A stretch of DNA of 64,000 bases. It comes from Marine Group II euryarchaeote MED-G37 (GTDB lineage: Archaea; Thermoplasmatota; Poseidoniia; Poseidoniales; Thalassarchaeaceae). The stretch is taken from the NCBI GenBank assembly GCA_002457555.1, contig NTJQ01000001.1, positions 1-64,000 on the forward strand, in the 5' to 3' direction. A program made the translations under genes and the position numbers. Positions 1 through 64,000 of the stretch are shown in pieces. The notes under the pieces were generated by a model. It saw nothing but the letters and a program-made list of their open reading frames with translations. It made no database searches and was not told where the DNA came from. Numbering within the stretch: position 1 is the first letter of the stretch; each line of letters opens with the position of its first letter.

Positions 1-489
1 AAGTGGCGCGGTAAAACAATTTTTGACATTCTCGAAATGCCCGTAGAAGAAGCATCAAAATTCTTTGCGAATCAAAAGAAAATTCACAGGATACTTTCGA
101 CTCTTGAGGATGTAGGTCTGGGTTACATACGTCTCGGACAACCAGCAACTACTCTATCTGGCGGTGAAGCCCAGAGAGTGAAACTTGCAACAGAACTTCA
201 TCGTCCAGCAAGAAAACATACAGTGTATATTCTTGATGAGCCTACAACAGGTTTGGCTATGTCAGACGTTCATCAATTAATCGAAGTACTCCTAAGATTA
301 CGAAGGAATGGACACACTGTTATCGTAATCGAGCACCATCTAGATGTCGTAAAGTGCGCAGACTGGGTGCTTGATCTCGGCCCTGAAGGCGGAGAGCATG
401 GCGGCGACATTGTCGCAGAGGGCACTCCCAAGGAAGTCGCAAGCAACAAGCACAGTTACACCGGTAAGCATCTGAAACCACTACTCTAG
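1..489 (+). CDS. uvrA: UvrA excinuclease subunit, C-terminal part
   Basis: The reading frame is open from the first base, so only the C-terminal ~162 residues are present. UvrA is the ABC-type ATPase that finds bulky DNA lesions for UvrB and UvrC in nucleotide excision repair. Visible are the ABC signature ([12 protein letters not shown]), the Walker B segment ([10 protein letters not shown]) and the switch histidine region ([22 protein letters not shown]), in the order typical of the second nucleotide-binding domain. The gene ends TAG directly against the stop of the opposite-strand amidohydrolase, with no spacer. UvrABC in archaea is generally regarded as acquired from bacteria. Confidence 0.96.
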
Positions 490-1665
490 TCATTCGTTTA
501 ACGACTCTAGAGCAAATGAGACGTGTAGCGCAGTTCCAAGCGGTAAAGCATCTTCATCTACCTTGAATTGGGGTGTGTGCACATTGTGTATGCAACCCTT
601 GTCGGGGTTATTCACCCCAAGCACCACAAAGCAACCATTAGTTTTCTGAGTATAGAACGCAAAGTCCTCACCACCCATGACCGGAGGTAATTCGTTCACA
701 TTTTCCGCTCCAATCAGCGTTTTCGCGACCCCCTTGGCAAAATCCCAAGTGGCGGGGTCATTGTATGTTGGAGGGTAATCGTTACCCGGAAATGCAACAT
801 CCACTTCACAACCATTAGCCTGTCCAACCAGATTGCAAATTTCTGAAACTCTTGTTTGCAAACGCCTCAAACCCTCCATTGTCAGTGATCGAACCGTCCC
901 TTTTATTGCAACAGATTCCGGAATGACGTTGTGAGCATCCCCGCCATTCACTGCAGTCACACTTACAACTGCAGATTCCAAGGGGTCAGTTTCTCGAGAA
1001 ACGATGCTTTGGAGTGAATCGATGATTCTAGAAGAGGCGAGCACCGGATCCACGCAAAAGTGAGGAGAAGCAGCGTGACCGCCAACACCTCTGACTTCAA
1101 TATCCATGAAACTGGCAGCGGCCAAAAACGAACCCGCCCTAGAACCGACTTGGCCGGTAGGCATTCTAGGCCAGACATGTAAACCGAAAATACGCTCGAC
1201 TTCAGGATCGTCTAATGCCCCTTCATTGGTCATTTTTTGACCCCCAGCGCCGCCTTCTTCGGCAGGCTGGAAAAGGAACTTCACAGTCCCTTGAATTTCT
1301 TTGTCACTGAGAATTTTTGCTGCGCCTAGCAGCATAGCAGTATGACAGTCATGCCCACAAGCATGCATTTTACCATCTATTTCACTCTTGAAATCAACAT
1401 CTGCGGTTTCATGGATTGGCAGAGCATCCATATCAGCCCTTAACGCAATACAGGGACCTTTTCCGTTACCAATTGAAGCGAGAACACCGGTTTCAGCAAT
1501 AGGAAACTCGTAGCCAATTCCTAACTCATCCAATTTTTCTCGAACCAAGGCGTTGGTACGATGCTCCTCATACATTAACTCCGGAAATCTATGCAACTCC
1601 CTTCTTATGCCTATAATCCAGTCTTTTATGCTCTCCGACTCGTTCATAATCGCTGCCAATTCCAT
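490..1665 (-). CDS. M20 family amidohydrolase / carboxypeptidase
   Basis: This 391-residue protein matches the usual length of the M20D group (hippurate hydrolase, IAA-amino acid hydrolase, N-acyl amino acid amidohydrolase). These are cytoplasmic di-metal enzymes cutting an acyl or peptidyl group from an amino acid. Metal-ligand motifs are visible: ALRADMDALP, ACGHDCHTAMLLG, PAEEGGAGG, a histidine in GLHVWP, and GGEDFAFY near the C terminus. The lid domain carries GGHAASPHF. An alternative start lies six codons in (MNESES). The substrate cannot be read from sequence. It ends tail to tail with uvrA. Confidence 0.9.
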   Translation of the reverse strand: MELAAIMNESESIKDWIIGIRRELHRFPELMYEEHRTNALVREKLDELGIGYEFPIAETGVLASIGNGKGPCIALRADMDALPIHETADVDFKSEIDGKMHACGHDCHTAMLLGAAKILSDKEIQGTVKFLFQPAEEGGAGGQKMTNEGALDDPEVERIFGLHVWPRMPTGQVGSRAGSFLAAASFMDIEVRGVGGHAASPHFCVDPVLASSRIIDSLQSIVSRETDPLESAVVSVTAVNGGDAHNVIPESVAIKGTVRSLTMEGLRRLQTRVSEICNLVGQANGCEVDVAFPGNDYPPTYNDPATWDFAKGVAKTLIGAENVNELPPVMGGEDFAFYTQKTNGCFVVLGVNNPDKGCIHNVHTPQFKVDEDALPLGTALHVSFALESLNE

Positions 1666-1763
1666 GAACTGAGGTCACGGAAGTTTGCTAAAAAGCCTAC
1701 ACACGACAAAACAGCCCAATTTCCGGCATTGACCTTTTGAAGGACCAAACATTCGCGATTAAT

Positions 1764-2528
1764 ATGATGCGTTCTGGCAATCCAGCATTGAGTGATGAAA
1801 CATTTTCTTCATCTAGTTACCAAGACAAACCTTGGTGGGATGGTTTTGACATAGCTGATGAATCAACCACCATGTCCATTGAAGGAACGGCGGAAAAAAC
1901 AGGCATTTTACTTACAATTACGATTCTAACCGCTCTGTTTACGGCCTTTTCGATGCCAGAATCTGCTCCTTTGATGATGTTAGGGTTCCTTGGTGGATTT
2001 ATTACAGCAATGATTGTTATTTTCAGCCGTTCAACAAATCCTGTCCTCATATGCCTTTATGCTGCGTTTGAAGGCATGGGTTTAGGGGGTTTAACTTGGT
2101 TTTACGAGTCAATTCCAGGATTGGAAGGAATCGGAATCGTTGCAGCGTTTATCACATTCGCGATCCTTGGAGCAATGCTAACAATATACAGAATGGGATT
2201 AATTCATTGGGACGAAAACACTCGTATTGCAATTACTTCGGCGGTGCTTGGAATATTCGTAATATACATAGTATCAATCATCGCCTCATTTGTAGGGTAT
2301 TCATTACCCATAATGGAGCCGGGACCATGGGGTATTGCATTCAGTTTATTCGTGGTAGGCATCGCCTCTTTCTGCCTCGCCGCGGATTTTGATTTCATCG
2401 AGAGAGGTGTGCTTTCCGGCTCTCCAAAAGAACTTGAATGGCGAGCTGCGTTTGGCTTGATGGTAACTCTAATTTGGCTATATGTTGAGATACTACGCCT
2501 ACTGGCAATAATTGCAGCTAGTAGGTAG
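1764..2528 (+). CDS. Bax inhibitor-1/YccA-like membrane protein
   Basis: About 254 residues. The N terminus (MMRSGNPALSDETF) is the hallmark opening of the bacterial and archaeal Bax1-I-like family, so I start at this ATG rather than at the upstream in-frame TTG at 1737. A short soluble head is followed by about seven hydrophobic segments, consistent with a seven-helix membrane protein. Relatives in bacteria and eukaryotes are proposed pH-sensitive calcium leak channels, but function in archaea is not established. A LysE exporter gene begins 2 bases after the stop, suggesting co-transcription. Confidence 0.85.
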   Translation: MMRSGNPALSDETFSSSSYQDKPWWDGFDIADESTTMSIEGTAEKTGILLTITILTALFTAFSMPESAPLMMLGFLGGFITAMIVIFSRSTNPVLICLYAAFEGMGLGGLTWFYESIPGLEGIGIVAAFITFAILGAMLTIYRMGLIHWDENTRIAITSAVLGIFVIYIVSIIASFVGYSLPIMEPGPWGIAFSLFVVGIASFCLAADFDFIERGVLSGSPKELEWRAAFGLMVTLIWLYVEILRLLAIIAASR

Positions 2529-2530
2529 CG

Positions 2531-3184
2531 GTGAGTTTCTTGGAAACGGATCTAATTCTAGGTTTGGCAATTGCTGGTGCCACTTTAGGGATAGTAGAGG
2601 GCATCAAACCAGGACCACTCCTAACAATGGTGATCCGTGAAACCCTTTCTGGAGGACTTCGAGCGGGTTTGTGGACTGCAGCCGCCCCTATTTTCACGGA
2701 TGGGCCATTAGTAATCTTCAGCCTTTTTGCTGCTGCTTGGATAGCAACAAATCCCTCGGTTTTACTGGCGATTACACTGGCAGGAGCGATATTTCTCGCT
2801 CAAATGGGGTACGAATGCTTCGGTTTAGATCCGCCCAATATGGATGAAGACGCCCCCCCTCCAACAGGCTCATTTCTCAGAGGCGTAATCACGAATTTAT
2901 TGAACCCAAATGTGTATGTTTTCTGGTTTCTAATCGGAGGCCCATTGATGGCCTCAGCAGCTGATGAAGAGATTCTAGCTCCAATAGCCTATGCGATAAC
3001 ATTCCTAGTGACAATAATGCTGACAAAAGCAACAATCGCCTATGCTATTCATCGAGCAAGCGGAAATATATCAGCAACCGTTTATCGAAGATTGCTAGCC
3101 ATTTGTGGCTTGGTGATGATAGGATTCTCACTCTATTACGCGATGGAAGGGTATGGGCTTCTACAAGAAATGGGAATCCTCTGA
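2531..3184 (+). CDS. LysE/RhtB family amino-acid exporter
   Basis: A 217-residue, GTG-started protein with about six hydrophobic helices. The N-terminal pattern EGIKPGPLLTMVIRETL, with glycine-proline in the first helix and a following GLRAGLWTAAAPIFTDGP, is typical of LysE-type translocators. These export basic or neutral amino acids by proton antiport. It starts 2 bases after the Bax1-I-like gene and is probably translated from the same message. It ends 4 bases from the stop of a convergent lipoprotein gene. A second LysE-family gene lies at 13653-14258. Confidence 0.85.
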   Translation: MSFLETDLILGLAIAGATLGIVEGIKPGPLLTMVIRETLSGGLRAGLWTAAAPIFTDGPLVIFSLFAAAWIATNPSVLLAITLAGAIFLAQMGYECFGLDPPNMDEDAPPPTGSFLRGVITNLLNPNVYVFWFLIGGPLMASAADEEILAPIAYAITFLVTIMLTKATIAYAIHRASGNISATVYRRLLAICGLVMIGFSLYYAMEGYGLLQEMGIL

Positions 3185-3188
3185 ACGA

Positions 3189-4679
3189 CTAACCGGTGGA
3201 GTTTCCACCAGTAGGATTGCTAAGCAGCGTAGTAGGTCCGCCCATTGGCATCTCAGCGAGTGGTGCGAGTGGCCCACGGAGACTCGGGCCGATTGTGATT
3301 GTACCAAATATCCCCTCATCGACGATATTGTGCGAAAGCCCGAACCAAGGCCTTCCATGTTGATCGACTAGAATATCGATGAAATCTCCGAAGCCACCAC
3401 ATCGGTTGTAACCACAGTCCGCGGAGATATCCAACGGATCTCCAAATTCATTCACTTGAACTGTGGTAATTAGTGGATTATCCGAGAAAGCATCGGTAAT
3501 TATCGAAATATAACCATTCCAAGTATCGTTACCCGAGTCACCGAGATAAGCCAAGGCAACCCTACCTTCTCCACCAGCAGCAATTGCCGGGAAACCGGTG
3601 CCCTCTAGCCTAGTTGGCGGGGCTATCATTAGAGGCTCAGACCAAGTGTCGCCTTCGTCTCTTGAGTAGGAATAGTAGGGCATATTATCGAACCCCATCC
3701 ACATTGCATGGAGATTATTTTCCTCATCAGGATGAACCTGTGCTTCTTCAAAATTCCAAGTATCGGCCGTACCAGTCGTCTCTGTGGGGAGAGGGTGCTC
3801 AGTCCAAGTTAAACCTCCATCTGTAGTTCGATAAATCGAATACCCTTCTCCATTACACCCAGGATTTCCACGATACAAATTCCCATCGTTTGCACCAATC
3901 ATATGACCAGTCAAGCCTCCACTATTGCAGCTTAGAGGAGAACCCGGGACCTGCTGTGTCCATGTTAAACCACCATCAAAACTCGACGAGCAAAGAGGCG
4001 ATTGCCAATTTCCATTGATACAGAAGACCCAAGTCGTTGGATGTAGTGCTGCAGGATACGGCGAAGAAGCAATTGTCTGATGGTCTTGGATCGATGTTCC
4101 AGTAGCCACGGTCGGCGGACTCCAACTCTGTCCTTCGTTATCTGACCATTCAACAGTCATCCCCAATAAAGCGTGCATATCGAATTTCATAATTCGATCA
4201 GTCCAAGGATCAACGTAGACATAAGGATCATTTGAATTTGCGACCGGAATAGTGGGGGGGTCGTAAACATCAACGCAACTATACTCAACAGAACCAATCA
4301 TTCCGATTAAACTAGAGCATTGGACAATAGCCGTAGAACCAGAATCTCCATTACCCCAACTTGTGATGTAGAGATTATCTTCGGACGTTATTCCAATCGT
4401 TGGCTCAAAGGTAGACATTCCTATTCCGTAGTAACTTCCTGTGGTGCACAGAGGGATATTATCACCGACCAAAGCATCACTTCCGTTGAAGATGCTTGAG
4501 GAATTTACAGCGTCGGTGCCATTAGCAAAATGATACCAAACATTTCGGGCAATCCCGTCCGGGCAAAGAGTATCAAACACACTATCTGGCTCCTCAGGAG
4601 CCGCATCATCTCCTCCAAAGCAGCCCGAAAGAATCGATGCGAGCAACAACATAACCAAGGCTACTGCTATGGTTCGCAT
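3189..4679 (-). CDS. Secreted lipoprotein with Asp-box (BNR) repeats
   Basis: A protein of ~496 residues if started at the methionine before the signal peptide (MRTIAVALVMLLL). An upstream start at 4721 would put 14 extra residues before the signal and overlap the divergent gene's upstream region. A lipobox (LASILSGC) predicts lipidation and anchoring on the outer face. Four Asp-box motifs follow (SDNEGQSW, SFDGGLTW, TTDGGLTW, SRDEGDTW), the hallmark of sialidase-like beta-propellers. I see no clear arginine triad or other sialidase active site, so glycosidase activity is unproven; a binding propeller is equally possible. Cysteines are frequent, as expected outside the cell. Confidence 0.85.
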   Translation of the reverse strand: MRTIAVALVMLLLASILSGCFGGDDAAPEEPDSVFDTLCPDGIARNVWYHFANGTDAVNSSSIFNGSDALVGDNIPLCTTGSYYGIGMSTFEPTIGITSEDNLYITSWGNGDSGSTAIVQCSSLIGMIGSVEYSCVDVYDPPTIPVANSNDPYVYVDPWTDRIMKFDMHALLGMTVEWSDNEGQSWSPPTVATGTSIQDHQTIASSPYPAALHPTTWVFCINGNWQSPLCSSSFDGGLTWTQQVPGSPLSCNSGGLTGHMIGANDGNLYRGNPGCNGEGYSIYRTTDGGLTWTEHPLPTETTGTADTWNFEEAQVHPDEENNLHAMWMGFDNMPYYSYSRDEGDTWSEPLMIAPPTRLEGTGFPAIAAGGEGRVALAYLGDSGNDTWNGYISIITDAFSDNPLITTVQVNEFGDPLDISADCGYNRCGGFGDFIDILVDQHGRPWFGLSHNIVDEGIFGTITIGPSLRGPLAPLAEMPMGGPTTLLSNPTGGNSTG

Positions 4680-4777
4680 GGTATGTGGTAATCTAATCCA
4701 TACTTGATTTGAACGGTGCATATGTTCGCGGTCGAATTGGGGGTTTGTTGAAATCCAATCACCCTCCCGATAGAAAT

Positions 4778-7231
4778 ATGCGATTCAATGCACTGTTCAT
4801 GGTGGTGCTCATTGCATCAATGTCAGGCTCAATAGCCTACACCAGCAATAACACACACCCTGATATGTCCAAAATGAGCAATGAATTGATTTCAAAATTA
4901 GATTCCTCAGAAGAAATAGAAGTGATAATCCAGTTTACTGGAAAGCAGGATAGTACTGTTTGGAGATCGCTAGAATCTATGGGAATAGAAATGATTTCAG
5001 AAATGTCTGTCCTTAACGGCGGCCTTATTGTAGGAACGGCCACAGAAATATCTCGACTATCCACATTCTCAATAGTAGAACACATGGAGCTCAACGTCCC
5101 GATAGAACACTTCTATCTCCCAGGAGATCAGAATAATACAGAGTCAATGATGCATGAAACTGTAAGGTGGGTAAATGCTAGTCTGGCGTGGCATCGCGCC
5201 ATTATTGGAACCGACGGGGTTCTCAAAACCGAACCGGATCTTTCCTTGAAAGAGTATGACGGTGAAGGCGCAACAGCTGTCGATCTTGATACAGGAATTG
5301 ACGGAGAACATCCCGATTTTGATTGTGGAGAACCATGGACGGGAGAGAAATTAATCTGGTCCGCAAAATGGACAGGGCTGGCTTGGGTAGACGCCCCAAA
5401 TTGCAACTCAGACACATCCAGCGGACACGGGACTCACGTTGGAGGTACAATAGCAGGAAATGGCGACGCCTCGGGAGGCAGAAGGCTAGGAACCGCAAAA
5501 GGTGCCACAATTGTTGCCCTCGGGACGGGAGATGGTGCATCTATCTTCGCAGCGGTAGAAGGCCTAGAATGGACCTACCAACATAGCAGACCAGGGTTGA
5601 ACGAATACAACATCCGAGTCGTATCTAATTCATGGGGCACCAACGGTGATTACAACCCTTCCAATACTGTTACAATCCTGACAGATATGCTGACTTATGA
5701 AAACGATGTTGCAGTCATCTTCGCGGCTTCAAATAGCGGAGGGAGTGGGGACGAATCGGAAAGCGATCTGAGGACGAACGTATACGCAAATACACCCTCT
5801 GCAATATCCGTAGCCGCGCTCACACACGACGGCAATTCTGTGACTTCCTTCTCGAGCAGAGGTTGGAAAACCCAACAACACACTTGGCCGGATATAGGAG
5901 CCCCGGGAAGAGATATTTGGGCCACTGCCCCTAGGGCAACAGCCATCGACGCGTCTACACGGACCCAAGGTGACCTATACTACATGGCGATCTCCGGCAC
6001 TAGTATGGCTACCCCCCACATTGGAGGTATTGCTACTCTTCTACTAGCAGCCGCCCCTTCATTGGGAACTGCTGACTATCAAATGGAAGATCACGACGAA
6101 GGCACTAGCTTGTATTTCGATGAGCCTGCTAAAGGCCTACAATTCGAAGACTGGGAAATTAGGAACGAGTCTAGAGTTCACGAAATCGAACTGATTTTGG
6201 AACTTACATCGCACTACAACATACTAAGGAATTCGTGTGAGGAAGGAAACGATGACGATACTTGTGACGACATTCCAGAGGATTGCTACATCTCCCAGAA
6301 TACAAACAGATGTCATGATTGGAGGGTCGGGCATGGGCTCGTTGACACAGACAGGGCATTGGCACTTGCCAGAACTCTTCAGGTGATGAGAGACCCGGAT
6401 GAAGATGGATTTCTAGACTACCCAGAAGCAACTGTTTGGGATGCCTATGAACATTATGAAGGCATTATGGATACTAGGGGCTTGAATCTTAGCACAGACC
6501 AACTTAGACATGCTTGGAAAGGAGAATGGAGTCATTTCAATAACGGACCTACGAGCACTTTTGGGACATATGCTACCGACGATCGCCATTATGTTTGGGT
6601 CCCTAACGGGACATACGAGATGCAAGTTGCATTCAGCTCCCTCGATTGGGACACTGATACAGCACAAATAGCCCAAATCAGACCAAACGTAGACCTTGGT
6701 TCCGATGGAAATGATGATGCCCAAGGCCAAGGTACAATAGTTGGAGACACCATTTACATTGTGTTGGACATACAACCCGAGCATTGGAATGCTTGGACAG
6801 AATTCGATGTTACAGGCACTGCAATATCTCTGCCAATTACAGGGGTTTTAACCGGTTCAGAATTTATGGAACCAAGGGTCCCGTACACTTTTGACGTTCT
6901 ATTAACACTTGACGTTAGCGAAGAAATAACATTCGAAGTTCCGTTGAGATTCGACGGCTATTCAGATTTGGACCCCGCACCACCCTCAGACTTCTTCGAT
7001 GAGGAATCCTCATTTGATTTGGTTATGGTAAGGCCAGTTTATGATGAAAGTAAGATACCACGATTTAACAGTGAAATGCCAGTAACATCGGAAGAATCAT
7101 CCTTGTCAATTCTTCTCGTCGGATTATCATTTTCCTCTATTTTGATTGCAGTCATAGCAACAACCCTGTGGCTTCGGAATAAATCGGAAGATGTTTTTGA
7201 AGCAGAACTTGAAGAAGAACCAAGGGATTAA
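4778..7231 (+). CDS. Membrane-anchored subtilisin-like serine protease (S8)
   Basis: About 817 residues counting from the ATG before a clear signal peptide (MRFNALFMVVLIASMSGSIA). An N-terminal propeptide-like region is followed by the subtilase domain with the full catalytic set: Asp171 in VDLDTGIDG, His217 in SGHGTHVGG, oxyanion Asn319 in AASNSGG and Ser409 in GTSMATPHIGG. An acidic, cysteine-containing stretch (about residues 480-520) resembles a calcium-binding loop. A beta-rich domain follows, then a C-terminal transmembrane helix (about residues 780-800) and an acidic tail. It probably degrades external protein while tethered to the cell. Its stop interlocks with that of the convergent SDR gene (TTAA, 7228-7231). 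Confidence 0.95.
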   Translation: MRFNALFMVVLIASMSGSIAYTSNNTHPDMSKMSNELISKLDSSEEIEVIIQFTGKQDSTVWRSLESMGIEMISEMSVLNGGLIVGTATEISRLSTFSIVEHMELNVPIEHFYLPGDQNNTESMMHETVRWVNASLAWHRAIIGTDGVLKTEPDLSLKEYDGEGATAVDLDTGIDGEHPDFDCGEPWTGEKLIWSAKWTGLAWVDAPNCNSDTSSGHGTHVGGTIAGNGDASGGRRLGTAKGATIVALGTGDGASIFAAVEGLEWTYQHSRPGLNEYNIRVVSNSWGTNGDYNPSNTVTILTDMLTYENDVAVIFAASNSGGSGDESESDLRTNVYANTPSAISVAALTHDGNSVTSFSSRGWKTQQHTWPDIGAPGRDIWATAPRATAIDASTRTQGDLYYMAISGTSMATPHIGGIATLLLAAAPSLGTADYQMEDHDEGTSLYFDEPAKGLQFEDWEIRNESRVHEIELILELTSHYNILRNSCEEGNDDDTCDDIPEDCYISQNTNRCHDWRVGHGLVDTDRALALARTLQVMRDPDEDGFLDYPEATVWDAYEHYEGIMDTRGLNLSTDQLRHAWKGEWSHFNNGPTSTFGTYATDDRHYVWVPNGTYEMQVAFSSLDWDTDTAQIAQIRPNVDLGSDGNDDAQGQGTIVGDTIYIVLDIQPEHWNAWTEFDVTGTAISLPITGVLTGSEFMEPRVPYTFDVLLTLDVSEEITFEVPLRFDGYSDLDPAPPSDFFDEESSFDLVMVRPVYDESKIPRFNSEMPVTSEESSLSILLVGLSFSSILIAVIATTLWLRNKSEDVFEAELEEEPRD

Positions 7232-8250
7232 TCCCAGTTATTCTCAAGGATAGGCGGAGTAGTATCTAGAATGGAATCTAGAGGTTCTCGCCACTCCATT
7301 CGCAATTCCTCCTCAGCCGAACTCGCATCCCAGTAGAGCTTCTTTCGGAGATGCCTTCTAGCCCAAGAAACATCGATTTTTGGATGGAAAAACGAGGCGA
7401 TAATCGCTAACCAGTAAGGGGCCTCCCAAGTAGCCCACTTTCGTTCTGGATGAGCGACTTTCAGGGATTTTGCAATATCGTTCATCATCATATCTCCGGA
7501 AACGGTTAGGTAACGCCCCATGTCTTCTCCTTCGGTCAAAGCCCTCACGTGAGCTTCTGCAACATCCCTAACATCAACGATGTTGATTTGCATTGGGAGA
7601 TTAAGAGGTATTTCCCTCCGAACAATCGCCATTAGAATTGCAAGGGAGCCTCGAAGGTGACGTGGAGACATGGGCGGACCAAACACCATACAGGGATGGA
7701 TAGTAACCAACCGAGGCCGACTTTCTTCATCCATAGAGGAATGCCAATCACGAATTAAGCGCTCAGCGCTAACCTTTGCTAGGCCGTAGGGATTCCCTTC
7801 AAGCGTAGCGTCATCAGCCCAAGTTTCAGTGGTCAGTACAGTTCCGTCTTTCCAATCCATGGGCCGGATCGCTGCGGTAGATGAGGTGTGCACTATTCGC
7901 TTAATTGTCCCCGATTTTTCAACGGCTGAAATTACATTTTGAGTACCAATAACACTTGGGTCAACGATTTTTCTCTGGGGTTCACGAGACCGAACTACCA
8001 CTGTTGCTGCGGTGTGGATTAAGTCACTACATCCTGCAATTGCAGAATTGACGGATTCCATCTTGAATAAGTCCATCTCAACCAATTCCAAACTCCCTCC
8101 TTCTGCAATCTGAAGATTCTGAAGGTGGGCTATCCGTTCTGGGTCAGACAAGTCCCGAACAGTAGCCCTGACCTTCTCACCCCTAGCGAGTAAATTGGCC
8201 ACCACATGGCTACCGATATATCCAGAAGCGCCGGTGACTACAGTTACCAT
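7228..8250 (-). CDS. NAD(P)-dependent epimerase/dehydratase, extended SDR
   Basis: A 340-residue extended short-chain dehydrogenase. The Rossmann motif GASGYIGSHV begins at about residue 7, and the catalytic YxxxK is in NPYGLAKVSAERL. The arrangement TSSTAAI followed by PYGLAK and HPCMVFGPP resembles the dihydroflavonol-4-reductase / 3-beta-HSD-like group, so it may act on a sugar nucleotide, sterol-like or aldehyde substrate. No sugar-pathway neighbours narrow this down. The C-terminal third (positively charged, KIDVSWARRHLRKKLYWD) is also typical of this group. Confidence 0.88.
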   Translation of the reverse strand: MVTVVTGASGYIGSHVVANLLARGEKVRATVRDLSDPERIAHLQNLQIAEGGSLELVEMDLFKMESVNSAIAGCSDLIHTAATVVVRSREPQRKIVDPSVIGTQNVISAVEKSGTIKRIVHTSSTAAIRPMDWKDGTVLTTETWADDATLEGNPYGLAKVSAERLIRDWHSSMDEESRPRLVTIHPCMVFGPPMSPRHLRGSLAILMAIVRREIPLNLPMQINIVDVRDVAEAHVRALTEGEDMGRYLTVSGDMMMNDIAKSLKVAHPERKWATWEAPYWLAIIASFFHPKIDVSWARRHLRKKLYWDASSAEEELRMEWREPLDSILDTTPPILENNWD

Positions 8251-8285
8251 TGAACCGGGATAAGCCCCCTGTCTTCAATACTAAC

Positions 8286-9713
8286 TCAGGCCAAACCATC
8301 AGTTAATTGCTCGAGCAATTCATCCAATTCATCTTCATCAGGCATCAAAGCGGCCGCCTCTTGAGCCGCGAATAATGCCGAGGTAGTTCTCCCCATTTCC
8401 AGATGCGCTCGGGCCAGATTTGCCCAAGCCGCGCCCCTTTCACAATAATTGACAGAATTAATTGCCCCCCGGAACCATTTGATTGCCATCTCGGCCTGCC
8501 CTCTTTGTAGCAAAGCCTCTCCAATCTCATTCCAGGAACCGCCATAATTCGGGTTAGTCTCAATCGCTAAACGCTGCCAAGCCAAACCATCTTCTTCATC
8601 TTCAGAGAAAGTCATTCCAAGATAACAAGCGGCCTCTGGAGAAGGGCTTAGTTGGAACGAGCTACCATGGTGTTCTGCGGCTACGCGAAGAATGCCTAAC
8701 CGTTGCAATACATTACCCATTCTAAACAAATCTTGAGCCAGAACTTCGCGCAGGTCTACCGCAATTCCTTCACTTTCGGTGGTTGCCTCAACCTCACACC
8801 AGACTTCTTCGATCATGTCCAACAAGGCCGCGGGCCCCAATCTATCTCTTGTAGGCTCATCATTGGCATGCAACCAAGCAGCCTTGATTGAAGTGGTCCG
8901 CGACTCCTCTTGACCCGACATTTCGATTAATGGCGCTAAATCGCAAAGATACTGAGCGACCTCATCTTGAATCATATCTACATTCCATATAGCCAACCAT
9001 TGAGCTTGAAATTCTCCTTCGGCCTGCCGTGTTATTGTCTGTAAAACAGTACCCGTGCTTTCTCCGATAGCCGCTACAGCAACACCATCGGAAGAAAGGC
9101 GCATCAATAAGCCAACAGGAGCTCTCGGCAATCCTCCTGTGACCAATATCTTACCCCACCCCTCTTCTGGAGTTTCTTTGTAAAGGTCTTCAGCACCACA
9201 CCATTCAATCCGACAACCACAGGCATCGGCGACGATATCAAGACGTAAGTCAGACCACCGTCTTTGCAATTCTGCTCGTCGACTATCATCAACTTCTACG
9301 ATTCTCAATCTTGATACTCCCAATTGCATCAAAATCTCGGTCCACCAATTTCCGCGCGGAGCGACCAACATCACTGAGTCCCCACGCTCAATCTCTAGCA
9401 TCTGAATAACTTGTGCAGTTTCATAAATTCCAGGAAGTAGTGAGTTAGGCGCATCTCCATCAGACCACCAAGGCATGCGTAAAGCACTCCCTTCGATGTT
9501 ATCGCCATCATATCCTATTGGCAATGGTAGCGCGTGTACTCCACGCGGTGAGCGTAAGAGCACATCACGCAACTCATCATCTTCTATCGCCCCCATGAGA
9601 ACTAGACGTTCAACAGCCTCAGCATGAGGTGCTAAACTAGGCCATGTTCTAACAAGTGGAAGCGCATTCAAATCGCAGTCCGAACCGTCCTGGACACTCC
9701 AATCCCTCTCCAC
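8286..9713 (-). CDS. Degenerate isoaspartyl methyltransferase-like domain fused to TPRs
   Basis: 475 residues in two parts. Residues ~30-230 follow the protein-L-isoaspartate O-methyltransferase layout: an N-terminal helix with ALPLPIGYDGDNIEG, a motif I position (SVMLVAPRGNWWTEILMQLG), an acidic end of strand 2 (RIVEVDDSRR) and the later strand (ILVTGGLPRAP). The glycine-rich SAM loop of PCMT (GxGxG) is replaced by APRGNWW, so SAM binding is doubtful. Residues ~340-470 contain about three TPR-like helical pairs (GGSWNEIGEALLQRGQAEMA and following). The fusion suggests a scaffold derived from a repair enzyme. Homology is my reading of motif order, not a search. Confidence 0.6.
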   Translation of the reverse strand: MERDWSVQDGSDCDLNALPLVRTWPSLAPHAEAVERLVLMGAIEDDELRDVLLRSPRGVHALPLPIGYDGDNIEGSALRMPWWSDGDAPNSLLPGIYETAQVIQMLEIERGDSVMLVAPRGNWWTEILMQLGVSRLRIVEVDDSRRAELQRRWSDLRLDIVADACGCRIEWCGAEDLYKETPEEGWGKILVTGGLPRAPVGLLMRLSSDGVAVAAIGESTGTVLQTITRQAEGEFQAQWLAIWNVDMIQDEVAQYLCDLAPLIEMSGQEESRTTSIKAAWLHANDEPTRDRLGPAALLDMIEEVWCEVEATTESEGIAVDLREVLAQDLFRMGNVLQRLGILRVAAEHHGSSFQLSPSPEAACYLGMTFSEDEEDGLAWQRLAIETNPNYGGSWNEIGEALLQRGQAEMAIKWFRGAINSVNYCERGAAWANLARAHLEMGRTTSALFAAQEAAALMPDEDELDELLEQLTDGLA

Positions 9714-9805
9714 GCTATGTAGTTCTGCAACTTACTCTATTGAAACTCACGCCTCAACGATACTCAATAGCATCATTTTTCACCCTTTTGAGATTGCGGA
9801 TTAAA

Positions 9806-10597
9806 CTAACAAGTCCGTAAGCAAAGTTCTGCAACAGAACCGACTACTAAACTAGGGTTCTGAGGTGCAACCCCCAAGTCCTCACGAGTGGCTTCACCAG
9901 AGAGAACCAGTACTCCATGAACCCCGGCTCTATCGGCCATTTCCATATCTGTGTACAATCGATCTCCTACCATTGCACACTCTTCAGGCGAGAGACCAAG
10001 TTCCTCCACTTTGTGAAGAATCATTCCAGCATTTGGTTTACCAGCAATATGGCAAGGCTTCTTTCCAGTCGTTGCTTCAAACAATGCCATGTATGCTCCA
10101 GTATCTGGCAATCCTCCTTCAGGCGATGGACAAACCATATCGGGGTGACTAACGACCATAGGGACTCCACGATGCATTAGGATACTAGCTGTGCTTAATT
10201 TATCGTAAGTAATTTCAGTATCATATCCAAGAACGACGTACTGCGGGTCGGTAGACCTAGTTTCTATTCCCACATCTTCCAACATTTCTCGCATACCATC
10301 TGTTCCAACAAGGTAGGTTTGGTTTACTCCTTCATTAGTCAACCAGGAGAGCAAATCGTGAGTTGATAATAGCACATCATCTTCTGTTGCAGGAATATCC
10401 ATTCCGTGTAATTTTGTGACGTATTGCTTCACAGAACGGCTTGAATTATTTGACAGAAAAAACCTCTTGATTCCAGCATCATCAAGCCGCGAGAGAAATT
10501 CCAACGAACCATCAATCAAATCATCTCCGAGATATATTGTCCCGTCCAAATCTAGGAATACCACTTTGATTCCAGCTAGAGTGTTGTCTAGAGTCAT
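9806..10597 (-). CDS. HAD-IIA hydrolase, NagD / phosphoglycolate phosphatase-like
   Basis: A 263-residue HAD-superfamily phosphatase of the IIA (NagD/4-nitrophenylphosphatase) type. Motif I is VFLDLDGTIYLGD, motif II is FFLSNNSSRS, the motif III lysine lies near GKPNAGMI, and motif IV is MVGDRLYTDMEMADRAG. The large C2-type cap between motifs II and III is of normal size. Such enzymes dephosphorylate small sugar or glycerol phosphates; the substrate cannot be predicted. It lies 9 bases downstream of the geranylgeranyl reductase gene and is likely in its operon. Confidence 0.9.
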   Translation of the reverse strand: MTLDNTLAGIKVVFLDLDGTIYLGDDLIDGSLEFLSRLDDAGIKRFFLSNNSSRSVKQYVTKLHGMDIPATEDDVLLSTHDLLSWLTNEGVNQTYLVGTDGMREMLEDVGIETRSTDPQYVVLGYDTEITYDKLSTASILMHRGVPMVVSHPDMVCPSPEGGLPDTGAYMALFEATTGKKPCHIAGKPNAGMILHKVEELGLSPEECAMVGDRLYTDMEMADRAGVHGVLVLSGEATREDLGVAPQNPSLVVGSVAELCLRTC

Positions 10598-10606
10598 GAT
10601 ATCACA

Positions 10607-11983
10607 TCAGGGAAGGATGATAGTCTTGAACAGGAACCAAGGATTCCAAAGTTCCGTCTGAGCCTCTTTACTGGCAATCATTTCCGACATTATCGTACCA
10701 ATTTCTTTCTTACGATTCGCCTTTTTTATGAACCAATTGGTAAGTCTTTTCCACTTCATCATTTTCTGAAGAGTTTTTGAGTTAGTCAACTCTTTACCTA
10801 AAATTGCCCATAACTCATCCATGTATGCTTCTGCGGCTTCCGAGGTAAAACCGCTTGAATGCAAATCCTTATCGAAATATTTGCTGGTTAATTTGGCAGA
10901 AAGCAGGGCATTTCCAATACCTTCTCCACTAAACGGATCAACTAGGCTGGCGGCATCTCCAACAGTCATTGCACCCGCCATAGCACCTCTCCTTGGTTGG
11001 TATGAAGGCGGATTTTTCCTAGGGGAGCCAAATGGCAGCTGCCAGCCTTTACCAGAACCGGAGACCATTTTTGAATTAGCAAATCTTTCTTTGAACCGCG
11101 GGTGCTCCCGAATTAACCATTCTTGGGTTTTCTTTAGCCCTCTCCAACTTCCTCTCTTCTTTGCTTCTCTTTCCTCAGAGATTAGCATACCAATTCCTAC
11201 ATTGACTACTCCTTCACCAACAGGGAATAACCAAAAATATCCAGGTATTACTTCATCGACAAAGTGGATTTCAATTTGCCCTTCGTTCCCCTCGAGCCCT
11301 TCCACATTATCCCAATATTCACGATAGCCGCCACAAAAATGATCATCATCTCGATGAGGTTCATCAAAAACGTCGAGAGTTATTGTTCGAGACACAGGAC
11401 AATTGTAACCTCCCGCTCCAATGGTAAGAGCCGAGTTAAATTCTAATTCCTCGGGAGAGTTTCTTCCAAAATTCCCTTTCACTCCTGTTACAGATACCTC
11501 CTCTCCCTTTCCTTCAACATTAATCTCCGTTACCGTGAAGCCTTGAATTACGGAACCACCATTCTCCCTAACAATCTCTTGACACTTGTGGAACATGAGA
11601 TAGTCAAATTCCTCTCTAGGCAACGCATAACCAGATTGCAAACCCTGCTTTTCGTAAGCCTCTTTTGGTAACATTACCCGAACTTCAGAACCGTTTGCAC
11701 TTCCAAAAACGATCGAGTCCACCACGTAGTGCGGCGCTTCATCTATCAATTCAAGTACGCCTAATTCTTTGGCATGAGAGAGAGATTTACCACCAACAGC
11801 ATCGCCACAAGGTTTGTCTCGCGGCCAAGTGCCTTTTTCGATTAGAAGCACCTTACAACCGTTCATCGCATTGTAGGCAGCAGCAGCCGAACCACCTGGC
11901 CCTCCGCCTACTACGATGACATCGAAATTGGCTCCATTTTCAGGGATAGACCCCGTATCGATAGGCTGTTTGTAGTCCAGCAC
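10607..11983 (-). CDS. Geranylgeranyl reductase family flavoprotein
   Basis: 458 residues with an N-terminal FAD-binding Rossmann motif (VIVVGGGPGGSAAAAYNA), the family motif RDKPCGDAVGGKSL, and the second FAD motif MTVGDAASLVDPFSGEGIGNAL. In archaea this family saturates geranylgeranyl chains of membrane ether lipids (digeranylgeranylglycerophospholipid reductase) or of quinone side chains. Length is slightly above the archaeal norm, with a C-terminal helical tail of ~60 residues rich in lysine that could contact the membrane. It is followed 9 bases later by a HAD phosphatase. Confidence 0.9.
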   Translation of the reverse strand: MLDYKQPIDTGSIPENGANFDVIVVGGGPGGSAAAAYNAMNGCKVLLIEKGTWPRDKPCGDAVGGKSLSHAKELGVLELIDEAPHYVVDSIVFGSANGSEVRVMLPKEAYEKQGLQSGYALPREEFDYLMFHKCQEIVRENGGSVIQGFTVTEINVEGKGEEVSVTGVKGNFGRNSPEELEFNSALTIGAGGYNCPVSRTITLDVFDEPHRDDDHFCGGYREYWDNVEGLEGNEGQIEIHFVDEVIPGYFWLFPVGEGVVNVGIGMLISEEREAKKRGSWRGLKKTQEWLIREHPRFKERFANSKMVSGSGKGWQLPFGSPRKNPPSYQPRRGAMAGAMTVGDAASLVDPFSGEGIGNALLSAKLTSKYFDKDLHSSGFTSEAAEAYMDELWAILGKELTNSKTLQKMMKWKRLTNWFIKKANRKKEIGTIMSEMIASKEAQTELWNPWFLFKTIILP

Positions 11984-12066
11984 ACAGTCCCCTCAGTAGC
12001 GCCTAACGTCGTCAGGCATTCAAACTTCACCATCTAATTGATTGCCTTGGCCCATTGCCGAGACAC

Positions 12067-12384
12067 ATGGAACCCTCCGTCTGGGTCGTTCAAACCACAC
12101 TACCAGGGGATTGGCTCGAGGCGATGGTTGGAGAATGGTGCTTCAACTTAGTAGATGCGGGCCTTATGGCATGTGCACACCACTCGAAAATAACATCTAC
12201 TTATCGTTGGGAGGGGTCTATTCAGAGCGACCCAGAATGGCATATTCAGTGCAAAACAAGTGAAACAAAGAAGAAATCTCTCATCGATGAGATACACTCC
12301 AAACACCCATACGATTTACCAATGGTAGTTTCGTTCAAAGCAGAAACCTCCTCTGATTTCGCTGAATGGATAAATCAAAAGTAG
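12067..12384 (+). CDS. cutA: CutA1 divalent-cation tolerance protein
   Basis: About 105 residues, the normal CutA1 length, when started at the ATG giving MEPSVWVVQTT. Family landmarks are the initial strand, the central ACAHHSKITSTYRWEG segment (family consensus: AACVN..P..S.Y.W.G), the WHIQCKTSETKKKSLIDEI strand and helix, and HPYDLPMVVSF (consensus HPYEVPEI). CutA1 is a ferredoxin-like trimer in the cytoplasm. It has been linked to copper tolerance, but its molecular role remains unclear. Confidence 0.93.
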   Translation: MEPSVWVVQTTLPGDWLEAMVGEWCFNLVDAGLMACAHHSKITSTYRWEGSIQSDPEWHIQCKTSETKKKSLIDEIHSKHPYDLPMVVSFKAETSSDFAEWINQK

Positions 12385-12446
12385 CCGAATATTTTTCTTT
12401 GAACCCTTAGGGTTCAATTGATTTGCCCCTCCTATGTCCGAGGGCC

Positions 12447-13649
12447 ATGAACGAGAAACACTCCGACAAGGAGTTCGCTACCCGAGCAGTATGGTCCGGC
12501 ACACAAAATATCGAGGGAGCAGCAGTCACCCCGATTTTCAATACAGCCACATATCAACTGACAGACGAGCGCTATGCTGGATGGGCCGCAGGAGCTCAGC
12601 ACACTGCACTTTACTCCCGACTTTCTAGCATCAACTCGGAAGGAGTTGCAATGAAAGTAGCGCAACTAGAAGGCGCAGAGGACGGAGAGACCTTTGCAAG
12701 TGGCATGTCTGCAATATCAACGACTCTGATGTCACTCCTGTCTAGCGGAGACCACATGGTAGCAAGCGCAGACTGCTACGGAGGGTCTTATGGTTTGATG
12801 ACAGAGGATTTGCCTAGATTTGGAATTGAAGTCACAATGGCAGATATGAGAGATCCAGCATCTTATGAGGCTGCAATTCAAGAGAACACTAAGATTCTCT
12901 ACGTTGAAACTATTACTAATCCAGTAATCAAAGTCTGTGACTTAGAAGCGATGGCTTCCTTGGCAAAGAAGCACGATTTGATATGCATAGTAGACAACAC
13001 ATTCGCAACACCATGGGCCTGCAATCCAATCGATTACGGCTTCGATTTGGTCATTCATTCGGGGACCAAATATCTCGGAGGCCATTCAGATCTAATTGCT
13101 GGAATAGTAGTTGGTCGAAAAGACCTCATCGCAGAGATATTCCCTCGAAAGGTCCACTTCGGCGGAGCCGCAGACCCACACATGTGCTATTTGCTTGAAA
13201 GAGGAATGAGAACCCTTCATGCAAGAATGCCAATTCACACCTCAAACTCTGCAGAATTAGCCAGACGACTCGATGCGCATGATATGATAGAACAGGTCAA
13301 TCACCCTAGCCTTCCAAGTAGCCCAGATTACGAAGTAGCTCAACGAACCGTTCCAAAGGGAACCGGCATGATTTCATTTGTCGTAAAAGGCGGGGATGAA
13401 GCGGCTTTGAAATTCATGAGAAGCTTGGAGATAATTTTCGAAGCAACCAGTCTAGGAGGCGTCGAGAGCTTGGTCGAGTGCCCATTCAATTCTAGTCACA
13501 TGTTCGTTCCTGAAGACGTTAGAAATGATGCGGGAATTGTGCCTGGATTCGTGAGGATGAGCGTCGGAATTGAGGACATTGAAGACCTTTGGAACGACAT
13601 CTCATCTGCACTGGCGGAAACAGAACAACACCTAGCAACACTGGCTTGA
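12447..13649 (+). CDS. Cys/Met metabolism PLP-dependent enzyme (cystathionine gamma-synthase/lyase type)
   Basis: 400 residues from the ATG at 12447, the family's usual length; an in-frame TTG at 12423 would only add eight unconserved residues. The PLP lysine is in VIHSGTKYLGGHSDLIAG, the aspartate binding the pyridine ring in IVDNTFATP, and the phosphate-binding region in FASGMSAIST. The C terminus has SLGGVESLVECP. The family includes cystathionine gamma-synthase, cystathionine gamma-lyase and methionine gamma-lyase, which cannot be separated confidently by eye. A LysE-family exporter starts 3 bases after its stop. Confidence 0.93.
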   Translation: MNEKHSDKEFATRAVWSGTQNIEGAAVTPIFNTATYQLTDERYAGWAAGAQHTALYSRLSSINSEGVAMKVAQLEGAEDGETFASGMSAISTTLMSLLSSGDHMVASADCYGGSYGLMTEDLPRFGIEVTMADMRDPASYEAAIQENTKILYVETITNPVIKVCDLEAMASLAKKHDLICIVDNTFATPWACNPIDYGFDLVIHSGTKYLGGHSDLIAGIVVGRKDLIAEIFPRKVHFGGAADPHMCYLLERGMRTLHARMPIHTSNSAELARRLDAHDMIEQVNHPSLPSSPDYEVAQRTVPKGTGMISFVVKGGDEAALKFMRSLEIIFEATSLGGVESLVECPFNSSHMFVPEDVRNDAGIVPGFVRMSVGIEDIEDLWNDISSALAETEQHLATLA

Positions 13650-13652
13650 GGT

Positions 13653-14258
13653 GTGGCCTTGAACGAAGCAGATTTCGTTGCGCTGCTAGTATTTACTGTA
13701 CCAATGTGCTTTAGTCCTGGGCCCAATAACCTACTTTGTGCGGCTCACGGTTCTCAACATGGGTTCCGTGCATCTATTCCAATGACTCTTGGAATGTTGG
13801 TCGGCTGGTCTAGTCTAGGGATTGCTGTCGGTGTTGGCACCGTATTCATCGAAGAAAATCAAGACATGTTTCAAGCCCTTACTTGGGTCGGGGCAACCTA
13901 TATCGCTTACCTAGGGTGGAAAGTAGCCATATCTGATCCGACTCAAAAAGAATCCCAAGAAACAGAACGTATTGGTTTTCGTACCGGTTTAGTTCTTCAA
14001 GTCGTCAATGGCAAGGCATGGATTCATTTCCTCGTTTTGATGACTGGTTGGGGTATGTTATTCGGTAGCGGAATTTCCGGAAAAATCCTACTTGTTGCAA
14101 TTAATGCATCCATAGGCTATCCTGCAGTACTTACTTGGGCGGCATTTGGTATGGGCCTCAGCAAAATTTTCTCTTCTCCAGAAAAGGCTAGAATACTGAA
14201 TGGCGTTCTAGGAACATCGCTTATTCTAGTCGCAATATGGGTTGCTTTGCCACACTAA
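13653..14258 (+). CDS. LysE/RhtB family amino-acid exporter
   Basis: 201 residues, GTG start, six predicted helices. The signature CFSPGPNNLLCAAHGSQHGFRASIPMT in two adjoining stretches is the classic RhtB/LysE opening (PGPN followed by a G-rich second helix). It directly follows the Cys/Met PLP enzyme with a 3-base gap, so the two are probably one operon. That pairing suggests export of homoserine, cysteine, methionine or a breakdown product; this is inference. The last 22 bases overlap the start of the next gene. Confidence 0.9.
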   Translation: MALNEADFVALLVFTVPMCFSPGPNNLLCAAHGSQHGFRASIPMTLGMLVGWSSLGIAVGVGTVFIEENQDMFQALTWVGATYIAYLGWKVAISDPTQKESQETERIGFRTGLVLQVVNGKAWIHFLVLMTGWGMLFGSGISGKILLVAINASIGYPAVLTWAAFGMGLSKIFSSPEKARILNGVLGTSLILVAIWVALPH

Positions 14259-14644
14259 TCACATACTTTGGTTACTTGGCAAGGTTTGTGATTAATACCC
14301 CATTCTCCGAAGAACCACCTCAAGATGTACCGATTCCTCCAACAGTTAAATCGGGTATTTCAGAGATTCAAACTATGATTTTAGGTTTTTTTGTAACTCC
14401 AATCTTGTTGGCACTAATCTCAGTATATACCCAAACCCTATGCCTGTGGTGGATAATCTCAGGCATTCTAATTTTTACGACCACATTGATTGCCACAGCG
14501 CTTGACAGAAGATTCCTGTTTTTCGCTTGCGGCTCGATGTTGGGGATGATGGTTTTCCTGATTCCATGGGTTGAATTTGTTAACGCTACAAAAATTGTAT
14601 GTTGGGAATACAATGGAGTTTGGAGCTCAAATTCTAATTGCTAG
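14237..14644 (+). CDS. Hypothetical small membrane protein
   Basis: 135 residues with about three hydrophobic helices (roughly 46-68, 70-90 and 97-115) and a short soluble N-terminal part rich in Pro and Glu. It overlaps the end of the LysE gene by 22 bases in another frame, which suggests translational coupling. It ends 4 bases from the stop of the convergent 565-residue gene. I do not recognise the family. The start could lie a little further downstream. Confidence 0.55.
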   Translation: MGCFATLITYFGYLARFVINTPFSEEPPQDVPIPPTVKSGISEIQTMILGFFVTPILLALISVYTQTLCLWWIISGILIFTTTLIATALDRRFLFFACGSMLGMMVFLIPWVEFVNATKIVCWEYNGVWSSNSNC

Positions 14645-14648
14645 ACAT

Positions 14649-16346
14649 TTACGGATTTATTGGTCCAGCACCAGATACTTCTGCTAACCAATTCATAGAA
14701 TTGACGTAGTCTTCTTTTGCATCTAGATCGTCTTTGTTTAGTAAGGAATCAGCCGCATCCCAAAGAGCCGTCATTGCTGGAACCCAGTCTCCTCCTTTGT
14801 CTCGACTCGCTTCATCGAATCTCCAAGCATCTGACTCGGTTCGATCGTGGACAACAAGCCAGGCCCATCCCATTGCCGCATCCAGTCCCTTTGCCTTCCG
14901 ACACATCGCAACCGTTGAAGCAACACCGTCCTCAGCTCCCTTTCTAATCAGGGATTCTGCAAAGTCAAGAGGTGAAGGCAAGACACCCGCTTCCCAAGGC
15001 AAACGCTCAAGTTTTCTTGCCGAAGAAACTGATTCATTGATTTCTCGGAGGAATGCACCGAATCCTTGTTTCCTTTTGGACTGTTTATCGTGAATAGCCC
15101 CAGCCTCTTCCCCTACGAGATCAAACATAGATTGCAGTATGGCCATTCCATTGTCCTCCCAAAGAGCAACCAATACGGGGTGGCAAGAACTATCCTCAAA
15201 TCGAATAACATCATTTTCTGCTTCCAAGACAACTCCATCTGAGCGAACTAAAACACCTCCTTGCAAACCATCCAAAACAATCCCAATTGCTTGTTTTTCA
15301 TCTTCGGTCCCTTGCATATGGGAGAGGAAATCCGCCCGCGAATCAATATCAAACCAATGATTGCCGGTGATGTAACCCTCTTCGATCGAACCCAAAATGG
15401 CATTTCTACAAGAGCGTGCGAGTTTATCATCAACTAGCGCTAGATTCATCCAAGCGAGTAGAACTTCATCGAGACTTTCTCTCGCTTGAGTAGGCAATTC
15501 CCTATCACTAGGCCATCCTGCCGGCCTCCACATCCAATCCGCCTCAGCCACTGCAGACATCTTTGGCGGCATCATTCCAAGGGCAATCGAGGGGACGAAT
15601 GGATTTTCACCAGTCTTTGCCAACGCAGCACCGGCTATCCCTGCCTTAATTCCGTCAAATTCTAGTTTCAACCAACCGGACTCTGTGAACTCATCATTCT
15701 CGACTACACCCAACTCCAAACCTTTCGAGAATCTTACATCGGCCCCACTCAAATCAATGCTCGATTTCCTCAAGCTATCTTCTATCCATTCAGCAGGAGC
15801 GTGCGGCTCCTGCCCCGAACATACAAACCCACCGTCCCAGGAGAAGAACCACCAGCCAGCCTTAGCATGGTCATCCCAAACCAATAACCGGAGACGTGGG
15901 TTAGTAAAATTCTGAATCCCAACCATGTGGGATTGTTTCCCATTTCCTCTTCGAATAAAACTCGAAGCCCCATAGATGGGGCTATTGTATACAGAAACCG
16001 TCGAAGTATCTGCTTCTCCAGCGGCGAGTAAACTACCCGCCAAGGCTCTCCCTACAACATCGCCTCTTCTCTTTCCCATTCTCTTTCCTAACCATCGGCG
16101 GTCATGTCGCTTCTTAGAAATTGTATCGACATCTCTCAAAGTAGCCGCCAACATATCTCTACGAGGCTTGCCTAACTCACATTCAATGTCTGGAACGAAA
16201 ACCTCCGGATTATCCAACAAAGTCTCGAGATTTCTGTCAATTCTCTGCTGAATCTGCTTAGAGGCCTTTTTTATTCCGCGAACACGAACCTTCCTCTTGC
16301 GATTTTTATCACCGGGAAAACTCACCTCGGCAGGTGGTCGCGCCAT
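14649..16346 (-). CDS. Conserved-looking hypothetical protein, 565 residues
   Basis: I do not recognise a family. The N-terminal ~110 residues are strongly basic (RKRKVRVRGIKKASKQIQQR, then KKRHDRRWLGKRMGKRRGD), which suggests nucleic-acid or ribosome contact. A beta-rich, tryptophan-rich middle follows (about residues 130-260, with AGWWFFSWDGGFVCSG), then an acidic helical C-terminal half. There is no signal peptide or membrane helix. It is upstream of dph5 on neither strand's operon with certainty: dph5, on the same strand, ends before it with a 24-base gap, so it is probably the downstream gene of a dph5 transcript. Confidence 0.8.
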   Translation of the reverse strand: MARPPAEVSFPGDKNRKRKVRVRGIKKASKQIQQRIDRNLETLLDNPEVFVPDIECELGKPRRDMLAATLRDVDTISKKRHDRRWLGKRMGKRRGDVVGRALAGSLLAAGEADTSTVSVYNSPIYGASSFIRRGNGKQSHMVGIQNFTNPRLRLLVWDDHAKAGWWFFSWDGGFVCSGQEPHAPAEWIEDSLRKSSIDLSGADVRFSKGLELGVVENDEFTESGWLKLEFDGIKAGIAGAALAKTGENPFVPSIALGMMPPKMSAVAEADWMWRPAGWPSDRELPTQARESLDEVLLAWMNLALVDDKLARSCRNAILGSIEEGYITGNHWFDIDSRADFLSHMQGTEDEKQAIGIVLDGLQGGVLVRSDGVVLEAENDVIRFEDSSCHPVLVALWEDNGMAILQSMFDLVGEEAGAIHDKQSKRKQGFGAFLREINESVSSARKLERLPWEAGVLPSPLDFAESLIRKGAEDGVASTVAMCRKAKGLDAAMGWAWLVVHDRTESDAWRFDEASRDKGGDWVPAMTALWDAADSLLNKDDLDAKEDYVNSMNWLAEVSGAGPINP

Positions 16347-16370
16347 ATTGCTCCCTCCATGTTCTCCGCT

Positions 16371-17198
16371 TCATGCTTGGCGTCGCCTGCGCTCGTAGGC
16401 CTCTCGTTCCAAACCAGTAAATTTAGCAGGTAAAATCAAGCAATGTATTCGCCCACCTGTTAATTTCGCTATATCTTCTAAATCCCCAGACGCTACTCTT
16501 TGGTCAGAAGTTCCGAGATCACTGAGCAGAACCGCATCCCAATTTGTAATTGCAGTAGTCATACTCTCCCTCACTCCCCCCTCGTGTTCAACGAGTTTCT
16601 CAAACATCGCTTGTAGGGTTTCAACCGCTTGTTTTGGTTGCATAGGTTGGGGGGTTTCAACACCCATCCCTGTCGGGTCCAAATCTAACAAAACCAAGGT
16701 ATGCAGATTGTTTGTGTAATTTGAATCAATCATCTCCAAAGGAGAGGTAGGAAGGTATTCGCCATAAGCGAAAGGAAGTGTTACTTGTCGCCCAAATCGA
16801 TATGATTGCAGACCGGATAATGAAATTGCCATAGAAGTCGCTGACAGACCTGGGATTACAGAGAAATCGATGCCTTGCTCGGCACAATGCGATTCTAAAT
16901 CGACATGGGTCGTCGCTTGCATAGGGTCACCGACAACTAACAAAGCAACCGAATTCTCATTCGCTAGGGATAAAATCTCGGCGGGGTCTTCGACCATGGG
17001 TCGCATTGCCTTTTTCCATTTCCCAACCAAACCCTCTAACCGGTCTTCTTGATCGCCTGGTAAGGTTGCAGTATACCCTTCTAGAAATCGGAAGTCACAA
17101 GCTCTAGCATGCTCTATGGCATCGGCCGTCATCAACCCAAGGTCACCTGGTCCAAGGCCGATTAGCCAGAGACCCGGAGGGAGCCCGCCGTCCGTCAT
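16371..17198 (-). CDS. dph5: Diphthine synthase
   Basis: A SAM-dependent methyltransferase of the tetrapyrrole-methylase fold that methylates the modified histidine of elongation factor 2 on the way to diphthamide. The opening LWLIGLGPGDLGLMTADAI, the FLEGYTATLP segment (family: YAEFYT), VALLVVGDPMQATTH and the hydrophobic IPGLSATSMAI are clear. I chose the methionine at 17198 (MTDGGLPPG) because an earlier start at 17234 would overlap the divergent trm5 start. The length is then ~275 residues, close to the archaeal norm of ~260. One oddity is the charged C-terminal tail LEREAYERRRRQA. Confidence 0.93.
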   Translation of the reverse strand: MTDGGLPPGLWLIGLGPGDLGLMTADAIEHARACDFRFLEGYTATLPGDQEDRLEGLVGKWKKAMRPMVEDPAEILSLANENSVALLVVGDPMQATTHVDLESHCAEQGIDFSVIPGLSATSMAISLSGLQSYRFGRQVTLPFAYGEYLPTSPLEMIDSNYTNNLHTLVLLDLDPTGMGVETPQPMQPKQAVETLQAMFEKLVEHEGGVRESMTTAITNWDAVLLSDLGTSDQRVASGDLEDIAKLTGGRIHCLILPAKFTGLEREAYERRRRQA

Positions 17199-17232
17199 GG
17201 TGAAGCGGGGGGTGTGCCTGCCCGTCATCAAC

Positions 17233-18417
17233 ATGATGCGCCACTTGGTCGTTCCAAATCGCGAAGTCGAGGCTGTTTTAGGCCACGTTCGGGCCCGAGG
17301 ATGGAGTTCTCTGAGCCATCGAGTATTCTCTAGCGAAGATGGGCACTCTCGCCTAATTCCCTTGGATACCGGCGCCCCTCTAGAACTACCAGCAGCCTTA
17401 GAATATCCAATTGAGATGCATGAAGGAGTGCCCGATGAAAAAATAGAGACAGATTGGCTTTCTCTTCTCGCTTCCGAAGTAAGCCAACAGACAATACAAG
17501 AATTGGGGGAATCTTGGCCATCAAATCACGAGTTTGTAGGCGATATGATGATTGTCAGAATAGACGATAAAGTCGCTCAATTTACGGATTCTATTGCAAG
17601 AGCAAAACTCGGAGCACACCCTCACATTCGCTTACTATTAGCCGATTATGGAGTAGAAGGCGAATTCAGAATCAGACAACTGAAGCCCATAGGTGCTAGG
17701 TTAGCGGACAGGGTTCTAGCCGGCCCCAGCCTAGAATTTGCTCCCCCAGAACTCCTTACCACAGAGGTTGCAGTGAAGGAAAGTGGACGCATTATTCGAT
17801 GCGATCCTACGAAAGCATACTTCTCCACCAAATTACAAACAGAAAGACTCGAAACTCTCGCCCTAGCCAAGGAATTACGAGAAGAAATAGGTGGTCCCTT
17901 GAGAGTTGCAGACCCCTTTTGTGGAGTCGGCCCCGCTCTCGCAACCTTACTCGCCGAGGCCGATTTAGTCTCCGATTTACTCGCCACCGACCTCAACCCT
18001 GATGCGGTTAAACTACTCATGTCAAACCTCTCGAAGTGGGATAGAAGAACATATCCAGAAGGCGCAATCGAACTTCAGCGTATTCACGAAAATAGACTAG
18101 TTGGAATGGCCAATGCACTAACCTTAGGCAATGATTCGGAGTTCGCCGGTAAATGGGATTTAGTATTAGTCAACTTACCTCATCGTACGATAGAATTCCT
18201 GCCTGCAATTATTCCACTACTAGACCGAACATCTCCTTCAATGATTAGAGGCAGAGTAATTGTAGAGGAATCAGAAATTGAGCAGGTAAATCAAACCATA
18301 CACGCGATTCTTCCCGATTTGATGCCGGCCAAACCGCAACCCTCTCTCAAAATCAAGCGCGATTACAGCGCATCTCTGCGCCTATGCTCATTTCAGGCTT
18401 GGATAGCATCGGAATAA
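17233..18417 (+). CDS. trm5: tRNA (guanine-37-N1)-methyltransferase Trm5-like
   Basis: ~394 residues. The C-terminal two thirds carry a class I SAM methyltransferase fold: a strand-turn DPFCGVGPALATLL motif for SAM, an acidic LATDLNPDAV motif and NLPHRTIEFLP. This is the Trm5/TYW2 arrangement, in which NLP(P) and a downstream FL are diagnostic. The preceding EVAVKESGRIIRCDPTKAYFSTKL corresponds to the conserved strand and Tyr-Phe-Ser segment of Trm5. The enzyme prevents +1 frameshifting by making m1G37. Two overlapping ATG codons (17233, 17236) are possible starts. It is divergent from dph5, with only ~34 bases between starts, so both messages are probably leaderless or nearly so. Confidence 0.88.
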   Translation: MMRHLVVPNREVEAVLGHVRARGWSSLSHRVFSSEDGHSRLIPLDTGAPLELPAALEYPIEMHEGVPDEKIETDWLSLLASEVSQQTIQELGESWPSNHEFVGDMMIVRIDDKVAQFTDSIARAKLGAHPHIRLLLADYGVEGEFRIRQLKPIGARLADRVLAGPSLEFAPPELLTTEVAVKESGRIIRCDPTKAYFSTKLQTERLETLALAKELREEIGGPLRVADPFCGVGPALATLLAEADLVSDLLATDLNPDAVKLLMSNLSKWDRRTYPEGAIELQRIHENRLVGMANALTLGNDSEFAGKWDLVLVNLPHRTIEFLPAIIPLLDRTSPSMIRGRVIVEESEIEQVNQTIHAILPDLMPAKPQPSLKIKRDYSASLRLCSFQAWIASE

Positions 18418-18446
18418 ATCAAATTCCGATACCGTACCCGCGAGCC

Positions 18447-19484
18447 ATGAAAATCGACCCAAAGAGCCGTCCATTACAAATTGCAGTCGCTCTGATGCTT
18501 TTCCTCCCTACACTCTATCTCGGTCTAGGGTATGTTATCGCATCACAAGCAATAGCCGCAAAGCCAGGATGTTACGTTTGGGAGGACAATCACCCAGATT
18601 CCTGGACGTCTTTCGATGATTGGGAGTCTTTTGGAACCGGAGAGGTTGCAGAAGAGAGAGTAGCCATTAGGCAAAACTTCGATGCTAGCCCGTACCAAAT
18701 GGAATCCTATGAAAATGCAAGCTTCCCGCCCAGAGGAGACGACCAATCGATTACCCTCAGGGGATGGTATGTCGAAGTCGACCCGGAAGCACCAGTAGTT
18801 ATCTTGACCCACGGAATGCCTTCTAATGGAAATTGCAAACCAGAAATGCTACTGATGCAAGCCTTCCTTGCCGAGGGAGGCATCAATTCACTTTCCTTTA
18901 GTTTGAGGAATTACGGTTACAGCGACCAAGTCAGCGACTACATTGCGGTCGGACAGGTTGAGTATATCGACATCCTTGGCGCATATGATTGGCTAATTGA
19001 CTCCAAAGGCTACCAAGCCGGAGAAGTTGGATTGGTAGGAATCTCTCTTGGAGGAACGGCAGCATTTGCCTTTGAGGACGAGCCAGGCATTGCTGCGATG
19101 TGGCTCGATAGCGCAGTTCTTGACTTTCCGCTCGTTGTTCGAAACGAACTGGGTAGAATGGGCTTCCCTGCCTTCCTTGGAGGAGCAGCAATCACAGTTG
19201 GAGGTTGGATGGCCGGCGCCGATCTCGATGGACGAAACCCAATCCATGCAGCCGATGCCGCAGGAGATCGTCCAGTTTTCCTCACTCACGGACTCGAGGA
19301 TACCAGAGTGTCTGTTGAACACTCAGAACGATTTGAGGAGAGAATGATTGAGAATGGCGGCAATGTCGAAACTTGGTATGTCGAAGACAGGGCACACGTC
19401 GATGCGATGTGGAGCGATTCGGAAGAATACGAAAACCATCTCACTTCATTTTTCCACGATGCATTTGGTATGAATAGTAGTTAA
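18447..19484 (+). CDS. Alpha/beta hydrolase with N-terminal membrane anchor
   Basis: ~345 residues from the ATG that opens MKIDPKSRPLQIAVALMLFL. The first ~35 residues form one hydrophobic helix, so the enzyme is likely anchored with the catalytic domain outside. The oxyanion strand is VVILTHGMPSNGN, the nucleophile elbow is VGISLGGTAA, and the acid and histidine are probably in GLEDTRVS and DRAHVDAMW. It resembles esterase/lysophospholipase-like or BAAT-like hydrolases. Two cysteines (CYVWED and NCKPE) could form a disulphide. Substrate unknown. Confidence 0.88.
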   Translation: MKIDPKSRPLQIAVALMLFLPTLYLGLGYVIASQAIAAKPGCYVWEDNHPDSWTSFDDWESFGTGEVAEERVAIRQNFDASPYQMESYENASFPPRGDDQSITLRGWYVEVDPEAPVVILTHGMPSNGNCKPEMLLMQAFLAEGGINSLSFSLRNYGYSDQVSDYIAVGQVEYIDILGAYDWLIDSKGYQAGEVGLVGISLGGTAAFAFEDEPGIAAMWLDSAVLDFPLVVRNELGRMGFPAFLGGAAITVGGWMAGADLDGRNPIHAADAAGDRPVFLTHGLEDTRVSVEHSERFEERMIENGGNVETWYVEDRAHVDAMWSDSEEYENHLTSFFHDAFGMNSS

Positions 19485-19526
19485 TGACGGCACTATGTTT
19501 TTGCCTTCCTATATATCCAGGGAATC

Positions 19527-19664
19527 GTGCCAATTGACTCCATTCTGAAGTGTTTGGCTGGGGAAGCAGTGAAATCCACAGTTCGAGGAACCTTTCGAGA
19601 ACACAAGAACTACGCCGATTATGAAAAGGAAATAGCGGCTAAAATGGCGTTGATAGAATGGTAG
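19527..19664 (+). CDS. Tiny hypothetical gene, first of a three-gene cassette
   Basis: A GTG-started frame of 45 codons beginning MPIDSILKCLAGEAVK and ending AAKMALIEW. The stop TAG lies inside the overlap ATGGTAG with the start of the next small gene, an arrangement typical of translational coupling. No family is recognised. The peptide is amphipathic and mixed in charge (FREHKNYADYEKEIAAK). Support comes only from the overlap and from the cassette arrangement, so confidence is moderate to low. Confidence 0.4.
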   Translation: MPIDSILKCLAGEAVKSTVRGTFREHKNYADYEKEIAAKMALIEW

Positions 19665-19912
19665 TTTTTGAAATAATTGCTGAAGCATGTTGCTCGTTTT
19701 TGTTCGTTCCCGCGGTGGAAGCAGTGAGAGAGGATTTGAAAGTGAAATCCCAAGAAACCAAATTCGTTTCAATCAACAATAATTGTTCTATTGATGGCTG
19801 TAATGCTATGAGGTATGAAGACTCGATATATTGTTTGAGGCACAAACCAAGCAAGGAATCCAAAGAAGAAACTCAGCCGGAAGAAAACTGGTGGGAAGAC
19901 CAAAAGGAGTGA
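19658..19912 (+). CDS. Small zinc-finger-like protein with WWED tail, copy 1
   Basis: 84 residues. A hydrophobic N-terminal stretch (EIIAEACCSFLFVPAVEAV) is followed by a C-x4-C-x10-C-x2-H motif (CSIDGCNAM...IYCLRH), probably one zinc site, and an acidic tail ending EENWWEDQKE. The next gene (19917-20246) has the same three parts with identical Cys/His spacing. The tails are encoded by a 60-bp block that is 59/60 identical between the copies. I know no named family with this architecture. A short membrane-tethered zinc-binding adaptor is possible, but function is unknown. Confidence 0.65.
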   Translation: MVVFEIIAEACCSFLFVPAVEAVREDLKVKSQETKFVSINNNCSIDGCNAMRYEDSIYCLRHKPSKESKEETQPEENWWEDQKE

Positions 19913-20237
19913 TATTTTGCCCTTACCTGGAATAATTGCAGAAATTTTCTGTAACATACTATTCTATGGTGCTATAGCTGCAGCCAGTGACGGAACCGGA
20001 AAGAAAACAAAAATCGATACATCATCAATTTCTATTGATTCAATCAAAGAAAAACAGCGACAAGGAAACTCATTATCTCCATCGGATCGCCAAGCCCTTA
20101 TGTCACGAACGTGTTTGCTACCTGGATGTAACATAGGTAATTTTCGAATGACAGATTATTGTCATAAACACCAAGATCACAAACCAAGCAAGGAATCCAA
20201 AGAAGAAACTCAGCCAGAAGAAAACTGGTGGGAAGAC
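19841..20237 (+). repeat. 60-bp direct repeat encoding the shared tail of two small genes
   Basis: Copies are at 19841-19900 and 20178-20237. They differ at one position only (CCGG versus CCAG), while the flanking coding sequence of the two genes has diverged strongly, including in silent positions. The block encodes HKPSKESKEETQPEENWWED. Near-identity limited to this block suggests recent gene conversion or a recently copied module. Confidence 0.95.
19905..19919 (+). promoter_or_regulatory. Shine-Dalgarno element deciding a TTG start
   Basis: AAGGAGTG overlaps the stop of the upstream small gene and lies about seven bases before TTG at 19917. It is the best argument for a TTG start of the second zinc-finger-like gene and for re-initiation after the first. 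Confidence 0.55.
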
Positions 20238-20246
20238 GAGAATTAG
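19917..20246 (+). CDS. Small zinc-finger-like protein with WWED tail, copy 2
   Basis: 109 residues, TTG start. The opening PGIIAEIFCNILFYGAIAAA parallels copy 1 (EIIAEACCSFLF). A longer polar linker (residues ~25-65) follows, then C-x4-C-x10-C-x2-H (CLLPGCNIG...DYCHKH), then the tail ending EENWWEDEN. Its TAG stop at 20244-20246 touches the 3' CCA end of the convergent tRNA-Asp gene with no spacer. Paralogy with copy 1 is clear from shared order, spacing and tail. I cannot assign a function. The zinc-knuckle spacing resembles C-x4-C...YC-x2-H knuckles seen in some phage and mobile-element proteins, but this is only a resemblance. Confidence 0.65.
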   Translation: MPLPGIIAEIFCNILFYGAIAAASDGTGKKTKIDTSSISIDSIKEKQRQGNSLSPSDRQALMSRTCLLPGCNIGNFRMTDYCHKHQDHKPSKESKEETQPEENWWEDEN

Positions 20247-20322
20247 TGGCGCCCCGACCGGGATTTGAACCCGGGTCGAAGCCTCGACAGGGCTTCATGA
20301 TAGGCCACTACACCATCGGGGC
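20247..20322 (-). tRNA. tRNA-Asp (anticodon GTC)
   Basis: The cloverleaf folds on the minus strand: acceptor GCCCCGA pairs with TCGGGGC, the anticodon stem AAGCC/GGCTT closes a seven-base loop CTGTCGA with anticodon GTC, and the T arm contains GGTTCAAATCC. The discriminator is G, as expected for tRNA-Asp. The CCA end is encoded (20247-20249). No intron. The CCA touches the stop codon of the convergent gene. Confidence 0.97.
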
Positions 20323-20456
20323 AGGAATCGGCACGACTACCGTTGTCTATTTCAATCGCTCGCGTGGGGCGGGTGTTGATATTTTCACAATTCGGCATTA
20401 TTTTATGAGGCAAAAACAGGGTATTATTCATCACCCTTCTTCTGCCGCAATTCTGT

Positions 20457-21041
20457 ATGAGCGAGCCCCGCATTGTCATCGACGTAATCGACAACGGCGG
20501 CCAATGGACACATCGAGAATGGCGTATGCTACGTTACATGGGGGTCGACACCCAGATTCTTTCTAACAACACACCGATTACTGAACTTCGCGAATTAGAC
20601 GGACTGATTCTTTCAGGCGGCGCCGCCCGTGTTGGATTAACAGGAGAATTAGGTAATTGTGCAGCCTATCTTGGACTAGACATTCCAATTTTAGGAATCT
20701 GCGCCGGCCATCAATTCATGGCCGGTCATTATGGCGGCCGAGCGGCTGAAGCGCCCGCACCTGAGTTTGGTGCTGCGACAATCAATCTCATCGATGGCGG
20801 CGGGCCATTATTCGACGGAACTCCGGAATCTCAGACTGTATGGGAGAGCCATAACGACGAGGTCACGGAATTGCCCGAGGGGTTCAGAATTACTGCTAGT
20901 AGTGAATCATGTGAAATTCAGGCTATGGAGAACTCAACATTAGACCGATTTGGATTACAATTTCACCCAGAAGTGAATGACTCCGAGTACGGTTCAAATA
21001 TTTTTCAGAACTTTGTAGATATCTGCCGCAGGGCCCTTTAG
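20457..21041 (+). CDS. guaA: GMP synthase glutamine amidotransferase subunit
   Basis: 194 residues, the size of the stand-alone archaeal glutaminase subunit of GMP synthase, which passes ammonia to a separate ATP-pyrophosphatase subunit. The triad of class I glutamine amidotransferases is visible: nucleophile Cys in ILGICAGHQFMAG, and His and Glu in QFHPEVNDSE. The first strand IDVIDNGGQWTHREWRMLR is typical. Bacteria fuse both halves, so the split form supports an archaeal host. The synthetase subunit is not in this window. Confidence 0.94.
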   Translation: MSEPRIVIDVIDNGGQWTHREWRMLRYMGVDTQILSNNTPITELRELDGLILSGGAARVGLTGELGNCAAYLGLDIPILGICAGHQFMAGHYGGRAAEAPAPEFGAATINLIDGGGPLFDGTPESQTVWESHNDEVTELPEGFRITASSESCEIQAMENSTLDRFGLQFHPEVNDSEYGSNIFQNFVDICRRAL

Positions 21042-21094
21042 GGCCCACTTTTCCGATGAGCAGATTGAAGAAGGGCTGGTAAGTCGGCGGCCCG

Positions 21095-21364
21095 ATGGCG
21101 AACAGGCTTACACTCTACAAGTGCCGCTCCTGCAACCGCACAGACAGAAAAGAGTACGATCCAGATGGCAACGTGTCTTGCAATCACTGCAACTCCCCAA
21201 TGGACTCTCTAGAACCGCGATACAAGTGCGTCCGCTGTGGGCACATTGAATGGATAGAAGTTGGAACTGTCGGCAAGTCCTGCCACAAGTGCGGCTACCG
21301 AATTTTCGTCAAGCCGCGAAAGGAAGGAACCGACCGTGGTTACAAGATTCTCAAAGCGCGATGA
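21095..21364 (+). CDS. rpoP: RNA polymerase subunit P with extra N-terminal zinc ribbon
   Basis: 89 residues. The C-terminal half (residues 43-89) matches archaeal RpoP/eukaryotic Rpb12: YKCVRCG, then SCHKCGYRIFVKPR, then a basic tail ending KILKAR. Archaeal RpoP is normally ~45-50 residues. Here an additional ribbon with C10-x2-C13 and C29-x2-C32 precedes it (YKCRSCNRTD and SCNHCNSP), giving two CxxC-CxxC units. The extra ribbon may make contacts on the polymerase surface. It sits between guaA and the RFC-like gene on the same strand. An alternative is a separate double-ribbon protein related to RpoP. Confidence 0.75.
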   Translation: MANRLTLYKCRSCNRTDRKEYDPDGNVSCNHCNSPMDSLEPRYKCVRCGHIEWIEVGTVGKSCHKCGYRIFVKPRKEGTDRGYKILKAR

Positions 21365-21428
21365 AATCCCATACTTCCTGTGGAAGTAATGGCGCGGAGT
21401 TCAAGACCCGCCTAATTCACGCTGATAC

Positions 21429-22568
21429 GTGGCGAGCTGGCTGAGTACACATGCTCCGCGTACCTTCGACGAATTGGCAGCACCGAAAAGTGTCCGAGAA
21501 GCGCTCAAGAGCGCGAGTCTAGCTTCAGAACCCCCACATCTGCTAATCACTGGCCCGTCTGGTGTTGGAAAGACGGCCTCTTGGCGATTGGTAGCGCGTC
21601 AGATGCTTGGCCCAGGGTGGGAATCTACCACACATGTTTTGCAAGCGCGTGATTTGATGCGAACCCGTGGTGCAATGAACAAGTTCGAGGAATTCCTTAG
21701 GCCAGGAGGTTCGGGCTCATCAGATACATTAGCCGGCCGTATGAGCCTAGACGCCTATGACCGAGGAATAATTTCAGCGTCGGAAGGAGATGTAGCGCCT
21801 GCGGGTACTGAATTAGAAATCGAATCAGGTAGAATTCCAGTCAGCCGATTATTGGTGATTGAAGATGCCGATCATCTTGGAGGTATTAGACAAGCATATC
21901 TTCGTCGAATGATGGAAACAGTCGGCGTTGCTAGCAGATTCGTCCTAGTCGCTAGAGCACCTTCGCGCCTTATCGATGCAATCCGATCTAGGACCCAAAT
22001 GATTCGAATTCCCTCCACAAGCCGCGAGACTGTAATCGATACAATGCAATCAATCGCCAAATCCGAATCAATCTCAGTTGATGAAGGCGTACTAGGTGAT
22101 TTGGCCTATGTTGCCGAGGGCAATTTACGAAAAGCAATTTTCACATTAGAGATGTTACATGGACGAAAACTCACCGAGGACCGCTCTGCAGTACACCGCT
22201 TGGTTCAGGCCACAACGTTGCAAGCGGGAAGACATCTTCTGGAACTCGCACTTCGTGGCCGAGTTGTTGAATGGCGGTGGGAGAACGTTAGAGGTCGTCG
22301 TTCCAAGGTATTAGGGGGCGCAATAGCAGAGATTGATCGCCTAATGAATGACCATGGGTTAGATGCCGATGATATTATTTCACAACTCCATGATGTCCTC
22401 GTCGGCCGTCGTCTTTCACTACCCGATGAACTACGCTCAGAGTTAATCTCCGCATTGGCGATTTGTGACACTCAAATTCGCAGTACAATGCACGCCAGAA
22501 TCCCCTTTGAGAACTTTCTCCACAAGGCTGCAACCTCTGGTCGAAAGCATGGCCTTGCCTTTGGTTAA
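21429..22568 (+). CDS. Replication factor C-like AAA+ protein, divergent
   Basis: 379 residues, GTG start. The order of RFC boxes is recognisable: an N-terminal WLSTHAPRTFDELAAP (box II, W...RP), Walker A GPSGVGKTAS, Walker B LLVIEDADHLG, sensor 1 FVLVARAPSRLI, then IRSRTQMIRI, and the collar helices. Three diagnostic positions deviate: DEAD is EDAD, SRC is SRT, and sensor-1 CN is AR. There is also a long insertion between Walker A and B (~residues 80-130). It may be a non-catalytic clamp-loader subunit. Standard rfcS and rfcL are not in the window. The stop abuts tRNA-Arg. Confidence 0.75.
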   Translation: MASWLSTHAPRTFDELAAPKSVREALKSASLASEPPHLLITGPSGVGKTASWRLVARQMLGPGWESTTHVLQARDLMRTRGAMNKFEEFLRPGGSGSSDTLAGRMSLDAYDRGIISASEGDVAPAGTELEIESGRIPVSRLLVIEDADHLGGIRQAYLRRMMETVGVASRFVLVARAPSRLIDAIRSRTQMIRIPSTSRETVIDTMQSIAKSESISVDEGVLGDLAYVAEGNLRKAIFTLEMLHGRKLTEDRSAVHRLVQATTLQAGRHLLELALRGRVVEWRWENVRGRRSKVLGGAIAEIDRLMNDHGLDADDIISQLHDVLVGRRLSLPDELRSELISALAICDTQIRSTMHARIPFENFLHKAATSGRKHGLAFG

Positions 22569-22646
22569 TGGCGGGCGCGGCAGGATTCGAACCCGCGGTC
22601 CCTGGCTTAGGAGGCCAGTGCATTATCCAGGCTATGCTACACGCCC
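22569..22646 (-). tRNA. tRNA-Arg (anticodon CCT)
   Basis: On the minus strand GGGCGTG pairs with CGCGCCC (one T-G pair), the anticodon stem CTGGC/GCCAG closes a loop CTCCTAA with anticodon CCT, and the T arm contains GGTTCGAATCC. Discriminator G and an encoded CCA (22569-22571) are present. The CCA directly touches the TAA of the convergent RFC-like gene. No intron seen. Confidence 0.97.
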
Positions 22647-22752
22647 ACTCCGGCGACCGCATCCTCCTCAAGAACTCTAAGGGTGCCCAAATTGATACTT
22701 TGACCTCTAATTTGAGCCGAGAGAATCAAGCCATGTTCGATGTCGGACAGGC

Positions 22753-24216
22753 ATGGCGAGTGAGCGCAGCCTCCCAACTCCTTACGCCAAGGAGAGCGAC
22801 CGGCAGGCGCAACAAGAGCAGGCATTGAGCCTGCGAGTAAAGGCCAGAGACGCAGGTAGGAGATTTTGGGTCAGAGTGGCTACAAGCAGACCTCAACCAC
22901 AGTTGCGTACCTTGTTATCATTGGTAGCTCCGATAACAACAGCCATTCTGCTTATTGGGTGGGAATATTCATCATTTCCAGTAGCGATTACAGTACATGT
23001 TGGACTAAGCCTTAGCCTAATGCCTGCCTTTTTCGCCGCTTCCTTCGCTCGGATGTCTGCTAGGGACAGACTTCGCTTACGAGCAGTAGGCTTCCGCTCT
23101 ATGAATTCGTACCCCGGTGTGGAACGTATTCTCAACTCGCTCGATGAGAGAAGAATTAGAGAGAGAGTTAGAATTTCATGCAGCCTTCTTGCAACAGCCG
23201 CTCTCGCTTCCCTCTGGAATCTGGATGCGGGAGAAACTCTTACCTCGTTAGTTCTGGGGGCCTGTATCGCATTGTCGACTATTTGTGCTTTCAACACGCA
23301 ACAATTGGAAGCCTCAATTCCCATGCGGTCAAATTCCTTCCCGCTGTTGTCTCTGCACGCTCCGACACTACATGATAGCACACTGGATCGAGTCTTGTCA
23401 GATCTCTTGGTCGCTCATTTAGATCCGGAAACAGCCAGTCATTGGGATATTTGGACAAACTCACTAGTTCACGACGTTCGAAGCGACCAAACTCCAGAAT
23501 CGGCAGTCGAGCATCTGCTTGAGGCAATCCATTTGGAACACCTAGGGTTACTCGACGAAGATGGCCTACTAAGCGAAACCCGCCGGGTTTTCAAGGTCTC
23601 AGCAATCGACGGGCTTTTCTCATCAAATTCTAAGTTCAACATGAGAACTCTAAGGCGACTACTCGCTCATACTAGGGCTTGGCAACCCGGCCTATTCCGT
23701 CTCACAGACAGATTACAGGATTCAGTCATCAGGGGAGACCCTACTCTTACCGAGGAGGCTTGGAGACTAGATCTCGACCTACCTCCTAGGTGTGGTCAGG
23801 GCCAAGGAAATCTATTCGTGATGATACACAACCATTCTGGCAAGAACCAATCGGTTGAAGTCGACATATTGGCTGCTGAAGGAGAACCCGAAATCCAAAC
23901 TCTTCGAGTATTTGCAAACGCCTCCCCTCAGCCCAAATCACCGTCTCCTTTAGGCGTGCAGGGAGGCGTATTGACCGAATCATTTGGACGCCTTCTAGCA
24001 GACTCAACAGTTCTCTGGATCGGCTTGGCATGGCCCGATTCCATATCTGGGCCGCACCCTGTACAGGTCACTCTAAGAAATGAGGAAGGAGAGACGATTG
24101 AATCAACAGTAGTAACCACCCTACTTTCCTCAGGAGTCCAGGCGGAAAGTATGGGCCATAGAATGGCCGATGCTGCATCCGAAGTCCGAAGAATCGCCCT
24201 CGCACTTGCAGATTGA
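22753..24216 (+). CDS. Hypothetical membrane protein, 487 residues
   Basis: No family recognised. The N-terminal ~45 residues are charged, followed by four hydrophobic helices in two pairs (about 52-70, 75-95, then 137-155 and 160-175). A ~300-residue soluble part follows, with a helical middle (HLLEAIHLEHLGLLDEDGLL) and a beta-rich C-terminal part (NLFVMIHNHSGKNQSVEVDI). This could be a membrane protein with a cytoplasmic helical and beta-sandwich domain. It starts just after tRNA-Arg, divergent from it. Confidence 0.75.
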   Translation: MASERSLPTPYAKESDRQAQQEQALSLRVKARDAGRRFWVRVATSRPQPQLRTLLSLVAPITTAILLIGWEYSSFPVAITVHVGLSLSLMPAFFAASFARMSARDRLRLRAVGFRSMNSYPGVERILNSLDERRIRERVRISCSLLATAALASLWNLDAGETLTSLVLGACIALSTICAFNTQQLEASIPMRSNSFPLLSLHAPTLHDSTLDRVLSDLLVAHLDPETASHWDIWTNSLVHDVRSDQTPESAVEHLLEAIHLEHLGLLDEDGLLSETRRVFKVSAIDGLFSSNSKFNMRTLRRLLAHTRAWQPGLFRLTDRLQDSVIRGDPTLTEEAWRLDLDLPPRCGQGQGNLFVMIHNHSGKNQSVEVDILAAEGEPEIQTLRVFANASPQPKSPSPLGVQGGVLTESFGRLLADSTVLWIGLAWPDSISGPHPVQVTLRNEEGETIESTVVTTLLSSGVQAESMGHRMADAASEVRRIALALAD

Positions 24217-24287
24217 GACTGATTATCGGAGCGAAGCCCCGAGCGTCATCTTCATGTCGCAAACACGGCTCGCCCGAGACGAGAACC

Positions 24288-25718
24288 ATGGAATCTTGGA
24301 ATCTAGTCATCGTCGGCTCGGGCCCTGCCGCCCTAAGAGCCGCTATTGCCGCAGCGGATGCTGGAACCACACCCCTGATTCTAGAATCCTCAGGAATAGG
24401 CACAGGGACCTCGGGCGCAGATCTCGCCGGCCTTGCAGCATCTATCGACGAAGTAAGCTCCTCCGGACATCGTGACGACACCATTTCTGCCGGCGGCGAA
24501 ACCACAGACAAGGTAGCAGCTGCAAGGGTTTGCGGAGAAGCGCTCAGCGTCCTTGCAGAATTGGAAAGATGGGGCCTTGTTCTCCGTCGCCGAGAAGGAG
24601 GACTTCCTCACGCGGCTAAAATTACCGGACACAGTATGCCGAGAATGACAGGCTGCGGAGATGCGACCGGACGAAACATCGCCCGTATTCTCGAAGAGCA
24701 AGCGATGAAGAGAGGCGTTGTTCGCCGTTCAGACATCCAAGTAATGTCGTTGGTTATGGATGGTAAGCAAGTAAGAGGTCTTACTGCATACGATACCAAC
24801 ACGGGAGAAGTCATTGGGATCCAAGCCAAGGCGGTAGTCCTCGCTACCACCGGCCATCAAGGACTTTGGTCGAACCCATCAGATGGAGCTGGATTGGGCT
24901 CAGCACTGATTGCCTCAGCCAGCCTCGCACTCACCGGAATGGAAAACAACCCTACTCACCCACTTACTGTAAGAGGAACAGACCTCAACATAACACTCGA
25001 CGTATTAGGCTCAGGCGGCAGGGTTAGAAAATCCAGTGGAGAGGATGTTGAACCCAGCGAAGTTGGTGATGATGATTGCATTCTAGATTTGAGAAGCTTA
25101 GAATCTGATGCTAAGGCTTGGTTCTCCAACACACATACCAGAATCAAGGACAGAACAGGCCTAGATATGTCTAGAGACGTGATTCCAATCACACCAAGCA
25201 TTGCTACAACGACAGGAGGCGCCCCCGTAGATGAGCATGGTCGAGTAACCCTCTCAAAAGGTAAAAAGTGGGCCACTGGTATCTATGCAGCCGGGCGATC
25301 TGCAAACAATGGAATGCATGGAGAGGGGATGTTGGCAGGTAACCTAATCCTCGACGATTTAGTAGGCGGAGGAAATGCTGGAAACCATGCAGCCACTTGG
25401 GCTAAAGAAGCATCTTTTGGGGGCTCAAATTTAGTTGAAAAAGCGGTTACAAACTCCTCAAAGAGACTCGAATCTTTGAAGTCAGGAGAGGGAGTATCTG
25501 TCGGTCAAGCATCAGCAACTTTGGCTTCTGTAATGTCCTCTTGCATTAATGGCTCTAGAGATAAATCCTCACTAAAAGCCGCCGCAGATGCTATTGCTGA
25601 GATGAAGAAAAACGGAATCAAAGTAACAGATCAATCAAGCGTGATGAACACAGAGATGTGTTCGGCCCTGAAACTTCAGGGAATGATTGCAATCGCAGAA
25701 CAGATTACAAAATCGTGA
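24288..25718 (+). CDS. FAD-dependent oxidoreductase of the SdhA/FrdA/NadB family
   Basis: ~476 residues from the ATG that gives MESWNLVIVGSGPAALRAAI; the longer frame from 24213 would place 25 unconserved residues before the FAD fold. The dinucleotide motif GSGPAALRA, the KITGHSMPRMTGCGDATG segment (substrate loop region of fumarate reductases) and the C-terminal FAD motif GIYAAGRSANNGMHGEGMLAGN are clear. The SHTxxAQGG segment, whose histidine carries covalent FAD in SdhA, is replaced by GTGTSGADLAGLA, so FAD should be non-covalent. No iron-sulphur or membrane partner is adjacent. A HIT gene follows 9 bases later. Confidence 0.85.
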   Translation: MESWNLVIVGSGPAALRAAIAAADAGTTPLILESSGIGTGTSGADLAGLAASIDEVSSSGHRDDTISAGGETTDKVAAARVCGEALSVLAELERWGLVLRRREGGLPHAAKITGHSMPRMTGCGDATGRNIARILEEQAMKRGVVRRSDIQVMSLVMDGKQVRGLTAYDTNTGEVIGIQAKAVVLATTGHQGLWSNPSDGAGLGSALIASASLALTGMENNPTHPLTVRGTDLNITLDVLGSGGRVRKSSGEDVEPSEVGDDDCILDLRSLESDAKAWFSNTHTRIKDRTGLDMSRDVIPITPSIATTTGGAPVDEHGRVTLSKGKKWATGIYAAGRSANNGMHGEGMLAGNLILDDLVGGGNAGNHAATWAKEASFGGSNLVEKAVTNSSKRLESLKSGEGVSVGQASATLASVMSSCINGSRDKSSLKAAADAIAEMKKNGIKVTDQSSVMNTEMCSALKLQGMIAIAEQITKS

Positions 25719-25727
25719 GGAATATCA

Positions 25728-26147
25728 ATGAGCGAAGAGCCAACAATCTTCACTCGTATCATCAATGGCGAGTTACCTTGTCACAAGGTGTATGAGGACG
25801 ACCTCATTATTGGATTCCTGGACATTCAACCTCTAACAAGAGGGCATACATTGGTTGTTCCAAAAGAGCCGGCCCCTTCAATTGACCAATTGAGCTTAGA
25901 TTCCGCGGCAGCTCTTGGTAAGGCTCTACCAGTGGTAAGCCGTGCGATTCTCAAGGCGACCGGGGCGACCGCATACAACCTCATCCAAAACAACGGGCAC
26001 GAGGCAGGCATGTCTATCGCTCACGTCCACTTTCACATCATTCCACGATATCCTGACTCAACTCATTCTTTCCTCTGGAAATATGGAAAGATAGACCAAG
26101 AAGACGGGAAAACCCTTGCTGAAAGCATTTCAGCGGCCACAGAGTAG
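25728..26147 (+). CDS. HIT family nucleotide hydrolase
   Basis: 139 residues, normal for the histidine-triad family. The triad HVHFHIIPRY is intact, and the N-terminal TIFTRIINGELPCHKVYEDD and FLDIQPLTRGHTLVVPK are typical of the HINT/Hit branch. These enzymes cleave nucleoside phosphoramidates or dinucleoside polyphosphates in the cytoplasm. The residues upstream (GHTLVVPKEPAP) also match. The gene follows the SdhA-like gene closely and is probably co-transcribed. Confidence 0.95.
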   Translation: MSEEPTIFTRIINGELPCHKVYEDDLIIGFLDIQPLTRGHTLVVPKEPAPSIDQLSLDSAAALGKALPVVSRAILKATGATAYNLIQNNGHEAGMSIAHVHFHIIPRYPDSTHSFLWKYGKIDQEDGKTLAESISAATE

Positions 26148-26186
26148 AATCGGTGTATTCTCAACCCCTTGCATCCTCGGAGCCCC

Positions 26187-27677
26187 GTGTCGGACTCAGA
26201 AGGCGCGCCCGAGATACTACCAGAGTTGTCCGAAAGTGCGACTAGATTGAAGAGAGATAAACTGGCTCGTGTTCCATACAATCACGAAGGCAAACATCCA
26301 GGAAAGCGATGGGCTCAACTAGCACTTGATTTGATGTTTGAATTGGGGAATAAAGCAATTTTCAGAAGATATGAAGCTGACCCAACCCCCTCTGCAGAAG
26401 GGGGAGTTATCTATGTTGCAACCCACATCAATGGGCTAATCGACCCTATGGTGATTACGCGAGCCCAAAATAAGCGAGTGATTTCACTCGGACGGCATGA
26501 TTTGACCACTCGCCCCGTAATCGGCTGGTGGGCTAGACGTTTTGGGACCCAACCCGTTCTCCGTCGAGCAGAGGTAGAAGCAGGCGTTGTAGATTCAGAT
26601 TTTGCCAGACATATCAATGACAGAGGTATGTTGACTGTCGCATCGTGTTTAGCAACTGGGCATTCGGCAGTTGTGATGCCAGAGGGTAAATCACATCAAG
26701 ACTGCAAACTACACGCGTTGCGAACAGGATCTTCTCGCTCGGCTCTCGCTTCTGCTGCTATCGCAGACAAGAGGGGTTTACCTGCACCAGTAATCCAAAC
26801 CGTTGGTCTGCATTGGAGAACTCATCATTGGCTTCGTACCGACAATTATGTTGAGTTTGGGGAATCGATTGAGATTCCATCGATATACTCAGCAGAAGAC
26901 CGTGCCCGTCTAGTTACAGGGGAATGGGTTGAACCTAATCATGACGCTACCAGAGAATTACGCGATCGCATATTCGATACCCTCTCACCAATGACTCCCG
27001 ATGCTCCCGATTGGGAAACTTATCGGGCATGGCAACTACTGGCCCACATTGGTGCTAACAAAGCCAATACTCCTCTGACAACACTGGCCGAGGAAGTCCG
27101 AGCTACCAGACAAGTAAGGGAAAACATAGGTAGAGATGAAAATAATCCAATGATTGAACAAGCTAAAGAAGCTGCAGAAATCCTTCACAAGAACGATTTG
27201 TATGCTACCGCATTAGAATCATCAAATCGTTTGCAAGGTAAATCAATTTCTGAACATCTGCTCGGCCTTCTTGGTTTACTCCTGATTATCTCCACCTTGC
27301 CAATTACACTTCCCTCATCTGGGCTACAATGGGGGCTTGCAAAATTCATGGCCGAAGGTAGCGATGAGGGATTGGACTCACGCACGACTTACTTCATGCT
27401 TGCAGGAATGTTTTCACCGATATTTTTCTGGCCCCCCGCGGCATTATTGGGCACCTATCTATACGCAGGTATATCGATGCAATTAGTTACTTTACACACA
27501 TTCATCTTACTGATGCTAGCTTTCTATTTAGCAGCCTCAATCGCATTATCTGGCTATGATTTGTGGTCCGACTCCGCAAGCGCATCCCGACGTGTGAAAT
27601 TGAGTAAGAGTATGGAGGGAGAGAGATTTCACGAACTCATTGAAAAAATCTCTTCTAGACTCGGCGCTCTCAAATAG
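26187..27677 (+). CDS. PlsC-like acyltransferase with C-terminal membrane helices
   Basis: ~496 residues if started at GTG 26187; a TTG at 26169 is also in frame. The acyltransferase domain shows block I THINGLIDP with an H-x5-D spacing, block II GWWARRFGTQPVLRR and block III VVMPEGKSHQD. The H-x5-D and EGxSH forms resemble the glycerol-phosphate/DHAP acyltransferases of the yeast Gpt2/Sct1 type more than bacterial PlsC. The C-terminal third holds two to four membrane helices (from about residue 365). Archaeal membranes use ether lipids, so the substrate may be something other than phosphatidate. Confidence 0.8.
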   Translation: MSDSEGAPEILPELSESATRLKRDKLARVPYNHEGKHPGKRWAQLALDLMFELGNKAIFRRYEADPTPSAEGGVIYVATHINGLIDPMVITRAQNKRVISLGRHDLTTRPVIGWWARRFGTQPVLRRAEVEAGVVDSDFARHINDRGMLTVASCLATGHSAVVMPEGKSHQDCKLHALRTGSSRSALASAAIADKRGLPAPVIQTVGLHWRTHHWLRTDNYVEFGESIEIPSIYSAEDRARLVTGEWVEPNHDATRELRDRIFDTLSPMTPDAPDWETYRAWQLLAHIGANKANTPLTTLAEEVRATRQVRENIGRDENNPMIEQAKEAAEILHKNDLYATALESSNRLQGKSISEHLLGLLGLLLIISTLPITLPSSGLQWGLAKFMAEGSDEGLDSRTTYFMLAGMFSPIFFWPPAALLGTYLYAGISMQLVTLHTFILLMLAFYLAASIALSGYDLWSDSASASRRVKLSKSMEGERFHELIEKISSRLGALK

Positions 27678-27698
27678 GACAGCCAATAGCCGACATTC

Positions 27699-28334
27699 AT
27701 GGACGGCAAGTCGGCGGCTAGTGCAGTTACGGATTGGCTAGCACGTGAGAAACTTGAGTCTAGGGAAGTTACAGACGCTCAAGCGCTTATTCACCTCCAC
27801 GTCAAATATCCTCCCACCAAACAAGGACACGTCTTCAATATTGTAATCCCAAAGAACCGAGATCTAGTGTTGATTTACTCGATTACTAGGGTGGATGAGG
27901 GTCAACAAAACGAGATGCGCGACCACGGCAAAGAAGACCCTGATGCTTGGGAGAAATGGCTTCATGATACCAGAATTCAATTGACTCGTTCGAACCTCGA
28001 TTGGGTACTCCACGTAGGCAAGTCAAAGGACGATTTACCCGGTCCTTTGCAAGCATTCAATCTCTCAAGGCCAATATGGTTCGACGGACTAACTCAAAAC
28101 GAATTTATGCAGACAATGAGAAGTGTGTGGCTTTCGAAATTAGAATTAATTCATCAGGTGAAGTATGCTTATGGTAAGGGAATTGGTAAACCCGGTAAGG
28201 TAGACGATTGGGAAGCAAAGAAAGCCAAACAACGCACAACAAAAGCCCCAAAGAAGGAACCGAAGAGCCATTCAATAGACACCGATGAGACCGGGGGTTT
28301 CGGTAGCGATTTTGACCCCGCGGAATGGGTCTGA
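27699..28334 (+). CDS. Hypothetical protein, DUF2299-like
   Basis: 211 residues. The first ~150 show an alpha/beta pattern: an N-terminal helix (VTDWLAREKLESREV), strands (LIHLHVKYPP, HVFNIVIPKNRDLVLIYSITRV) and a helical end. This layout reminds me of the archaeal DUF2299 family, but I hold that weakly. The last ~45 residues are a lysine-rich then acidic low-complexity tail (KKAKQRTTKAPKKEPK ... GFGSDFDPAEWV). No membrane segment. It follows the acyltransferase gene by 21 bases. Confidence 0.6.
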   Translation: MDGKSAASAVTDWLAREKLESREVTDAQALIHLHVKYPPTKQGHVFNIVIPKNRDLVLIYSITRVDEGQQNEMRDHGKEDPDAWEKWLHDTRIQLTRSNLDWVLHVGKSKDDLPGPLQAFNLSRPIWFDGLTQNEFMQTMRSVWLSKLELIHQVKYAYGKGIGKPGKVDDWEAKKAKQRTTKAPKKEPKSHSIDTDETGGFGSDFDPAEWV

Positions 28335-28449
28335 ATTTTCAATGAAATTAGACAATCTTCCATCTCTGTCTTCGCGCGGGCGCATGACGCGTGGGCGTGC
28401 AGGTTAAGTATCCAAAGAAACCAACAAGGGATATTGTAGCAGCAATGCT

Positions 28450-28464
28450 GGAGGGAACGAGATG
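28450..28464 (+). promoter_or_regulatory. Shine-Dalgarno site of the 1699-residue surface protein
   Basis: GGAGG at 28450-28454 lies seven bases before the ATG at 28462. It supports this start, which opens directly into a signal peptide. The intergenic region before it (28335-28449) also holds an A/T-rich TTAAGTAT at about 28406 that could be a TATA element. Confidence 0.5.
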
Positions 28465-31400
28465 GAGACAAAGAAGGTAAGGAGTAGCATGACGTTGGTT
28501 CTCATCATGGTGATGAGTCTGTTTGCTACGTTGGAATTTTCAGATAGGGCAGAAGGAAGCGAGATTGTAGTGACAGATGCGATACAAGTAGTCACAAGTG
28601 GAACGCATAATGACAGAATGGTTACTATGGAGGCTGACTCTATGGGCAACACTCACTTTGTTTGGAGTAGAAATACCCAGCATTTGTACTACAAAATGCT
28701 CGACCCTAGAGGCGAAGTTCTAATCGACGAAACCCAAATTTCTAACCCAGGAACTCACCGTGCTAATCATCCAGATGTTGCTGTAGATCATGCTGACAAA
28801 GTCCACATTGTTTGGACTGATAAATCAGGACAGTGGACAATAGTCTACACCCTCTTAGACCCGTCCCAAGATGATCAAGATGGCAGCTCAGGTTTGGATG
28901 CCGTTCTTTCAATAATCGACGATGAAGAAATAGCTAGTCACCAACAGAATCGTGACTGGCCTGCTGTAGCCGTAGACTCTCAGAATAACCCACACATAGT
29001 TTGGGAAGATTCCTACGAGCAACTGGACAAATTTTACCAACAGCCTCAGATATACTACTCAATGCTAGAAATCGATCTTCCTGGTCGCGAAGCGATTGTC
29101 GCAATAGGCAACACACTCCTGACTCCAATTATTGGACACAAAGGACACCCCGACGTTGCGATTGACGCAGATGATTTCGTGCAAGTTGTATGGGATGATA
29201 CCCGAGGCGGTAAAGTAGAGATGGTCGCGCCTATCGATACATCCGGCTCAATGAATACTGAATGGGCCGATATGTGCGTTGTTTTCTATGGAGGAAACTT
29301 CGCCAGTGGAGGAAACTTTGAAGGCCTCAAACCGATGCTACAAAATGGAAACATCACAGTATTCGAAACTCTTTATGCACTAAGTGGAAATTGGCCTTCT
29401 GCCGCTACTTCAGGTAACTGTGCAAACGCATACCAGACAGGCGGCTCTGGGAGCCAAGGACCTCGCAACACTCATCTCGGCCAAACCCCAACCGACGACT
29501 CCGGCGGTATCCGCTATCTGACCGAAGTAGTTTACGACAACCAAGCAACTAACCTTCCTCAAGATGGAGGATATTTCTCTGAATTTTGGGGCCCTGGTAC
29601 AACTTGGGCCTGCCTATCTTGGAGAGATATTCAGGGCCGAATGGGCAACGCCGCAAATCCACCTACACAGTTGGATCACAGATGGAACCCGAATGCAACC
29701 AAGATTGTAATTCCAATTTCAGACGAAGGCCCATACGGAGGAGATCCAGCACAGGCCTCTGATGATATTCAAAGTATCAATGAGGCACACGATGCTTGCG
29801 TAGAGGCGGGTATTGTTCCTGTGCCTCTATTGGCCGCAGGTTGGGGCCAAGGCTCGACAGATGTAGGGTCTCATATGCAGGATCTCGCTCAATGTCCAAA
29901 TGGATTTGTTTCACTAACCACTAGAACTTGCCCTGGTACTACTCTTAGAAACACAGACGCCGGTGGAAAAACATACAGCTTCCCTACCTCAGCTAGTAGT
30001 GCCACTGAACTTCAACAAATGGTTGAAGCCTTAGTATATCTAGCAACCAATAATTCCCGTGAGATATTTTTGACTATTCTAGATCCTTATTCAGTATTGG
30101 ATAATCCACCTCCGGGCTGGACAAAGGGAACTGCAGGTACAACCATATCGAATAATCGATATGTCGAAGATATCGGCCCATCAACAGACCAGTTGGGATA
30201 TGGCCACTTAGTAGTTGTAAACGACACACGAATTACCCTTCAAGACGCATTCAGCCTTCATCCATCGATTGCAATTGATACGTCCGGAAACACACATATT
30301 GCATGGATGGACGGTCGCGCCTATGGCTTCGATATTGATGTCAATTACGAAATCTACTATGCTAGACTCAGACTTCGTGGCTCAGCTGCTTGGGATGGAG
30401 CACCCTCCGGGCTCCCGTCCTATGGAATCAAGCAAATCACAGACTCTGCGATATCCACAGTAGAAGGACTCAACAATATCGATGCTCAGAGGCCATTTGG
30501 TGCGAATTCACACATGCCAGAAATTCTAACTGATTCTTTTGACAACGTGCACATTGCATGGCTCGACAATAGCAACGAGACTCAGGGCGAGACAATCATG
30601 TACACACGGCTAAACCATACCAATGATGCTCACCCGAATGGCTTCCCACTAAACTCGTTGGCTTCGGGAATAATCGAGGAATGGGAACTTCATGAAATCT
30701 CGCATTGGGATTCGGACAAGTTAGGCCCTAACTCTCCTTATGCGCCTGACCTAGGCCAACCGCCTGCTTTCGCCAACGACCTAGGCAGTGGTGTACATAT
30801 CGCTTGGGCAGATACCAACCGGTGTAATGAAAACAATAACCAAGGAAAATACACCCTGTGTTATGTTCACGTGCTAACAGGTCTAGTTGCAGTAGATTTA
30901 GCAGAAGATGAGACCTTCTATCACACCATTGAGCCGGGCCAGCAGACCACTTACAACATGACTATCTCAAACCCAACTCCAGGGCCTGCAGAACTTGTCG
31001 CTGACTCATACATAGTAAGTTTGCTAGGCGTCCCAAATAATTGGACTGTGACCTTATTCTTCTCTACAAATCACACACCAATCTTCGACTCGACACCAGT
31101 ATTCCTGCGCGGCGGAGAGGTAGTGCCAGTATACATGCGCGTGCGCGCACCCACTATCTATCAAGCTCAAGAAGACGAACTAGCTGCAATCACTGTAAGC
31201 GCCGTATCTCAGAAAGATCCAGCGATTAATGATGAGAGACTTACCTTGACTTTGATGGACGTGGTCCATGGAATCAATCTGGACACCAGTCACTATCAGG
31301 TAGACGTTGAACAGGGACAATCGGCAATATTCTCGATTACCGTAACGAATACAGGAAATGTCTACGATACATTTGCTTTCTACGATCCAACCACTCATGA

Positions 31401-33561
31401 AGGCCAAACCGAATGGGGCTTACCTTTCGGTTGGGGAGTATCTTTCCCAACCTCGCTTTCTTTGGACCCAACCCAATCGGTAACGCGTAACTTGCAAGTC
31501 AGCGTTCCAACCTCTCAGGAACCCGGAACATTCGTGATTTATCTGAAGGGGTGGTCTACTGGAGAACCGGTATTATCGATAGACAGAGGAACTTTTGATG
31601 TACTCGAATTATGGGTCAATGTATCGATAAGGAGCTCTGGCAATATTATCTTCAATCTAGGCGATACAAACGAGCACGTTCTACCAGGTGAATGTGCCGA
31701 GTTTGACATAGAAGTCACCAAGCACTACACGCCTGGCTTCCTTGTCTTTACAACTCCAGGCGGCCCCGATGAAAGGCCGCCTGAGATTTCAGAATCAACC
31801 TGGCGTTATGATAACTGGGTGGTTGACCTAGATTTCGCTGATGCTCCAGGGGGTAATGGAATTGGAGATAACGACCCAAGATATTGGGGAATAATCGAAA
31901 CACCCTATACTGTTACTGCAATAATGTGTGCTCCATACAATGCCACGGCCGGGCTAGGCGAATCAGTCACCGTCAAAGCCAACCTAGAAGGAGCGCCTAA
32001 AGTTAGAGACTCTGTTGTATTGGTGACTAATGTAATCCAAGTCTACGACTTAGAAGCATCAGTCCCACAAACTACCTTGGAATTGCACCCAGGCGAGTCC
32101 TTCCAACTGGACACTATCATAGAGAACACAGGTAATGGCGCGGACAGGTACGATATTGCGGTCAATTCGATAATCGATTCAAACGGAGCCTCTGATGTTT
32201 GGGATATTGAAATCCCACGAGTAATTTTCGAGGAACTCCCTCGAGATGAATCTCAAGAAGTAGCCATCCATATTAATGTCCCAGAGAAGACTTACGCAGG
32301 TGAATACACCGTACGCCTAGACGTCTTGAGCGAGGAACCATATGACGGAACCAAATTGAGAGATACAATTGTTCTGAACATCGAAATCGTAGAATTCCAT
32401 GACATGCGAATAGAACTAGACCCGGCTATCGAATCTCGAATCAAAACCACCGCGCCAGGCAGAACGGTTCGCTTCACAATGAATGTCAGTAATTTTGGAA
32501 ACGTCGATGATCATCCATCGATACACAATCACACCCAGAACACTGCTGGCTGGGATCCTATTCCAGGCATGAACACTCTGAGTGGATGGACAGTCAATTA
32601 TGCACTGATTGAAGGCTTCGATACCGAATTCCCAATCGAACGCCCATGTGTTCAATTGACCGTTGGACAAGACCCTCCAGCAAATGACTGCTATACGACT
32701 GCAGTTGGAACATCGGCAGGGACGGTGATGCTCCCCGTCATGCCTGCGTATACTACGTTACAACTTGTAGCGATAATCGACATAGATTCAGGTGCTACAC
32801 TACAAGACCGTGAGATCGGAATCAAGATCCAATCCGCCTTCGGCTCATCCGAAATAGACGGGGATCACGACGAGACTCCAATTTGGGAGGACTCCTGCAC
32901 CATTGATCAAAACGAAGACGGCTTACCAGATTTTGTTCGTCCATTCTGTGATACAAACGAACAAATCCTTGAGCTCCGATTGAGAGCGCCTGATTTGGAA
33001 ATTATGAACGTCGAGGTCGACTCTACTAAAGCTAAGGTTGGAGAGATGCTACCAGTAACTGTAGAAATCAGAAATGTTGGAAATATACACGCGACCGATG
33101 TCAATATCATTCTCTGTGTTGATCAATCAAAGAGGTCGATTGAGAAGAATGGCTGTCTAGAGGAAAATGTAGCCTACAGGCAACTAATTGAGGCGGTCAT
33201 GCCGGTTGGAAATAATGGGGACGATTCCCCACCAAAGATTACCCTTCTGTACCTAGTAAAGGCCGGGACTCACGACGTGGTTGTAGTAGTTGATCCAGAC
33301 AACAATATCGTTGAATCTGACGAAGACAACAACATAATGGCAGTTCCCGGTGGAGAAATGGGATCCAATTGGGGAGTAATCGATACTGGTGTAGAGATAG
33401 TCGCCCAATATTCAGTTCCTGCAATTATTCTGGGCGCTACAATAGCTCTGATGTGGGTTGCCGGAGTCGTCATGTACGGACGCAGAATGGACGCATTAGC
33501 CCGCTTCGCAGAAAAGAGCAGCCTAATCGCTAACCTAAGCGACGACGACCAAGTCTTCTGA
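28462..33561 (+). CDS. Giant surface protein: beta-propeller interrupted by a vWA domain, then Ig-like repeats
   Basis: 1699 residues. A signal peptide (about 1-31) is followed by seven blade-like repeats of the form xxVHIVWxD near residues 61, 113, 176, 240, 610, 695 and 777. Between blades four and five sits a von Willebrand factor A-like domain (about 250-535): the MIDAS motif DTSGSMN is at ~258 and a later strand TKIVIPISDEGP carries a second acidic position. From ~810 on there are about six beta-sandwich domains with the phrase TNTGN or NVGN, the last (from ~1510) of CARDB type. A transmembrane helix (about 1650-1680) and short cytoplasmic tail end the protein. It probably binds metal-dependent ligands at the cell surface. 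Confidence 0.88.
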   Translation: METKKVRSSMTLVLIMVMSLFATLEFSDRAEGSEIVVTDAIQVVTSGTHNDRMVTMEADSMGNTHFVWSRNTQHLYYKMLDPRGEVLIDETQISNPGTHRANHPDVAVDHADKVHIVWTDKSGQWTIVYTLLDPSQDDQDGSSGLDAVLSIIDDEEIASHQQNRDWPAVAVDSQNNPHIVWEDSYEQLDKFYQQPQIYYSMLEIDLPGREAIVAIGNTLLTPIIGHKGHPDVAIDADDFVQVVWDDTRGGKVEMVAPIDTSGSMNTEWADMCVVFYGGNFASGGNFEGLKPMLQNGNITVFETLYALSGNWPSAATSGNCANAYQTGGSGSQGPRNTHLGQTPTDDSGGIRYLTEVVYDNQATNLPQDGGYFSEFWGPGTTWACLSWRDIQGRMGNAANPPTQLDHRWNPNATKIVIPISDEGPYGGDPAQASDDIQSINEAHDACVEAGIVPVPLLAAGWGQGSTDVGSHMQDLAQCPNGFVSLTTRTCPGTTLRNTDAGGKTYSFPTSASSATELQQMVEALVYLATNNSREIFLTILDPYSVLDNPPPGWTKGTAGTTISNNRYVEDIGPSTDQLGYGHLVVVNDTRITLQDAFSLHPSIAIDTSGNTHIAWMDGRAYGFDIDVNYEIYYARLRLRGSAAWDGAPSGLPSYGIKQITDSAISTVEGLNNIDAQRPFGANSHMPEILTDSFDNVHIAWLDNSNETQGETIMYTRLNHTNDAHPNGFPLNSLASGIIEEWELHEISHWDSDKLGPNSPYAPDLGQPPAFANDLGSGVHIAWADTNRCNENNNQGKYTLCYVHVLTGLVAVDLAEDETFYHTIEPGQQTTYNMTISNPTPGPAELVADSYIVSLLGVPNNWTVTLFFSTNHTPIFDSTPVFLRGGEVVPVYMRVRAPTIYQAQEDELAAITVSAVSQKDPAINDERLTLTLMDVVHGINLDTSHYQVDVEQGQSAIFSITVTNTGNVYDTFAFYDPTTHEGQTEWGLPFGWGVSFPTSLSLDPTQSVTRNLQVSVPTSQEPGTFVIYLKGWSTGEPVLSIDRGTFDVLELWVNVSIRSSGNIIFNLGDTNEHVLPGECAEFDIEVTKHYTPGFLVFTTPGGPDERPPEISESTWRYDNWVVDLDFADAPGGNGIGDNDPRYWGIIETPYTVTAIMCAPYNATAGLGESVTVKANLEGAPKVRDSVVLVTNVIQVYDLEASVPQTTLELHPGESFQLDTIIENTGNGADRYDIAVNSIIDSNGASDVWDIEIPRVIFEELPRDESQEVAIHINVPEKTYAGEYTVRLDVLSEEPYDGTKLRDTIVLNIEIVEFHDMRIELDPAIESRIKTTAPGRTVRFTMNVSNFGNVDDHPSIHNHTQNTAGWDPIPGMNTLSGWTVNYALIEGFDTEFPIERPCVQLTVGQDPPANDCYTTAVGTSAGTVMLPVMPAYTTLQLVAIIDIDSGATLQDREIGIKIQSAFGSSEIDGDHDETPIWEDSCTIDQNEDGLPDFVRPFCDTNEQILELRLRAPDLEIMNVEVDSTKAKVGEMLPVTVEIRNVGNIHATDVNIILCVDQSKRSIEKNGCLEENVAYRQLIEAVMPVGNNGDDSPPKITLLYLVKAGTHDVVVVVDPDNNIVESDEDNNIMAVPGGEMGSNWGVIDTGVEIVAQYSVPAIILGATIALMWVAGVVMYGRRMDALARFAEKSSLIANLSDDDQVF

Positions 33562-33568
33562 TTGTAAT

Positions 33569-34306
33569 TTAGCGGGCCAGCCACCATGGGAGCGGCGTCC
33601 CCTCGCGAGCAGCCACTAGGCTGCCTGTGTTGGAGGCGAAGTCACGGAGTAACCTTTCACGAAGACCATCCATCATAACTTCTGCATCCATTGATTGAAT
33701 GCGTAGTCCTTGAGAAAACAAGTCCAGATCCAGAGGCCTTCTTGGATGATTCAGCATAGCATGAGCAAGTTGCCTTTCTTCGTAGGTTTCGGACGATTCG
33801 TCGATAGTAGGGGCAACTTTCTGCATTACCTGCTGGTGTAGGGCGATTATCGCATCTCTCTGCTCATCAATTCTCTCAAGCGCCTTGTCCATATCGGAAA
33901 GCATCGACATGGCTTCAACTAAGGGTAGCCGCCTTCGAGTACCAATATTATCTACTACAGAATCTAAATCTCCCGGTAGATTAGATGACAGACGAATAGG
34001 CCCTCCTTTAGGCATAGTTCTGTGTTCAGCACGGAACAGGTTAGGTCCTAAATCGAGTCTTAGCGAAAATGATTGATTGACAGTGTACATCTTCTTAGGC
34101 GGCCCTCCTTTGACCGAAGGCACCTTTTCAGATTCAACGAATCCAGCCTCTTCTAGAACCCTCAGATGCTTTACCACGGCTTGTTGACTAATTTCAAGCA
34201 ATTCAGACAACTGCAAAGGATAGTGCGGCTCCTTAGCTAGACGCTTCAAAATGGCTCGACGTGCCCTGTTTTCAAGGATGTTGAGAGCCTCATCAAAGTT
34301 CATCAC
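33569..34306 (-). CDS. ArsR-type winged-helix transcriptional regulator
   Basis: 245 residues. The N-terminal ~80 form a winged helix-turn-helix: ILENRARRAILKRLAKEP, then LQLSELLEISQQAVVKHLRVLEEAGFV as the recognition helices, and a wing with KGGPPKKMYTV. A helical region follows (~115-245), including IDEQRDAIIALHQQVMQKV, probably for dimerisation. Metal-binding cysteines of classical ArsR are absent. The YxxNxxxxLRxDLGPxxFR stretch after the wing is common in euryarchaeal members. The gene is convergent with the giant surface-protein gene (7-base gap). Confidence 0.87.
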   Translation of the reverse strand: MMNFDEALNILENRARRAILKRLAKEPHYPLQLSELLEISQQAVVKHLRVLEEAGFVESEKVPSVKGGPPKKMYTVNQSFSLRLDLGPNLFRAEHRTMPKGGPIRLSSNLPGDLDSVVDNIGTRRRLPLVEAMSMLSDMDKALERIDEQRDAIIALHQQVMQKVAPTIDESSETYEERQLAHAMLNHPRRPLDLDLFSQGLRIQSMDAEVMMDGLRERLLRDFASNTGSLVAAREGTPLPWWLAR

Positions 34307-34381
34307 TACTTACCAACCCAAGGTTGTGTAGTTGAAGGGGGAATAAAAACCCGAGTGTGCAATGAAAATGGCTAATTTCGT

Positions 34382-35161
34382 TCAGCCTTCGTCCCAGCCC
34401 TTCCAATCATCCTCGTCTTCTTCTTCTCCTATCCGCAAATCATTTTCATCAGATATTGCCTCAATGGTTTGACTATTAGTCGAATTCCTAACGAATGGAT
34501 CTGGCACGTCTGAACCGTTTTTATTCTGTTCCTGATATGCACGATAGAGATCATCGGTGGTCATTACTCGTCCATCGATAATTAACCCACTAACTTGTTT
34601 CCCTTCTTGACTTGTTTTATTTCGGAACATCAATATTGCAAAAACCAATGCGATAATTCCACTCATCACTCCTAAGCAACAAGTACCAAAGGCCGCTAAA
34701 ACCAATGGCTCCATCAAAAACTCAATGTCTGATGCGGAATCATCGACCAACCATAGTACCGATTCACCTTCATTATGTAGGATGTATGTGCCACTATCGC
34801 ATCCATTTGGAAAGCAAAAAACCCTCACTGGAGCATATGAGGTCCCGTTTACCAATCTTTCAACATGTAATCTAGTGGGGTTATCTCCTGAGAATTCCTG
34901 ACCCCCTTCATCCACCAAACGAAATTTAGCAGCAGGATCATCTCCATCTTCATTCACCCTTAGTGCAACGTAGACATGTCCATCAACAAAATCTATTGAG
35001 GAACTTTCTCCTGCTTCGAGACGTGCTACATTTTGTTGTTCTGGATCAAGCATCGGTTCCATTTTATCAACCGTACCGGGTAGGATTGCCATGAATGTGA
35101 TTAGCAACAATACAGAGATTGCAGAAGACCATTGCGCAACCCGCCGGAAGTTCACAGCCAC
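34382..35161 (-). CDS. Hypothetical two-helix membrane protein
   Basis: 259 residues. A first hydrophobic helix (~11-30) may be a signal anchor. An external-looking beta-rich domain (~45-145) with a Cys pair (RVFCFPNGCDSG) follows, then a second helix (~150-175, ACC-containing). A cytoplasmic part contains the small motif LIIDGRVMTTDDLYRAY, and the tail is very acidic, ending DDWKGWDEG. I do not recognise the family. It lies 40 bases upstream of top6A's stop on the same strand and is probably read from the same transcript. Confidence 0.65.
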   Translation of the reverse strand: MAVNFRRVAQWSSAISVLLLITFMAILPGTVDKMEPMLDPEQQNVARLEAGESSSIDFVDGHVYVALRVNEDGDDPAAKFRLVDEGGQEFSGDNPTRLHVERLVNGTSYAPVRVFCFPNGCDSGTYILHNEGESVLWLVDDSASDIEFLMEPLVLAAFGTCCLGVMSGIIALVFAILMFRNKTSQEGKQVSGLIIDGRVMTTDDLYRAYQEQNKNGSDVPDPFVRNSTNSQTIEAISDENDLRIGEEEDEDDWKGWDEG

Positions 35162-35201
35162 ACCTTACTCAGTGAGCGCTCACATTTGATGCTTGGTCTC
35201 A

Positions 35202-36302
35202 TTACCGCCCTAGGATTTCCGCGAGTTTCTCTGGAAGATAAGTATCAGTAACGAAATCCAAACCATACTTTGCGAGTGACTGCTGCTCAGCTTTCTTTCC
35301 TAATTCAAGCATCAGTTTGATTTCTTCTTGCCATTCAGCATCAGCAAATCGTGGGTCGCTTAATTCTGCATTCAGTGCTTGAATATCTTTACTCGACAGG
35401 TCATCAGCAGGTAAGTCATACGACTCAATATCTCCTGCGCGAATCCCAAGATAAACAGCGCTTGGTGTTGCAAGATATTCGGAAATATGCGCGGTTTTGA
35501 TAGCACCATAAGCGATTGACGCGTAGATTCTGTAAGACCAAGGATCACCGTCGAGGAAGACTAGAACAGGCAAATTCCATTCTTCATTCATTCTCTTAAT
35601 GATTCTACGAGTGGAACGAGCCGGCTGGCCCTTGAGATGAACCAGAGCACATCGAGACGATTCATCAAATCCATTTTCGACCAGCCTGTCAAACATTCCA
35701 CCAGTCTCTATTGCCATTATAAAATCGACATCATGGTCGACTAAGCGTAATTTCTCAAGTTCGACATTGTAAGGGACGCCGTAACCCGAATCCCCAACGT
35801 CGTCACGGCAATTTATCCGCATCCATTGGCCTCGTCGATTCCTTTCTTCGAATGTAATGTTCCCAATGATTCTAGCACCGTCTTCCTCAGGTCTTAGTTT
35901 GAAGTCCTCTCTCATACATTTGGTTATGATTTCTAAATCTTCAGCCAGATTATTACTTTCGTTTTGAGAACCAAATTTTCCATGCCCCCATCCCTCCGAG
36001 ATATAGTACATTTCTCTTAATGTGGAAGATTTTCCTGCCTCAATCATCTCCTCGATAAATTCTGTAACGTGCAGAGCACGCAACAATTGTCTTGCACTTC
36101 CGAGAGAGGTAGCATCTCTAGTGGACTTCTTCTTCCCGTATTTGTAAACACCAAGTTTCGGGTCAAAGGAAATGTTCTGTTTTGTCCTCACGGGTAGTGT
36201 CATGGTAGGGGGGTCGCCCTTGAGCATCTTGTTATGCATCTCACCAGCGATATCATGTAGAGCTTCGATTACCTGCTCCTTTGTGTATCCATTTGCACTC
36301 AT
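35202..36302 (-). CDS. top6A: DNA topoisomerase VI subunit A
   Basis: 366 residues, the family's normal size. The catalytic tyrosine lies in LREMYYISEGWGHGKFG of the winged-helix (CAP-like) domain. The Toprim domain has its glutamate in FIMAIETGGMFDRL and the DxD motif in VFLDGDPWSYRIY. The enzyme makes the transient double-strand break of the type IIB topoisomerase and is related to Spo11. The ATG overlaps the stop of top6B by four bases (ATGA), so the subunits are translationally coupled. Confidence 0.97.
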   Translation of the reverse strand: MSANGYTKEQVIEALHDIAGEMHNKMLKGDPPTMTLPVRTKQNISFDPKLGVYKYGKKKSTRDATSLGSARQLLRALHVTEFIEEMIEAGKSSTLREMYYISEGWGHGKFGSQNESNNLAEDLEIITKCMREDFKLRPEEDGARIIGNITFEERNRRGQWMRINCRDDVGDSGYGVPYNVELEKLRLVDHDVDFIMAIETGGMFDRLVENGFDESSRCALVHLKGQPARSTRRIIKRMNEEWNLPVLVFLDGDPWSYRIYASIAYGAIKTAHISEYLATPSAVYLGIRAGDIESYDLPADDLSSKDIQALNAELSDPRFADAEWQEEIKLMLELGKKAEQQSLAKYGLDFVTDTYLPEKLAEILGR

Positions 36303-38416
36303 TCAACATCATCCTCCATAGCCAACGAGCCCCAGTTCTCAGTCTCGGCAGGGGTTCCTTCTGTTTCTGCAGGAGTGGTTTCAGAATCAGATTCTTCCTT
36401 ACCTGCATTGAGGCCTTCAACTGGTTCGGCTCTGTCCAATACCCTTTCCAAGGATCCAATATCCTCGTACTTTGGATTTGCTTCGGCTTCGGCCACGGCC
36501 AACGCCTCAACTTTACGCATTTCATCGAGTAATTTTTCATCTATTTTGTTAGCACCAATAATATCGCCATTACCACGGAAGAAAATATCTGTTTCATTCC
36601 AATCACCCTTTGTTAATCCTTCAACTGTAAACCGAATTTCAGCAGATTCTCCGGGATTGAGAGTATCCAGCCTCCAAGCCCACAAACCGTTGGTTTCCTT
36701 CCTACCTCCTCGGGGGTTTTCGGCCATACTCACGCCTTCTCCTTCTGGCCACTTTGCTAGGATGGTATATGCTCGAGCTCTTGCGGTGTAATTGTAAATT
36801 GAAACCGAACAAATATTCTGCTTAGCGTCGTTATCCCAAGAGACATCGTCTTCGAGAAAAACCGCATTCATTATTCGAGTTATGACCGGAGATAGATCAG
36901 GCTCCTCTCTCCCCAACATTTCACTTGATTTTCTTGATATCTCTGGTAAAATAATGTTGATTAAGTCGAATTTTTCTTGAGCTTTCTTTTTCTGTTTACT
37001 CTTTTTCAGATGATTCTTCAAACCGCGCCCCACTTCAAGCATAGCCCTTCGAATTTCTTCGAAGACCTCTTCATTATCAGAAACAGCTTCCTTCGCTTCA
37101 CTGGTAAATTGTACGTTTGTGGAGGCAAGATGAATCAGTACTGCGGCGGGCCCCTTCGGGAGGCCTTTCCCACCTGGGTGGTCGAGGCCATATTGTTTCC
37201 AATTTACGGATTCAAGCGCCTTTGTCATGAGGCAGCCACCTTGCTGGTACATCAGAGGGACCCGATTTGCAAATCGGAGTACTTCAATCGGTCCATCAGC
37301 CGCCAAATCACCTCCGAAAACAAGTCCAACTTCAATTTGGAAAGGATTTCCTTGACTTACTGTGGGCTTCCTTGTAACTGTTGAAGCAAATCTAGAATCG
37401 ATTGCTTTTGACAAGCCTTTCTTGATGAGGATTTCCTCTATTGGAGAAAGGCAATCAGTTGGAGGCGCTAGTAATTTAACTTCTTGAAAAGAGTCTAACA
37501 GTGCCTGTGCTTCATCGGCCTTAATTCTAACCGGAGTTCGACCTTCCTCTAATTCTGACCTTCTAAGAATTTCTTTGGCGGCCCTCATACTAACTCCTGA
37601 GAAATTGTGCCTGAGGAAGGAAGTGAGCCTCCTTTCAGGCGCCTCTTTGAGCATTCTCTGGAGTTGACCAAGATGTATTCCATGGGGATGAGGCTTGATT
37701 TCCTCAACCACTCTTGGCAATTTTTCTGTTGTTCTTATCCAATGACCTTGGTCAATTACATCATCTCCATCGCGCACGATTAGTTGAATCGTAGCGTGAG
37801 GATTTACAATACTGGTCATCCTAAGGTACTGGTGAACTGATTGCCTTCCTCGTTGATATTTTGCCTTCATCACGGTTTTTATTTTCAGGCCGTTTACAAC
37901 CTCCTCACCATCTTCAAACCAAACATCTCTAATTTCATTCGATTTGGTAGCTTTATTTTTCCTAGTGTCTAGACCTAGATCTACGTGTACGGCTGAGCTA
38001 TCGGATTTGATTTTAGAAATCACATGAGTTTTCGAACCTGTTGTTAATTGACTGTACATCACAACTCCTGTTATTCCAATTCCTTGTTGACCGCGTGTTT
38101 GCCTAATTGCATGAAATCGAGATCCTAACAGAAATTTTCCAAACACATTCTCGACGGAATCTCGCGGAATACCAGGCCCATTATCTCGGCAAATTAACTC
38201 TAGCTTGTCACCTTTGAGTTTGTTTATCTCTACCTTTAGTTCTGGAAGAATTCGCGCTTCTTCACAAGCGTCAAGTGAGTTATCAACCGCTTCTTTGACT
38301 GCTGTAATCACGGCTCTCTGAAGGGTATCGAAGCCTAGGAAATGCTTGTTTTTCTCAAAAAACTCACTTATCGAAATCTGCTTCTGTTTACTTGCAATTT
38401 TCTCTGCATCTGCCAT
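36299..38416 (-). CDS. top6B: DNA topoisomerase VI subunit B
   Basis: ~705 residues from the methionine that gives MADAEKIASKQKQISISEFF; the longer frame to 38458 adds an unconserved lead. The GHKL ATPase is clear: the Asn box AVKEAVDNSLDACEEA, the CRDNGPGIP box and the long lid GSRFHAIRQTRGQQGIGITG. A helix-two-turn-helix and the transducer domain follow. The C terminus has an extra beta domain and a strongly acidic, repeated tail (TTPAETEGTPAETENWG), longer than in many archaea. With Top6A it relaxes and decatenates DNA. Thermoplasmatales in the strict sense are known to lack it. Confidence 0.97.
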   Translation of the reverse strand: MADAEKIASKQKQISISEFFEKNKHFLGFDTLQRAVITAVKEAVDNSLDACEEARILPELKVEINKLKGDKLELICRDNGPGIPRDSVENVFGKFLLGSRFHAIRQTRGQQGIGITGVVMYSQLTTGSKTHVISKIKSDSSAVHVDLGLDTRKNKATKSNEIRDVWFEDGEEVVNGLKIKTVMKAKYQRGRQSVHQYLRMTSIVNPHATIQLIVRDGDDVIDQGHWIRTTEKLPRVVEEIKPHPHGIHLGQLQRMLKEAPERRLTSFLRHNFSGVSMRAAKEILRRSELEEGRTPVRIKADEAQALLDSFQEVKLLAPPTDCLSPIEEILIKKGLSKAIDSRFASTVTRKPTVSQGNPFQIEVGLVFGGDLAADGPIEVLRFANRVPLMYQQGGCLMTKALESVNWKQYGLDHPGGKGLPKGPAAVLIHLASTNVQFTSEAKEAVSDNEEVFEEIRRAMLEVGRGLKNHLKKSKQKKKAQEKFDLINIILPEISRKSSEMLGREEPDLSPVITRIMNAVFLEDDVSWDNDAKQNICSVSIYNYTARARAYTILAKWPEGEGVSMAENPRGGRKETNGLWAWRLDTLNPGESAEIRFTVEGLTKGDWNETDIFFRGNGDIIGANKIDEKLLDEMRKVEALAVAEAEANPKYEDIGSLERVLDRAEPVEGLNAGKEESDSETTPAETEGTPAETENWGSLAMEDDVE

Positions 38417-38500
38417 CGCGAATACCCCCTCCAGGTCCTCCCATAATCCGAATGACAAGGGGCCTGCTCGTGGTCGAAGTCGCCCCAGTGCTTAGGGCCT

Positions 38501-40495
38501 TTAACTCTGTGCAAATAAATCCGGCCGCCAAGCAGTAATTTTCCCAGTAAATGCACTCGCCATTACAGTCAGAGGGCTTGCAAGGTACAATTTTCCAGGT
38601 CCAGATCGTCCTTGGAAATTACGATTTATCGCCGAGACAGTAACTTGTTCTTCGAGATCAGAAACCCCAGGTCCAGCGCCAATACAAGCGCCACATCCAG
38701 GGTCGATTAGTTTGACACCAGCACGCTCAAACAATTCACTCCATCCGTTGTGCTCTGACAAATCCTTAACAGCCTTAGAACCAAATTGGATGTAACAATC
38801 CACATCTTTTGCTATCGTTAATCCTGCATCTAGAGCCGCCTGTGTCACCATTGCGTAGTATGCGAAGTCATCATCTTTACCGGCTGTACAGGAACCAGCG
38901 TATGCGATATCAATTTCTACATCTCCTAAGTCCTCGATGTATGCTCCGTTTGTTGGGTCGGATGGAATCCCCGCATCGGGGTCTCCGGGGTGTGCTACCA
39001 TCGGTCTAATTGCAGACAAGTCAATCGTATGCACACCACCGTGGTAAACAGCATTCTCATCAGGAAGAACGAAGGCAGAACGAACTTCTTCTTCAGTCAA
39101 ATTATCGCGTCTCGCCATTAACCACTCAACAGTCAAATCATCCGGCTCACAGATGCCAGTTTTTGCTGAACACTCTGTGGCCATATTGCAAAGAGTTGCT
39201 CTTTCATCCATAGATAGCGATACCAACCCGGGGCCGCCGAATTCCATTGATCGGTCTAGAGTGTCGGATTGTGCTGCATACTTCCAAAGGATATGCAGAA
39301 TTACATCCTTTGCAGTGCAACCAGGGTCTAGACTTCCAATTAATTCGAAGCGAATACTCTCCGGCACTTTCACGAAAGCGAATTGATTGTGTACCAAGTT
39401 CGCGTACTCAGTTGAACCAACTCCGTATGTCAGAGCATTACTTGCACCACCCATACAGGTATGACTATCAGTAGCCTGGATAAAGTCGCCAACATCGATG
39501 AATTCCTCCCGGGCAACTTGGTGACAGATACCGGGACTAACTCCATTCACTGCCGAATAATCCCTTACTCCTGTGTGTTTCTGGAAAGAGGCCTGCAAAT
39601 CGCGCAAGGTCTGAATTTTATCCTCAAATTGAGCGAATCTTGCGACCCCTGTCGCATACAAGAGATGGTCTTCAAAGACCGCGAACTTTGGCGGATTTGG
39701 TAATGAATAATCATCCCCATATTCAGCAGTTAGAAAATTGTGAACCTGAGCGGTGGTGAATTCATGGGAATATCCTCCATCAACTTGTGCTAGTACCGCA
39801 TCTCCAGGCTTGACATACCCACGGATACTTTCCTGTCCGAGTAATTTGTTGGAAATCATTTTCTCGGCCATGGTCATTGGAACGGGCTCATTACTCACTT
39901 CAGGTAACTCAACATCGCCAACCTTCATCCTCTTTGCAAATGGAAAGATTCCACCATTCTCCAAAATTAGCTTAGTCACAGGATCGTATTTTCCTGTGAA
40001 CTCGTCTAGTTCGATACGCTCTCCGTTCTGTAGACGCTCGAGCATTGCATGGTCGCCCATTAATTGGCCTAAGTTGATGTTATTTCTCTCATGAATAGGA
40101 GCGAAGGACGCGGCGATAACGATCCGAATTCCGGACCATCTCTCACATTGAGCAGCAGTTTCTCTACTACTTCCAGTGCCCTTACGATGACCACTAACAA
40201 TTACCTCAAATCCACCATCAATCAATGCTCGCGGCTCAAAGACACGCCGGCCTTCATGCAGAAGTCCTGCGTAGGCATTCTCTGCTAATATTGCGGGGTC
40301 ATAATCAAAACATACCCAGGCGGGAGTCATAACATCGGTGTTGATATCATCGAGTAAGTCATCGACGGACAAATCTTCCATTCGAAGATTAACACCTTCA
40401 TACAACTGCTTGCGAATCAACTCCAAATCTTTCGTCAAAAATAGTACCCTTTTGTTAGGGCTAAGGTTGACTTTGGAAGGTGGCCAAGACTGCAT
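38501..40495 (-). CDS. Aconitase-family hydro-lyase with swivel domain first
   Basis: 664 residues. The N-terminal ~210 residues are the swivel domain (LeuD-like), with the active-site loop GHRKGTGSSRETAAQ. The catalytic three-domain part follows, starting MTMAEKMISNKLLG as in LeuC. Cluster ligands are in ATDSHTCMGG (~347) and DPGCGACIGAGPG (~602), so a [4Fe-4S] enzyme is expected. The order swivel-then-catalytic is the reverse of classical mitochondrial aconitase. The substrate (citrate/isocitrate, isopropylmalate or homocitrate) cannot be decided: no leu genes are here, and icd lies ~7 kb away. Confidence 0.88.
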   Translation of the reverse strand: MQSWPPSKVNLSPNKRVLFLTKDLELIRKQLYEGVNLRMEDLSVDDLLDDINTDVMTPAWVCFDYDPAILAENAYAGLLHEGRRVFEPRALIDGGFEVIVSGHRKGTGSSRETAAQCERWSGIRIVIAASFAPIHERNNINLGQLMGDHAMLERLQNGERIELDEFTGKYDPVTKLILENGGIFPFAKRMKVGDVELPEVSNEPVPMTMAEKMISNKLLGQESIRGYVKPGDAVLAQVDGGYSHEFTTAQVHNFLTAEYGDDYSLPNPPKFAVFEDHLLYATGVARFAQFEDKIQTLRDLQASFQKHTGVRDYSAVNGVSPGICHQVAREEFIDVGDFIQATDSHTCMGGASNALTYGVGSTEYANLVHNQFAFVKVPESIRFELIGSLDPGCTAKDVILHILWKYAAQSDTLDRSMEFGGPGLVSLSMDERATLCNMATECSAKTGICEPDDLTVEWLMARRDNLTEEEVRSAFVLPDENAVYHGGVHTIDLSAIRPMVAHPGDPDAGIPSDPTNGAYIEDLGDVEIDIAYAGSCTAGKDDDFAYYAMVTQAALDAGLTIAKDVDCYIQFGSKAVKDLSEHNGWSELFERAGVKLIDPGCGACIGAGPGVSDLEEQVTVSAINRNFQGRSGPGKLYLASPLTVMASAFTGKITAWRPDLFAQS

Positions 40496-40607
40496 ATCAA
40501 CGCCTCTCGCTTAATCTACGCCAAGGTCTGTTGCTATTTCACCATTCGCGCAAGAATGTTCAGGCTTGCAGACCTTCATTTAGAACCAAATTACTGTACC
40601 TCTAAGG

Positions 40608-40661
40608 TTTAAATAACAAGTCTGTCGCGAATATTTTACCTTTCGGGTCGAAAGGGGTGAT
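40608..40661 (+). promoter_or_regulatory. Promoter and ribosome binding site of tfb
   Basis: A TATA-like TTTAAATA at 40608-40615 with a purine-rich AAGG just upstream would place transcription start near 40638-40642. GGGGTGAT at 40654-40661 includes GGTGAT, complementary to the 16S 3' end, six bases before the ATG. The leader would be ~28 bases. This is the clearest promoter plus Shine-Dalgarno pair in the window. Confidence 0.6.
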
Positions 40662-40667
40662 TAAGAA

Positions 40668-41594
40668 ATGTCGGAATATCTCGTAGAAGACACTGTCAAG
40701 TGTGATGAATGTGGTTCAAGAAATTTAGACCGCGACGAAACTCGCGGTGAAATTGTGTGCCAAGATTGCGGACTTGTCCTCGAGGACAAGGTTATCGATC
40801 AAGGTGCTGAATGGCGTGTGTTTAGCCCTGAGCAAGGCGACCAGCGTGCACGTACAGGTGCTCCAATGACAGTAATGCTTCACGACAAGGGTCTTTCCAC
40901 CGATATTGATTGGCAGAACAAGGACTACTCAGGAAAGACCATCTCTTCCAGATACCGCTCCCAATTCTACCGAATGAGAAAGTGGCAGAAGCGCTCTAGA
41001 GTAAGCAATGCAACCGAGCGAAACCTCGCCATGGCTCTTGCCGAATTGGATAGAATGGCCAGTCGCCTAGATCTTCCAAAGAGTATTCGAGAAACTGCAG
41101 CCGTCAATTACAAGAAAGCGGTCGAGAAGAGACTCATTCGTGGCCGCTCGATTGAAGGTGTAGCTGCGGCGTCCCTGTATGCTGCCTGCCGCCAGTGTAA
41201 CAATCCACGAACCCTCGACGAAATCGGTGATGCTAGCAGAACCGGTCGAAAGGAAATTGGTCGTACCTACCGATTCATGGTTCGTGAATTGAAGATGAAG
41301 ATTCCACCAACCAAGCCCGAGGATTACATACCTCGATTCTGCTCTGGTCTTGATTTGGACGCTGAAGTTCAAGCCAAGGCATACGAGTTGATTCAGAAGG
41401 CCCAGGAAAAGGAGCTCACCAGTGGCCGAGGGCCAACCGGCATTGCAGCCTCAATTATCTACATCGCATCGGTTCTTTGCGGTAAGCGCAGAACTCAGCG
41501 AGAGGTTGCTGAAGTCGCCGGAGTCACCGAAGTTACAATCCGAAACAGGTACAAGGAACTCATCCAGAACCTAAACATCGAACTAGAGATTTGA
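40668..41594 (+). CDS. tfb: Transcription initiation factor TFB
   Basis: 308 residues, standard TFB length. The N-terminal zinc ribbon has CDECGSRN and [10 protein letters not shown], followed by the B-finger/B-reader segment ([20 protein letters not shown]) and two cyclin folds, the second including [20 protein letters not shown] and [15 protein letters not shown] bridges TBP-bound promoter and RNA polymerase. It has its own strong-looking promoter. The following gene starts 10 bases later on the same strand. Confidence 0.97.
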
Positions 41595-41604
41595 GTCGGT
41601 CCAA

Positions 41605-42933
41605 ATGGCCAGACGCGAAGGCAGCGCCTTAGTCTGGCAGAAAACTGATGAAAGACTCAAGAAGGCAGTGCGTGAAGCATTTGAGATTGCTCCACTGCCT
41701 AATCCTCCTCTTGAATTACCAGATTTCCCCGCCATCCCTCCCGCTGATTCGGAATCATTAATCAGGCAGGCCGCGGGAATCTTTGCAATTGACCGTCAAG
41801 GGTTCAACATGCGATTAGCAGAAGTCTGCGATGTACATTTGCCGGATTATGTTCGACGCTCAATAGATTCAGAGGAAGCCGAATCTGAATGGCTAGCATC
41901 CAACTCGGAAACAATTGCAGAGAGAGTACTCGCGCTTCAGGTTAGAGACTGGTTAGCAGCTGCATTAGATGAGGATGTGCCAGATACAGATAGGTGGTAT
42001 CTTGGATCGGGTTTGCTTGTAGGTCTTGCATTGGGTGGTACAGAAGTTGCCAGGGATGATTGCTACTATTTGCTTGAATCAATCGCCTATGCGGTTACTC
42101 CAGGGAATTTACCCTATTCGAATGTGGTAGGCCATCATCAAATTGCGTGGTCTCCTGAGATGTCGACCAACAATTCACTCCCTCCTCATCCTACGGGTGT
42201 AATGGCCGCGACCACAATTCTCGATACGTTATCAATGAAACCAGAATCTTCAGCCAAGATTCTGCCAAAATGGTTGGAAAATCTTTCTGTCTCGCTACAT
42301 CTCTGCCCGACATTAGCAATCCCTTCTCGCGTTATTGACTCTCTCGGGCAGACCGATGAAGACAGCAGCCCATATGTGCGAGCAGGATTGCAAATGCTAT
42401 CACATTCATCAGAAGAAGCAACAGACATTCTCGTCGCATCTGCAGATCATCGCTCGTTAGGTACTAGAAGAACGGTAGCAGAAAATCTCTCTCGAATCCA
42501 TACTCAGGAAGCAACACTTGCTCTTACATTGGCCGACCGCCTATCCTCTGAGACGGATGAATCAATACAGACACTTTGCGCCTCATTTGTAGGAGTATTA
42601 GCTCGCCTTTCCGAAGAAGAATTCGTTGGAAGGGCACAAACCATTCTTGCTAAAGGAAACCAGAAAGCAATCCAAAGACTAGTCGAATCTGGACTTCGCG
42701 ACTATCTCTCAACTAACCCAACAGATCCAGCCCAATTTCTTTCCACGACCTGGCTTTCATCTTCCGAAATTGGTCGCTCTAGAGTAGGAAATCTGATTGT
42801 CGAGCAGGCAAGTGTTTCTCCCGAAGCATTCCAAACAACTTGTGAAACTATCAAGCAAGCCAACCCACAATCTTTCGAGAAGTTAGCCAACTGGGTTGAG
42901 ATGAGGAGTCCTGAGGCCTATCAATTACTGTAG
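41605..42933 (+). CDS. Hypothetical alpha-helical repeat protein downstream of tfb
   Basis: 442 residues, unrecognised. The second half is built of helical pairs reminiscent of HEAT repeats (SPYVRAGLQMLSHSSEEATD, then STRRTVAENLSRIHTQEAT-like stretches). It lacks signal peptide, membrane helix and cysteine clusters. An N-terminal ~100 residues are mixed, with a proline-rich stretch (PLPNPPLELPDFPAIPPAD). Ten bases after tfb and apparently co-transcribed, it could be linked to transcription, but nothing in the sequence proves that. It ends 23 bases from the stop of nrdJ. Confidence 0.7.
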   Translation: MARREGSALVWQKTDERLKKAVREAFEIAPLPNPPLELPDFPAIPPADSESLIRQAAGIFAIDRQGFNMRLAEVCDVHLPDYVRRSIDSEEAESEWLASNSETIAERVLALQVRDWLAAALDEDVPDTDRWYLGSGLLVGLALGGTEVARDDCYYLLESIAYAVTPGNLPYSNVVGHHQIAWSPEMSTNNSLPPHPTGVMAATTILDTLSMKPESSAKILPKWLENLSVSLHLCPTLAIPSRVIDSLGQTDEDSSPYVRAGLQMLSHSSEEATDILVASADHRSLGTRRTVAENLSRIHTQEATLALTLADRLSSETDESIQTLCASFVGVLARLSEEEFVGRAQTILAKGNQKAIQRLVESGLRDYLSTNPTDPAQFLSTTWLSSSEIGRSRVGNLIVEQASVSPEAFQTTCETIKQANPQSFEKLANWVEMRSPEAYQLL

Positions 42934-42956
42934 GAAAAGGAATTCTTGGGTCCAAT

Positions 42957-45900
42957 TCAGGAGCAACCGGTAGTGGCACCGCAGGCATTGCACTTCAGGC
43001 AAGTTCCATTACGCACCATCTGACTACTTCCGCAATCGTCGCAGATGTCTCCAGTAAAGCCGCGCTCACGAGCCATACGTCGGATTCGAGAATCCTCATC
43101 CTCAGATGGAGCAACTGCATTCAGAGTCAACTGTACATCTCTCTTTTCTCCTTGTGTTCTCGCTAATCCTTCTTCTGTTTGCTCGGGTCTGCTGATTGAT
43201 GTTGATACCATATCTTCAGCAGAGACGTGAGCCAGGTCGTCACGGTCTAGATATTGAATTGCCAGCTCACGGAATATGTAATCGACAATTGAAGTTGACA
43301 TCTTAACCCGGCCACTACCGCCAGTTACCATTCCACTTGGGTCGAACTTCTGGAAAGTGAACGACTTGACGAATGCATCTAGAGGTACACCATATTGTAA
43401 TCCAATCGATACCGCAATAGCGAATTGATTCAGTAGAGATCTCCATGCCGCACCTTCTTTCGAGGTTGTAATCATAATCTCACCCAAACGGCCGTCATCA
43501 TAGTTGCTAGAAGACAGATAAACAGTGTGTCCACCAACTCTAGATTTCATAGTGCTAGAAGACCTGACATCAGGAAGAGGTCTTCGTGTTGCGATGTAAT
43601 TGTGCACGAACTGTTCGGCTACAACTGTAGCAGCCGGTGCTGGTATTGGAAGAGCCTCTGCAGTTTGTTCTACCATCTTGTGGACAACGGTCACAGCCTC
43701 ATCTTCATCCCCCTCATCTAGAGATGTGGCATCAACTAATTGATTCATCAGTGGCTGACTGAGTTTACTTCCATCTCGATAAATTGCACACGCCTTAATC
43801 ATAGTATCATAACTTAGGTCATAGGCCTCTCTAATATCCTCAATAGAGGCATCAGCCGGCATGTTGATTGTTTTCGAAATTGCTCCGGAAATGAATGGTT
43901 GAGCGGCTGCCATCATCAATACGTGAGCCTTCCAATCGATAGATCTCTTTCCATACTTGCCACAAGGAGTTGCACAATCGAACACAGCCAAGTGCTCATC
44001 CTTTAGTCCAGGAGCACCTTCAATTGTACCATATCCAAAGACGTGATCATTGGCTTGGTCGATTTCATCATTAGAGAATCCAAGATGTCCAAGGGTGTCG
44101 AAGAATGGGTCCTCAAATTGTTCTTTTGAAATTCCGAGAGTATCTGTGCAGAACCCCTCTCCCAAAATCGAAGGCGCAAAGGCGGAGCGAATATCGAAAA
44201 CATCAGGAAAGCTCCCTTCCACTTTCTTAATCATCTTAGTATCGAACCCAGCCGCTTTCAAGACCTTGGAGGATACTGTAGGACTGTTTCTTAGTGAAGC
44301 GGTTCCCATAATGTACTCTTGAATTGCTTGCGTTTCTTTTTCTGAGTACCCCAATCGTCGTAGAGCGTTTGGTACTCCATGGTTGATGATTCTTAGAGAG
44401 CCTCCGCCAGCTAGTTGTTTGTACTGAACTAGTGAGAATTGGGGTTCTACTCCGGTGGTGTCAGCATTCATCACTAATCCAATAGTTCCTGTAGGGGCGA
44501 TAACGGTAGTCTGTGCATTTCTGTAACCGTGCTCTTCACCTTCTCTTATCGCACGGTCCCATGATTCTCTAGCAGCCCCAAGAAGATCCTTTGGACACTT
44601 CTTTGCATTAATTCCCATTGGTAATACAGACAAACCATCGTATTCCTCTGCCGGAGCATTATATGCTGCAAGGCGGTGATTCTTCATTACACGCAACATA
44701 TGTTCTGCATTCTCTGAATAGTTCGGGAATGGCCCTAGGACTGAAGCCATCTCGGCACTGGTTGCATAGGATTCGCCACACATAATTGATGTAACAGCGC
44801 CACAAATAGCGTAGCCTCTTTCATCATCGTAGGGTATCCCCATGTGCATCAGAAGTGAACCGATGTTGCAGTAGCCGAGACCAAGAGTTCGGTATTCGTA
44901 GGACTGACGGGCGATTTCAGCCGAAGGGAATTGTGCCATCAGTACGCTAATTTCTAACGTAGCAGTCCACAATCTAACGGAATGCCGGAAGTCTTCAACA
45001 TCAAAGGTTTGAGTCGCCTTGTCATAGTAATGTAGCAGATTTATGCTAGCGAGATTACAAGCGGTATCGTCAAGGAACATGTATTCACTGCAAGGATTTG
45101 AGCCGTTAATTCGGCCGCCCTCAGGGCAGGTATGCCATTCGTTGATTGTGGTGTCGAATTGAACTCCAGGGTCTGCACAAGCCCAAGCGGTGTAGGCAAC
45201 TTTGTCCCATAATTCCGCTGCCGGCATTGTCTTGCAAGGTTCAGGCTCCCTCCCCTCTTGACCAGCTTTCTTTAGTTCGGTTCGATGGTAAAGATTCCAA
45301 TCACCATCATTTCGAAGGGATTCCATGAATGAATTAGGGACCCGAACCGAATTGTTGGAGTTTTGACCGGATACAGTTCCATAACCTTCTCCTTGCCAAT
45401 CAGTATCCATTTCTTCGAATGTTAAACTCTTCCATCCTTGATTTGCAAGGTCAAGAATTCTCTTGATATGTGGTTGAGGGACGCTATCACGCACCGCTTT
45501 TATCATTGCCATTTTGAGAGCGCCATTAACTGCTGGATCAGTCTTAGACCCCTCTTCATCATGACTCCATATAGCCGATAAAATAGCATCTGAATGTTTC
45601 TGCAAAAGACTCGAACCGATTACTAGAGCCGATACCTTCTCCTCTTCCGTGAGCTTCCAATCAATGTATTCTTCGATATCTGGATGATCAAGGTCTAGAG
45701 TAACCATCTTTGCTGCCCGACGAGTTGTACCTCCAGACTTGATAGCCCCAGCTGCCCTATCGCCAATCTTTAGGAAGGACAGAAGGCCACTAGAGGTGCC
45801 TCCTCCGGATAGTGGTTCGCCAGCTCCTCTTATTTGAGAGAAGTTCGAACCAGTTCCCGATCCATACTTGAATAACAGAGCCTCTCGGTTCCATAGGCCC

Positions 45901-46604
45901 ATAATCGATTCAGTTCCTCCAACTAAGGAGTCACCTACTGATTGAATGAAGCAAGCATGAGGTTGAGGGTGTGTGTAGGCATCTTCTGAAAGATTCAATT
46001 CACCAGTGACTGCATCTACATAGTGGTGCCCTTGAGCGGGACCCGTTATTCCATAAGCCCAGTTCAAACCAGTATTGAACCACTGCGGGCTATTTGGCGC
46101 AGATCTCTGGCTTGCAATTAGGTAAGCCATCTCATCGTAGAAGGCACGAGCATCAGCTTCGCTGGCAAAGTAGCCGTGGGTCCAACCCCAGTAGGCCCAG
46201 GTGCCTGCAAGCCGGCGGAATAATTCCCGACCATCTGTTTCGCCGACAAACCTATCCTCTGGAGCGAGGGTCTGAAGTTTCTCATGATCAGGCTCGCTAC
46301 GTTGTAGCCACCCCGGAACTCCCTCCTCTGCCACCTTGCGCAGAGCAGCAGGAACGCCAGCCTTCCTCAGATATTTCTGAGCACAGACTTTTCCTGGTAC
46401 ACCAGAAAAACCAGAAGGCAGTTGAACTCCATGAATTTCATGGGCGAGGCTTCCGTCGGGATTTCGAATCTCTACACTCATCTCAATCCAATCAAAGGCA
46501 TCAAAGGGATCAGCACCTGCTGTAGTAAAACGGCGTTCAATCACTAATCCTTTCTCAGCCACGCCATCTTCGGCCACGACCTCCTCATCTGTTCGCGTCT
46601 GCAT
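42957..46604 (-). CDS. nrdJ: Adenosylcobalamin-dependent (class II) ribonucleotide reductase
   Basis: ~1215 residues from the ATG at 46604 ([14 protein letters not shown]); 16 upstream in-frame codons look non-conserved. This is the long form of NrdJ known from many bacteria. The core has [13 protein letters not shown], a serine/threonine-rich loop, [22 protein letters not shown], and [11 protein letters not shown] C-terminal extension has the TSCPxx-type beta part and ends in a four-Cys zinc region (CDDCG ... [14 protein letters not shown]). It makes deoxynucleotides without oxygen dependence, using adenosylcobalamin. I see no intein. A bacterial origin is likely but unproven. A cobalamin adenosyltransferase gene lies at 55.6 kb. 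Confidence 0.95.
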   Translation of the reverse strand: [1215 protein letters not shown]

Positions 46605-46762
46605 TACAATCACTTCCGAATTAATTCCCCGGCTCAATTCTGTCCTTCGCACGCGCGAAGGATTTGGCTGTGCCCGAAGACGGACTTTAATGCGTTCGGA
46701 AAATAAGACTTCTTCGCTGGTAAATTATACTCAATATTACTCTTATCCAAAAAACGCAGACC

Positions 46763-46778
46763 CTTGTAAAATTACAAG
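46763..46778. repeat. 16-bp palindrome between osmC and nrdJ
   Basis: CTTGTAA-AA-TTACAAG is a perfect inverted repeat directly after the osmC stop (46779) and 159 bases upstream of the nrdJ start. It could be an operator for nrdJ or a short terminator stem for osmC. There is no T-run, and it does not resemble the NrdR box. The surrounding 46605-46762 is A/T-rich and contains no gene. Confidence 0.5.
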
Positions 46779-47171
46779 TTACGGACGTAAATCAAGTGTC
46801 CAATCTACACTGGCTCCGGACCTTGAAATCATAATTCCAACGGAACAATCCTTCTCATGTGAAAGTGAGAGTATTCTTCGTACCAATTTCTCTGGTACGT
46901 CCCCCTCAACCACATAGTGCATCTTCACAGAAGTAAATACTCGCGGCGGCTCATCAGCTCTCACTCCTTCTACATCTACCCACATTGCCCGAACGTTTTC
47001 CATTCTGTCTTTGAGTCCAACTCTCAAGTCAACTAGTGAACAGGCGGCATGGGCCTGTAGTGCCATCTCCATCGGGCTTGGTGCGGTATCGGAATAGATT
47101 GGTGTGACCTTACCGGATTCGGTTTCACCTTCCATGGTTCGCCCACCAGTCCATCGAACTACGCTCTTCAT
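46779..47171 (-). CDS. OsmC family peroxide/thiol-stress protein
   Basis: 130 residues, typical for OsmC/Ohr. The two conserved cysteines are in [17 protein letters not shown] and SHEKDCSVG; they form the peroxidase active site. An Arg/Glu-rich first strand ([17 protein letters not shown]) and the [10 protein letters not shown] helix match. The domain is the YhfA-like branch rather than Ohr. It probably reduces organic peroxides in the cytoplasm. It is divergent from icd and lies upstream of nrdJ on the same strand. Confidence 0.92.
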
Positions 47172-47243
47172 ACCCCCCCCTCTATCGTGTCAGTCTTGAG
47201 GGTTGGCTTCTTGAGGCGAAGGCGGGTGGCGCGGCTGAGAGAC

Positions 47244-48473
47244 ATGACTGAGGGCAGTACGATTACAATGGAAAAAGGCCGTTTGAGTGTGCCCGACGAA
47301 CCTATAATCCATTACATCGAAGGAGATGGAATTGGAGTCGACATTACTCCAGTCATGATTGATGTAGTCGATGCAGCAGTCCACAGGGCATACTCAGGAT
47401 ATCGCCGAATTCACTGGTCTGAAGTATTGGCTGGAGAAAAGGCATTCAACGCTACAGGAGAATGGTTACCAGATGAGACGCTTGCCTCAATGAAGAACGG
47501 CCTAGTGTCAATCAAAGGCCCTCTTACAACCCCGGTAGGAGGAGGGATTCGAAGCCTCAACGTTGCATTGCGACAACAACTGGATTTGTTCGCCTGTGTC
47601 CGTCCGGTTCGCTGGTACGCAGGTACCCCCAGCCCCGTCCGAGACCCCGGCGCGGTAGACATGATTATTTTCAGGGAAAATAGCGAAGACGTCTATGCTG
47701 GAATAGAGTGGGAATCTGGTAGCGAGGAGGTCGCGAAAGTAATTCAATTCCTACAAAATGAGATGGGAGTCGAAAAGATCCGGTTCCCTAACACATCCGG
47801 AATTGGAATCAAACCGATTAGCGTAGAAGGCACAGCTAGAATAGTACGTGCTGCAATCACATATGCAATCGATAATGACGAGAATTCAGTTACTCTTGTG
47901 CACAAAGGCAACATCATGAAATTCACAGAAGGCGGATTCAGAGATTGGGGCTACCAACTCGCCAAAGATGAGTTTGGAGCAGTAGAATTAGACGGCGGCC
48001 CTTGGTGCACATTGACTAATCCCAAAACAGGAAATACGATTGTCATCAAGGACGTAATTGCCGACGCAATGCTACAGCAGGTCCTCACGCGCCCACGCGA
48101 GTACGGTGTACTTGCTACAATGAATCTGAATGGCGATTACATCTCGGACGCGCTAGCAGCACAGGTCGGGGGAATCGGTATTGCACCGGGTGCGAACATC
48201 AACTACGACACTGGAATCTCTATCTTCGAAGCAACCCATGGAACGGCACCAAAGTATGCTGGGGAAGACAAAGTCAATCCAGGAAGTCTAATCCTTTCGG
48301 CTGAGATGATGCTCCGGCATATGGGCTGGGTTGAAGCAGCGGATCTAATTGTCAAGGGAATGGAAAGCGCGATTTCAGCTGGAACTGTAACCTACGATTT
48401 TGAACGATTAATGGATGACGCTACACTACTGAAATGTAGCGAATTCGGTCAAGCGATAATATCTCACATGTGA
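47244..48473 (+). CDS. icd: NADP-dependent isocitrate dehydrogenase
   Basis: ~409 residues. The E. coli Icd pattern is strong throughout: [20 protein letters not shown] at the start, [14 protein letters not shown] for isocitrate binding, [15 protein letters not shown], and [17 protein letters not shown]. The Lys-Tyr in that last motif is the NADP determinant known from E. coli. I chose ATG 47244; the upstream GTG at 47187 adds an arginine-rich lead absent from the family, and ATG 47268 is possible. It makes 2-oxoglutarate and NADPH. The helicase gene starts directly after its stop. Confidence 0.95.
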
Positions 48474-49847
48474 GTGATTTTGTTGAATTTCGATTCCCTC
48501 AACTTGTGCGAGCCTTTGCTCGGGGCTCTCAATAACATCGGCTACGAAACTCCGACGCCGATTCAGGCGGAAGCTATTCCTTACTTGCTCGAGGGCAGAG
48601 ATGTGTTGGGTTGTGCCCAAACCGGAACCGGAAAAACTGCGGCTTTCTCTCTACCAATCCTTCACCTACTGGCCGAAACACCTCGCAATGGCCCTCGAAA
48701 AATTCGTACATTGATGCTCTGCCCGACAAGAGAATTAGCAGCACAAATTCACGAGAATATCGAATTGTACGCTGCCAAACTCGATATTCGCAGCATGGTC
48801 ATGTTCGGTGGAGTCAGTCAGAAACCACAGGAGAGGAATTTGCGCAGAGGAGTCGACATTTTGGTGGCGACACCAGGAAGGCTCCTCGACTTAATGAGCC
48901 AACGCTTGCTCGATCTCTCGAAGGTGGAGTTCCTCGTTTTCGACGAGGCCGACCGAATGCTCGATATGGGTTTCATTCGCGACATTCAGAAGATTTTGGC
49001 CCATGTTCCCAAAAAGCGCCAAAGTCTGCTATTCAGCGCAACAATGCCACACTCAATCATATCATTATCCAAGGATATGCTATTCGATCCAATAAGAATT
49101 GATATCACTCCAGAATCGACAACCGTCGAGGCAATTAAACAATCTCTCATGTTCGTCAGGAAAGCCGATAAGCGCCCACTTCTGACTCATATTCTACTCG
49201 AAGAAAGCCCCGAAAAGATGCTTGTCTTCGGCCGTACCAAACACGGATGCAACAAGATAGTCCGGCTCCTTGAGAGAGACGGCTTCGAAGCTCTCGCCAT
49301 CCATGGAAACAAGAGTCAGGGCGCACGTGAGCGCGCACTGAGTCGATTCCGCGAAGGCTCCCTCCAAATTCTCGTTGCCACAGATGTCGCCAGTCGCGGC
49401 ATCGATGTCTCCGACATTAGTCATGTAATCAATTACGATCTACCCAATGTGCCCGAGGTCTATGTTCATCGTATTGGCAGAACAGGTCGAGCAGGTCAAG
49501 GAGGCATCGCAATTGCATTCTGTGATGAGAATGAGGGCGAGTATCTTCGAGACATAGAGAAAACAATTCGCCAAAGCATTCCAGTGAACGAGGAGCATCC
49601 ATTCCATTCTTCAAAAGCTCAATCGAAGAAGGGCGATAAGGCACCTAAAAAGAAGCAAAACCGAGGTCGTCCACGCCGCATTGGCGTAGAAGACAGAAGC
49701 AGCCGAAAATCATCTAATAGGGGAGGAAATAAATCTCCAGGAAGAGGCCGTCACAAGCGCTCTAGGGGGGGCAATCGTACTGGCAATCGCAGCGGTGGTG
49801 GCAACCGAACCCGAAATCGCTCAGGCGGATCTAATCGTAAGAGATAG
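48474..49847 (+). CDS. DEAD-box RNA helicase with RG/N-rich tail
   Basis: 457 residues, GTG start adjoining the icd stop. All helicase motifs are present: GYETPTPIQ, AQTGTGKT, PTRELAAQ, TPGR, DEAD, SAT, ATDVASRGIDV and HRIGRTGRAG. The last ~75 residues are low complexity, basic and rich in Arg, Gly, Asn and Ser (GGNRTGNRSGGGNRTRNRSG), resembling the RNA-binding tails of bacterial RhlE/DeaD-like proteins. It probably remodels rRNA or mRNA. The tail-encoding DNA is a short imperfect repeat of GGCAATCG-type units. Confidence 0.95.
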   Translation: MILLNFDSLNLCEPLLGALNNIGYETPTPIQAEAIPYLLEGRDVLGCAQTGTGKTAAFSLPILHLLAETPRNGPRKIRTLMLCPTRELAAQIHENIELYAAKLDIRSMVMFGGVSQKPQERNLRRGVDILVATPGRLLDLMSQRLLDLSKVEFLVFDEADRMLDMGFIRDIQKILAHVPKKRQSLLFSATMPHSIISLSKDMLFDPIRIDITPESTTVEAIKQSLMFVRKADKRPLLTHILLEESPEKMLVFGRTKHGCNKIVRLLERDGFEALAIHGNKSQGARERALSRFREGSLQILVATDVASRGIDVSDISHVINYDLPNVPEVYVHRIGRTGRAGQGGIAIAFCDENEGEYLRDIEKTIRQSIPVNEEHPFHSSKAQSKKGDKAPKKKQNRGRPRRIGVEDRSSRKSSNRGGNKSPGRGRHKRSRGGNRTGNRSGGGNRTRNRSGGSNRKR

Positions 49848-49890
49848 TCCCCTAAGAATTACCAACTGACGAGTCAGAGTTTCGCCTAAC

Positions 49891-49926
49891 AAATCGAAAT
49901 TTCTACGATTCGGCGCAATTCGATTT
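49891..49926. terminator. Inverted repeat between convergent genes
   Basis: AAATCGAA (49891-49898) and TTCGATTT (49919-49926) form a perfect 8-bp inverted repeat around a 20-base loop, between the helicase stop (49847) and the opposite-strand PIN gene (49937). A weak bidirectional terminator is possible. Archaeal termination depends mostly on T-runs, which are poor here. Confidence 0.25.
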
Positions 49927-49936
49927 ATTGCACCGG

Positions 49937-52900
49937 TCAATTTCGAAGAATGTGACTGTTCAACTGCTGAGCAGTTGAAATAGCATCAAATCCGAAGTTG
50001 TCATGTAACGCTCTTGAAATTAGAGTAAAGTCAGAATCTCTTGTGGCAACTAGCACACAACCGACGTCAGGAATTGTCGACGCTGCGTGAATGGTTGAAT
50101 CTCTCATTATGTCAAGGTCGCCAGACTCGGGGAAGATATCTCTGCCATCGATTACACTTCTTGGAGGGGGGTCATCTCTAGCCAACTGCTTGGCTTCCGT
50201 GACTTTCTCGAAAATTTCTGAGTGCCGAATTAGGAAGGAGTCTAGTTCAACCTCTCGCTTGGCGTCCATATCGACCTCTGCTCTAAATTTACCAAAGGTT
50301 CGCAGAATATACTCAACCCTTTGTTGTAGAAGTTTTGAGGTGACATTGGATTTCCAAACCTTGTTTTCAATGTGCACATTACTGAACAGAGCACGCGCAA
50401 TCTTTGGAGATCTTGTTCGATTTAGGAACTCGGCTTCAGCAGACATCGGTATACACAAATGAACCCGGCCTTCTTCACTACGTCTCCTGAGCATCCATAC
50501 GAAGGCCCTCTCCACAGTCCAATCGAATGTCCCATAGTTGTCTTGAGAAATTTGGCCCAACAAGTCATCCTTCAGAGCATCGATTAGGATATTAGTATCG
50601 ACCAATACCAATGGTCTTAGAGAAAGATGGCTCAATGACCGCCGCTGACGAACTGGAATATTCTTACTATATCGGCGGAATAATGCCTTTTGTGACCGGA
50701 CTAAAGTCTGAATCTGCCGCGAGTCAAAATTCTCTGATTGAATCGCAGTTTCGAACATTCTAAGCCCTCTAATTGGCGAGATATCAGCAACCTCTTGAGC
50801 GATTAGCGTAATCGCCAGGACATCCTTCCTTTCATTCAATTCCATCAAGAATCTACCTTCAAGTTCATTTCTTCTGCCGGGTTGCTTACGACGCATCATC
50901 ATCTGTGCAGCTAAAACACGGCCACGGAATGGGTCCTCAGGTAATCTATGCTCAGAAGCGTATCTTAGAGCCCTATCGAGTACCTCCAATCTGCGCTTAA
51001 CAACATCTCTATCTTCGGCATCCTCACTAGGCTCTCTTTGTGAGACATATTCCATTATTCGTTGTGTAGCAATTTCATTGCGACCAGCGATAGCGTCTGC
51101 ACATACTCTTAGATATAGTTGGAATCTTGATGTAACAGATGCAAGCAATTCTGGATGCTTGTCGATCAAATCAATTGCTTCTTTCCATCCTCCTGCAAGA
51201 GCAAATTCAATCAATGATTTTCGAAGTAACATAGCCGATTGTTCGAAATCTCCTCTAATTCTCATCGCCGCATCTCGGTATGAACGAGCTGCATTGATAC
51301 GATCTCCCTTCTCTACGGCAATTGTGGCTCTGATAATTTGGTGATTTGACGAGCCATTGTCCTGCTGTCTATACCACATCTCCAAATCAGGAATCGCAGC
51401 ATTGTGTTCCAATACTAGGTCTGTAGCAAATCGGATTGTGCGCAGCTTTACACCTCCAGTTGAACATAAGGTACCCAATGCTGAAAGGGCGGAATCAGCT
51501 CTTTCTTCGACTCCACTTTGTAAGTCCATAGTCGCTCTATTCAATCTCAAGGCGCTGATTAGGACGCCGAATAGACTTCTCTCAAGATAGGTCAAATTAG
51601 CATCTTCAACCGATTGCTCTAATCGTTCAATTCGGTTTTCCTCCACCAATCCGTCGCCATCTGCACGAAGCGCGGCCCTAACTTGGTTGAGAGCCTCAAG
51701 CCCTTTCGAATCCAATTTTTCGTGAACAGCATCCATTGATGAGGGGTTTCCACTCAAAAGCGCAATCAACGAAGATGAGGACGCGGTCATGACCTCATCA
51801 TTTCCAGTTTCTGCGAGTCCAATGATGGCCCGTTTCCTCATCACTTCAAGCTCCTCCATAATTGAAACTCCTTGCTCTGCAGGAATCAGATGCCAAACCA
51901 ATAACGCACGGTGAGGATATTTCGATACTAATTCAGGATGAGTTAGGAACTCACTACTGAGCCCCTCCACATCTGCGGATAATGTGTAAATATCGAGTAC
52001 TTCTTCCTCTATACCTAGGCCTTTTTCCGAGAGTTTTTTCGCCGCGTTCTTCCTGATATCTAGAGGCGCAGAAGTATTTCGCATTACACTCAGAGTTAAC
52101 TCATCTGATGACTTTGTAAGGCCCTTCAATATCGAATCCTGAATAGTTGAGTCCCCAGTTTTAGAAATTAGGTTGATTGCAATATTCATTTGTTCTTCAT
52201 TATTGATTTCTAGGTCCCTGAGTATCGCGACGGTTTCAGACCCACGATTTGCCGACACGAGTCCTGAAATTACTGCCCAACAAAGTGAGTCTGCAGGATC
52301 AATGCCAGCATTATTGAGTATTTCGATACCACTTAACAGCGAGTCCGCATCAGTTGTGTTTCCAGTTTGGAAATTCTTCCACGCCTCAATCTGTATTGCC
52401 TTAGAGAGCCTATCTTCTCCAACATTAGAAACGGCCTCTTGCCAATTTTCAGTCGAACCGGTCCTTAACGATAGGAGAATCGATTGTGACTTCACTAAGT
52501 CTTGCAAATTTTCAGTATCTATGTTTTCAAATATCGAACCCGATTGTTCATTGCTTCCAGCCGCCAATAACATGGATTCTAAGAGGGCATAATCTCCGGC
52601 TGCATCTATGAGAGAAGGACTCATCCACAACTTCCATTTCTGCGGACGAGGTTTTCCAGAACGCAAGTCACGAGTTATTTTCTGAAGGGCTGATGCCTGA
52701 TGAACATCTAATTTTAGAGCGCAGGATTCCAGCCAACTGAGTAATGCGAACGAATCTCGAGGATCGAAATCAGCCCGACTCAACCAGTCCCCAGCATCAA
52801 TATTTTGCTCTTTTTCGGATATCGGAAATCTACCTAGTTCCGCTATCAAAGGCGCTTCCCTAGCCATACGCTCCCAAACGGGATGGACACCAGTTTCGCA

Positions 52901-53296
52901 CACTTTCCTTAAGGATTGAAAATTCTCATCCCATTCCTCTTTCCACGAAACCCCCATCTTGTGCTTCTGGGCGATTAAAACCGCCAATCTGTATGCCGCC
53001 GGCTCCTTTGAACGGATTACAGATTGTGGCGACTCCAAACGGTCTTGCAATCCAGATAGGCCGCCTCTTCCACCTCTTCGACCTATACGCCGATTTGGTT
53101 TGGCGGATTTCCCATTCGATGAATCTGGGTCGATAGACTCCGGCGCCGCCTGATTGACCGCCAAGAAGGCCAAAGCTTTCCATTCTTTATTGAGTAAATC
53201 CCATGCCTTTGGCCGCTGGATTTCCGATTTTCTCCTCCCAGAATCGTCACCTGCTCTCTGCAGTTGTTCGACGCAATCAAGAAGATAATCCTCCAA
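49937..53296 (-). CDS. Very large alpha-solenoid protein with C-terminal PIN nuclease domain
   Basis: 1119 residues. About 880 residues are almost all helical, with TPR/HEAT-like pairing (for example INAARSYRDAAMRIRGDFEQ and WKEAIDLIDKHPELLAS). A stretch at ~60-85 is basic and glycine-rich (PNRRIGRRGGRGGLSG). The last ~220 residues are a PIN domain with all four acidic residues: LVDTNILIDAL, SAEAEFLNRT, SGDLDIMRDS and ATRDSDFTLIS. This suggests a metal-dependent RNase guided by a helical scaffold. No antitoxin-like gene is adjacent, so it is not an obvious VapC toxin. I know no described protein of this size with this architecture. Confidence 0.8.
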   Translation of the reverse strand: MEDYLLDCVEQLQRAGDDSGRRKSEIQRPKAWDLLNKEWKALAFLAVNQAAPESIDPDSSNGKSAKPNRRIGRRGGRGGLSGLQDRLESPQSVIRSKEPAAYRLAVLIAQKHKMGVSWKEEWDENFQSLRKVCETGVHPVWERMAREAPLIAELGRFPISEKEQNIDAGDWLSRADFDPRDSFALLSWLESCALKLDVHQASALQKITRDLRSGKPRPQKWKLWMSPSLIDAAGDYALLESMLLAAGSNEQSGSIFENIDTENLQDLVKSQSILLSLRTGSTENWQEAVSNVGEDRLSKAIQIEAWKNFQTGNTTDADSLLSGIEILNNAGIDPADSLCWAVISGLVSANRGSETVAILRDLEINNEEQMNIAINLISKTGDSTIQDSILKGLTKSSDELTLSVMRNTSAPLDIRKNAAKKLSEKGLGIEEEVLDIYTLSADVEGLSSEFLTHPELVSKYPHRALLVWHLIPAEQGVSIMEELEVMRKRAIIGLAETGNDEVMTASSSSLIALLSGNPSSMDAVHEKLDSKGLEALNQVRAALRADGDGLVEENRIERLEQSVEDANLTYLERSLFGVLISALRLNRATMDLQSGVEERADSALSALGTLCSTGGVKLRTIRFATDLVLEHNAAIPDLEMWYRQQDNGSSNHQIIRATIAVEKGDRINAARSYRDAAMRIRGDFEQSAMLLRKSLIEFALAGGWKEAIDLIDKHPELLASVTSRFQLYLRVCADAIAGRNEIATQRIMEYVSQREPSEDAEDRDVVKRRLEVLDRALRYASEHRLPEDPFRGRVLAAQMMMRRKQPGRRNELEGRFLMELNERKDVLAITLIAQEVADISPIRGLRMFETAIQSENFDSRQIQTLVRSQKALFRRYSKNIPVRQRRSLSHLSLRPLVLVDTNILIDALKDDLLGQISQDNYGTFDWTVERAFVWMLRRRSEEGRVHLCIPMSAEAEFLNRTRSPKIARALFSNVHIENKVWKSNVTSKLLQQRVEYILRTFGKFRAEVDMDAKREVELDSFLIRHSEIFEKVTEAKQLARDDPPPRSVIDGRDIFPESGDLDIMRDSTIHAASTIPDVGCVLVATRDSDFTLISRALHDNFGFDAISTAQQLNSHILRN

Positions 53297-53394
53297 ATCG
53301 AATCACTCCGGTAGGCACATCGCCCCGTCCCTGCCTACATCAACACATCGCCTTGCTATACAAAGCGTGAGAAGGAGAACTCAAGACCTCTAGA

Positions 53395-53883
53395 GTGTGG
53401 CGAAGTAATGTGGAAATCATCCAGGTGCTAATCCTCTTGGTGCATCCAATCGCGGCATTGGTTGTCATTCGAGAATTCGCAAGGCAACGAAATTGGCGAA
53501 AGTTGAGCATTTCACTAAAGGGGTCCACGAGGGCTGCAGAACTCAATAATCATGAGACTCAGGGCGAGCGTTTATTTCGCTGGGTACTGATTGTTATCGC
53601 TTTAGCATTCGCCGCCAAAGTAGCATCTGCCGTAATCTCGGGAGAAGAGTTCGCAGCCGACTTACTAATGCCGGGGCATTTCCATGGATGGGGGGGATTA
53701 CTCGGGCTAGCGCTGATGACTTACCTCTGGATTTCAGGAAGAAAGACAAGCGCCAAAAAAAGAGCAGGAGAATCATTCGCGAAATTCAAAGAATTACACG
53801 GTAGACTTAGTGATGTAATGGTGGGATTAATTACCATTCATGCCTTCCTTGGATTCCTCTATCTTTTACAATTAATCGGCTAA
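53395..53883 (+). CDS. DUF4079-like membrane protein
   Basis: 162 residues, GTG start (other GTG codons nearby are possible). Four to five hydrophobic helices: residues ~8-25, 60-82, 95-112 and 140-160. Histidines in the helices (LLVHPIAALVV, MPGHFHGWGGLL, TIHAFLGFLYLL) resemble the DUF4079 / cytochrome b561-like pattern and could bind haem. This is inference. Its stop interlocks with that of the DHH gene (CTAA, 53880-53883). Confidence 0.65.
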   Translation: MWRSNVEIIQVLILLVHPIAALVVIREFARQRNWRKLSISLKGSTRAAELNNHETQGERLFRWVLIVIALAFAAKVASAVISGEEFAADLLMPGHFHGWGGLLGLALMTYLWISGRKTSAKKRAGESFAKFKELHGRLSDVMVGLITIHAFLGFLYLLQLIG

Positions 53884-54893
53884 CGATTCGCCCACATTTC
53901 CAACCATTCTCGAATATTCTTGTCGATATCTTCGTGGACAACTTTTCTCTCAACCCTTTGGTCATTTTCTAACGGTTGGATTCTACAACCACATGCATTG
54001 GCATGACCGCCACCATCCGGGTCGAATCTTGTTGCCAACTGAGTTAGGTCGAATACCCCGCCTTCGGTATGTAGGAAAGAATTAGTGTAAAAGGAAGCCG
54101 AAACTGGATAGCAATCACCCTCTCCAAATCCAGCACCAACATCTCCATGAATTACCATACAAGCATCGCAATCATCGCCTGCCAAGGCTGTTACAAGATA
54201 ACCGTTGGAGCGCACACTCATATCTTCTAATCGGACCACTGCTAACCTATCAACTACTTCTAATCGCTCCGCAATTATTGTATTTGCACGAGCAAGATAT
54301 TCTTTCTTTTCAGCAACGACAGATGATATTTTTTCAGAGAAAAGAATCTCCTCGACAGAGTCACCACGGCTCAAAGCCTCTAAAATTTCTTGAGAGATTC
54401 CGTCATCACCCCCGATGATTCTTCCAAGCCATACCACGGGATGGTCTGAGAGAAATTCCTCTTTGCTAACAGAACCTCCATCTAGTTTGTCGACCCATTT
54501 CATAAGGTCGGTCAAATCGGAAACGTCGACAACGCCACCAACTAAATCAAAGGCAATTCTTGCCGCTGATGGAGTAGGTTTCCAAACCACTACCATCTCA
54601 GAATCTTCTTCAGCATCAATTGGTGCATTTGATTGATGGTGATCAATACTTAATCCGCATTGAGAATGTCTAGGTAAATCACAAACCGCAGTATGTCTGT
54701 CAATTACTTCATCCAGCATTCCAGCTCGAAGTGCGCCCGGATGACCAAATACAACATCCGCCTCTTTCCACCATCTTCTCAAAATAGCACCAGTTACTAC
54801 TCCGTCAAGATCTGAATCCGTCACAATCCGACGAATATCAAGCGATAGGGCGGGGTGAGTCATCATTTGACTACGCCACAACTTACCTATCAT
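53880..54893 (-). CDS. DHH family phosphoesterase
   Basis: 337 residues. The DHH domain shows TDSDLDGVVTGAIL, an aspartate in AVCDLPRHS and the name-giving motif SIDHHQSNAP. A DHHA1 domain is at the C terminus, with GGGHANACGCRI. All expected metal ligands are present. The family includes oligoribonucleases (NrnA), RecJ-like nucleases and cyclic-dinucleotide phosphodiesterases; the short length suggests a small-molecule or nanoRNA hydrolase rather than RecJ. The true start may be nine or ten codons downstream (MMTHPALS). Confidence 0.88.
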   Translation of the reverse strand: MIGKLWRSQMMTHPALSLDIRRIVTDSDLDGVVTGAILRRWWKEADVVFGHPGALRAGMLDEVIDRHTAVCDLPRHSQCGLSIDHHQSNAPIDAEEDSEMVVVWKPTPSAARIAFDLVGGVVDVSDLTDLMKWVDKLDGGSVSKEEFLSDHPVVWLGRIIGGDDGISQEILEALSRGDSVEEILFSEKISSVVAEKKEYLARANTIIAERLEVVDRLAVVRLEDMSVRSNGYLVTALAGDDCDACMVIHGDVGAGFGEGDCYPVSASFYTNSFLHTEGGVFDLTQLATRFDPDGGGHANACGCRIQPLENDQRVERKVVHEDIDKNIREWLEMWANR

Positions 54894-54961
54894 TTGTTTG
54901 GCTCGATAGTTTTCCTCTATCGGCCTAAATCACTAGGTTTACACTTGACGGGAACAGGAGA

Positions 54962-55405
54962 ATGGACAAATGTATGATGCCTATCCCAGCACCTATGGAG
55001 ACGTCCTGCGGCTTCATCCTGGTCAATTATGACAGCGTTCTCCTACTACAATACCCGCAAGGACATTGGTCGTATCCCAAGGGACACGTCGAGGGAGATG
55101 AGGACCATTACCAAACCGCTAGAAGAGAATTGCAAGAAGAAACCGGAATTAGAGACATAGAAATTGATTCTGTTTGGAGCCACAGAACAGAATATACGTT
55201 CCAAAGCAAGGGGCGACCGATCGTTAAGCAGGTATTTTGGTACATTGCTTCAACTGATCAACTTGAGGTTAAATTATCTCATGAACATACTAACTATCTC
55301 TGGCTTAGTTTAGATGAAGCCGAGGAACACCTCACTTTCGTTCAGGAAAAGGAAGTGCTACGCTCCGCAAGAGAACATATGCAGAAGACGGGTTGGGCGA
55401 TCTGA
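54962..55405 (+). CDS. NUDIX hydrolase, Ap4A hydrolase-like
   Basis: 147 residues. The Nudix box is intact: GHVEGDEDHYQTARRELQEE followed by TGI (G-x5-E-x7-REUxEExGU). The order YPKGHVEGDE and the VKQVFWYIAST strand resemble asymmetric diadenosine-tetraphosphate hydrolases, which also occur in archaea. An early GFILVNYDSVLLLQYPQGHWSYPKG fits that branch. It is divergent from the DHH gene (~68 bases between starts). Confidence 0.93.
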   Translation: MDKCMMPIPAPMETSCGFILVNYDSVLLLQYPQGHWSYPKGHVEGDEDHYQTARRELQEETGIRDIEIDSVWSHRTEYTFQSKGRPIVKQVFWYIASTDQLEVKLSHEHTNYLWLSLDEAEEHLTFVQEKEVLRSAREHMQKTGWAI

Positions 55406-55408
55406 TTT

Positions 55409-55600
55409 CTAACTCATCAGCCCGACCAACCAATTCGATGCGACCAAAAGAATAAAAACGGTAAAAACCAAATCAAATATTACTTTGAGAGTGACGAAAA
55501 ATTTACCAATTCCTTTCACAATCGGAATACGTTCTGAATCATCAATGCTCTTCATTATCTCTCTATGACCCTCAAAGTATTTTGTAAAGAAAAACACCAC
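55409..55600 (-). CDS. Small single-helix membrane protein
   Basis: 63 residues, GTG start three bases after the stop of the adenosyltransferase gene. A soluble charged N-terminal half (YFEGHREIMKSIDDSERIP) is followed by a strong hydrophobic helix (residues ~34-58). No family recognised. Tight spacing behind mmaB supports it being a real gene in that operon. Confidence 0.5.
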   Translation of the reverse strand: MVFFFTKYFEGHREIMKSIDDSERIPIVKGIGKFFVTLKVIFDLVFTVFILLVASNWLVGLMS

Positions 55601-55603
55601 TGA

Positions 55604-56197
55604 TCAATCCTCACGCTTACCCAATGGGGTCCACAAGGTTTCTTCTTCCCCAGTATTTGCAGTAATCCAACGGCCGAGTACAAAACAGTGGTCTGAGAGC
55701 CTATTCAGATAGCTAATTACCTCTGGTCTCACTTCTTCACGGAGGGCACAGGCCTCTCTCTCCGCCCTTCGAACAATGGTCCGAGCCATGTGTAAATTTG
55801 CTACCACCGGGCTTCCTGTTGGAAGAATGAATGAAGACAGAGGTTCCAAATCTTCTAGCATAGAATCCATTTCAGAAACTAATCGTTCTCCAGCATCCGA
55901 TCCGATAATCGACATCTGTTCTGGAACGCCGCCGGGAGGGCAAGCACACTCGGCTCCAACATCGAACAATTCCTGTTGGATTCTCCCAAGCAATTTATCT
56001 ACATAATCGCAAGTCTCAACCATTTGAAAAGACGCTCTGCCAAGCTCCATTCTAACGACCCCAATCGCTGAATTAGCCTCATCAATGGTGCCATAAATCG
56101 CAACCCTCGGGTGCTCCTTCCCAACACGAGTACCATCAACAAGAGAGGTCTCACCTCCATCTCCACCGCCGGTGTGAACCTTGGTTATCCGAACCAT
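55604..56197 (-). CDS. Cob(I)alamin adenosyltransferase, MmaB/PduO type
   Basis: ~197 residues from the ATG giving MVRITKVHTGGGDGG; an upstream GTG (56206) adds only three residues. The N-terminal ATP-binding segment KVHTGGGDGGETSL corresponds to the PduO motif (TRTGDDGTT), slightly altered. It is followed by YGTIDEANSAIGVVR and the helical ILPTGSPVVANLHMARTIVRRAERE, with the conserved Arg-Arg. The enzyme makes adenosylcobalamin. In this window that cofactor serves the class II reductase nrdJ. Confidence 0.93.
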   Translation of the reverse strand: MVRITKVHTGGGDGGETSLVDGTRVGKEHPRVAIYGTIDEANSAIGVVRMELGRASFQMVETCDYVDKLLGRIQQELFDVGAECACPPGGVPEQMSIIGSDAGERLVSEMDSMLEDLEPLSSFILPTGSPVVANLHMARTIVRRAEREACALREEVRPEVISYLNRLSDHCFVLGRWITANTGEEETLWTPLGKRED

Positions 56198-56246
56198 GTT
56201 ATTCACTTCCGAGTAGGTTCATCGCTTTGAATCGTGCTGGCGTCAT

Positions 56247-56981
56247 TCACTCTTCTTCAATTCCTTTTGGAATCCTCAATTTTCCTAATTCTCCCTCGAT
56301 TGTTTGAATCCAATTTTTGTCTACTGCGCCCCATCCGCCGATGGCTTGTAACTCCTCTATATGCTCTTTTTCAGCGAGCTCATCGCCAAGGTGCTTGTGG
56401 ATTAAAGCGAGAGCAGCATGACTCATCGCATTGAGCCATTGATCATCCATGTCCCAAGATCGTTCAAAGTGCGAAATTGCTCCTCTCGGACCTAGTAATA
56501 GTCCTCTACTTACTTGTCTAAGACCAGATTTTGACCAGGTTATTCCTTGAATACCTACAACCAGACCTCTGAATGCAAGATAGATTTCTAGCATAATCAC
56601 GACCGATACTGTAACGAATGAAATTAGGTGATAAGTCGTATTCATTTCGTCCCATGAATCGGCCATCAAAGTTACAGTTCCTATACACAGTAAAATTCCT
56701 CCAAAGGGTGCTACTAACACGTCTTGTTGCGTCACCACCATGTGTCTAACACCGTACATAACAGCTAGTCCGCCAAAAACGGCTGCAGTAACTGTGGGCG
56801 CCAATATCGCAGTATCTCTCGGTGCATTTCTGCTAATTAGGAAGATTAAGCTCAAAGCTATACTGCACCATCCGAATCTATTTCCAAACTCGGGGAAAGG
56901 TTGTAACCGTGCGTAATATAATGAAACTGCGCCAAGAGCAAAAAATAGCACTATCCAGTAATCTAATTCGGTTGTGCTCAT
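56247..56981 (-). CDS. Hypothetical multi-helix membrane protein
   Basis: 244 residues, about five to six membrane helices in the first ~150, then a soluble helical part with a TPR-like flavour (ISHFERSWDMDDQWLNAMSH, AALALIHKHLGDELAEKEH). Unrecognised. Its start overlaps the stop of the upstream 109-residue gene by four bases (56978-56981), so the two are probably translated together. Confidence 0.65.
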   Translation of the reverse strand: MSTTELDYWIVLFFALGAVSLYYARLQPFPEFGNRFGWCSIALSLIFLISRNAPRDTAILAPTVTAAVFGGLAVMYGVRHMVVTQQDVLVAPFGGILLCIGTVTLMADSWDEMNTTYHLISFVTVSVVIMLEIYLAFRGLVVGIQGITWSKSGLRQVSRGLLLGPRGAISHFERSWDMDDQWLNAMSHAALALIHKHLGDELAEKEHIEELQAIGGWGAVDKNWIQTIEGELGKLRIPKGIEEE

Positions 56982-57307
56982 TCAATTTCACCCCGCGGCT
57001 CATCACGCCATCCAGGTTTCCAAAAGTCATCATCATCCAGCCACTTTAACCATTCATCATCAGAGGCTCGTAAAAGGCGTATTGCGCGCCTATCCAAGCC
57101 ATCAAGAAGAGCATCATCTACCTCCCCTTCTGAGTGTGCATCGATCCACTCTATTTGCATCTGGCGTACCAACCTTCTACCTTCTTCTGGGTTGTCGAAA
57201 TTTCTTTCACAGGACTCTCTAAGGTCTTGTAACCAAATTCTTGTTCCACGAATATGTAGGTCATCTTGCAAGGGCTTTTCCTTGCGTTTGAATGGCCACC
57301 AACTCAT
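56978..57307 (-). CDS. Hypothetical acidic protein, partner of membrane gene
   Basis: ~109 residues from the ATG giving MSWWPFKRKEK; an ATG at 57316 adds three residues. No family recognised. A basic tryptophan-rich opening is followed by a helical, strongly acidic body (WLQDLRESCERNFDNPEEGR; DEWLKWLDDDDFWKPGWRDE). Coupled by a four-base overlap to the membrane-protein gene downstream. Its start codon shares the sequence CATG with the nearest possible ATG of the divergent rlmH-like frame. Confidence 0.6.
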   Translation of the reverse strand: MSWWPFKRKEKPLQDDLHIRGTRIWLQDLRESCERNFDNPEEGRRLVRQMQIEWIDAHSEGEVDDALLDGLDRRAIRLLRASDDEWLKWLDDDDFWKPGWRDEPRGEIE

Positions 57308-57386
57308 GTCTCTCAATCGATGGGCGCAAGCCGTGACCCTTGATGCTTACGAATTAATCAAAGAACGCCGATGCCCCCATCGGCCT

Positions 57387-57821
57387 ATGGGACGCATCGT
57401 CGTACACCTACATGGCAGGGCAAAGGACGCCGCATTCAGCATGGCCATCTCAGATTACGCAAATCGCCTTTCAGGAGAAGGGGTTTCGCTTTCTGAGCAT
57501 AGAAACCGTACAGATCCTGAAACCTACCTTTCCTCAATTGTATCCAAAGCAGGTAAGGACAATGTAATCGTGCTTGAGGAAAACGGAGAAAATCTTGACT
57601 CGATGGGTTACGCAGACAAAATGAAACAATGGCGCCTATCCAGCCATGATATCCACCTAGTTATTGGCCCACCCGGTGGTTTTGGAGACTATAGCAATGG
57701 AATGTCTTCCCTATCACTTGGATTGATAACGCTACCACACGAATTGGCCGCAGTTGTTTTGTTAGAGCAATTATACCGGGCCTCAACAATCATCAAAGGA
57801 TTGCCCTATCATAGGGCTTAG
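57387..57821 (+). CDS. rlmH: RlmH-like SPOUT rRNA methyltransferase
   Basis: ~144 residues from ATG 57387, which matches the bacterial RlmH opening strand (MGRIVVHLHG); an in-frame ATG at 57306 would add 27 residues. The SPOUT knot is clear: DIHLVIGPPGGFGDY and LITLPHELAAVVLLEQLYRA followed by GLPYHRA, closely like the bacterial C terminus (LTLPHQ...EQLYRA...PYH). RlmH methylates pseudouridine 1915 of 23S rRNA in bacteria; some archaea carry homologues. The archaeal target is assumed, not shown. Its stop interlocks with the opposite gene (TTAG, 57818-57821). Confidence 0.85.
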   Translation: MGRIVVHLHGRAKDAAFSMAISDYANRLSGEGVSLSEHRNRTDPETYLSSIVSKAGKDNVIVLEENGENLDSMGYADKMKQWRLSSHDIHLVIGPPGGFGDYSNGMSSLSLGLITLPHELAAVVLLEQLYRASTIIKGLPYHRA

Positions 57822-58045
57822 ATTAATATCAATAGAAATAAAATATCGAGAAATTGTAATCCCATAAAAATCGTAACAAGTCCATCGAGGACTGCGAGAA
57901 ATCTCTGTTTTGAAGTAGCATTTTTTAACCAAACTGAAAAGCTCTCTTCCTGATTGAGAAAAAAAACTAGATTTAAGACAATCAGAACTACAAAGCCACA
58001 AGCGCCGAGTAATGTCAAGGTTGCGACCGAACCTGCATCTGCCAT
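57818..58045 (-). CDS. Small two-helix membrane protein
   Basis: 75 residues with two hydrophobic helices (about 7-29 and 52-74) and a polar connector (NQEESFSVWLKNATSKQR). No family recognised. Convergent with the rlmH-like gene, with interlocked stop codons. The region 58046-58200 that follows holds no clear gene. A start for the giant protein at 58201 lies beyond it. Confidence 0.5.
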   Translation of the reverse strand: MADAGSVATLTLLGACGFVVLIVLNLVFFLNQEESFSVWLKNATSKQRFLAVLDGLVTIFMGLQFLDILFLLILI

Positions 58046-58200
58046 GATACTCAGAAGTGGGTCGAAACCATCAAACTATCTCGGGCAATAACTATTGTAT
58101 CGAAGTATGATACTCGGAGGCTTCCGTGATACTCGCGCGCGCATACGAGGGGTTCTGTTGATAAGCAGGCCGATTTTGCAAGACTACTTCGGTGGTCGGA

Positions 58201-61200
58201 ATGAACGAATTGAAACAGACTTGGTACAGTCGAGAGAACAGAAAGAAGAGCGGCTCAGCGCTAATGATGGTAATACTGATGTTAATGAGTACACAGATGT
58301 ATAATTTCATCGGAGTTGAGGAAGAAAGAACCAACCTCGAAACGGTCGAGGACACCCCCGCGAGGACGGCATATCAGCAATTCTACCAAGCCGAGGGTCA
58401 AACAACAGGAGCCACACAAGGGCAACCTGCTGTAATGGGTCATTTCGACCATGACGCCTTTACCGATCCAAGTTGGGTAGATCCAGCCTCGTACCAAGGC
58501 AAGATAACCGACCCATCAATTCTGCTCACCAACCCAGGGTATGGCTTTTTCCTTGAACAAACAAACACCGAAGATCACGACAATGATGGTATCAACGACC
58601 TAGATGATTTGGATGACGATAACGATGGAATTAGCGATCTTATCGAGCGTTTCGACGGATGCTATGGAACCGACCCATTTGATCACGATAACGATGGAAT
58701 TTCCGACGAGGACGATTGGGATGACGATAACGACGGAATTCTAGAAGGCCCAATAGACTACACCCAAGGAGCCGATCCATGGAATGTTAGTGCAGACCGA
58801 TATGTTGAGCCAAACACAGTGCACCCTTGGACCGGCACTCCGGTTGGCACCGGGTACAGAATAGATCAGAACCTAATGGATCACGATAATGATGGCGTAA
58901 CTGATGAGGACATAGACGGTAGCGGTAGAGGTTCGTATGACGAGGATGATGATAACGATGGCAGAATAGACCAGTTCACATGGCCTTGCGATTTCGATGG
59001 CGATGGTGCGCAGGATTATTTTGATGACGACGATGATAATGACGGAGTAATCGACCTCTGGGACTCACACCCTTGGGATTCTACAGTCACAACGAACATA
59101 ACTGATACTGCCTCAATGTGGAATTTCCCGCTTGCTTGGGATGCAAAAGAGACCATTACAATATCACTGTCAACCAGTGGGATTAATCCACAATTTTACA
59201 TCATTGAAATTGGAGACACTGTGGTATGGGTCAATGACGACACTAGATCTCACAATGTCACTGCTGACGATGGTTCTTTCGATAGTGGAGCAATAGCCCC
59301 AGGCGACTCGTTTTCATTTACATTTAACGAGGAAGGTAATTGGGTGTTTTCAGATCCATCTTCGGCGTCCCCATTGTGGTCAGGTAGTGTACAGGTAGGT
59401 CCGGAGACAAGTCAATCACTGCCAGCCGCATTTGACCTCAATCCAGACATCTACGGCGGAAACGTCAAACTCAACTTCGCAACCAAAGAACAAACAATCT
59501 GGCATCCAAGAAATCCAACATTTACTCAAATGATTGACGGAGATCTTGACGGCGATGGTATTCCAAATTTCATAGACCCAGACAACGATAATGATGGCTC
59601 TCCTGATTCATCAGATACGGACGACGATAATGATGGATTGCTAGATATGTATGATGTCGATGATGACAACGATGGAATACCTGACTCTTGCCTGCAGTTA
59701 GACACTAACCTAGATGGTATTGGAGATTATCCAAATGATCATCCAATTCAAATTCCCGGCATAGACTGCGAACTCGATTACGATAGAGACGCTGATGATG
59801 ATCTTTACAGAGCAATTGATTCTGATTACGATTTAATCTGGGATTGGATGGACACAGATGTTGGAGCCGCTTGGCCTGCCGATAATTTACTGGGAGAGCC
59901 TGGTATGAATGAAAATGATATTCCCTACGATTTAGATAATGACGGTATATTGAACGAAGATGACCCATACATGATGGCAACTATAGCTCAGGTAGAGGAT
60001 TGGAATTGTGCCAGCTTAACAAATCCAAATCCACAAAACTCCGATATGAATTGTACTGTAACTCGAAAGTCTTACACAGGCAATAACGATTGGGATAACG
60101 ACGGAATCAATAATTGGGAAGACGTGGATGATGATAATGACGGTGTTTTAGATTGGCTAGATATAGATCCAAATTGCGATCTCGATGATGATAACGACCT
60201 TCACCTACTGAATGGTTCAAGATTCCGAGACGACGGCCCTAATGATATCGATACGGATATTGATGGTGACGGCCTACCAAATGATGAGGATTGGGATGAC
60301 GATAACGACGGTATACCAGATCTCTATGACCCTGATGATGGAAATTGTGGAATAGTCGATAACGACAACTCAGATCAATTTTCCACATCAAATGGCTATT
60401 CTCACGGAGATGGCGACATAATCGATGGTAGTGATGACAGTCAAATTTACACTGCTGTTGGGACATCTCAGGCTCCAATCTTGTGGTCACAATATTGGCA
60501 CTTCAGTCCATTCACCGCCGAAGAACATGGATTTATTCTTCCGTACAATGGGTACGAGGAAACAACAGATACTGAAGTCCCAGAAATGGTCTCGAACGGA
60601 GAAGTTCCGGAGATGTACTACTACGTTATGATGCGATGGAGTCCATGGAATGGAAACAATTACTTCGATATCGACATGGATGGTGACTCACTGATTAATG
60701 GCATAGATGTGGATATGGATGCAGATGGAATGCCTGATTGGTGGGATCAAGATGAGGGATCAGATGGAAGATTGGATGTAAACAATCCACAATTTGGTGG
60801 TTCAACAGACGATGGTGAGTGTGATATTTCTTTAGTTAATTTCCTCATGCCTACAGGAGCTCCACCTACAGAAATAGCCTGTGGTTTTCCTTTAGCATGG
60901 CTGTATGCGTGGCCTCTACTAAGTGCATCTCAAACAGGTCAAATTATCTTCACCTTACCATACTCAACTCGACCGGACCCTGAGTATGATGATGGCCCAT
61001 ACGATGGAACAGACGCCCCTGATAATAGCCCAGCACCGAGCTGTGACGAGAACTGTTTCCACTTTGATTTCACAACCGACACTCCTGACCCTACTGCCGC
61101 GGTAACCTATGAACAGATGAAAAACAATCGTGATTTATTCACGGCTTGGATTGGGATAAATTTCGGATTCTTCCAATGGACTTCCGATCAAAACGCGAAT

Positions 61201-64000
61201 ATGTTTCCCGATGAAGTTGCGGATTTACTGAATAACGACGTAGACCCAGATGACGACTGCGGGGCCCCAATTCCTGGCAACATGAATCCGTCGTGTATGG
61301 TCAATGATACCGCTGATTTAGATGACGACTTCGATGGTGTATACGACCATTGGGATATAGACGATGATAACGATGGTATCTGGGATTATTTTGAACTCGA
61401 CAGTAATGATGACTTAGATGACGATAGTGGAACAGAACCAGGAAATTTCTTTATCGGTCCAAATTGCGTCGACCAAGACGATGATGGAACCGATACAGAT
61501 CCAGACAATGATGGCTGGTATCAATCTGTTTGGGATCAAGGTACATTGGGTCAAGGATTACTATTCCCTATCTACTACGACGTCGACAACGATAACGACG
61601 GGGTGCCAGACGGTGAAGACCCCGACGATGACAATAACGGCGTACTTGATGAAGTGCAAGAAACTCTATGTTTCACCGGCGAGGAACAGAGCATCTGGGA
61701 CCACGATAACGATGGAATCCTAGATTGGGCTGATGACGATTGGGACGCTGATGGAATAGTCAATACTCTGGAATTAAATTCAGCCACTCCATTCATCTCC
61801 CCTTGGGATCACGATAATGATGGTCTTCGAGATGATGTTGACCTCGATGACGACTCGGATGGAATGTTAGACAAGGACGAGATCATGCTATGGCCATCCC
61901 GATTTGATCAACCATCAACAAACCCTTGGGATCACGATGATTATGGTAATGGAACAGGAATTGCCAATCCAACTGATCCATTCACCGGTCCGGATGCAAT
62001 CGACGAGGACGATGACACCGACGAGCGGCCAGACAGAGATTGGGACCAATTAGAAGAGGATCACTCCGGTACATCAGATTGGGACCATGATAACGATGGA
62101 ATCCTAGACGAGGACGACAAGATCCCAACACGAATCAATATGACATCCAGTAACGTACTTTGGTTAGATGCGGTTAATCCAGCGATATTCAAAGGTACAG
62201 TGAATTGGTTAGACCCTGATACAGGAGTTTTCGAACCAGCCCCCGACCTACCAGTCCAGATAACAATTGAATGGGCGCGAAACGGAACTCTCGCCCTTGA
62301 AACAGTAGACGTATTGACAGACGCTGCTGGGGCCTTCGTGGTTGGACAATTCCTATTGCCTGAGGACCTAATTGTAGGCCCAAATACAACCTACAATGTC
62401 TATGCAGAGGTCACTGAGATGTTCTATCACGATAGCTCTCAAACCGAACCTATACCTATAGAAATCAGAGCAAACACTACCATTGATTATGTCTCTTGGA
62501 CATATTTCCGAAGTGACGAACAACCTCTATTCGTGGATTACAAGGTCCACTATGAAGCAGATTGGGATCGTGGTATATTCGACAACAGAATTACTCATGC
62601 ACCAATTTCCTTCCGTGTCCACGGTGGTCCATTTGGGAACTATACACACCCAACTATCTTCGATGGATATGGATATGGATATCGCGCAGATTCAGCCGGG
62701 TGGGCATCATTGACTTTCGTACAAACCGCCGGTTCTCAAGGACAATGGAAGCAAGTACAATGGAATTCAACAATGGATAATGGCGTTGGAATGTTACCAG
62801 GGGGATACGAGGAAATTATCTGGGATGATAACGCAAAGAATCACTATGTTTTGGGACGTTATGATTACACCAATACCAGCTTGCCAATTGGCGACTACTC
62901 ATTCATTGGCTATGCTAGAACGGATTTAGGCGATGAATGGCCATTCCCTTATCTTGAGGGCGCAGAGACAGAGGCATTCACCATTCGTTCCATGCACCGG
63001 ATGTACATTGAAGCCGATATGTACGTCTCTTCTGTTAGACCAGTATTCTTCTGGGATGCAACCCAGTTTACCGGTTCTTCATTCGGGGCGTGGAGAGCTC
63101 TTTTCCACCAACCAAGCCTTGATGATGCTGGATTAGATTATGCCGATGTCAGTCTTGGTAAGCCATATGCGATGTCTTGGGACGGAACTCCAGAAGGCCT
63201 AACCGGTGAGAGTGCTAGACTACGGCCATTCGTTTCCTCCAATGATACGCATTGGAGAATTGCGATGCAAAATGGTGGTGACTTCAACGCACCTCCTTGT
63301 GGCCCTGTTGAGCCAACAGACCCAGATAGTGCAATTCGCTGTGAAGTCATTCCAGAAATGTTCACTGGCGAGGAGTTACGAGTCATTGGTAGTGTATGGA
63401 ATAGAACCATGGTTCCATGGCCACATGACCCTATGACTCTACAAGTCGACCTAGATAGGAATGGGATTTTTGCTGGTTCACAAGAAACAGGATTCGCCAG
63501 AGCACCTCAGATGATCAATGGTGTTGCAACCTTCGATTACAATTGGACATGGTACTCTCAATATGCTGCCGGATTCTATGGTATTCGAGCCGACTTCACT
63601 AACTCAAATTTCTACTTCACTGGTAATCAGAGTAACGTGCTTGCTCCAACTGGAGCATACCTCAATGTCTCCGTTATTGGTACCAGTGAATTCAAGGAAT
63701 TAATCCAGCCACGCCTATACCGTGGTCAGAATCGTAGTATAGAGGTTCAGTTGCTGGATAATTCTCTCCAACCACTGAAGAACTCTCAAATAAATTACGT
63801 ATGGGAGGCCGATGGCACCAACGGAATCGCAGAGACGGATAGTACCGGTTGGTTCAGTGTTAACTTGACAATAGAGGAAGATCACGAATTAGGGAACTTC
63901 ACCTTGGACTACACATACCCGGGAGATCCTCGGCACCAAGGAACATCGGGTTCGATGGACCTTTGGGTAGTTTCTAGAACTTACATTACACTGCAAGACA
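58201..64000 (+). CDS. Giant calcium-repeat surface protein with cupredoxin-like domain, open at window end
   Basis: One uninterrupted frame of >1933 codons from ATG 58201 (MNELKQTWYSRENRKKSG); upstream in the same frame is a stop at 58159. An N-terminal helix (~20-37) acts as signal or anchor. Residues ~124-1305 hold about thirty units of the type DHDNDGISD / DDDNDGILD, matching thrombospondin type 3 calcium-binding repeats. At ~301-400 sits a cupredoxin-like beta domain (IIEIGDTVVWVNDDTRSHNVTADD) whose Cys/His/Met loop is missing (WVFSDPSSASPLWSGSVQV). After ~1310 come beta-sandwich domains. The C terminus, probably a membrane anchor, lies beyond 64000. The protein is probably a calcium-stiffened cell-surface fibre. 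Confidence 0.9.
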   Translation, partial: MNELKQTWYSRENRKKSGSALMMVILMLMSTQMYNFIGVEEERTNLETVEDTPARTAYQQFYQAEGQTTGATQGQPAVMGHFDHDAFTDPSWVDPASYQGKITDPSILLTNPGYGFFLEQTNTEDHDNDGINDLDDLDDDNDGISDLIERFDGCYGTDPFDHDNDGISDEDDWDDDNDGILEGPIDYTQGADPWNVSADRYVEPNTVHPWTGTPVGTGYRIDQNLMDHDNDGVTDEDIDGSGRGSYDEDDDNDGRIDQFTWPCDFDGDGAQDYFDDDDDNDGVIDLWDSHPWDSTVTTNITDTASMWNFPLAWDAKETITISLSTSGINPQFYIIEIGDTVVWVNDDTRSHNVTADDGSFDSGAIAPGDSFSFTFNEEGNWVFSDPSSASPLWSGSVQVGPETSQSLPAAFDLNPDIYGGNVKLNFATKEQTIWHPRNPTFTQMIDGDLDGDGIPNFIDPDNDNDGSPDSSDTDDDNDGLLDMYDVDDDNDGIPDSCLQLDTNLDGIGDYPNDHPIQIPGIDCELDYDRDADDDLYRAIDSDYDLIWDWMDTDVGAAWPADNLLGEPGMNENDIPYDLDNDGILNEDDPYMMATIAQVEDWNCASLTNPNPQNSDMNCTVTRKSYTGNNDWDNDGINNWEDVDDDNDGVLDWLDIDPNCDLDDDNDLHLLNGSRFRDDGPNDIDTDIDGDGLPNDEDWDDDNDGIPDLYDPDDGNCGIVDNDNSDQFSTSNGYSHGDGDIIDGSDDSQIYTAVGTSQAPILWSQYWHFSPFTAEEHGFILPYNGYEETTDTEVPEMVSNGEVPEMYYYVMMRWSPWNGNNYFDIDMDGDSLINGIDVDMDADGMPDWWDQDEGSDGRLDVNNPQFGGSTDDGECDISLVNFLMPTGAPPTEIACGFPLAWLYAWPLLSASQTGQIIFTLPYSTRPDPEYDDGPYDGTDAPDNSPAPSCDENCFHFDFTTDTPDPTAAVTYEQMKNNRDLFTAWIGINFGFFQWTSDQNANMFPDEVADLLNNDVDPDDDCGAPIPGNMNPSCMVNDTADLDDDFDGVYDHWDIDDDNDGIWDYFELDSNDDLDDDSGTEPGNFFIGPNCVDQDDDGTDTDPDNDGWYQSVWDQGTLGQGLLFPIYYDVDNDNDGVPDGEDPDDDNNGVLDEVQETLCFTGEEQSIWDHDNDGILDWADDDWDADGIVNTLELNSATPFISPWDHDNDGLRDDVDLDDDSDGMLDKDEIMLWPSRFDQPSTNPWDHDDYGNGTGIANPTDPFTGPDAIDEDDDTDERPDRDWDQLEEDHSGTSDWDHDNDGILDEDDKIPTRINMTSSNVLWLDAVNPAIFKGTVNWLDPDTGVFEPAPDLPVQITIEWARNGTLALETVDVLTDAAGAFVVGQFLLPEDLIVGPNTTYNVYAEVTEMFYHDSSQTEPIPIEIRANTTIDYVSWTYFRSDEQPLFVDYKVHYEADWDRGIFDNRITHAPISFRVHGGPFGNYTHPTIFDGYGYGYRADSAGWASLTFVQTAGSQGQWKQVQWNSTMDNGVGMLPGGYEEIIWDDNAKNHYVLGRYDYTNTSLPIGDYSFIGYARTDLGDEWPFPYLEGAETEAFTIRSMHRMYIEADMYVSSVRPVFFWDATQFTGSSFGAWRALFHQPSLDDAGLDYADVSLGKPYAMSWDGTPEGLTGESARLRPFVSSNDTHWRIAMQNGGDFNAPPCGPVEPTDPDSAIRCEVIPEMFTGEELRVIGSVWNRTMVPWPHDPMTLQVDLDRNGIFAGSQETGFARAPQMINGVATFDYNWTWYSQYAAGFYGIRADFTNSNFYFTGNQSNVLAPTGAYLNVSVIGTSEFKELIQPRLYRGQNRSIEVQLLDNSLQPLKNSQINYVWEADGTNGIAETDSTGWFSVNLTIEEDHELGNFTLDYTYPGDPRHQGTSGSMDLWVVSRTYITLQD

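Follow-up and report, generated by a model that had tools for sequence, protein, structure and literature searches.

What are three very small open reading frames doing, lined up on one strand (19527-19664, 19658-19912 and 19917-20246) with the last stop codon directly abutting the 3' end of a tRNA-Asp gene at 20247? The window in which they lie is a stretch of 64,000 nucleotides from Marine Group II euryarchaeote MED-G37 (GCA_002457555.1, contig NTJQ01000001.1, positions 1 to 64,000), a Thalassarchaeaceae (Marine Group IIb) archaeon of the Poseidoniales, which according to PMC6461757 are unmatched in abundance among planktonic archaea of the surface ocean and have no cultured members. A preliminary description, made from the sequence alone, had proposed a three-gene cassette encoding tiny proteins of no known family, perhaps a small mobile islet. 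Direct reading of the sequence confirms the three coordinates, the ATGGTAG overlap of ORF1 and ORF2 and the Shine-Dalgarno-like GGAG ahead of the TTG start of ORF3; this TTG occupies the position of an ATG in the homologue of genome G009, both following GGAGTGA. The features are listed below, the gene names trm5, guaA, LysE and cysC having been assigned by eye here and throughout.

17116-18417, plus strand: trm5-like gene, flanking the hotspot on the left, a neighbour kept in congeners and in g8 and g9
18384-19484, plus strand: alpha/beta hydrolase gene (S9/abhydrolase; Pfam PF00326, PF00561), a variable cargo gene within the hotspot
19483-19526, plus strand: leader, beginning at the stop codon of the upstream gene and common to the ORF1 cassette that G015 carries elsewhere
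19527-19664, plus strand: ORF1, truncated relic of a membrane protein of 101-104 aa, with full-length homologues at L018, L019 and L020
19645-19657, no strand: recombination joint, with an ORF1-type cassette on its left (as in G005/G015) and an ORF2-type cassette on its right (as in G009)
19658-19912, plus strand: ORF2, 84 aa, with hydrophobic N-terminus, zinc knuckle and WWED tail; G009 homologue 88% identical
19784-19843, plus strand: ORF2 zinc knuckle, CSIDGCNAMRYEDSIYCLRH, with ligands invariant in alignments
19841-19911, plus strand: tail repeat, copy 1 (71-nt direct repeat, 93%, with identity at 59 of the first 60 nt)
19917-20246, plus strand: ORF3, 109 aa, with hydrophobic N-terminus, zinc knuckle and WWED tail, from family alignments
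20112-20171, plus strand: ORF3 zinc knuckle, CLLPGCNIGNFRMTDYCHKH, from family alignments
20178-20248, plus strand: tail repeat, copy 2, derived from ORF2 by conversion, its last two bases inside the tRNA gene
20247-20322, minus strand: tRNA-Asp(GTC), bounding the hotspot on the right; its 3' end is duplicated in G012 and G014
20457-21041, plus strand: guaA-like glutaminase subunit gene, right flank, from synteny

Terminator and sigma-70 scans of the window were uninformative, the host being an archaeon. An 18-nt inverted repeat (17519-17536 and 21642-21659, 89% complementary, 4.1 kb apart) is likely due to chance.

The site between trm5 and tRNA-Asp

A gene for a zinc-knuckle protein of the ORF2/ORF3 kind (hereafter finger gene) is found between trm5 and tRNA-Asp-guaA in congeners as well as in genera g8 and g9, and the single-cell genome AG-404-A19 has the arrangement seen in the window. 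All relatives in the genome collection searched are MGII/Poseidoniales or unranked Euryarchaeota MAG records, several of them labelled Thalassarchaeum or Thalassarchaeaceae. The gap between trm5 and the tRNA gene measures 1-20 nt in seven genomes and 1829 nt in the window, and filled sites elsewhere hold up to 5.5 kb of cassettes. Empty and occupied sites occur among close relatives, those of G013 and G015 being empty while the window and other congeners are occupied, and the contents include an ORF of about 570 aa, the hydrolase gene (missing from the site of several congeners), one to three small genes and larger membrane proteins. Compared in this way, the interval from trm5 to tRNA-Asp-guaA is by its varying contents a hotspot of cassette turnover. 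The G007 site (L182) carries a 355-aa ORF that is unrelated and runs on the opposite strand, nucleotide-sugar dehydratase-like by eye.

The presence of the cassette in some relatives and its absence from others, together with horizontal exchange and with tRNA-Asp 3' ends duplicated in G012 and G014, bears out the suspected mobility at this tRNA. The contact between the ORF3 stop and the tRNA, which had been taken as a hint of integration, is no such sign in itself, since at empty sites the trm5 stop already lies 1-20 nt away. Of the proposed small mobile islet, exchangeability stands and a single recent arrival does not: because the finger gene is a long-standing occupant in g1, g8 and g9, the cassettes at this site are best described, from their distribution, as exchangeable residents rather than as one recent islet. 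Finger genes also occur elsewhere: an ORF1-finger pair adjoins a LysE-like gene, away from the trm5 site, in G015; an ORF2-type copy, probably frameshifted, adjoins a cysC-like gene in G013; and at L157 and L162-L170, several of which belong to genus g6, some 2 kb separate the finger gene from tRNA-Ile, in place of the position beside tRNA-Asp.

Exchange and rebuilding of the cassettes

Synonymous divergence of ORF2 between the window and G009 is 0.068, against 0.59-1.38 for flanking core genes (overall 0.07-0.11 against 0.48-1.38), and that of the finger gene between G005 and G015 is 0.24, core genes being above 2 or saturated, all values coming from short genes with 22-103 synonymous sites, for the most part from MAGs. 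Many cassette genes are, between species, far below their flanking core genes in this respect, so the horizontal passage of cassette genes between species is well supported by these comparisons. The contrast is absent in the pairs G005/G011 and G011/G004, as expected if only some pairs exchanged recently.

The shared position of the finger gene in g1, g8 and g9 would also suit a vertically inherited, lineage-specific gene pair subject to loss and drift, the low synonymous divergence then reflecting constraint and not transfer. Some empty sites do look like losses, such as that of G035 (L185), where the 69 nt separating the trm5 stop from tRNA-Asp carry a scar that reads as a DDWWEA tail, apparently the remains of a gene since lost. 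Nevertheless, we regard vertical descent as quite improbable, given that the divergence contrasts rise to tenfold or more and that the pair beside LysE in G015 lies at another place, yet remains close to that of G005 when core genes are saturated.

Besides being exchanged, the cassettes are rebuilt. Homologues of ORF1 in G005, G008 and G015 reach 101-104 aa and end in a C-terminal hydrophobic helix, so ORF1 is, by comparison, only the first 40 or so codons of a membrane protein, a truncated relic and no member of a gene set; the reading as a coherent three-gene cassette fails on this account. The DNA left of about 19645 matches the ORF1 genes of G005/G015, and that right of about 19657 matches the start region of the G009 ORF2 gene. 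As these matches indicate, recombination joining an ORF1-type to an ORF2-type cassette took away the second half of ORF1, with the ATGGTAG overlap as a side effect of this joint.

The opposite end of the cassette tells of a second event. The ORF3 finger is 87-90% identical to those of congeners and its tail only 63-65%, whereas the same tail is 98% identical to that of ORF2. This pattern identifies the ORF3 tail as a recent gene conversion from ORF2, so that the near-identity of the two tails is a conversion product and not inherited similarity. Such conversion has been seen once, other tail pairs within one genome being only 53-73% identical. In addition, the last codons track position rather than gene: an ORF2-type gene ends in DEKE and a stop when internal (G009) and in DGN and a stop directly at the tRNA when terminal (G006), and more generally DEKE is found inside and DEN or DGN next to the tRNA, which suggests crossover inside the tail.

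Footprints at the tRNA end are found in two relatives. In G012 (L032), a 465-nt insert with an ORF for a 130-aa membrane protein lies between the copies of a 23-nt direct repeat near the finger-gene stop and tRNA-Asp, 7 nt of this repeat belonging to tRNA-Asp, and G014 repeats 10 nt of the tRNA-Asp end; a repeat search of the window found no duplicated tRNA-Asp 3' end, as previously described. These duplications, the empty and filled sites and the finger genes near tRNA-Ile would be in keeping with an integrative element of the conventional kind, or what is left of one, inserted at tRNA-Asp by a tyrosine recombinase of its own or one acting in trans and carrying the finger proteins as cargo. 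We consider such an element unlikely. A search for tyrosine recombinases (PF00589) in ten congeneric genomes gave one match in nine of them and three in G014, the only one in the window genome being on contig C20 and not at the site. Inspection of ORFs at the site revealed no integrase gene, and an element with its own integrase was accordingly rejected. The window has no tRNA-end repeat, those of G012 and G014 are short, and neither viral scans with A4, ORF2, the G005 finger protein and ORF1 nor a phage search with ORF2 returned a match, no viral carrier of the cassettes being found in these scans.

Variable genomic islands linked to tRNA genes (flexible genomic islands, tycheposons) occupy sites at tRNA 3' ends, show empty/filled polymorphism and carry horizontally exchanged cargo. 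The window site resembles them in all three respects, and short tRNA-end duplications exist in two relatives. It differs in that no integrase gene was seen there, in that each unit comprises a single very small gene or a few of them, and in that exchange apparently also proceeds through shared gene tails. Recombination at shared ends, whichever enzyme acts, is well supported by these patterns as the means of exchange.

Rapid turnover of small membrane proteins at tRNA sites is typical of anti-virus or superinfection-exclusion cargo, and the cassettes could be such cargo of a variable island. However, no PADLOC model matched, by which a known defence-system protein was rejected, and no known defence gene was recognised among the neighbouring ORFs inspected; we deem this function as improbable as vertical descent.

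The zinc-knuckle/WWED proteins

ORF2 and ORF3 share the C-x4-C-x10-C-x2-H spacing and the WWED tail, in agreement with their earlier description as paralogous zinc-finger/WWED proteins. All four zinc ligands are invariant, and WWE is invariant or nearly so, in alignments of 24 and 25 members, which were chosen partly by motif; separate profile searches gave matches in 86 of the 293 genomes of Poseidoniales, mostly Thalassarchaeaceae. Because the ligands are invariant and independent profile searches find the family widely, a chance origin of the ligand pattern is excluded, and the proteins are putative zinc binders. At the scale of the phylum, 37 of 39 matches fall within Poseidoniales and the other two are marginal, so that the family appears essentially limited to this order, mostly to Thalassarchaeaceae.

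The canonical protein has 90-110 aa, with a hydrophobic start, the finger, an acidic linker and an NWWE[DE] end. The hydrophobic starts of the two larger ORFs (Kyte-Doolittle 19-residue maxima of 2.05 and 1.81) suggest that the proteins are probably membrane-bound, by a segment that may be transmembrane or else amphipathic. The finger is also N-terminal in larger proteins with 1-4 TM segments, some of which carry WW between finger and TM (NWWEEQ in L257, SWWTDQ in L258); as this pairing recurs, finger and WW seem to behave as a unit. In G005-type genes, dN/dS over finger and tail is 0.13-0.32, and the value of 0.73 for ORF2 derives from only 13 changes, too few to be read as its own constraint.

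Current databases hold no annotation for the family: searches of Pfam, NCBIfam, PHROGs, PADLOC and PDB returned no family for the ORF2/ORF3 finger proteins, as the preliminary description had supposed, and literature searches yielded nothing on it. An AlphaFold model has low confidence (pLDDT 64), and a PDB fold search with it was empty at any useful E-value. Nine of 18 family members show weak similarity to the zinc knuckle of an HNH endonuclease (phrog_144, best E 0.0022); unlike it, the finger proteins, of about 90-110 aa, combine the knuckle with membrane segments and a tail that is acidic and contains WW. This identity was rejected, the HNH catalytic domain being absent and ORF2 and ORF3 having no HNH match in Pfam or NCBIfam. 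Two of the 18 show weak similarity to Zf_WRKY19 (PF24906), with a best E of 0.12, which is non-significant, misses the Pfam cut-off and comes without WRKY context, so that this identity was also rejected.

An 18-nt leader, YGCCGTAGRCARACTTAT, occurs with 0-1 mismatch once per genome in 9 of 11 genomes, each copy preceding a finger gene, which in G166 lies at a different locus; in G108 an N-run lies between the two. The small finger proteins might therefore be DNA-binding autoregulators of their own leader. This is the least probable of the readings weighed here: the leader closes with ACTTAT, which resembles an archaeal TATA box and sits about 25 nt ahead of the start codon; its first bases overlap the last trm5 codons at the trm5 site; the window's own copy is degenerate; and the finger protein looks membrane-bound. 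From the position of ACTTAT, the leader may instead be a promoter to which a further specific element is added.

WW[ED][ED] sites outside the trm5/tRNA-Asp hotspot were also checked. The pattern stands within 15 residues of the C-terminus in three other families with predicted TM segments (L107; L110, L114 and L129; L140) and near the start in two others (L120, L145). A general C-terminal tag is thereby suggested; it stays suggestive because many other sites are internal in ordinary proteins. Proteins at L064 and L066 have EWWEDEDGTWYFRTPD-like ends, another acidic Trp-rich C-terminus of Poseidoniales. L109, on contig C21 of the window genome (51500-54500), encodes a 275-aa protein with predicted TM segments, kept in congeners, in which DEWWEEGY precedes a different Cys/His cluster (CGHPGC...CKQH).

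Proposed mechanism and significance

Genome comparison shows the window as one state of an exchangeable cassette site, whose cassettes encode lineage-restricted zinc-knuckle proteins; the content of the cassettes varies from one close relative to another, and recombination rebuilds them as they pass between species. In the window, the comparisons trace a cut in ORF1 that put its remainder next to ORF2, and a transfer of the ORF2 tail sequence to ORF3 by gene conversion. Exchange would proceed by homologous recombination at shared ends, namely the leader, the WWED tail DNA and the tRNA-Asp 3' end, a route that we infer because no integrase gene is seen at the site. The hydrophobic N-terminal helix would insert into the membrane, the zinc knuckle and the acidic WWE[DE] motif would face the cytosol and together dock on a common partner, and the variable membrane part would set where, or with which membrane protein, this partner is recruited. 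Such a membrane-tethered adaptor is, from the architecture of the proteins, moderately supported at best. Taken together, the exchangeable site, its rebuilding by recombination and the tethered finger/WWE[DE] adaptor have, in our judgement, slightly better than an even chance of being right.

A wider form of this account is possible but doubtful: finger and WWE[DE] might be a lineage-wide docking module by which many unrelated Poseidoniales membrane proteins reach one cytosolic partner, the tail DNA doubling as the crossover point for swapping membrane parts at the tRNA hotspot. The site offers a testable example of streamlined archaea swapping small genes one at a time, no mobile element being visible, and brings to notice a zinc-knuckle family left unannotated by current libraries. 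Should the combination of finger and WWED serve as a docking tag, it would point to a partner common to many Poseidoniales membrane proteins.
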